Source: Oscillospiraceae bacterium (GTDB lineage: Bacteria > Bacillota_A > Clostridia > Oscillospirales > Oscillospiraceae). Taken from it: a stretch of 28,297 nucleotides of DNA. The notes under the pieces are model-generated. The model saw only the letters and a program-made list of their open reading frames with translations, ran no database searches and was not told the origin of the DNA. The stretch spans positions 1 to 28,297 of the forward strand of contig CADBKB010000006.1 of assembly GCA_902795095.1 (NCBI GenBank), in the 5' to 3' direction. How positions within the stretch are numbered: position 1 is the first letter of the stretch; every line of letters starts with the position of its first letter. Below are positions 1-28,297 of the stretch, one piece after another. The translations under genes and the position numbers were made by a program.

Positions 1-26
1 GGGTTTCCTTTCGCGTCCAATCAAAC

Positions 27-60
27 CGTTTTCCAAACTTTTCCAAAAGTTTGGAAAACG
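27..60. repeat. Perfect 16-bp inverted repeat with a 2-nt centre
   Basis: Bases 27-42 are the exact reverse complement of bases 45-60, separated by CC. The arms are A/T-rich with short G/C runs, and no clean T-run follows on either strand, so it is not an obvious intrinsic terminator. It may be a dispersed intergenic palindrome or part of the 3' end of a gene to the left of the window. Confidence 0.6.
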
Positions 61-96
61 CACGCAGCGGGGCAAAAATACTTTTTTGACACGCTG

Positions 97-129
97 AGCG
101 CCTGCTGCAAATCGCAGCAGGCGCTTTTT
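97..129 (+). terminator. Intrinsic terminator of a gene left of the window
   Basis: A 12-bp perfect GC-rich stem (97-108 with 114-125) has a 5-nt loop and is followed by a run of T. It lies upstream of the first gene in the window, so it most likely ends a forward transcript that begins outside. Confidence 0.8.
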
Positions 130-223
130 ACGCAGTGGGCAGCGTGATGCCGGACAGTACATACAAAATGACGGAATTCTTTTTGTGGGAAATAATCAAA
201 AATCCAGGAATCCGCAAATTTGC

Positions 224-252
224 TTGCGCTGGTTCCTCTGTGATTGTAAAAT
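224..252 (+). promoter_or_regulatory. Candidate SigA promoter of the SLH esterase gene
   Basis: TTGCGC (224-229) and TAAAAT (247-252) are separated by 17 bases. This would give a leader of about 70 nt before the ATG at 332. The -35 box is imperfect, and the call rests on sequence alone. It also argues against starting translation at the in-frame GTG at 185, which would lie upstream of the promoter. Confidence 0.5.
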
Positions 253-331
253 AAACACGGAAAAACCGATACAGGCGGATTGCCGCCCCATCAAAGAGCT
301 ACTCACGCTGAATCGAGAAAAGGAGAAGATG

Positions 332-2509
332 ATGAGAAAACGATTGATCGCAGCCCTGATCTGCATCGTCATGCTGCTGGGCATGCTTCCGGCAGTAAGC
401 GCGGCTGACGAACCGGTTCCCGGGCCGGTCGTTGTCGCTGATCCGGCTTCGCCCACGGGCTACACCGGACGGTTCACCTACTATGATCCCACCGCCAGCC
501 AGGTCTATTTCTGCGGCGACCTGAACCTGAGCAATTTTGAGGATCGTTCAGACACCAGAACCTATGCGCCGAAGGAGTACAGGCCCGGTCTGACCCGCCG
601 CGGCGGCAGCCAGTTCAAGGAGCCCATGCAGAAGCTCGACGGCGGCTACTGGTACTATGAGCTGCCCCTGGCCGCCGGCGCCAACCAGTACTGGTTCAAC
701 ATTGGAAACAACAACCGCATGATGCCTGACCCCGCCAACGCGCCGAAGTGGAGCCCCAACAGCTCCGCCACCAAGGACGCCTACAACTGCGTCTATGTGC
801 CCTATGACGAGAAGCAGGGAAGCGAGCTTTTGAAGGCCCGCGAGGCGGAGCTGCCCCGGGAAACTGAGAAGGGCAGCTGGGAGTACGTGCCCTACAAGGT
901 CGGGAACAACACCTTCTACATGGGCGTCTATCTGCCCTACGGCTATGACGAAAACCGGGCCGAGCCCTACAAGACCGTCTACCTGGTCCACGGCTGGGGC
1001 CAGGATGAATCCGACTGGATGGGCATCGGCTCCGCCCCGAACATCATGGACAATCTGATCGCCGAGGACCGCACCGCGTCCGCTGTGGTGGTCTCCCTGC
1101 CGAACAACAACAATTCCATCGGCAGCCAGAACGACAAATACGCCGCGCTGTTCAATACGGTCCTGCAGCATTACAACGTCTCCGGGGATGCGAAGGATCG
1201 TGCCCTCGCGGGCCTGTCCATGGGCAGCCGCTACACCAGAGCCGTCATGGAGACCGATCCCGAGAGCTTCGGCTACTATGGCCTGTTCAGCTGCTCCGAG
1301 ACCATCACGCCCTCGACGCCGAATCTCGACAAGGCGCACATCCTCATCGGCGTCGGCGTGTTCGACGGGGCGAACTATCAGAACGCCACCACCACGAACA
1401 CCCAGAATATGGAGAAGGGCGGCTTCTTCTCCAAAACCCTGAACGTCGCGGGCGCCCACGATTTCAACACCTGGAGCCAGTTGCTGCGTATGTTCGCCGA
1501 GGACTACCTCTGGAAGCCCTGGGCCTTCGGCGATGGCACGGCGCCGGCAGTGGATAAGACCGCCCTGGCCGAGGCGATTGCGCTGTATGAATTCAAGCCG
1601 CCGATGAATTACACCGTAGAATCGATCCGGGTTCACGATGCGGCGGTCGCCCATGCAAAGGAGATCTATGCCAGGGAAGACGCCACGCAGGCCGAGGTCG
1701 ACGCTGCAGCCCAGGACCTGATCGACGCAGCTCGCGGCCTGACAGCGCCGGATTGGAGCGCTCTGGAGCCCGCCGTGGAGGCCGCCCGGAAGGTGGACAG
1801 GAGCAAGTACACCGAGGAGTCCGTGGCAGCGCTCGACGCAGCGCTGAAAACGGCCGAGGTTCTGATCGGCGAGGGAAGCGTTTTGCAGTCCGACATTGAT
1901 GCGGCTGCCGAGGCGCTGACTGCCGCCGTTTCATCCTTGGTTCCCAAGGATGAGCCGCCCTTCCTGTTCGACGACGTGCGCGACGAAGGCAAATTCTACT
2001 TCGGTCCCGTCTACTGGGCATATTTTGCCGATCCGCAGATCACCAACGGCGTGGACGCCACCCACTTCGGCCCGGACAATCCCTGCACGAGAGGCCACGT
2101 GGTGACCTTCCTGTGGCGTGCCGCCGGGTGCCCGGAGCCCGCCGCTGCGGAATCTCCCTTCACGGATCTCAAGCCCGGCGCCTTCTATGAGAAGGCCGTG
2201 GCCTGGGCCGTAGAGAAGGGCATCACCAAGGGCGCGACGGACACCACCTTCGCTCCGGATGCCACCTGCACCCGTGGACAGATCGTGACCTTCCTGTACC
2301 GCTTCAAGGATTCTCCCGCCGTGGAGAAGGCCAACAGCCCGTTCACGGACCTCAAGCCCGGCGCCTTCTACGAGGACGCCATCGCCTGGGCCGTGGCCGC
2401 CAAGGTGACCAACGGTATGACCGACACCACCTTCGTGCCCGACGGCACCTGCCTGAGAGGCCAGGTCGTCACCTTCCTCTACCGCGCCATGGACGCCGGG
2501 AAAGCGTAA
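332..2509 (+). CDS. Secreted SLH-anchored esterase (CE1/esterase D-like, feruloyl or acetyl xylan esterase type)
   Basis: This 725-residue protein is exported and probably held on the cell wall. A hydrophobic signal peptide (about residues 1-25) contains LLGMLP and ends near SAA. An N-terminal region resembling the beta-sandwich that precedes many bacterial feruloyl esterases is followed by an alpha/beta-hydrolase domain with VHGWGQDESDW. The likely triad is Ser296 in GLSMG, Asp345 in VFDG and His376 in AHDF. Two FIVAR-like helical repeats span about 408-535, and three SLH repeats span about 544-725. GGAG at 322-325 sits 6 nt before the ATG at 332; the ATG at 329 is nearly as good but closer. 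Known CE1 enzymes cut ferulate or acetyl esters from xylan; the exact substrate here is inferred. The gene ends at a strong hairpin. Confidence 0.85.
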   Translation: MRKRLIAALICIVMLLGMLPAVSAADEPVPGPVVVADPASPTGYTGRFTYYDPTASQVYFCGDLNLSNFEDRSDTRTYAPKEYRPGLTRRGGSQFKEPMQKLDGGYWYYELPLAAGANQYWFNIGNNNRMMPDPANAPKWSPNSSATKDAYNCVYVPYDEKQGSELLKAREAELPRETEKGSWEYVPYKVGNNTFYMGVYLPYGYDENRAEPYKTVYLVHGWGQDESDWMGIGSAPNIMDNLIAEDRTASAVVVSLPNNNNSIGSQNDKYAALFNTVLQHYNVSGDAKDRALAGLSMGSRYTRAVMETDPESFGYYGLFSCSETITPSTPNLDKAHILIGVGVFDGANYQNATTTNTQNMEKGGFFSKTLNVAGAHDFNTWSQLLRMFAEDYLWKPWAFGDGTAPAVDKTALAEAIALYEFKPPMNYTVESIRVHDAAVAHAKEIYAREDATQAEVDAAAQDLIDAARGLTAPDWSALEPAVEAARKVDRSKYTEESVAALDAALKTAEVLIGEGSVLQSDIDAAAEALTAAVSSLVPKDEPPFLFDDVRDEGKFYFGPVYWAYFADPQITNGVDATHFGPDNPCTRGHVVTFLWRAAGCPEPAAAESPFTDLKPGAFYEKAVAWAVEKGITKGATDTTFAPDATCTRGQIVTFLYRFKDSPAVEKANSPFTDLKPGAFYEDAIAWAVAAKVTNGMTDTTFVPDGTCLRGQVVTFLYRAMDAGKA

Positions 2510-2540
2510 TAACACAAGCTTGATACCCACATAAAAACCC

Positions 2541-2573
2541 GCCGGGGCTGCACAAGCAGCCCCGGCATTCTTT
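2541..2573 (+). terminator. Intrinsic terminator of the SLH esterase gene
   Basis: An 11-bp perfect stem (2541-2551 with 2556-2566) has a 4-nt loop and is followed by ATTCTTTAT. The same GCCGGGGCTGC stem recurs after the 4595-8692 gene. Confidence 0.8.
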
Positions 2574-2608
2574 ATGTTCAGAGAATTCTGACAACAACCA
2601 TCCCGTAG

Positions 2609-2630
2609 GGGCCGATGCCCACATCGGCCC
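2609..2630. repeat. Short intergenic palindrome
   Basis: GGGCCGATG (2609-2617) and CATCGGCCC (2622-2630) form a perfect 9-bp inverted repeat around CCCA. Intergenic elements of this style (GTAGGGG...CCCG) are common in gut clostridia as I know them, but copy number cannot be judged from one window. Confidence 0.5.
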
Positions 2631-2656
2631 GCTTGCATGGCACCAAAAGCCCGCTG

Positions 2657-2833
2657 TGCACCAAAGCCTTCCCCTCAAGTAACCGCTGATTTATTTGAAA
2701 CGCATAGCAGTTCGTTTGCGTGGCTCCCTCCCGGAGGGAGCCAAGGGCGCTGCGTGATTTGATGCCTTGTGCATCATTCGAACACGGATCACTTTATTCA
2801 GCGTTTACTCAAGGGGAAGGCTTTGACGGTGCA
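2657..2833. mobile_element. Candidate MITE of about 177 bp with long terminal inverted repeats
   Basis: The left end (about 2657-2695) and the reverse complement of the right end (about 2793-2833) both begin TGCACC. After a 3-nt gap difference both read AAAGCCTTCCCCT, then AGTAA, one mismatch, and CGCTGA. Only a few positions differ over roughly 35 bases. The interior has no credible gene and holds a 23-bp palindrome. No target-site duplication is obvious, and no transposase is in the window, so movement in trans is an inference. It fills much of the 427-base gap between the esterase gene and the regulator gene. Confidence 0.55.
2721..2743. repeat. 23-bp palindrome inside the candidate MITE
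   Basis: TGGCTCCCTCC (2721-2731) and GGAGGGAGCCA (2733-2743) are perfect inverted repeats around one base. It lies near the middle of the element bounded by the terminal inverted repeats. Confidence 0.6.
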
Positions 2834-2936
2834 GGACCGAAGGTCTGACGGAAGCGGGTGGATGCTGGACAGCGAGCCTGTGGGCATCCGGCGATCCGGG
2901 GGAAGGCACATGGGTAACACGTTGCGAAACGGCGGT

Positions 2937-4337
2937 TTATGCTCTCAAACGGTAGGTTTTGCCGGCGGGGACGACGATGCCGTCGTCGGTGAGCTCGGCG
3001 AGCAGCGCCCGCACCTGGGCCGAGGGAATGCCCAGCAGACGGCCAAGCTGTGCCGGCGTGAGGGCGGCGCGGTCGGTCAGCTCGTCGATCAGCATGGACT
3101 TCTGCGCTGCGGCTTCGATGCGCATGGGGTTTTCGGTCGGTCCGCCGGCCTTCTTTTTCCGCGGCCCGAAGCGCAGGGTGACGGTCGTCCGGTCCGGGCC
3201 GTAGCTTTGCGCGATCTCCGGCTCCGGCCAGCGCTGTTCCCGCCAGATGCGCAGGATGTTGGGAATGCCGCTGCCGGCGTGCCGGCCCACGTCGATGCGA
3301 TTGAACAGCTTTAAGAGCGTGCCGTTGCGCGGATCGGACAGGCCGCCGGTTTTGGCGGCGTCCAGGCCGATGCGAAAGCTGCCGGGGTTGGATACGGTGA
3401 CGCGGCCCGGCTCCAGGCACACCGTCAGTCCGCCCGTCCCGCGGTAGTCGGCATTGACCAGACTGTTGGTGATCGCCTCGCCTACGGCAGCGCTGACCTC
3501 CGGACCATGCTTTGCCGCGAGCCGGGGCAGCAGGCGGGCGCAGACGCGTGTGTAGAATTCATAGACGCCTCCGGACCAGTCGCCGGCGGTCGAGCAGAAG
3601 CGCTGCGCCGGATCGTCCGCTTCCTGATAGTCGAGGAAATAGCGGGGAAAGACCAGGACGATCTCCGGTTCGCTGCCGAACATCAGCAAACCCGCGGAGG
3701 TGGGGTGCAGACGTCCGTTCTCGTCGATCCCCAGGACGCCGGATCTTCTCAGAAAGTCTTCCTCCGGAAGCGACAGCCAGGGATGGTCGGGATTGGCCTG
3801 CGTCATGGCGTCCCGATAGCTGTGTACCGCGGCTTCGTTCAGGACCTCAGGTCCGAACTGCGTCCACAGGCGCAGATCCTGGGCGCGCTCGTCGGCGTCG
3901 CGGACCATGGCCTGGATCTCCTCGCGGCTGCAGCGGCAGTCGCCCTCGCCCTTGCGGCGGTAGGTGTTGAGGGGGTTGCCCTCCACATAGACGGGCTGAT
4001 AGGCCCGCTCTGCCCGGGGCACGCGGATGACCAGGATCCGGCAGCCCTCCACGGCCTCTATGGTGACGTCCGCTGGGCTGAGGATGTTGACGCTGGCCAC
4101 CCGGGGGTCGTTGACCATGGTCCAGAATTGCTGCCGCAGCCCCTCGGGATCCGGCAGATCCACCGGATGCAGGGACTTGTCCTTGTGCTCCTCCACACCG
4201 AGGAGCAATAAGCCGCCCATGGCGTTGGCAAAGGCGGAATAGGTTTCCCAGATGCTGTGGGGCAGGCCGCCCAGAGCTTTTTTCGCCTCAATACGGTTGT
4301 TCTCCGTATATTGCTCAAGATGCTTCAGATCGATCAT
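2937..4337 (-). CDS. AlbA_2 (Schlafen-type) and HATPase domain protein with C-terminal winged helix, putative regulator
   Basis: This 466-residue protein resembles clostridial ATP-binding regulators once named RecG-like. An N-terminal AlbA_2 domain (about 1-120) carries NRIEAKKALGG and FANAMGGLLLLGVEE. A GHKL-type ATPase lies around 270-390, with EAITNSLVNADYRG as the N-box, NPGSF, and RHAGSGIPNI as the distal ATP-lid motif. The last 60 residues form a winged helix (LTPAQLGRLLGIP). The start at 4337 has GGAGG 7 nt upstream. The in-frame ATG at 4367 overlaps the predicted -10 box and is rejected. It stands alone, divergent from the 1365-residue SLH protein, so local control of that gene is possible but unproven. 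Ligand and targets are unknown. Confidence 0.8.
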   Translation of the reverse strand: MIDLKHLEQYTENNRIEAKKALGGLPHSIWETYSAFANAMGGLLLLGVEEHKDKSLHPVDLPDPEGLRQQFWTMVNDPRVASVNILSPADVTIEAVEGCRILVIRVPRAERAYQPVYVEGNPLNTYRRKGEGDCRCSREEIQAMVRDADERAQDLRLWTQFGPEVLNEAAVHSYRDAMTQANPDHPWLSLPEEDFLRRSGVLGIDENGRLHPTSAGLLMFGSEPEIVLVFPRYFLDYQEADDPAQRFCSTAGDWSGGVYEFYTRVCARLLPRLAAKHGPEVSAAVGEAITNSLVNADYRGTGGLTVCLEPGRVTVSNPGSFRIGLDAAKTGGLSDPRNGTLLKLFNRIDVGRHAGSGIPNILRIWREQRWPEPEIAQSYGPDRTTVTLRFGPRKKKAGGPTENPMRIEAAAQKSMLIDELTDRAALTPAQLGRLLGIPSAQVRALLAELTDDGIVVPAGKTYRLRA

Positions 4338-4365
4338 AACGCCGCCTCCGGATCCTGTTTGCTCC

Positions 4366-4394
4366 ATTATATCAGAGTCTGCCGAAAAAGCAAA
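4366..4394 (-). promoter_or_regulatory. SigA promoter of the AlbA_2/HATPase gene
   Basis: On the reverse strand TTTGCT (4394-4389) lies 17 bases before a perfect TATAAT (4371-4366). TTGCTT with a 16-base spacer is an alternative reading. Transcription would begin about 20 nt before the ATG at 4337, which supports that start. Confidence 0.7.
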
Positions 4395-4440
4395 TCGCCG
4401 TTATGGGAGGAATCCGGATGCGGTTTTTTGAGAATCGGAC

Positions 4441-4469
4441 TTTACATCCCGCGAAAAGCTCTGTACAAT
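4441..4469 (+). promoter_or_regulatory. SigA promoter of the large SLH adhesin-like gene
   Basis: TTTACA (4441-4446) and TACAAT (4464-4469) are spaced by 17 bases. Transcription would carry a leader of about 120 nt before the start codon at 4595. Confidence 0.7.
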
Positions 4470-4543
4470 AGATACAGAAAAAGGAAGATTCCCGGACACC
4501 GGCGCTGCCGCGCCATGAATCGACGGTCCCGCGGAACGATCGA

Positions 4544-4564
4544 CAGGGGCCGCGGCGGCCCCTG
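4544..4564 (+). other. GC-rich hairpin in the 5' leader of the adhesin-like gene
   Basis: CAGGGGCCGC (4544-4553) is complementary to 4555-4564, giving a stem of at least 8 bp just upstream of the ribosome site. No T-run follows, so it is not a terminator. A role in RNA stability or translation is only a guess. Confidence 0.45.
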
Positions 4565-4594
4565 CTTGCGTTTACTGAGAAGAAAGGAGAAACT

Positions 4595-7500
4595 ATGAAA
4601 AAAAGAATACTCTGCAATCTGCTGGTCCTGGTCCTGCTGCTGGGCATGCTCCCGGTGACGGCGCTGGCCGGCGGCGGATCCCAGGTCGTCTGGAGCGAGG
4701 ATTTTGAGGATTCGGAAACCTGGAACGCATGGACGAGTATTGACGCCAACTACGACGTCTGCGGCTGGACAAGAGACGGGACAGAGGAAAGCTGCACCAT
4801 GTACAATTATGCGTGCTCACCGCGGCCGCTCGGAGAAGACGTTACGCCCGCGGCCTCGGACGACTATCTGATCTCGCCGGCCATCGAGCTGCCCCTGGAC
4901 TTTGAATACGAGCTGACCTTCGACGCCAGGATGATCCAGGCGGAGGATGGGCCTCCATACAGCCGGACCGACTTTTATGTCATCGACGCCGACTATCCGC
5001 AGTTCTCGCAGAGCATGAAGAACATGCCGTACCTGTGCTTCGAACAGGTGATGCCCTATCCGAATGAAGGCTGGAAGTCCTACCGCTTCGATCTGACGGC
5101 TTACGCCGGGAAGAAGATCTGCCTGGTTTTCCACCACATCGATCAGACAGCCAACCAGTACCAGCTGGATAACTTCCAGCTCACGCAGTACGAATACGAT
5201 TCCCACATCGAGCGCATCTGCGTGACCAATGTGCCCGAGCCGGAGGTCGGCCTGAGCGTGGAGGACATGCGCGAATCCGGCATTGTCATCGCCGATACGG
5301 TGAATCTGGCCCTGGTGCCGGGCAGCCTGGAATACTACAAAACGGTCAATGAGCACTATGAGCTGGTGACCGGCGCCTTTGAGGACGGCGGGGAGTATGA
5401 CGTCGTATTCCAGCTTCAGGTGAAGGATGGCGCCTTCACCTATGCCGACGCCATCGGCTCGGTCAACGGCAGAAAGGCATTCGTGACGCTGGATGACAAG
5501 GGCACGGAAGACGACGCGGACGATATCATCGAGATCGGCTACTATTACGGGTATCTCCATGCGCCGCAGAAGCCTCTGGACACCCTGCCCCTGTTCCTGA
5601 CCCCGCCGGTGGCCGGAAAAACGCCGGACTTTGAAGCGTATCCGAGAACCGACGCTTTCACGAAGACGGCGCTCTATTGGTGCGAAGTCTACGAAGATTA
5701 CTCTGAGAGCCCCATGATGAGCGCCTCGGACCATTATGAAGCCGGCAAGCGCTACCGCTGCTATTTTGAACTCAAGCCCGACGAAGGCTTCTGCTTTACC
5801 GATCATGTTCAGGCCATTGTCAACGGGGACACAGCCCTGCGGCACGACGCCGGCCTCTCCGACGGCGGCCTCTGGTTCTTCGCCGATTACGAGGCGCTCG
5901 AGGACGATTCCTGCACCATCCGCTTCTGCACTGAGTACGGCGATACGCCCGCGCCGATCACCGGGCGCATCGGCGCGTGGATGCAGCTGCCCCACCTGCC
6001 GGATCAGCCGAATGCGAAATTCGCCGGCTGGGGCTTCCAGGTGGACGCCGGCGCAAGCGATGCGATGAACGGCAGCCTCCTCTTCTCCGGATCGCGCACC
6101 CTCTATGCCATCTGGCTGGACGCCATCACCGCGCCGGAGGTGGGGATCTGCACCTACGGCGCGGGCTCCGACGCTTTCCATACCACCGTCGTCATCGATC
6201 CCTATGCGGATTTCAGCGTCGTGGAGCAGGTGCCGCACGAGCCCGTGCTCTGGTGGACCGACAAGGCCGACGTGGGGAAGCCCGGCCTGCGCTTCCGGGG
6301 CCAGTTCGACGCAGCAGAGACCTATTACGGTCAGCTGCTGCTCGAGGCGGACGGAGACCATTATTTCGCCGAAGATGCGGCGCAGGCCATGGCGTTCTCC
6401 GGCGCTGAGCCGGACCAGGCCGACGTGAATGCCCAGCAGATGTGCATCGACTTCCATCTGGACGTGCCGGGCGACAAGACCCTCCAATCCGCCAGGATCT
6501 GCGTGCCCACCCGGATCCCCGGCTACCCCGTGGACGCGACCACGAACATCGGCGTCTACAGCCTGACGCCCGGTGTGAACGCGGAACCCTCCACCGGCCT
6601 GTGGGCCCAGAAGGAGGACGTCGGCGACTATACCAACGTTTATGTGGGCAGCCAGAAGCCCGGCCAGACTTATTACGGCGAATTCATCCTGCGGCCCACC
6701 GGGTCTGTGATCATCAACGAGGACATCCAGCTCACCATCGACGGCGCTTCGGAGATCAGCCGCTATACCCGCGACGACGCGCCGGGTCTCGTGTTTGTGA
6801 TCTATGCGGTGAAGATCATGGATACCTACGGCTTCACCGCCGTTCGCCGCTCCACGGACAACACCTATCCCTGCGGCTGGTTCCACGCCGACTTTGAGTC
6901 CAGGTGGTCGACCCTCTTCGACTTTGCCTTCGTCCCCGGCGGCGATCACTGGATCAAGGCCATGGCCGAGCCGGGCTATGTCTTCCTGGAATGGCGGAAG
7001 AACGACGGCTCGGAGCAGGTGATCAGCAAGGACAACCCCTATTTCTTCACCCTGGACAACAACGACTGGAACATCCAGGCGGTGTTCGCGCCGACCCACA
7101 CCGTCAGCTTCCTCAATGCCCACGGCGAGCCCCCCGCGGACCAGACAGTGGTGGACGGCGGCCTTGCGACCGAGCCCAAGGGCCTGACGGCGGACGACTA
7201 CATCTTCCAGGGCTGGTTCTCCGATTCCGCATGTACGCAGGCATATGATTTCTCCACGCCCGTCACCGGAGATCTGATCCTCTACACCGGCTGGAAATAC
7301 GCCCCGGGCACGGTTGCCACGGATAAGACGGACCTGAACGAAGCCATTGCAGACGCCGGGAAGATTGAAACCGAGCATTACACCGACGAAAGTGTGGCAG
7401 CCTTCCAGGCGGCCCTTGAGGCAGCCGAAGGGGTGCAGTCCGATCCCAATGCTTCGCAAGCCGCCATCGATGCGGCCCTCGAAAACCTGAACAACGCCGT

Positions 7501-8692
7501 CTTCGGCCTGGTACTGAAGCCCACAGCGGTGGACAAGACCTGGCTGGGGCTGCTCATCAAGGACGCGGAGATCGAGCTGAAGCACGAGGAGCGGTACACA
7601 GAAGCGTCCCTGGCGGCGCTGGCAAGCGCGCTGGCGAGCGCGAAGGACGCCTACGACCACGCCACAGAGCAGTCCGCCGTCGACGCGGCCGCCGCCGCGC
7701 TGGATCTTGCGTTGAACACCATGGTCGGCAAGTCCGTGGACAAGCGTGAGCTGGAAAAGGCCCTCAAAAAGGCGGAGCTGCTCAATTTGAACGATTATAC
7801 GCCGTTGAGCGCTATGTCGTTGGCCGTTGCTGAAATGAAAGCCGAATCGGTTTTGGAGAATGATACGGCGACCCAGGAAGAAGTGGACAAAGCCGCAAAG
7901 GATCTGAATGACTTTATCGCGAACATGGAGAAGAAACCGGGGGCCCTGGACAAGGCAGAGCTGATCGAGCAGATCGTCGAGGCGGACACGATCGACGAGA
8001 CCGGGTACACCGAAGAATCCATCGACGCTTTGGAAAAGGCCGTGGCTGACGCCAAAGAGGTCCTGAATCACCCCGCCGACCAGGCGGAGATCGACGCCGC
8101 GACCCAGACGGTGAAGGACGCCATCGCCGCGCTGAAGGAAACGGAGCTGCCCTTCCGGTTTGACGACGTCAAGGATGAGAGCAAGTTCTATTTCAAGCCT
8201 GTTTATTGGGCCTATAAGGCCACGCCGCAGATCACCAACGGCATCGACGCCACCCACTTCGGGCCGGACCGCGGCTGCACCAGAGGCCAGGTGGTGACCT
8301 TCCTGTGGCGTGCCGCCGGCTGCCCGACGCCCGCCGGCACCGAGACGGGCTTCACCGATGTGAAGCCGGGAGCCTTCTATGAGAAGGCGGTGGCCTGGGC
8401 TGTGGAGAAGGGCATCACCAATGGTATGAGCGACACCACCTTCGGGCCCGACGCCACCTGCACAAGAGGTCAGATCGTCACCTTCCTGTGGCGCTTCAGA
8501 GGGAGCCCCGAGCCCGTGAACATGGAAACCGGCTTCACCGACGTGAATAAAGAGGCCTTCTATGCCAAGGCGGTGGCCTGGGCCGTGGAAAACAACATCA
8601 CCAAGGGTATGACCGCCACGACGTTTGTCCCGAATGACACCTGCACGAGAGGCCAGGTCGTCACCTTCCTGTATCGGTCCGTGGCAGGATAA
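4595..8692 (+). CDS. Large secreted SLH-anchored adhesin-like protein (choice-of-anchor J, InlB-like, FIVAR and SLH domains)
   Basis: This is a 1365-residue surface protein. A signal peptide (about 1-25) contains LLGMLP and ends at ALA. Residues about 30-205 resemble a choice-of-anchor J/cleaved-adhesin jelly-roll (WSEDFEDSETWNAWT, with YLISPAIELP). Four diverged modules of about 100-110 residues follow (about 214-320, 337-436, 512-625 and 645-742). InlB/Flg_new-like repeats lie near 450-510 and 835-905 (FQGWFSD, LYTGW). Four FIVAR-type helical repeats span about 907-1190, and three SLH repeats span about 1190-1365. GGAG lies about 6 nt before the ATG. No enzyme motif was seen, so binding to a surface or polysaccharide is the likely role, by inference. 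It has its own promoter and a bidirectional terminator shared with nadE. Confidence 0.8.
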   Translation: MKKRILCNLLVLVLLLGMLPVTALAGGGSQVVWSEDFEDSETWNAWTSIDANYDVCGWTRDGTEESCTMYNYACSPRPLGEDVTPAASDDYLISPAIELPLDFEYELTFDARMIQAEDGPPYSRTDFYVIDADYPQFSQSMKNMPYLCFEQVMPYPNEGWKSYRFDLTAYAGKKICLVFHHIDQTANQYQLDNFQLTQYEYDSHIERICVTNVPEPEVGLSVEDMRESGIVIADTVNLALVPGSLEYYKTVNEHYELVTGAFEDGGEYDVVFQLQVKDGAFTYADAIGSVNGRKAFVTLDDKGTEDDADDIIEIGYYYGYLHAPQKPLDTLPLFLTPPVAGKTPDFEAYPRTDAFTKTALYWCEVYEDYSESPMMSASDHYEAGKRYRCYFELKPDEGFCFTDHVQAIVNGDTALRHDAGLSDGGLWFFADYEALEDDSCTIRFCTEYGDTPAPITGRIGAWMQLPHLPDQPNAKFAGWGFQVDAGASDAMNGSLLFSGSRTLYAIWLDAITAPEVGICTYGAGSDAFHTTVVIDPYADFSVVEQVPHEPVLWWTDKADVGKPGLRFRGQFDAAETYYGQLLLEADGDHYFAEDAAQAMAFSGAEPDQADVNAQQMCIDFHLDVPGDKTLQSARICVPTRIPGYPVDATTNIGVYSLTPGVNAEPSTGLWAQKEDVGDYTNVYVGSQKPGQTYYGEFILRPTGSVIINEDIQLTIDGASEISRYTRDDAPGLVFVIYAVKIMDTYGFTAVRRSTDNTYPCGWFHADFESRWSTLFDFAFVPGGDHWIKAMAEPGYVFLEWRKNDGSEQVISKDNPYFFTLDNNDWNIQAVFAPTHTVSFLNAHGEPPADQTVVDGGLATEPKGLTADDYIFQGWFSDSACTQAYDFSTPVTGDLILYTGWKYAPGTVATDKTDLNEAIADAGKIETEHYTDESVAAFQAALEAAEGVQSDPNASQAAIDAALENLNNAVFGLVLKPTAVDKTWLGLLIKDAEIELKHEERYTEASLAALASALASAKDAYDHATEQSAVDAAAAALDLALNTMVGKSVDKRELEKALKKAELLNLNDYTPLSAMSLAVAEMKAESVLENDTATQEEVDKAAKDLNDFIANMEKKPGALDKAELIEQIVEADTIDETGYTEESIDALEKAVADAKEVLNHPADQAEIDAATQTVKDAIAALKETELPFRFDDVKDESKFYFKPVYWAYKATPQITNGIDATHFGPDRGCTRGQVVTFLWRAAGCPTPAGTETGFTDVKPGAFYEKAVAWAVEKGITNGMSDTTFGPDATCTRGQIVTFLWRFRGSPEPVNMETGFTDVNKEAFYAKAVAWAVENNITKGMTATTFVPNDTCTRGQVVTFLYRSVAG

Positions 8693-8708
8693 CCGAAAAA
8701 AACAAATC

Positions 8709-8745
8709 GCCGGGGCTGCAGCCGCAGCCCCGGCTTTTGTTTTTC
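8709..8745. terminator. Bidirectional intrinsic terminator between converging genes
   Basis: An 11-bp perfect stem (8709-8719 with 8724-8734) has a T-rich tail on the forward side (TTTTGTTTTT). On the reverse side it is followed by a T-rich stretch (complement of 8695-8707). It can end both the SLH gene and the nadE operon. Confidence 0.85.
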
Positions 8746-8754
8746 AAGAGCAGA

Positions 8755-9507
8755 TCAGAAATTGAACACCGGACCGTCGTAGGGGAAGGTGGGGAAGACG
8801 GAGAGCTTGAACAGATTCGCCTTGTGGCGGCGGTCGATCTCCTTTTTTGTCGCCTCGTCGTCGCATTCGCCGGTGCGGATGTAGCGGTCGAGCACCGCGT
8901 AGGTGAAGCCCAGGTTGTCCTCATCGGTTTTGCCGCACAGGCCGTCGATGGGCACCTTGTCCACGAACCGGGAGGGCAAGCCCAGATACCGGCCGATGGC
9001 CTTGACCTCCTGCACCGTCAGCTGACAGAGCGGGCCGAAGTCGCCGGCGCCGTCGCCGTAGCGGGTGGAGTAGCCCACCCAGTCCTCGGAGAGGTTGCCC
9101 GTGTTGGCCACGCGGCCGTTGTTGCACTGGGACACCGCGTAGAGGGTGGTCATGCGGATGCGCGGGGGCAGATTGATGCGGGACTGATCGGACACAAAGC
9201 CCACGGCCTGCTCCACAGCGCCGTAGATCGCGTCGTAGGCGGGCTTGATGTTCAGCTCATAGGAGCGGATGCCCAGATGCTTGACCACATCCCGGGCCAC
9301 GTCGATGTCATGCTGCTCGCCGTTGGGCAGCAGCACGCCGATCACCCGGTCCGCGCCCAGAGCCTGCACGCACACTGCGGCGCACACGGTGGAGTCCTTG
9401 CCGCCGGAGATGCCGATGACGGCGTTGCAGCCGGGGCCGTTGACCGAGAACCAGTCCCGGGTCCATTCGATCACGTCTTTTGTCACTTTTTGTACGTCAA
9501 AACTCAT
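8755..9507 (-). CDS. nadE: Ammonia-dependent NAD(+) synthetase
   Basis: This 250-residue cytosolic enzyme converts nicotinic acid adenine dinucleotide, ATP and ammonia to NAD+, the last step of NAD synthesis. The PP-loop SGGKDS is at residues 34-39. The family stretches GNLSEDWVGYSTRYGDGAGDF and KVPIDGLCGKTDED are both present. There is no N-terminal nitrilase-type glutaminase domain, so it should use free ammonia. GGAGG lies 7 nt before the ATG. It is the last gene of the hisS-aspS-aldolase group, 25 nt after the aldolase gene, and ends at a shared bidirectional terminator. Confidence 0.95.
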   Translation of the reverse strand: MSFDVQKVTKDVIEWTRDWFSVNGPGCNAVIGISGGKDSTVCAAVCVQALGADRVIGVLLPNGEQHDIDVARDVVKHLGIRSYELNIKPAYDAIYGAVEQAVGFVSDQSRINLPPRIRMTTLYAVSQCNNGRVANTGNLSEDWVGYSTRYGDGAGDFGPLCQLTVQEVKAIGRYLGLPSRFVDKVPIDGLCGKTDEDNLGFTYAVLDRYIRTGECDDEATKKEIDRRHKANLFKLSVFPTFPYDGPVFNF

Positions 9508-9532
9508 AAGATTACCTCCATATGGGTCTGTT

Positions 9533-10117
9533 TTATTCCTCCGGCAGCAGCACGGGGCCGCCGAGCTGCATGGAAAGCAGGGTGATTTTCGCGCTGTCTT
9601 CGATGTATTCCGCCCGTAGGAGGGCTTCGTCGAGGTCCTTGCCCACGGCCACGGCGCCGTGGTTTGCCATCAGGCAGCCGCCGCGGCCGGCCAGGACCTC
9701 GCAGCAGCGCAGGCCGACCTCCCGGGTGCCCGCGGGGGCATAGGCGGCGCAGGGGACGTCGCCGCCCAGGAAGAAGCGCATCTCAATGAGGCTTTCGGGG
9801 ATGGGCTTCCCTGCCGCGGCGAAGGCGGTGGCATGGGGCGAATGGGTGTGCACGATGGCGTGGATCTCCGGGAAGCGGGCGTAGATCTCAGCGTGCATCC
9901 GCCACTCCGAGGACGGGGCAAACCGGCCTTCAAGCACGGCGCCGTCCGGGCGCAGGAGCACGACGTCCTCCGGCGAGAGGATCTCATAGCGCACGGAGGT
10001 GGGGGTAATCAGCATCCCCCGGTCCGTGCGCACGCTGAGATTGCCCGAGGTGCCGGAGAACAGACCCTCGGCATAGGCCCGCCGGGCGCAATCCACCAGG
10101 GCCTGGCGCGCGTCCAT
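9533..10117 (-). CDS. Class II aldolase (FucA/AraD family)
   Basis: This 194-residue zinc aldolase belongs to the L-fuculose-phosphate aldolase/AraD family, which cleaves sugar phosphates to a dihydroxyacetone-phosphate-type product and an aldehyde. The ligands match the FucA pattern closely: Glu71 (SSEWRMH), His90 and His92 (HTHSPHA) and His153 (ANHGAV). SGTSGNLS (21-28) and TPT (38-40) contact phosphate in the family. The start at 10117 lies one base after the aspS stop codon, giving TAAGATG. The TTG at 10141 would overlap aspS and is less likely. Ribosome-site similarity before 10117 is weak, so translation may be coupled to aspS. No other sugar-catabolism gene is nearby, so the substrate is not known. 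Confidence 0.85.
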   Translation of the reverse strand: MDARQALVDCARRAYAEGLFSGTSGNLSVRTDRGMLITPTSVRYEILSPEDVVLLRPDGAVLEGRFAPSSEWRMHAEIYARFPEIHAIVHTHSPHATAFAAAGKPIPESLIEMRFFLGGDVPCAAYAPAGTREVGLRCCEVLAGRGGCLMANHGAVAVGKDLDEALLRAEYIEDSAKITLLSMQLGGPVLLPEE

Positions 10118-10118
10118 C

Positions 10119-11894
10119 TTATTCCGGCTGGACCAGCGCAATGTGCAGCTCGTCGAGCTGGCGCTGCTCCACGCTCGAGGGAGCGTCCATCATGACGTCC
10201 TGGGCGTTCTTGTTCATGGGGAAGGGGATGATCTCGCGGATGGAGTCCTCGCCCGCCAGCAGCATGACCATGCGGTCCACGCCCGGAGCGATGCCGGCAT
10301 GGGGAGGCGCGCCGTAGCAGAAGGCGTTGTACATGGCGGGGAACTTGGCCTTGACGTCCTCCTCGCCCAGGCGGACCATCTCAAAGGCCTTGATCATGAT
10401 CTCCGGGTCGTGGTTCCGGACCGCGCCGGAGGAGAGCTCCACGCCGTTGCACACCAGATCGTACTGGTCGGCGCAGATGGTGAGCGGGTCGATCTCGCCG
10501 CGCTCGGCCTGCTCCAGCACGGCCTTGCCGCCGGTGGGCATGGAGAAGGGGTTGTGGCAGAATTCCAGCTCGCCGGACTCCTCGCCGATTTCGTACATGG
10601 GGAAGTCCACGATCCAGCAGAATTCGTAGCGCTCCCGGTCCATATGGCCGGGCACCGCGGCGCCGAGCTTCTTGACGATGACGCCGGCGGTCTTCTGGGC
10701 GACGCCGAGCTTGCCGGCGCTGACGCCCACGAGGCAGTTGGGGGTGAGGCCCAGCTTCTCGATGACCGCGTCCTTGCGGTCAGCCAGGAACTTGGAGATG
10801 CCACCGACGAAGTTGCCGCTCTCGTCCATGCGGAACCACATGGGCCGGGCGCCGGCCTGGACCTCCACCTCAGCCATGACCTTGTCAATGGCCTTGCGTG
10901 CCAGGTGACAGTCGGAGACCACCACGGCCTTGACGCGGTTGCCGGGGGCGAAGGGGGCAAAGTCGATGCCATCCACCAGGTCGGTCATGTCCTGCACGGT
11001 CAGATCGATGCGCAGGTCCGGCTTGTCGGTGCCGTAGGTCTCCATGGCGTCAACGTAGCGGATGCGGCGGAAGGGAGCCTCGGAGGCGACGGAATACGTG
11101 CCGTATTTGGCGAAGATCGGGGGCAGCACGTCCTCGATGACGGAGAAGACCTCATCCTGGCCGGCAAAGGCCATTTCCATGTCGAGCTGATAGAACTCGC
11201 CGGGGCTGCGGTCGCCGCGCGCGTCCTCGTCGCGGAAGCAGGGGGCGATCTGGAAATAACGGTCGAAGCCGGCGGTCATGAGCAGCTGCTTGAACTGCTG
11301 GGGCGCCTGGGGCAGGGCGTAGAACTTGCCGGGATGCTTGCGCGCCGGCACCAGATAGTCCCGCGCGCCCTCGGGGGAGGAGGCGGTCAGGATGGGGGTG
11401 GTGATCTCCAGGAAATCGTGGCGCAGCATGGCCTCGCGCAGGGCGGCGATGACGTTGCAGCGCAGGATGATGTTCTTCTTGACGGCGGGATTGCGCAGGT
11501 CGAGATAGCGGTAGCGCAGGCGCTGGGTCTCGTCGGCCTCGCGGCTGCGGTTGATCTCGAAGGGCAGCTCATTGTAGCGGCAGCGGCCGAGGATCTCCAC
11601 GCTCACAGGGGAGACCTCGATCTCGCCGGTGGGCAGCTTGGGATTCTTGCTGGCGCGCTCGCGCACCGTGCCGGTGACCTGAATGGTGGATTCCTTGTTG
11701 AGGGACTTGAAGATCTTCATCATCTCCTCATTCTCCACCACGATCTGGGTGGTGCCGTAGAAATCGCGCAGGATCACGAAGGCAAAGTTGCTGCCGACCT
11801 CGCGGACGTTTTCCATCCAACCGGCCAGCGTCACCTGCTTGCCCGCGTCGGAAAGGCGCAGCTCCCCGCAGGTATGGGTTCTGGACTGGAACAT
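10119..11894 (-). CDS. aspS: Aspartyl-tRNA synthetase
   Basis: This 591-residue bacterial-type class II synthetase charges tRNA(Asp). An N-terminal OB-fold anticodon domain (about 1-110, AGWMENVREVGSNFAF) is followed by the catalytic core. Motif 2 is FRDEDARGDRSPGEFYQLDMEMAF-like, with its first arginine in FRDED. The inserted GAD domain lies about 290-420, and motif 3 is APPHAGIAPGVDRMVML. Length and order are usual for bacterial AspRS. GGAG stands 8 nt before the ATG at 11894. The gap to hisS is 15 nt, so the two are almost certainly cotranscribed under the upstream T-box. Whether it discriminates tRNA(Asp) from tRNA(Asn) cannot be settled here. Confidence 0.95.
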   Translation of the reverse strand: MFQSRTHTCGELRLSDAGKQVTLAGWMENVREVGSNFAFVILRDFYGTTQIVVENEEMMKIFKSLNKESTIQVTGTVRERASKNPKLPTGEIEVSPVSVEILGRCRYNELPFEINRSREADETQRLRYRYLDLRNPAVKKNIILRCNVIAALREAMLRHDFLEITTPILTASSPEGARDYLVPARKHPGKFYALPQAPQQFKQLLMTAGFDRYFQIAPCFRDEDARGDRSPGEFYQLDMEMAFAGQDEVFSVIEDVLPPIFAKYGTYSVASEAPFRRIRYVDAMETYGTDKPDLRIDLTVQDMTDLVDGIDFAPFAPGNRVKAVVVSDCHLARKAIDKVMAEVEVQAGARPMWFRMDESGNFVGGISKFLADRKDAVIEKLGLTPNCLVGVSAGKLGVAQKTAGVIVKKLGAAVPGHMDRERYEFCWIVDFPMYEIGEESGELEFCHNPFSMPTGGKAVLEQAERGEIDPLTICADQYDLVCNGVELSSGAVRNHDPEIMIKAFEMVRLGEEDVKAKFPAMYNAFCYGAPPHAGIAPGVDRMVMLLAGEDSIREIIPFPMNKNAQDVMMDAPSSVEQRQLDELHIALVQPE

Positions 11895-11909
11895 ATTTCT
11901 CTCTCCTTT

Positions 11910-13274
11910 TCAGATGGTTTCACGGATGACGGCGCCGCCCATCCGAGCGGCCAGGCCTTCCTGGATCAGGGCGGCGGCCTCGTCGGCGGACAAGGTCTGC
12001 TGCACGCCGGTGGCCAGCTCCTTCACCGAGCACTTGCCCTGGGCCAGCTCATCCTCGCCCAGGAAGATGACATAGGGGATGCCGAGACGGTCGGCGTACT
12101 GCATCTTGGCCTTGAATTTCCGGGCCTCGGTGTAGAGCTGGACGCGGACGCCCTGCTCCCGGAGCCGGGTGGAAAGGGCAATCGCGCCGCCCAGGGCCTC
12201 GTCGCCCATGGGCAGTACCAGCACGTCCGCCGGAGCGGTGGGCAGGTCGGGATTCAGCATGCCCTGCTCGCCAAGCACGTAGAACAGACGGGTCAGACCG
12301 ATGGAGATGCCCACGCCGGGCAGCTGACGGTCGGTATAATAGGCGGCCAGATTGTCGTAGCGGCCGCCGGAGCATACGGAGCCGATCTCGGGATGATCGA
12401 GCATGGTGGTCTCGTAGACGGTGCCGGTATAGTAGTCCAGGCCGCGGGCGATGGTCAGATCCACGGCGAAGTTTTCCTCCGGCACGCCGAATTCGCCCAG
12501 GTAGCCCACCACGGTGGCGAGCTCCTGCAGACCCTCGTCGAAGCGTTCGCTTCTGCCGCGATAGGCCTCCAGCGCCGCGAGCACCTCGGCGTTGGAGCCG
12601 CCGATGGAGATGAAGCGCAGGATCTCCTCGGCCTTCTCCTCGCTGATGCCGTCGTCCTCGCACAGCACCAGGCGGACGTTCTCTGGGCCGATCTTGTCCA
12701 GCTTGTCCACGGTGCGCATGATATCGCCCGCCCGGTCGGAAAGCCCCAGCAGCTCATAGAAGCCGTTCAGGATCTTGCGGTTGTTGACGCGGATCTGGAA
12801 GCGGGTCAGGCCCAGGGCGCGGAAGGTGCGGTAGATGATGGAGGGGATCTCCGCCTCGTTGATGATGGAGAGCTTGCCATCGCCGATGATGTCGATATCG
12901 GCCTGGTAGAATTCGCGGAACCGGCCGCGCTGGGCCCGCTCGCCGCGGTAGACCTTGCCGATCTGATAGCGGCGGAAGGGGAAGCACAGCTCGCCTGAAT
13001 GGATGGCGACGTATTTTGCCAGGGGCACGGTGAGATCAAAGCGCAGGGCCAGGTCGTTGTCGCCCTTCTGGAAGCGATAGATCTGTTTTTCGGTTTCGCC
13101 GCCGCCCTTGGCCAGCAGGACCTCCGCGGATTCGATGGCAGGGGTATCCAGGGGCGTGAAGCCGTACAGGGCATAGGTGCGGCGCAGGATCTCCATGATG
13201 CGCTCCATCTGCATCTGGGGTGCAGGGAGCAGCTCCATGAAGCCCGACAGGGTGCGGGGTTTGATTTTTTCCAT
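11910..13274 (-). CDS. hisS: Histidyl-tRNA synthetase
   Basis: This 454-residue class II synthetase charges tRNA(His). Visible marks are LALRFDLTVPLAKYVA, motif 2 YRGERAQRGRFREFYQ (about 109-124), the histidine-specific ARGLDYYTG (276-284), and motif 3 GVGISIGLTRLF. A C-terminal anticodon-binding domain (about 360-454) begins near DVLVLPMGDEA. The sequence lies on the type with ARGLDYYTGTVYE and FYQADIDIIG motifs. AAGGA precedes the ATG by about 9 nt. It is the first gene after the T-box and is followed by aspS. Expression should rise when charged tRNA falls. Confidence 0.95.
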   Translation of the reverse strand: MEKIKPRTLSGFMELLPAPQMQMERIMEILRRTYALYGFTPLDTPAIESAEVLLAKGGGETEKQIYRFQKGDNDLALRFDLTVPLAKYVAIHSGELCFPFRRYQIGKVYRGERAQRGRFREFYQADIDIIGDGKLSIINEAEIPSIIYRTFRALGLTRFQIRVNNRKILNGFYELLGLSDRAGDIMRTVDKLDKIGPENVRLVLCEDDGISEEKAEEILRFISIGGSNAEVLAALEAYRGRSERFDEGLQELATVVGYLGEFGVPEENFAVDLTIARGLDYYTGTVYETTMLDHPEIGSVCSGGRYDNLAAYYTDRQLPGVGISIGLTRLFYVLGEQGMLNPDLPTAPADVLVLPMGDEALGGAIALSTRLREQGVRVQLYTEARKFKAKMQYADRLGIPYVIFLGEDELAQGKCSVKELATGVQQTLSADEAAALIQEGLAARMGGAVIRETI

Positions 13275-13290
13275 GGTTTTCGTTCCTTTC

Positions 13291-13548
13291 GATGGTTGAA
13301 AAAAGAATACTCCCGTCCCAGTACATGGGACGAGAGTAGATCCTACTTCGTGGTGCCACCCAATTTCAGTCTTGCGACTCTTTTGGCCTGCTGCGGGCAG
13401 GGACCGGCGATTTCGGCGGATGCCTTATACGCGCGCTCGGCGAATGTCCTTCACGCATGGCCGCGCCGGAAGCTTACAGCCGGGGCTTCCTTCTCTGGGG
13501 GCGGGCGATCGCGCTACTGCTTTCGCGTCATTGCGCCATGTTCAGTTG
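13291..13548 (-). promoter_or_regulatory. T-box riboswitch leader of hisS-aspS with overlapping Asp/His specifier
   Basis: On the reverse strand the conserved T-box GGGTGGCACCACG (13361-13349) precedes a terminator hairpin and T-run directly before hisS. Upstream are Stem I hallmarks: AGTA of the specifier-loop S-turn, and AGAGA and GTAA of the distal region (around 13525-13465). On the 3' side of the specifier loop the RNA reads GAAGGACATTCGCCGAGC. Matched by eye to the known glyQS Stem I pattern, in which GGC precedes AUUC, the specifier position holds GAC (13448-13446), Asp. CAU (13446-13444), His, overlaps it by one base. The leader begins at the stop of the mgsA-like gene, and no separate promoter is evident. 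Confidence 0.9.
13298..13337 (-). terminator. T-box-controlled intrinsic terminator
   Basis: Read on the reverse strand, a 12-bp stem with one mismatch (13337-13326 with 13320-13309) has a GTACA-type loop and is followed by ATTCTTTTTT. Its 5' arm can instead pair with the T-box to form the antiterminator when uncharged tRNA binds. Confidence 0.85.
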
Positions 13549-13974
13549 TCAGCGGATGGATTTGATGGAGCGGCGGGGATGGATCATCTCGCGCCAGTCG
13601 AGGTCGCCGCGCTGCAGGCCCATGATGAGCATTTCCGCGGAGGCCAGGTTGGTGCCCACGGGGACATTGTGCTTGTCGCAGTGGCGCAGGGTTTCGATGA
13701 TGCGCTGATCCTCCCAGGGGTCGCGGTTGTCGGGGTCGGAGAACATCAGCACCAGATCAATCTCATTGTAGGCGATGCGGGCGTCGATCTGCTGATGACC
13801 GCCGTTTTTGTGGGACAGGAACAGGCTGATCGGCAGCCCCGTCGCGTCGGCCACGAGGCGGCCGGTGGTGGCGGTGGCGAACAGATTGTGCTTGGCAAGG
13901 ATGCTCTTGTAGGCGGTGCAGAATTGCACGAGCAGCTCTTTTTTCTTGTCTTGTGCGGTCAGCGCAATATTCAT
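13549..13974 (-). CDS. Methylglyoxal synthase-like protein with altered active site
   Basis: This 141-residue protein is plainly in the MgsA fold family (LFATATTGRLVADATGLP, QQIDARIAYNEIDLV, NVPVGTN, RGDLDWRE). True MgsA turns dihydroxyacetone phosphate into methylglyoxal. Compared with E. coli MgsA, His19 is Gln8, the catalytic Asp71 in GGDQQ is His60 in GGHQQ, Gly46 is Ala35, and the PHDPD segment with His98 and Asp101 is PWEDQ. Asp91 is kept as Asp80. These losses make classical activity doubtful, although the frame is intact and the rest is well conserved. GGAG lies 8 nt before the ATG. It follows the minD-like gene by 40 nt and runs straight into the hisS T-box. A binding or altered catalytic role is inference. 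Confidence 0.8.
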   Translation of the reverse strand: MNIALTAQDKKKELLVQFCTAYKSILAKHNLFATATTGRLVADATGLPISLFLSHKNGGHQQIDARIAYNEIDLVLMFSDPDNRDPWEDQRIIETLRHCDKHNVPVGTNLASAEMLIMGLQRGDLDWREMIHPRRSIKSIR

Positions 13975-14014
13975 GGTAAAATCTCCGTTTTCTGAGGATT
14001 CTGCAGACGCTGGA

Positions 14015-14749
14015 TCAACGCAGCATCAGCGGTATGCTTTCGCCCTCCAGGCGGCGGGCGATGTTGGCGCAGGCTCTGGCGGCGGGACAGCCCTGGGCAT
14101 TGCACAGGGGCACGCCCCAGGCGGCGGCGAGTATCACATCGGCATGCTCGGGGACCAGGCCCAGCAGGGGCAGGCCGACGGTGTCCATGACGTCGTCGAT
14201 GTTGGTGCGCAGGCGATTGTAGAGCCGGGGAGAGACGCGATTGACCACCACCCGCGTCCACCGGGGACCGAGCTCGCCGGCCAGCGCGCCGGCACGCTCG
14301 GCGTCGCGCATGCTGGCCGGGTCGGCCTGCGTTACCACCACGGTGCGGTCAGCGCGGCGTACGGCCATGCGGAACAGGGCGCCGATGCCGGCGGGGGCGT
14401 CGAGCAGGATCCAGTCGAAGCGTTCCCGCGCCTGTGCCAGCAGACGGTAGAACGCGTGCTCCGGGACGGACTCCGGCTCCGCCACGGGGGCGGTGAGCAG
14501 ACGCAGCGACGGGATCAGGGGATGGGAAGGGGCGTCGGCCAGGGTGCAGCTTTCTTCGATGACGTCGAGGAAGCTGACGGAGGCTTCGTCACGCATCCCG
14601 AGGGAGATGTCGAGATTGCGCAGACCCACATCGAGGTCCACACAAAGAACGCTCCGGCCTTCCTTGGCCAGAAAACTCGCGACGGCGGCGCACAGGGTGG
14701 TCTTGCCGGTGCCGCCCTTACCGGATACGAAGGCAACGACCTGCCCCAC
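14015..14749 (-). CDS. minD: MinD-like ATPase (ParA/MinD family)
   Basis: This 244-residue P-loop ATPase has the deviant Walker A KGGTGKTT (11-18), the MinD hallmark VDLDVGLRNLD (37-47) and LLDAPAGI (Asp117). MinD positions the division septum by recruiting MinC to the membrane. The protein is shorter than typical MinD (about 265-270), and its end (RRLEGESIPLMLR) is not a clear amphipathic membrane-targeting helix. No minC or minE is beside it. The start is GTG at 14749 with GGAGG about 8-9 nt upstream. A near-consensus promoter lies before it, and the mgsA-like gene follows. It may be a divergent MinD or another ParA-type switch. Confidence 0.75.
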   Translation of the reverse strand: MGQVVAFVSGKGGTGKTTLCAAVASFLAKEGRSVLCVDLDVGLRNLDISLGMRDEASVSFLDVIEESCTLADAPSHPLIPSLRLLTAPVAEPESVPEHAFYRLLAQARERFDWILLDAPAGIGALFRMAVRRADRTVVVTQADPASMRDAERAGALAGELGPRWTRVVVNRVSPRLYNRLRTNIDDVMDTVGLPLLGLVPEHADVILAAAWGVPLCNAQGCPAARACANIARRLEGESIPLMLR

Positions 14750-14791
14750 CGTGAACGCCTCCTTTCAAGGCTTTGCGATCAGTAAACTCTA

Positions 14792-14820
14792 TTATAGACT
14801 ATTTTCTCGGCAATTTCAAC
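14792..14820 (-). promoter_or_regulatory. SigA promoter of the minD-mgsA-(T-box)-hisS block
   Basis: On the reverse strand TTGAAA (14820-14815) and a perfect TATAAT (14797-14792) are spaced by 17 bases, about 40 nt upstream of the GTG start. It is the only strong promoter seen for the block down to nadE. Confidence 0.8.
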
Positions 14821-14894
14821 AGGGTAAACGGAAAAATTTTCGGCTTGTTTTGGAGCAGATGGGCAGGTTAAACAGATTGAATCTCAGAAAATTG

Positions 14895-16271
14895 TCAAAT
14901 TCGCTTTGCGATGGCCCGGGCGACCAGAACGCCCGAGGCGCCCGCCTGGGCCAGGCCCCGGGTGATGCCCGCACCGTCGCCGATGGCGTACAGGCCGGGG
15001 CGCTGGGTCTGCAGCTCCGGGGTGAGCTGGATGCGGGCGGAATAGAATTTGACCTCCACGCCGTAGAGCAGGGTGTCGTAATTCGCGGTGCCGGGGGCGA
15101 TCTTGTCCAGGGCGTAGATCATTTCGATGATGTTGTCCATGTGGCGCTTGGGCAGCACCAGGCTCAGATCCCCGGGGGTGGCCTGGAGGGTGGGCCGGGT
15201 GAAAGAATGGCCCATGCGGTGCTCGTTGGTGCGCACGCCCTTGATGAGGTCGCCGAAGCGCTGCACCAGCACGCCGCCGCCGAGCATATTGGACAGGGCC
15301 GCGATGTGCTTGCCGTACTGATAGGGCTGGTCAAAGGGCTTGGTGAAGCGGTTGGACACCAGTAGGGCAAAGTTGGTGTTCTTCGAGCGCAGAGCGGGGT
15401 CGGCGTAGCTGTGGCCGTTGACGGTGATGACGCCGTCCACATTCTCCGCGACCACATGCCCGTAGGGGTTCATGCAGAAGGTGCGCACGGTATCGCCGTA
15501 CTGCTTGGTGCGGTAGACCAGCTTGGATTCGTACACCACGTCGGTGATGTGCTCGAATACTTTGGCGGGCAGCTCCACCCGCACGCCCAGGTCCACCTGG
15601 TTGTTGGTCATGTGAAGCCCCAGCTCCCGGCAGCGGTCGGAGAACCACTCGGCGCCGCAGCGGCCCGGCGCGGCGATGCAGCAGCGGCAATCCACACTGC
15701 CGTGCTCCAGCTCCAGGCAGTAGCCCTCGTCCAGGGGGACGATGGAGCGCACCGGCGTATGGAACCGGAATTCGCAGCGCTGCGCCAGATACTCATAGAT
15801 ATTGGTAAGCAGCTTCCGGTTGCGCTCAGTGCCAAGATGCTTGCATCTGGCCTGCAGCAGGTGCAGATCGTTTTCCAGCGCCCGCTTTTCGATTTCCCGG
15901 GCGGCGGGGGAGTCGGTGGAGAAGATCTCCGTGGTGGCGCCGAAGCGCACATTCACCGAATCGACATATTCGATGAGATCCATAAGGACGCTGTCGTCCA
16001 CGTACTCCCCCAGCCAGCCGCCGAACTCCGTGGTGAAGTTGTATTTCCCGTCGGAGAAGGCGCCGGCGCCGCCGAAGCCGGACATGATGGAGCAGGGCTT
16101 GCAGGAGATACACTCGCGCACCCGGCCCGCCACGATGGGGCACTGGCGGCGGTAGATATCGGTGCCCATCTCGAGGATGACGATTTTCAGATGGGGCTTG
16201 AGATTCAGCAGCTCATAGGCCGCGAAGACGCCGGCGGTGCCGGCGCCGATGATGGCAACGTCGTAGGGCAT
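14895..16271 (-). CDS. FAD-dependent dehydrogenase (COG2509 type)
   Basis: This 458-residue flavoprotein belongs to the uncharacterised FAD-dependent dehydrogenases. The dinucleotide fold starts at the N-terminus with IIGAGTAG (7-14). A cysteine-rich segment CPIVAGRVRECISCKPC is followed by GFGGAGAFSDGKYN, a mark of this group. The C-terminal FAD contact is YAIGDGAGITRGLAQAGASG. The start at 16271 is chosen because GGGAG sits 7 nt before it and the fold begins at once; the alternative at 16301 adds ten residues and runs into the region of the predicted -10 box. It is a single-gene unit between the minD-like gene and dnaD. The substrate is unknown. Confidence 0.85.
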   Translation of the reverse strand: MPYDVAIIGAGTAGVFAAYELLNLKPHLKIVILEMGTDIYRRQCPIVAGRVRECISCKPCSIMSGFGGAGAFSDGKYNFTTEFGGWLGEYVDDSVLMDLIEYVDSVNVRFGATTEIFSTDSPAAREIEKRALENDLHLLQARCKHLGTERNRKLLTNIYEYLAQRCEFRFHTPVRSIVPLDEGYCLELEHGSVDCRCCIAAPGRCGAEWFSDRCRELGLHMTNNQVDLGVRVELPAKVFEHITDVVYESKLVYRTKQYGDTVRTFCMNPYGHVVAENVDGVITVNGHSYADPALRSKNTNFALLVSNRFTKPFDQPYQYGKHIAALSNMLGGGVLVQRFGDLIKGVRTNEHRMGHSFTRPTLQATPGDLSLVLPKRHMDNIIEMIYALDKIAPGTANYDTLLYGVEVKFYSARIQLTPELQTQRPGLYAIGDGAGITRGLAQAGASGVLVARAIAKRI

Positions 16272-16304
16272 GAAGCAGCTCCCTTTCGTTTGATTTACCA
16301 TCCC

Positions 16305-16333
16305 AGTATATCATGCGCCGCCGGATTTGTAAA
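16305..16333 (-). promoter_or_regulatory. SigA promoter of the FAD dehydrogenase gene
   Basis: On the reverse strand TTTACA (16333-16328) and TATACT (16310-16305) are spaced by 17 bases, about 35 nt before the ATG at 16271. Confidence 0.7.
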
Positions 16334-16424
16334 AGGTCTTTTCCTTGTATTTGTCCGGTTTCTGCGACACAATATCTTGCGGACTGCCAAAAAACGACGG
16401 CGTTTTTCCCCCCTTTTGCCATGC

Positions 16425-16453
16425 TTGCCGCCGGCGCGGGGTTGTGGTATAAT
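16425..16453 (+). promoter_or_regulatory. SigA promoter of the dnaD-dnaI pair
   Basis: TTGCCG (16425-16430) and a perfect TATAAT (16448-16453) are spaced by 17 bases, about 45 nt before the ATG at 16497. It is divergent from the dehydrogenase promoter about 90 bp away. Confidence 0.7.
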
Positions 16454-16496
16454 ACCTGTTGCATAAACTGTGGTTCCCGCGGGAAGGAGTGATCGG

Positions 16497-17384
16497 ATGC
16501 CGGACGATATTCAGATTTCCCGCACTGCCGCGCGCAAGCTTATCGGCGCAGCCAGTGCGGACGCCGCGCTGCTGTATCTGTACCTGTGCGCCGATCAGCC
16601 GGCGAAGGAGGCAGGGAAGGCCCTGGGCATGGCGGACGACCGCCTGCGCCGGGCCGGCGCCGTGCTGCGTCAGCTCGGCCTGCTGCCGGAGACCCGCAGG
16701 ACCGTCCAGCGCACGCCGGACAAGCCCGTCTATACCGAGGAGGACATCCTCCGCGAGGTGGGCAGAGGCGAGGCGTTCTCCCAGCTTGTCAGCGACGCCC
16801 AGCGGCGGCTCGGACGGGTGCTTTCCACAGAGGAAATGAAGATCCTGCTGTCGCTGTCGGATTACCTCGGCCTGAGCTTCGACGTCATCGCTCTGCTGAT
16901 CAACTTCTGCATCCGGAAAAACCGGATCCGCGGGGTCCAGCGGGCGCCGTCCATGCGCACCATAGAGAAGGAGGCCTATCGCTGGGCGGATGAGGGCGTC
17001 GATACCCTGGAGGAGGCCGCGGCCTGGTCCCAGCAGCAGCTTCGGCTGCTGGACCGCATCGGCGAGATCCGCAATGATCTCCAGCTCGAGGGGCGCCGGC
17101 TGACGGTCCCGGAGGAGAATTATGTGCGCCAGTGGCTGGAGATGGGCTTCGGCAAGCCCGAGATCCACCTGGCCTATGAGAAGACCTGCCTTAACAAGGG
17201 GGCGCTGGTCTGGCCGTATATGAACCGGATCCTGCAGAGCTGGCACGAACAGAATCTGCACACCCTGGCCCAGATCGAGGCCGGTGACAGCGCCCCGGGC
17301 AAGCGTGGGCCGAAGAACACCGGACCCAGGAGCGAGGCGGTCCGGGCCGCGTATGAGAAGCTGCTTGCGGAGGAGGGAGAGTAA
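16497..17384 (+). CDS. dnaD: DnaD domain primosomal protein
   Basis: This 295-residue cytosolic protein has an N-terminal winged-helix-like part (about 1-80) and two DnaD (DDBH2) repeats. The first (about 100-190) contains LGLSFDVIALLINFCIRKN and MRTIEKEAYRWADEGV. The second (about 205-260) ends in the DDBH2 signature YMNRILQSW (Tyr241 to Trp249) followed by HEQN. DnaD remodels DNA during replication initiation and works with the helicase loader, which matches the next gene one base downstream. AAGGAG lies 7 nt before the ATG at 16497; the GTG-type start at 16470 lacks this spacing. A phage origin was considered, but no phage genes are nearby. Confidence 0.88.
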   Translation: MPDDIQISRTAARKLIGAASADAALLYLYLCADQPAKEAGKALGMADDRLRRAGAVLRQLGLLPETRRTVQRTPDKPVYTEEDILREVGRGEAFSQLVSDAQRRLGRVLSTEEMKILLSLSDYLGLSFDVIALLINFCIRKNRIRGVQRAPSMRTIEKEAYRWADEGVDTLEEAAAWSQQQLRLLDRIGEIRNDLQLEGRRLTVPEENYVRQWLEMGFGKPEIHLAYEKTCLNKGALVWPYMNRILQSWHEQNLHTLAQIEAGDSAPGKRGPKNTGPRSEAVRAAYEKLLAEEGE

Positions 17385-17385
17385 T

Positions 17386-18360
17386 ATGGCCTATTCCCAG
17401 AGTGTGCTCCGGGCGGCCAGGGCCAGACTGGCCCAGGCCAAGGCGGAGCGGGAAGCGGAGAACGCCCGGCATCTGGCCGAGGCCTATGCGCGCTATCCCC
17501 GCTTGGCGGAGATCGACCGGCAGCTCAGCGCCACGGTGGCCCAGGCGGTGGCGGCCAGCCTGCGTGCGGGGGAGGACCCGGCACAGGCAATCGCCGCCCT
17601 GCGGGAGGAAAACCTGGAGCTGCAGCGCGAGCGGGCCTGGCTCGTCTCCGGGCTGGAGGAGGGCTTCCTGGACGACAGCCCCATCTGCCCCCAGTGCGGG
17701 GGCAGCGGCTACGTGGGCGATCAGATGTGCGAATGCCTCCGCGAGCTGTGCCGTCAGGAGCAGAAGCGGGAGCTGACCAGCCTGCTGGCCGCAGGAAACG
17801 CCCGCTTCGACCAGTTCCGGCTGGACGTTTATCCCGACGATTATATAGAAGAATACGGCTGCAGCGCCCGGGCCATGATGCGCCTGATCCTGAACCGCTG
17901 CCGCCGCTACGCCGCCGGCTTCGGCCCCGGCGCGGAGAGTATGCTCTTCAGCGGCGGACCGGGCCTGGGCAAGACCTTCCTCTCGGCCTGCATCGCGCGG
18001 GCGGTGGCCGATGGCGGCTTCAGCGTGGTCTATGAGACGGTCATTCGGGTGTTTTCCGATTTTGAAAGCGCGAAATTCGGGGATTATTCCCCGGAGAACC
18101 AGGGACGGACGGAGAAATATCTGAATTGCGACCTGCTGATCCTGGATGATCTCGGCAGCGAGATGACCACCGCCTTCACCATGTCGGCCCTGTATACCGT
18201 GGTCAATACCCGCCTGATGGAGGGGCGGGCCACCATCATATCCACCAATCTGACCCCGGAGGCCATCACCGCGCGCTACAGCGAGGCCATCCGCTCGCGG
18301 CTGCTGGGCAGCTACCGGCTGATGCAGTTCCTCGGCACGGACCTGCGCACACAGAAATAA
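17386..18360 (+). CDS. dnaI: DnaC/DnaI-type helicase loader ATPase
   Basis: This 324-residue AAA+ protein is expected to load the replicative helicase onto DNA. A helical N-terminus (about 1-95, rich in Ala/Arg/Glu and probably coiled-coil) leads to a cysteine cluster (Cys101, 104, 115, 117, 122). That cluster resembles the zinc-binding N-terminal domain of Bacillus DnaI. The ATPase has Walker A GGPGLGKT (190-197, Lys196), Walker B LLILDDLG (250-257, Asp254 and Asp255), sensor-like STN in IISTNLTPE, and a likely arginine finger in SRLLGSY. The ATG lies one base after the dnaD stop, with GGAGGGAG just upstream, so the two are coupled. A strong hairpin follows. Confidence 0.88.
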   Translation: MAYSQSVLRAARARLAQAKAEREAENARHLAEAYARYPRLAEIDRQLSATVAQAVAASLRAGEDPAQAIAALREENLELQRERAWLVSGLEEGFLDDSPICPQCGGSGYVGDQMCECLRELCRQEQKRELTSLLAAGNARFDQFRLDVYPDDYIEEYGCSARAMMRLILNRCRRYAAGFGPGAESMLFSGGPGLGKTFLSACIARAVADGGFSVVYETVIRVFSDFESAKFGDYSPENQGRTEKYLNCDLLILDDLGSEMTTAFTMSALYTVVNTRLMEGRATIISTNLTPEAITARYSEAIRSRLLGSYRLMQFLGTDLRTQK

Positions 18361-18366
18361 TAAAAA

Positions 18367-18406
18367 GGGGCCGTTGCAAAATGCATTTTGCAACAGCCCC
18401 TCTTTT
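18367..18406. terminator. Bidirectional intrinsic terminator between dnaI and the CapD-like gene
   Basis: A 16-bp stem with one mismatch (18367-18382 with 18385-18400) is followed by TCTTTTC on the forward strand and by TTTTTATTA on the reverse strand. The two genes converge here. Confidence 0.85.
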
Positions 18407-18419
18407 CTGTATGGCCACG

Positions 18420-20327
18420 CTATACCGCGGCGGGCACGCCGGCGTTTTCCGGTGCGTAGGTGGGGACGATCTCGCGCAGCAGGGGCCGCACATCGCCGTC
18501 GGGCTGATGGCACAGCGCCTCCAGCTCCTCCAGCTGGGCCTGGAAGACCTCCTCGTTGATCTCCAGCGGCTTGCCGATGTGGATCAGCCGGTTCGCGGTG
18601 GAGCGGATGCCCTCCTCGTCCAGCAGCAGCTCCTCATAGAGCTTTTCGCCGGGGCGCAGGCCGACATAGCGCACCTCAATGTCCACATCCGGCTCGTAGC
18701 CGGACAGGCGGATCATATTGCGGGCCAGATCGTCGATGCGCACGGGCTCGCCCATATCCAGCACGAAGATCTCTCCGTCCCTGGCGTAGGTTCCGGCCTG
18801 AAGCACCAGCGACACCGCCTCGGGAATGGTCATGAAATAGCGGATGATATCCGGATGGGTGACGGTGACAGGGCCGCCCTGCTCGATCTGCCGGCGGAAC
18901 AGGGGAATGACGCTGCCGCTGGAGCCCAGCACATTGCCGAAGCGCACGCACACGAATTTGGTGTCGGACCGGCGGCTGAAGGACTGCACCAGCATTTCAC
19001 AGATCCGTTTCGTCGCGCCCATGACGTTGGTGGGATTGACGGCCTTGTCCGTGGAGATCTGCACAAAGATCTCTGCGCCGCAGCGATCCGCGGCCCGGCA
19101 GAGGTTGCGCGTGCCGAACACATTGTTCTTCACCGCCTCGCGGGGGTTATCCTCCATCAGCGGCACATGCTTATGGGCCGCGGCATGGTAGATGATCTGG
19201 GGGCGGTATTCATCGAAAACGGCGTCCACACGGCCTGCGTCGCGGATGGAGCCGATGAGCACATCCAGATGGAGGGCGGGATGCCGCCGGCGCAGCTCCT
19301 GCTGGATCTCATACACGCCGTTCTCGCTGATATCAAAAATCACAAGGCGCGCAGGCCGGTGCGTGGCGATCTGCCGGCACAGCTCTGCGCCGATGGAACC
19401 GCCGCCGCCGGTGACCAGGACGGTTTTGCCCTCGACATAGCCGGCGATCTCCTCAAGATTGACGCTGACGCTGTCCCGGCCCAGCAGATCCTCGATCTGG
19501 ACGTTGCGGATCTGCCGGATATCCAGACGGCCGGAGGCGATCTGCGTGATGGAGGGCAGGATCTTGGTTTCGCAGCCGGTGTCCTGGCAGATGGAGGTGA
19601 GGGCGCGGAGCTGGGAGGCGGTGGCGCTGGGGATGGCCAGAATGATCTGCTCCACCTGGTAGCGCCGCACCATGGCGGGGATATCCTTCCTGCCGCCGAC
19701 GATGGGCACGCCGCGCAGACGGCGGCCCTGCTTGAGGGGATCGTCGTCAATGATGCACACAACCTGGTTGCGGGAGGTGTCGGCCTCGCTCAGATCCTTC
19801 AGGGCCACAGAGGCGGCGGCGCCGGCGCCCACCAGCATGGTGCGCGCCCGATGACCCGCTCCGCTCCGGCGCAGCATACTGCGGAGGATCCGGTAGGAGT
19901 AGCGCACTGCGCCGACGCCCAGGGAGAGAAATACGGCGTTCAGAAAGGGGAAGCTGCGGGGGATCTGCCGCCCCAGCAGCGACATGCCGAAGAATTGGAT
20001 GACGCATACGATCACGGAGGCGGCGATGATGCGGATCGCCTCCTCCAGACCGGCGTATTCCCAGAGGCTGGAGTACAGACCCAGCAGCCAGAATACCGTC
20101 AGCATCATGATAAGATATGCCGGCAGGAACCGGACGAGATTCCCCAGGTGAGAGGATGCGGCCATCTGGGAGAATTGGAATTCAAACCGCAGGGCCAGGG
20201 AGAAGAACTGGACAAAGCTGCCCAGGATGGCGTCCATCAGCATCAGGAGGATGACCCGGACAAGCTTCTTCTTGCGATCGTTCTCTGAAAGGGTCCGGCG
20301 GGCGGAGAGAGAGGATAAAAAGCTCAT
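18420..20327 (-). CDS. Membrane-anchored nucleotide-sugar 4,6-dehydratase/epimerase (CapD/PglF/FlaA1-type)
   Basis: This 635-residue protein has about four N-terminal membrane segments (about 24-47, 66-86, 98-118, 127-147). A CoA-binding-like Rossmann domain (about 160-285) follows, then an extended SDR domain. The NAD site is TGGGGSIG (306-313). The active region shows Ser425-Thr426-Asp427-Lys428 and MGATK (436-440), where Met replaces the usual Tyr of YxxxK, as in UDP-GlcNAc 4,6-dehydratases. Such enzymes open synthesis of 6-deoxy amino sugars for capsules, glycoproteins or wall polymers. AGAGG stands about 8 nt before the ATG. No glycosyltransferase cluster adjoins it. Supplying the polymer that SLH proteins bind is an attractive but untested idea. 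Confidence 0.88.
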   Translation of the reverse strand: MSFLSSLSARRTLSENDRKKKLVRVILLMLMDAILGSFVQFFSLALRFEFQFSQMAASSHLGNLVRFLPAYLIMMLTVFWLLGLYSSLWEYAGLEEAIRIIAASVIVCVIQFFGMSLLGRQIPRSFPFLNAVFLSLGVGAVRYSYRILRSMLRRSGAGHRARTMLVGAGAAASVALKDLSEADTSRNQVVCIIDDDPLKQGRRLRGVPIVGGRKDIPAMVRRYQVEQIILAIPSATASQLRALTSICQDTGCETKILPSITQIASGRLDIRQIRNVQIEDLLGRDSVSVNLEEIAGYVEGKTVLVTGGGGSIGAELCRQIATHRPARLVIFDISENGVYEIQQELRRRHPALHLDVLIGSIRDAGRVDAVFDEYRPQIIYHAAAHKHVPLMEDNPREAVKNNVFGTRNLCRAADRCGAEIFVQISTDKAVNPTNVMGATKRICEMLVQSFSRRSDTKFVCVRFGNVLGSSGSVIPLFRRQIEQGGPVTVTHPDIIRYFMTIPEAVSLVLQAGTYARDGEIFVLDMGEPVRIDDLARNMIRLSGYEPDVDIEVRYVGLRPGEKLYEELLLDEEGIRSTANRLIHIGKPLEINEEVFQAQLEELEALCHQPDGDVRPLLREIVPTYAPENAGVPAAV

Positions 20328-20392
20328 AGCGGAAACCTCTGCATCAATTGCGCAGAAAGCGCAGAAATAAACAAAGCTCGTTTCTTAGTGAG

Positions 20393-20421
20393 ATTATAGC
20401 TTTTTCCCGGAGGAAAGACAA
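20393..20421 (-). promoter_or_regulatory. SigA promoter of the CapD-like gene
   Basis: On the reverse strand TTGTCT (20421-20416) and a perfect TATAAT (20398-20393) are spaced by 17 bases. A leader of about 60 nt precedes the start codon. Confidence 0.7.
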
Positions 20422-20460
20422 GCGAAATTTTTCCCGTTTTATATGAACAGGGGAGAAGGG

Positions 20461-20841
20461 CTACCCGAGCAGGAGCTTCCGGTAGGCGCGGGGATTCGGA
20501 AACTGATCGCTGCGGACGAAATCGTCGGAGATCTGATAGCTGCCCTCAAGATCGCCGGAGCGGATGGAGAAGTACCGGCCCTGGGCGAACAGAGCGCCGG
20601 TGGAGCGCTTGGCGAACAGGTCCCGCCCGATGGCGCGAAAGACGGCGTGCTCCGGGGCGCGGTCCTCCAGGGTCAGATCCGCCGGGCAGATGAGCAGGCT
20701 CTGATCCGGACGCACCAGGATCACCACCGCCCTGGAAAGCATTGCCGTCGGGTCCGGCGCATAGAGGGACATATCATTATAGTAAGCGATGAACCCGCCA
20801 ATGCACGGCGAGCCGCTTTTTTTGATGAACTGCTCGATCAT
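20461..20841 (-). CDS. Small protein of unknown function
   Basis: I do not recognise this 126-residue protein. It begins MIEQFIKKSGSPCIGGF, has no signal peptide or membrane segment, and contains a likely beta-rich middle (AVVILVRPDQSLLICPADLTLE) and a charged end. The two cysteines (CIGG and ICPAD) are too far apart to suggest a metal knuckle. GGAGG lies 7 nt before the ATG at 20841. An in-frame ATG at 20922 lies upstream of a TATACT box and is rejected. The gap of 130 nt to the CapD-like gene holds that gene's own promoter, so the two are probably separate units on the same strand. Confidence 0.65.
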   Translation of the reverse strand: MIEQFIKKSGSPCIGGFIAYYNDMSLYAPDPTAMLSRAVVILVRPDQSLLICPADLTLEDRAPEHAVFRAIGRDLFAKRSTGALFAQGRYFSIRSGDLEGSYQISDDFVRSDQFPNPRAYRKLLLG

Positions 20842-20912
20842 ATCATCGCCTCCGGTGTGATTATAGCACGCTTTGCCCGACTTGCAAAGCCCGGATCGGC
20901 GGAAACGGATGG

Positions 20913-20941
20913 AGTATAACACTTCTATGAGAAATATTCAT
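20913..20941 (-). promoter_or_regulatory. Weak candidate promoter of the small unknown gene
   Basis: On the reverse strand TATACT (20918-20913) is a good -10 box. The hexamer 17 bases upstream (ATGAAT) matches -35 poorly. Confidence 0.35.
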
Positions 20942-20964
20942 GTTAAATATGCGGAAAATAAGAC

Positions 20965-20993
20965 TTTACAAATGAAACGATTTTGGTTAACAT
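20965..20993 (+). promoter_or_regulatory. Candidate promoter of the NSS transporter gene
   Basis: TTTACA (20965-20970) and TAACAT (20988-20993, four of six consensus bases) are spaced by 17 bases in an AT-rich stretch. A TATATA just downstream is an alternative -10 with poor spacing. Confidence 0.45.
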
Positions 20994-21045
20994 ATATAAA
21001 GGAAAGTTTTTTTCCATACTTAGAGAAAAGAGGAGAGACAAAACA

Positions 21046-22575
21046 ATGAAAACAAGCGAACGCGGCTCCTGGGGAAGCAATATCGGCTTCCTTCTGGCTG
21101 CCATCGGTTCGGCCGTCGGCCTTGGCAACATCTGGGGCTTCCCCTATAAGATGGGCAAATGCGGCGGCTTCCTTTTCCTGCTGGTCTACGTGGCGCTGGC
21201 AGTCTTTGTCGGTTTTTCCATCATGTGCAGCGAGCTTGCCCTCGGACGCAAGACCGGCTCCGGCCCCATCCTGGCGTATAAGAACTACACCAAGCGCTTT
21301 TCCGGCGTCGGCTGGCTGGCACTGATCGCACCGTTCCTGATCATGACCTTCTATTCGGTCCTGGGCGGCTACTGCATCTACTACATCATCATCAACTGCG
21401 TCGGCATCTTCGGCGGTATGCCCGATTCGAGCTCCTTCGGCACCATGCTCACCAGCCCCGGGATCAGCATCGGCGTGCTGCTGCTGTTCATGGTCATCTG
21501 CTATCTGATCAACCGCGGCGGCATCTCCGGCGGCATCGAGAAGTTCAACAAGGTCGGCATGCCCGCCCTGTTCGTGATGCTGGTGGTCATCATCATCCGC
21601 GCGCTGACCCTGCCCAATGCCTCCGAGGGCCTCAAGTTCATGTTCGTCCCCGGCTACGCGGTGAAGGCGGGCTTCATTGAAGAAGCGCCCAGCCTGCTGT
21701 CTGTGCTGGGTATCGCCGGCGGGCAGATGTTCTTCTCCCTGTCCCTGGCAATGGGCATCATGATCACCTACGGCTCCTACCTCAAGAAGGATGAGAACCT
21801 GCCCAAGAATTCCCTGGTCATCGTCATTTCCGATACTCTGGTGGCCCTGATGGCCGGTCTGGCCGTCATCCCCGCCGCCGTTGCCAACGGCATCAACAAG
21901 GGCATTCCCGTGGGCGAGATCAAGCTCGCCGGCCCGAACCTGCTGTTCTCCACCCTGCAGGACGTGTTCCATGACATGGGCCCCCTGGGCGGCGTGTTCG
22001 GCGCGATCTTCTATATCCTCGTTCTGATCGCGGCGGTCTCCTCCGCCATCTCCCTGATCGAGGTCATTGTGACCATGTTCATCGACCGCAACAGCCTCAA
22101 GGGCAAGACGTCCGACCGCAGCATGATCACCATTCTGGTCTGCGCCGCCATCACCGTGGTGGCCTGCCTGGTGGCCGCCGACGGTCTGGGCTCCAACGGC
22201 ATCGCCCCGGCGGACATCTTCAAGCTCGAGGTCGCCGGCTGGAACGACTGCTGGCTCGACTTCATGGACTGCTGGTCCGAGGGCCTGGCCATGCCCATCG
22301 GCGCTATGATCATGTCGCTGATCATCGGCTGGGAGAAGGGCTCGGATTCCCTGTACTGCGAGATCGAAAAAGGCTACAGCGGCAATGTGCACACCTTCTT
22401 CCGCGTGTGCATCAAGTACATCGTGCCCGTGGTGATGTGCTTCATTTCCGCCGGCTCCATCGCCGACTTCTTCGGCAGCCAGGCCATCGGCTACCTGGTC
22501 GCCATTGCGCTGCTGCTCATCTACTGGGCGCTCTGCCGCGCATCGAGCTGGAACCCCGAGAAGGAAGCGGCGTAA
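21046..22575 (+). CDS. Sodium-dependent transporter of the NSS/SNF family
   Basis: This 509-residue integral membrane symporter uses the sodium gradient to import amino acids or similar solutes. The NSS signature AAIGSAVGLGNIWGFPY lies in TM1 (about 18-34), whose unwound centre binds sodium and substrate in LeuT. About eleven to twelve hydrophobic segments follow. TM6 is near GGQMFFSLSLAMGIMITYGSY, and TM8 contains AAVSSAISLIEV, whose serines fit the Na2-site region. AGGAG precedes the ATG at 21046 by 10 nt. An upstream start at 20983 would add a charged leader before TM1 and lies within the promoter. It is a single-gene unit with its own terminator. The substrate cannot be read from sequence. 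Confidence 0.9.
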   Translation: MKTSERGSWGSNIGFLLAAIGSAVGLGNIWGFPYKMGKCGGFLFLLVYVALAVFVGFSIMCSELALGRKTGSGPILAYKNYTKRFSGVGWLALIAPFLIMTFYSVLGGYCIYYIIINCVGIFGGMPDSSSFGTMLTSPGISIGVLLLFMVICYLINRGGISGGIEKFNKVGMPALFVMLVVIIIRALTLPNASEGLKFMFVPGYAVKAGFIEEAPSLLSVLGIAGGQMFFSLSLAMGIMITYGSYLKKDENLPKNSLVIVISDTLVALMAGLAVIPAAVANGINKGIPVGEIKLAGPNLLFSTLQDVFHDMGPLGGVFGAIFYILVLIAAVSSAISLIEVIVTMFIDRNSLKGKTSDRSMITILVCAAITVVACLVAADGLGSNGIAPADIFKLEVAGWNDCWLDFMDCWSEGLAMPIGAMIMSLIIGWEKGSDSLYCEIEKGYSGNVHTFFRVCIKYIVPVVMCFISAGSIADFFGSQAIGYLVAIALLLIYWALCRASSWNPEKEAA

Positions 22576-22606
22576 GCCACAGCCTTCGCAAAACCGCAAT
22601 CAATCG

Positions 22607-22637
22607 CCGGCCGGCCCGCTGTGGCCGGCCGGTTTTT
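22607..22637 (+). terminator. Intrinsic terminator of the NSS transporter gene
   Basis: A 10-bp perfect CCGG-rich stem (22607-22616 with 22623-22632) has a 6-nt loop and is followed by TTTTT. Confidence 0.9.
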
Positions 22638-22717
22638 CCGAGTCAAACAATAATCCACAAAAATAGTAGGTTGATTTGCTGCAGAATATAGATTTTTCCG
22701 CCGCCCCGGAATAGCGG

Positions 22718-22746
22718 TTGAAATTTACGGGAAAATACGATAAACT
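22718..22746 (+). promoter_or_regulatory. SigA promoter of the rhodanese lipoprotein gene
   Basis: TTGAAA (22718-22723) and TAAACT (22741-22746) are spaced by 17 bases, about 75 nt before the start codon at 22824. Confidence 0.6.
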
Positions 22747-22823
22747 ATCCCTAATGCTTCACGCGGATCGCGCGGTCCGCGTCTGTGAGATTCCACGCAT
22801 ACCGGGAGAAAGGATCTGATGAA

Positions 22824-24152
22824 ATGAGAAAGAACCGTCATTCGGCGTTTCGTCTGCTTGCGCTGCTGCTGGCCCTCGCGCTGGTTGTCAGCTGCGCCGG
22901 CTGCAAAATGAAGCTCGGCAAGGAAGAGACCTCCGAGCCGGAAAGCTCCGATCCGGGCGCCAGCGAGCCTGTGGATCAGGGACCTGCGGGCTATACCGCC
23001 GCCGCGCAGCTTGGCGACGGCTTCATCGCCTGCGGCACCGGCGGCAGGATCGACGCCATCTCCATCGAAGGTGAGGTCACGACCCTGGACAGCGGCACCA
23101 CCGAGAAGCTCAACTCCGTATTCACCGAGGGAGACAATGTTCTGGTCAGCGGCGATCACGGCACCCTGCTGCTGTCCAACGACGCCGGCGCCTCCTTCCG
23201 CCAGGTGAAAACCGGCGCTTCGGCGGATCTCAACGGGGCGGTCGTCTATGCCGACGCCATGTTCGCCGCCGGCGAGGACGGCGTCATCTATCGCCAGGGC
23301 TCCGCGGGCTGGAAAAAACTCCCCATGGAGACGGACCACGAGATCATCAGCCTGGTCGCCACCAACTATTGCGTTGTCGCCATCACCGCCGAAACCGACG
23401 TGTACTACTCCGAGGACGGCGAGGAATGGGAGTACATGAACTTCAATGAGGACTACGAGGGCCTATATCCGCCCTATGTGTTCACCAGAGCGGTGGGCGC
23501 GGGTGAGACCTTCTTTGTGCTGGGCTATCAAGCCGACAACCCGGAGCTGCCGCTGATCATGTTCACCGAGACCACCCAGGTCTGGATGCAGAAGGAAATG
23601 ATGAAGATCAACGACCAGCCCGTCACCGGCGAGGAGAACATCCACATCCACGACATCAGCTTCAACGTGGATCAGATCGTCGGCGCCATCGACGACGTGC
23701 TGGCCATCACCGAGTGCTCGGTGTGCAACGAGGAAATGCAGCTCGATGAGCAGAAGGATCTGTGGGCCACGGCGTCCTCCGAGAAGGGTGTGCTGGTGTG
23801 CGGCGAGGACTTCTTCTACCGCGTGCTCGACAACAAGCAGATCCGTCAGGACAAGATCAAGGCCGAGCAGGCCCAGATCGACATGCAGTACGGCGCGATC
23901 CTCATCGACGTCCGCGAGGCCGACGAGCTGGCGGCGGACGGCTATATCCCCGGCTCGATCCACATTCCTCTGGCGGATGTGGAGGCGAAGCTGCCCGAGG
24001 TCGCCCCGGATCACAATATGGAGATCATCTTCTACTGCGCCTCCGGCAAGCGCTCGCAGAAGGCCACGGAGCTGGCCGTGGAAATGGGCTATTCGAAGGT
24101 GTATAACCTGGGCGGCATCAAAGACTGGCCCTATGAGATCGTAAAGGACTGA
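22824..24152 (+). CDS. Lipoprotein with propeller-like repeats and a C-terminal rhodanese domain
   Basis: This 442-residue protein is exported and lipid-anchored. A signal sequence ends in VVSC (Cys24) or CAGC (Cys27), followed by an acidic Ser/Glu linker. Residues about 50-330 contain repeats of the type DGFIACGTGGRI, DNVLVSGDHGTLLLSNDAGASF and AMFAAGEDGVIYR. These look like blades of a YCF48/sialidase-type beta-propeller. Residues about 348-442 are a rhodanese domain (AILIDVREADELAADGYIPGSIHIP), with the active loop CASGKR and Cys405, and ending in NLGGIKDWP. Rhodanese domains carry persulfide sulfur; an outward-facing one fused to a propeller is unusual. The start at 22824 follows AAAGGA by about 9 nt. 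It is a single-gene unit between two terminators, and the partner or substrate is unknown. Confidence 0.82.
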   Translation: MRKNRHSAFRLLALLLALALVVSCAGCKMKLGKEETSEPESSDPGASEPVDQGPAGYTAAAQLGDGFIACGTGGRIDAISIEGEVTTLDSGTTEKLNSVFTEGDNVLVSGDHGTLLLSNDAGASFRQVKTGASADLNGAVVYADAMFAAGEDGVIYRQGSAGWKKLPMETDHEIISLVATNYCVVAITAETDVYYSEDGEEWEYMNFNEDYEGLYPPYVFTRAVGAGETFFVLGYQADNPELPLIMFTETTQVWMQKEMMKINDQPVTGEENIHIHDISFNVDQIVGAIDDVLAITECSVCNEEMQLDEQKDLWATASSEKGVLVCGEDFFYRVLDNKQIRQDKIKAEQAQIDMQYGAILIDVREADELAADGYIPGSIHIPLADVEAKLPEVAPDHNMEIIFYCASGKRSQKATELAVEMGYSKVYNLGGIKDWPYEIVKD

Positions 24153-24186
24153 TTACGGGCGCTGCCCGGATCTGAACAGGCAACCA

Positions 24187-24219
24187 AAGCCCCGGCGGGA
24201 TCCCCGCCGGGGCTTATTT
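24187..24219 (+). terminator. Intrinsic terminator of the rhodanese lipoprotein gene
   Basis: A 13-bp perfect stem (24187-24199 with 24203-24215) has a 3-nt loop and is followed by ATTTTGTG. Confidence 0.85.
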
Positions 24220-24286
24220 TGTGAAAATCCACAAAAAGACAGACGCGTTTTGTATCCTCCGAAGGCGGAGAATCGGCGGCAAAGCA

Positions 24287-24315
24287 TTGTGATGCCGCCG
24301 CAAATCTGGTAAAAT
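24287..24315 (+). promoter_or_regulatory. Candidate SigA promoter of the NlpC/P60-like SLH gene
   Basis: TTGTGA (24287-24292) and TAAAAT (24310-24315) are spaced by 17 bases, giving a leader of about 90 nt. Confidence 0.6.
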
Positions 24316-24410
24316 GATCCTAACCGTGGGAGTTTTATCCGGACAGCTACCCATGGATGTTCCCGGTTCGTTCCCTTGGCACAGGATCCTTTGTTTTGCG
24401 GGAGGATATT

Positions 24411-27077
24411 ATGCATGCGATCAAGAGAACCCTTGCGCTGATGCTTTGCGCCCTGCTTCTGCTGGCCGCTCTGCCGGAGGCTGCATTCGCACACGGCGGC
24501 GCACAGGCGCAGGACGATGAGGCGCTGTGGTCGATTTACTGGAAACGCTACGACGCTGCGCACCCGGAGCAGGCTGAGGAGCCGGATGCCGGGCAGGTGG
24601 AAAAGAAGGCAGCCCAGGTGACGACCCTGGCCGAGATGCTGGCAAGGGCGGAGGCCCTGGTGAATTATACCTGGACGCCCACCACCGATATCTACACCTG
24701 GAACGGCGCACGATACAATGGGAAGCCCTATTTTCCCGCGGGGTCGACGGTGACCGGTATGCCCTATACCCTGTTTGCCTACGAGCTCGTGCCCATCAGC
24801 CTGCTGTCGCTGGAGCAGTATCGCGCTGTCGCGTCCGTCAACTACTCCACCACGGCTTACTGCACGTCGGTGGGAGCATACAGAACGGGCCCGGTGTACG
24901 GCTCGTGCTGCGCGGATCTGGTTTCCGAGGTGTTCGGCGGCGACTTCATGCGCGACGGCGGCCCCCGGTATCACAGCGTTTACCGGGTGCGGACCTCCCC
25001 CTACGGCACGGCATACTATGATCAGAAGATGGAGGACATCCGCCCCGGCGACGCCCTGAGCGATACGAACGACGATCATATCATCTGGGTTGGCGACGTC
25101 ACGGATACCACCATCACCATTTATGAGCAGACGCCGCCGGCGGCGCGAAAGCGGGTCCTGGACAAGGACCGGTTTACGAATGACGCCGGCTACTTTGTCT
25201 ACAATACCAAGGCCTACAGCACCATCACCCGCAGCAACGCCTACGTCAATGAAGCGGAGATCAGGATCGAAGCGGAGGGCGGCTCGACGGTAGCCGCGCC
25301 GTTCACCGTGACCCTCGGCGACACCTTCCGGCTGGATCCGGGGGATGTATCCAGGGACGGCTATGCCCTGCAGGGCTGGCATCTGCACCGCCCGGCGGAC
25401 GACAAGTGGTTCGTGGCGGGGCTCGGCTGGTATACGGAGGAGGAGATCGGCCGCGGTGGCTATAAGAAGCACGTGTACCTGCCGGGCCTGAATGCACGGC
25501 TGGACGCCTCCTGGTTCGACGGCGTGGGTGCGGCGGCTTCCTGCTTCAGCTTCCACGCGGTGTGGCGCAGGGACTATACGGTCAGCGTCGATCCCAACGG
25601 CGGCACGGCGACGGTGCCGGGCTACTCCGTGCGGATGGGAGAGCGCTGCGTTCTGGATCCCAGCTATGCGGAAAAGGACGGCTGCACCCTGCTTGGCTGG
25701 ACCCTGCGCCGCCCGTCGGACGGGAAGTGGTATGTTGCCGGGCAGGGCTGGTACCCGGAGTATGAGATCCGGAAGCAGGGCATGGAGAAGAAGCTGTACC
25801 GCCCCGCGGACGAAGAGATCCTCACGGGCGCATGGCTGGAGAACGCCTACTCGACGCAGATCGACAGATTTGTGTTTGTCGCCCAATGGGAAACGCGCCG
25901 GACGGTGGAGCTGCGCTTCGACGCCAGCGGCGGGGAAGGCCCGACGGATCCCGCCGCCGTCACGGTGGGGGAGGCTTACGGCGCGCTGCCGACGCCGGCG
26001 CGGCCGCAGTTCACTTTTGCCGGCTGGTACACGGCGGAGGGGGAGCGGGTGACGGAATATAACCCGGTCTCCATCTCTGAAGACCACACGCTCTACGCCC
26101 ATTGGATCGAGGACTGCGCCGAGGGCCATGACTGGGATGAGGGCGTTGTCAGGGCGGAGCCCACCGAGGCAAGCCCCGGCCTTCTGCTCCGCACCTGCAC
26201 CAGATGCGGACAGACCCTGGATGAGGCGCTTGCGCCGCTGCCCCATACCCACAGCTTCTCCGAAACGCAGATCGCGCCGTCGTGCGCCATGCCGGGCTTC
26301 ACCCTGCGCGTCTGCGGCTGCGGTTACAGCGAGCTTGCGGATACGGCCGCTCCCCTCGGCCATGATTACCGGACGGAGGTGACGCCGCCGACCTGCGTCC
26401 TGCGGGGCTATCACATTTATACCTGCGCGCGCTGCGGCGACCGTTACTCAAAGAACGATCTGGAGCCGCAGGACCATGACTATGCCGCCGGGTTCTGCAG
26501 ACGCTGCGGCGGGGCCGATCCGGATTATGTGCCGCCCTTCCGCTTTGACGACGTCCGGGATGAGAGCAGATTCTATTTCAGCGCCGTCTATTGGGCCTAT
26601 GAGGCCGAGCCGCAGATCACCAATGGCCTGGACGGGACCCGCTTCAGCCCGGATGCGGGCTGTACCCGCGGCCAGACGGTGACCTTCCTGTGGCGGGCTG
26701 CCGGGTGCCCGGAGCCCGCGGCCGCCGATGATCCCTTCACAGACGTCCCGGAGGGTGCGTTCTATCACAAGGCTGTTGCCTGGGCGGTGGAGCAGGGGAT
26801 CACCCGGGGCGTCAGCCAGGATTGCTTTGCCCCGGATCAGATCTGCACCCGCGGCCAGATCGTCACCTTCCTCTGGCGCTTCCGGGGCAAACCCGACCCC
26901 GCGGGCGCCGGCAGCGGCTTCCCGGATGTGGACGCCGGCTCCTTCTGCGCCGACGCTGTAGCCTGGGCGGTGGACAATCAGATCACCAACGGCATGAGCA
27001 CCGCCGCCTTCGGGCCGAACGCTCCCTGCACCCGGGGCCAGATTGTGACCTTCCTGCAGCGGGTTTTTGGGGAATAA
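24411..27077 (+). CDS. SLH-anchored surface protein with NlpC/P60-like N-terminal domain
   Basis: This 888-residue protein has a signal peptide (about 1-28, ending AFA). Residues about 85-270 look like a papain-fold NlpC/P60 or CHAP-type domain: YGSCCADLVSEVF (Cys166 or Cys167 as nucleophile), then IRPGDALSD and DDHIIWVGDV (His223). This is the usual Cys-then-His order, so it may cut peptidoglycan peptides, but similarity is faint. InlB-like repeats follow (about 285-570, with LQGWHL, LLGWTL and FAGWYT). Four cysteine-knuckle motifs come next (about 572-705: CTRCG, CGCG, CARCG, CRRCG), then three SLH repeats (about 707-888). GGAGG lies 5 nt before the ATG at 24411; the ATG at 24357 has no ribosome site and would spoil the signal peptide. 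Confidence 0.75.
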   Translation: MHAIKRTLALMLCALLLLAALPEAAFAHGGAQAQDDEALWSIYWKRYDAAHPEQAEEPDAGQVEKKAAQVTTLAEMLARAEALVNYTWTPTTDIYTWNGARYNGKPYFPAGSTVTGMPYTLFAYELVPISLLSLEQYRAVASVNYSTTAYCTSVGAYRTGPVYGSCCADLVSEVFGGDFMRDGGPRYHSVYRVRTSPYGTAYYDQKMEDIRPGDALSDTNDDHIIWVGDVTDTTITIYEQTPPAARKRVLDKDRFTNDAGYFVYNTKAYSTITRSNAYVNEAEIRIEAEGGSTVAAPFTVTLGDTFRLDPGDVSRDGYALQGWHLHRPADDKWFVAGLGWYTEEEIGRGGYKKHVYLPGLNARLDASWFDGVGAAASCFSFHAVWRRDYTVSVDPNGGTATVPGYSVRMGERCVLDPSYAEKDGCTLLGWTLRRPSDGKWYVAGQGWYPEYEIRKQGMEKKLYRPADEEILTGAWLENAYSTQIDRFVFVAQWETRRTVELRFDASGGEGPTDPAAVTVGEAYGALPTPARPQFTFAGWYTAEGERVTEYNPVSISEDHTLYAHWIEDCAEGHDWDEGVVRAEPTEASPGLLLRTCTRCGQTLDEALAPLPHTHSFSETQIAPSCAMPGFTLRVCGCGYSELADTAAPLGHDYRTEVTPPTCVLRGYHIYTCARCGDRYSKNDLEPQDHDYAAGFCRRCGGADPDYVPPFRFDDVRDESRFYFSAVYWAYEAEPQITNGLDGTRFSPDAGCTRGQTVTFLWRAAGCPEPAAADDPFTDVPEGAFYHKAVAWAVEQGITRGVSQDCFAPDQICTRGQIVTFLWRFRGKPDPAGAGSGFPDVDAGSFCADAVAWAVDNQITNGMSTAAFGPNAPCTRGQIVTFLQRVFGE

Positions 27078-27129
27078 TACCACGAAATTCCAATTATTTG
27101 CCTCATTTTACATTTGAAAAAATACCATG

Positions 27130-27159
27130 CCGCTCCCCGGAATCCGGGGGGCGGTTTTT
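27130..27159 (+). terminator. Intrinsic terminator of the NlpC/P60-like SLH gene
   Basis: An 11-bp stem with one T-G pair (27130-27140 with 27144-27154) has a 3-nt loop and is followed by TTTTTG. Confidence 0.85.
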
Positions 27160-27170
27160 GTGTCGTATGC

Positions 27171-27199
27171 TTGACTTTGTCCGCAAGTTGAATTATAAT
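27171..27199 (+). promoter_or_regulatory. SigA promoter of the GH3 gene
   Basis: TTGACT (27171-27176) and a perfect TATAAT (27194-27199) are spaced by 17 bases. It is the closest to consensus in the window and lies about 60 nt before the start codon, which suggests strong expression. Confidence 0.8.
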
Positions 27200-27258
27200 T
27201 TAAAGCATAAAATGGGTTGACTATAAGCATCCATTTAAACATCATAAGGAGGTAAGTT

Positions 27259-28297
27259 ATGAGAAAACTTTCTCGCGGCATTGCATGGCTCATCTGCCTG
27301 GTGATGCTTCTGGGCATGCTCCCGGTCGTATCCCTCGCGGCTGACGATGCAGAAGCCATTGATCCGTCTATCCCCATTTTCGAGAACCCGCAGTACAGCT
27401 TTGCAGAGCGTGCGGCCGACCTGGTTGCCCGTATGTCCCTGCAGCAGAAGTCTGCGCAGATCACTTCGCAGAACGCTCCGGCGATTAACGCCGCTGCGCT
27501 CGGCGGCGGCGCGCTGAACGTTCCCGCGACCAAGGGCATCTCCGGCTACACCTGGTGGTCTGAGACCCTGCACGGCACCCGCGGCGGCGTCAACTATCCG
27601 CAGAACACCACCGTTGCTTCCACCTGGAACCCCGAACTGTATTATCAGGAGGCTACCAACATCGGCCAGGAGATCCGTGAGCGGAACAACACCAACCTGA
27701 ACTTCTATTCCCCCACCATCAACATGCACCGCGACCCCCGCTGGGGCCGCAACGAGGAGTCCTATTCCGAGGACGTCCTGCTGACCGCCCGCATGGGCAC
27801 CGCATGGGTCAACGGCCTCGAGGGCAAGGACCGTGAAGGCAATATCCTCGACCCCGACGGCTATCTGATGGCCCACTCCACCATCAAGCACTACGTTGCC
27901 AACAACAACGAAGGCCAGAGCTCCGGCGACACCACCGGCCGTCTGAGAGCCGGCGCCATCTCCAGCCTGCGCGCGCTGCGTGAGTACTATGCGCTGCCCT
28001 ACGGCGAGATCATCCGCGCTGCGGACGTCTCCTCCGTCATGACCGCGTACAGCTACTACGGCGTGGCTCCCGGCAAGTACGATCCCAGCTCCTACAGCTC
28101 CTACCTCATGGACACCCTGCTGCGTCAGGTCTACGGCTTCAGCGGTTACATCACCGGTGACTGCGACTCCGTCAACTCCATGCAGAACCTGCACTACATC
28201 AACTACTACACCGGCAAGGAAATCACCGCCCCCGAGGCCTTCGCAGGCGCTCTGGCCCACGGCGAAGACCTGGAGTGCAACGGCGGCCACAGCTCCC
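27259..28297 (+). CDS. Secreted glycoside hydrolase family 3 enzyme (beta-xylosidase/beta-glucosidase type), 3' end outside the window
   Basis: The frame is open from the ATG at 27259 to the window edge (346 codons). AGGAGG lies about 7 nt before the start. A signal peptide (about 1-26) shares LLGMLP with the other SLH proteins here. The GH3 TIM-barrel is clear: NFYSPTINMHRDPRWGRNEESYSED (from about 147), KHYVANNNE with Lys210-His211, and the nucleophile loop GYITGDCDSV with Asp301. The RNEE and DCDSV forms resemble xylosidase-like members more than simple beta-glucosidases, but substrate is inference. GH3 enzymes release terminal beta-linked sugars with retention. The missing end should show a second GH3 domain and perhaps SLH repeats. 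Confidence 0.9.
   Translation, partial: MRKLSRGIAWLICLVMLLGMLPVVSLAADDAEAIDPSIPIFENPQYSFAERAADLVARMSLQQKSAQITSQNAPAINAAALGGGALNVPATKGISGYTWWSETLHGTRGGVNYPQNTTVASTWNPELYYQEATNIGQEIRERNNTNLNFYSPTINMHRDPRWGRNEESYSEDVLLTARMGTAWVNGLEGKDREGNILDPDGYLMAHSTIKHYVANNNEGQSSGDTTGRLRAGAISSLRALREYYALPYGEIIRAADVSSVMTAYSYYGVAPGKYDPSSYSSYLMDTLLRQVYGFSGYITGDCDSVNSMQNLHYINYYTGKEITAPEAFAGALAHGEDLECNGGHSS

Follow-up and report, generated by a model that had tools for sequence, protein, structure and literature searches.

The leader RNA in front of hisS and aspS in the window, by which we mean the whole stretch of 28,297 nucleotides analysed here from an Oscillospiraceae bacterium, is in all probability (about 0.92) a transcription-attenuating T-box riboswitch that reads tRNA-Asp through the codon GAC. 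A histidine codon, CAU, overlaps GAC in the specifier loop and appears to be incidental, a by-product of the RNA fold. The initial annotation had proposed that this one leader may sense both tRNA-Asp and tRNA-His; the comparison with relatives, as far as leader sequences can tell, speaks against dual sensing, which finds no support in the data, since the overlap (GACAY, with Y a pyrimidine) is present in 6 of 43 aligned leaders and the third base of CAU covaries as a base of a helix.

The T-box leader and its operon

The features of the locus are given below in window coordinates; row counts refer to the 43 aligned hisS leaders described in a later section.

13323-13540, minus strand: T-box leader RNA (RF00230, 53.5 bits, E 5e-11, model positions 1-219, full length)
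13522-13526, minus strand: Stem I helix under the specifier loop, 5' strand (GCGAA), pairing with 13440-13444
13515-13521, minus strand: 5' side of the specifier loop, AGC-AGUA (AGUA in 43/43 rows, though the parser that chose the rows itself required AGUA or GGUA)
13492-13496, minus strand: AGAGA, Stem I distal motif, aligned to the RF00230 consensus AGAGA
13472-13480, minus strand: Stem I apical loop region, GCUGUAAGC (from the sequence and the RF00230 alignment)
13446-13448, minus strand: specifier codon GAC (Asp), in the RF00230 specifier columns; GAC in 43/43 leaders
13445, minus strand: unpaired purine A directly after the specifier, forming the middle base of the apparent CAU (A in 38 rows, G in 5)
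13440-13444, minus strand: 3' strand of the helix, UUCGC, beginning with U13444, which also ends the apparent CAU (closing pair in 43/43)
13349-13361, minus strand: T-box sequence, GGGUGGCACCACG (sequence and RF00230), with UGGC at 13355-13358 predicted to pair with the tRNA end
13326-13363, minus strand: antiterminator, GGG...CCC fold with a 7-base bulge, -9.7 kcal/mol
13299-13338, minus strand: intrinsic terminator, a 13-bp hairpin (13308-13338) followed by a U run, -22.2 kcal/mol, z -6.63
11910-13274, minus strand: hisS (TIGR00442, 404.5 bits, cut-off 286.75)
10119-11894, minus strand: aspS (NF001750, 692.6 bits, cut-off 443)

The placement of a T-box before hisS and then aspS, as first annotated, is thus borne out by the RF00230 match upstream and the TIGR00442 and NF001750 matches downstream. 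On the minus strand hisS and aspS run in one direction behind the methylglyoxal synthase gene (13549-13974) and that of a MinD-like ATPase (14015-14749); the leader lies between the methylglyoxal synthase gene and hisS. Vescimonas fastidiosa shows the identical gene order (minD, methylglyoxal synthase, hisS, aspS). Elsewhere in the window, Pfam matches identify ordinary genes for an SLH-domain protein with an esterase domain (185-2509, plus strand), a Schlafen AlbA_2 protein (2937-4367, minus), NAD synthase (8755-9507, minus) and a polysaccharide biosynthesis protein (18420-20327, minus).

The leader is the sole Rfam match in the window at E <= 0.1. Its 53.5 bits fall below the RF00230 gathering score of 93, so that a default Rfam scan of the window lists nothing, though Stem I, specifier loop, T-box bulge and terminator, the parts that define membership of the family, are all present; the T-box itself is far beyond chance. 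Sixteen related loci (L001, L005, L006, L009, L010, L017, L018, L019, L029, L036, L046, L048, L049, L051, L056 and L059) gave no match at the gathering score either, though parsing finds a hisS T-box leader in all 16, which makes the low score look like a property of the whole clade. We also considered, and rejected, a second T-box upstream that would be specific for His, as the window holds one Rfam T-box match only.

The 5' arm of the terminator (13326-13338) falls inside the antiterminator built on GGGUGGCACCACG. The antiterminator fold is not better than those of shuffled sequences (z -0.32), and energy folding of the window sequence, either of the whole leader or of Stem I alone, did not return the T-box Stem I; since the minimum-energy folds did not give it, the structure of Stem I was judged by the family model and by covariation. 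The distal AGAGA motif is well kept among the aligned leaders, with four of its five bases invariant and the remaining one at 90% or more.

Specifier loop and lower helix

On the minus strand, positions 13452-13440 read GAA-G-GAC-A-UUCGC, in which GACAU occupies 13448-13444 and CAU, at 13446-13444, begins two bases after the start of GAC. Both the presence of GACAU in the specifier loop at this place and the frames assigned to it by eye in the initial annotation, with GAC in the standard position and CAU shifted by two, agree with the minus-strand sequence and the RF00230 alignment. The family model sets GAC against the consensus 'uuc' of GAA-a-uuc-a, read here as the specifier columns. Fixing the specifier with the Rfam model, a check suggested at the outset, thus places GAC, not CAU, in the specifier columns; the Asp codon is conserved in this canonical frame in all 43 leaders, and the His codon lies outside the frame that GAC occupies. 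The Rfam register may itself slip by one base if the model treats the loop-closing pair as an insertion: in the Vescimonas leader (L208) ACA instead of GAC falls in the specifier columns, a shift that we attribute to the closing C-G pair being such an insertion.

The base that completes CAU belongs to the helix below the loop. Alignment columns 15-19 pair with columns 110-114 in 99.1% of cells across the 43 leaders, and pairing falls to 28-30% when the partner strand is slid by one column, to 27-33% by two and to 50-61% by three. The covariation score of the helix is 0.632 against a shuffled mean of 0.137, with none of 500 shuffles as high, and changes on both sides are seen at all five pairs, a measure equalled by 16 of 500 shuffles; as the aligned rows are related, these and the following shuffle frequencies are not independent tests. 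The closing pair (column 19) is C-G in 35 leaders, A-U in 4 and G-C in 4, paired in 43 of 43, a result reached by none of 100,000 shuffles. In the window this pair is A13522-U13444, and U13444 is the third base of CAU. Because the base after the purine pairs and covaries, the apparent CAU is a composite, in which C ends the Asp codon, A is the unpaired purine and U opens the lower helix; the two codons are not both made of unpaired loop bases.

hisS leaders of relatives

A search with HisS gave 80 related loci, for the most part from Oscillospiraceae and other Clostridia where named, and the 1000 bases before hisS were parsed for T-box leaders. GAC leaders were obtained from 41 loci, 35 gave no parse and 4 were dropped (L040, L050, L068, L080); the 41, the window and one Vescimonas record (L208) make up the 43 aligned leaders. 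One parser required a purine after the codon and four of five helix pairs; the one used for the counts set no condition on the purine or the closing pair and chose among four loop lengths. With shorter leaders of 450 bases, 35 of 81 parsed, 34 of them with GAC (L068 was misread).

GAC is kept in every aligned hisS leader. The two bases that follow it are AG in 32, AU in 3, AC in 3, GG in 3, GU in 1 and GC in 1, so that 37 of the 43 lack the His codon overlap, among them the closest relative of the window (L001, HisS 87% identical), which reads GACGU. The conservation of GACAY in relatives, on which the initial annotation had made dual sensing depend, therefore fails for most of them, which keep only GAC; the two codons are not jointly conserved in orthologous leaders. 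On the HisS tree of the 43 rows, those with GACAY are scattered and do not form one clade, and well-supported branches force at least three changes.

A model built from the 43 rows and run on the 80 loci recovered all 41 parsed leaders and added a Stem I before hisS in L040, L045, L068 and L071. Read by eye, L040, L045 and L071 have GACAG and L068 has GACGG, none of them GACAY, which brings the tally to 6 of 47 leaders before hisS; these four and L033 were left out of the pair counts, and the closing pair of L071 is ambiguous. In the remaining 35 of the 80 loci, L002, L003, L007 and L054 among them, this model detects no Stem I ahead of hisS at E <= 0.1, and T-box control has therefore either been gained or lost among close relatives or diverged beyond the reach of the model. 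A wider, phylum-wide HisS search (E <= 1e-60) gave loci from 7 of 139 genomes; of these 7 loci, a good parse came from L201 alone, which is the same gene as L001.

Several of these loci differ in layout. L033 has a Stem I match with GACAG after hisS and ahead of an aspS homolog (7784-7908), and L076 has a weak one after aspS (E 0.016, 43-row model). The T-box lies about 1 kb before hisS in L045 (2812-2919) and L071 (2864-2974), and an apparent small open reading frame separates the two in L014 (3354-3873); a second GGTGG motif in L014 was rejected as an extra T-box, since by eye it sits in this apparently inserted frame. In 15 of 31 GACAG loci aspS starts 599-3604 bases after hisS.

The tRNA end

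The bases predicted to pair with the tRNA end are UGGC in 42 of the 43 leaders and UGGU in one. Transfer RNAs were taken from relatives rather than from the window's own genome (30 loci from five genomes); tRNA-Asp(GUC) genes end in GCCA, with discriminator G, in four related genomes, and tRNA-His(GUG) genes end in CCCA, with discriminator C, in three. The variable base of UGGN therefore matches the discriminator of tRNA-Asp, C facing G in all four genomes. As an argument against histidine this is weaker than it looks: the hisS T-box of the Tetragenococcus hdc cluster carries UGGA, which does not pair with C73 of tRNA-His, and the T-box database TBDB, according to its description (PMC7778990), does without the discriminator test for His T-boxes, given that pairing of C73 is possible. 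The fit of UGGC to tRNA-Asp thus does not by itself exclude tRNA-His.

Known systems

The Asp/His overlap of hisS-aspS T-boxes is already known, as GACAC in the specifier loop is described as characteristic of those of Bacilli in PMC5313534, which also cites Gutierrez-Preciado et al. 2009 for the suggestion that GACAC interacts mainly with aspartyl-tRNA. The window shares the operon and the codon overlap with that type as described, and differs from it in having GACAU, in belonging to the Oscillospiraceae and in that most of its relatives lack the overlap. In the Listeria hisS-aspS leader (L209) the C after GACA falls on Rfam's first paired column, the same layout as in the window, and a Paenibacillus leader (L212) before hisS and aspS homologs has GACUU, with no His overlap. 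Naming is not uniform in print, the hisS-aspS T-box of MRSA being called a histidine T-box in PMC7927825. Among open-licence PMC papers, in searches that did not use the group name itself, no title concerned Oscillospiraceae leaders.

The precedent invoked in the initial annotation, a two-codon T-box in Clostridium acetobutylicum, does exist: its codons are those for Asn and Glu, and both tRNAs have been reported to bind (Saad et al. 2013, via PMC4052509). As described there, it resembles the window in having overlapping codons within one specifier loop; in the window, by contrast, the second codon takes in a base that pairs and covaries, and it is not conserved. A hisS T-box type of the hdc cluster has the specifier CAC (PMC5313534). 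The example from Tetragenococcus muriaticus pHDC-Tm (L211) likewise precedes a hisS gene, but all of its CAC is in unpaired columns, an A is inserted ahead of the helix, there is no GAC at this place and, unlike in the window, no aspS is annotated within 2.5 kb downstream. Because this CAC is offset to the right of the Rfam specifier columns by one column, L211 is no clean yardstick for the frame.

Alternative readings

If the leader had dual specificity, the A13522-U13444 pair would open, tRNA-His would read CAU in the +2 frame with a G-U wobble, and either uncharged tRNA would lead to read-through. Such an arrangement can draw on the presence of GACAU, on hisS being the first gene, on the C. 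acetobutylicum precedent (PMC4052509), on the GACAC described for Bacilli (PMC5313534) and found in Listeria, and on the two loop-end pairs of the window, which are A-U and more easily opened than the C-G of most relatives. All five related GACAY loci also have aspS within 300 bases of hisS, but among the 18 related T-box loci with this spacing 13 lack the His codon. The rarity of GACAY, its absence from the closest relative and the covariation of its third base as a helix base weigh against dual specificity, as does the published description of TBDB (PMC7778990), which allows for frames -1, 0 and +1, and only within five loop bases, a rule that leaves a paired base out.

Such an overlap is at least as frequent in other T-boxes of the family with an NNC codon. 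From 90 high-scoring RF00230 places, 71 were parsed, some rows being out of register, and because only these parsed the control set leans to GUC and UAC codons. NNC codons occur in 52 of the 71 (GUC, UAC, AAC and AUC, for example), and 15 of the 52 have CAY at the shifted place, as in UACAU or GUCAC; in a strict subset the count is 13 of 35. The hisS leaders (6 of 43) are not enriched for CAY, the difference running towards fewer (Fisher p 0.09 and 0.03). With CAY in 15 of 52 other NNC T-boxes, the CAU overlap is not beyond chance. Taken together, we consider dual specificity very unlikely.

A milder version would make histidine a facultative second input: in GACAY lineages with a weak A-U closing pair (the window, L049 and L059) the pair would breathe and tRNA-His would use the +2 frame, an ability come and gone in evolution. 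We regard this, too, as highly improbable. A degenerate, non-working T-box is suggested by the score below gathering, but all T-box elements are present, compensatory changes maintain the helix, the terminator is strong (z -6.63) and the low score looks clade-wide, with 0 of 16 related loci reaching gathering; there is little chance that the leader has decayed. A leader that reads His only, with the Asp codon incidental, could appeal to hisS as first gene, to the waiver of the discriminator test for His in TBDB (PMC7778990) and to the UGGA of Tetragenococcus, likewise unmatched to C73, but is barely credible when the invariant codon in the specifier position is GAC and CAY is absent from 37 of 43 leaders.

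Proposed control by tRNA-Asp and its implications

For the leader as a T-box that reads tRNA-Asp, we infer binding and antitermination of the following kind. The anticodon of uncharged tRNA-Asp would pair with GAC (13448-13446), and UGGC (13358-13355) would bind the GCCA end of this tRNA; the paired tRNA would stabilise the antiterminator, and RNA polymerase would read through into hisS-aspS. When tRNA-Asp is charged, the terminator (13338-13308 and the U run) would form instead.

The T-boxes of the window and of the 16 related loci would be missed by default Rfam annotation. For claims of dual codons in these T-boxes the result counsels caution. The second base downstream of the specifier belongs to a helix, so that wherever A and a pyrimidine come after an NNC specifier a His codon will be displayed, which may carry no meaning. 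The reading through tRNA-Asp agrees with the published suggestion that in hisS-aspS operons the charging of aspartate, not of histidine, controls hisS.
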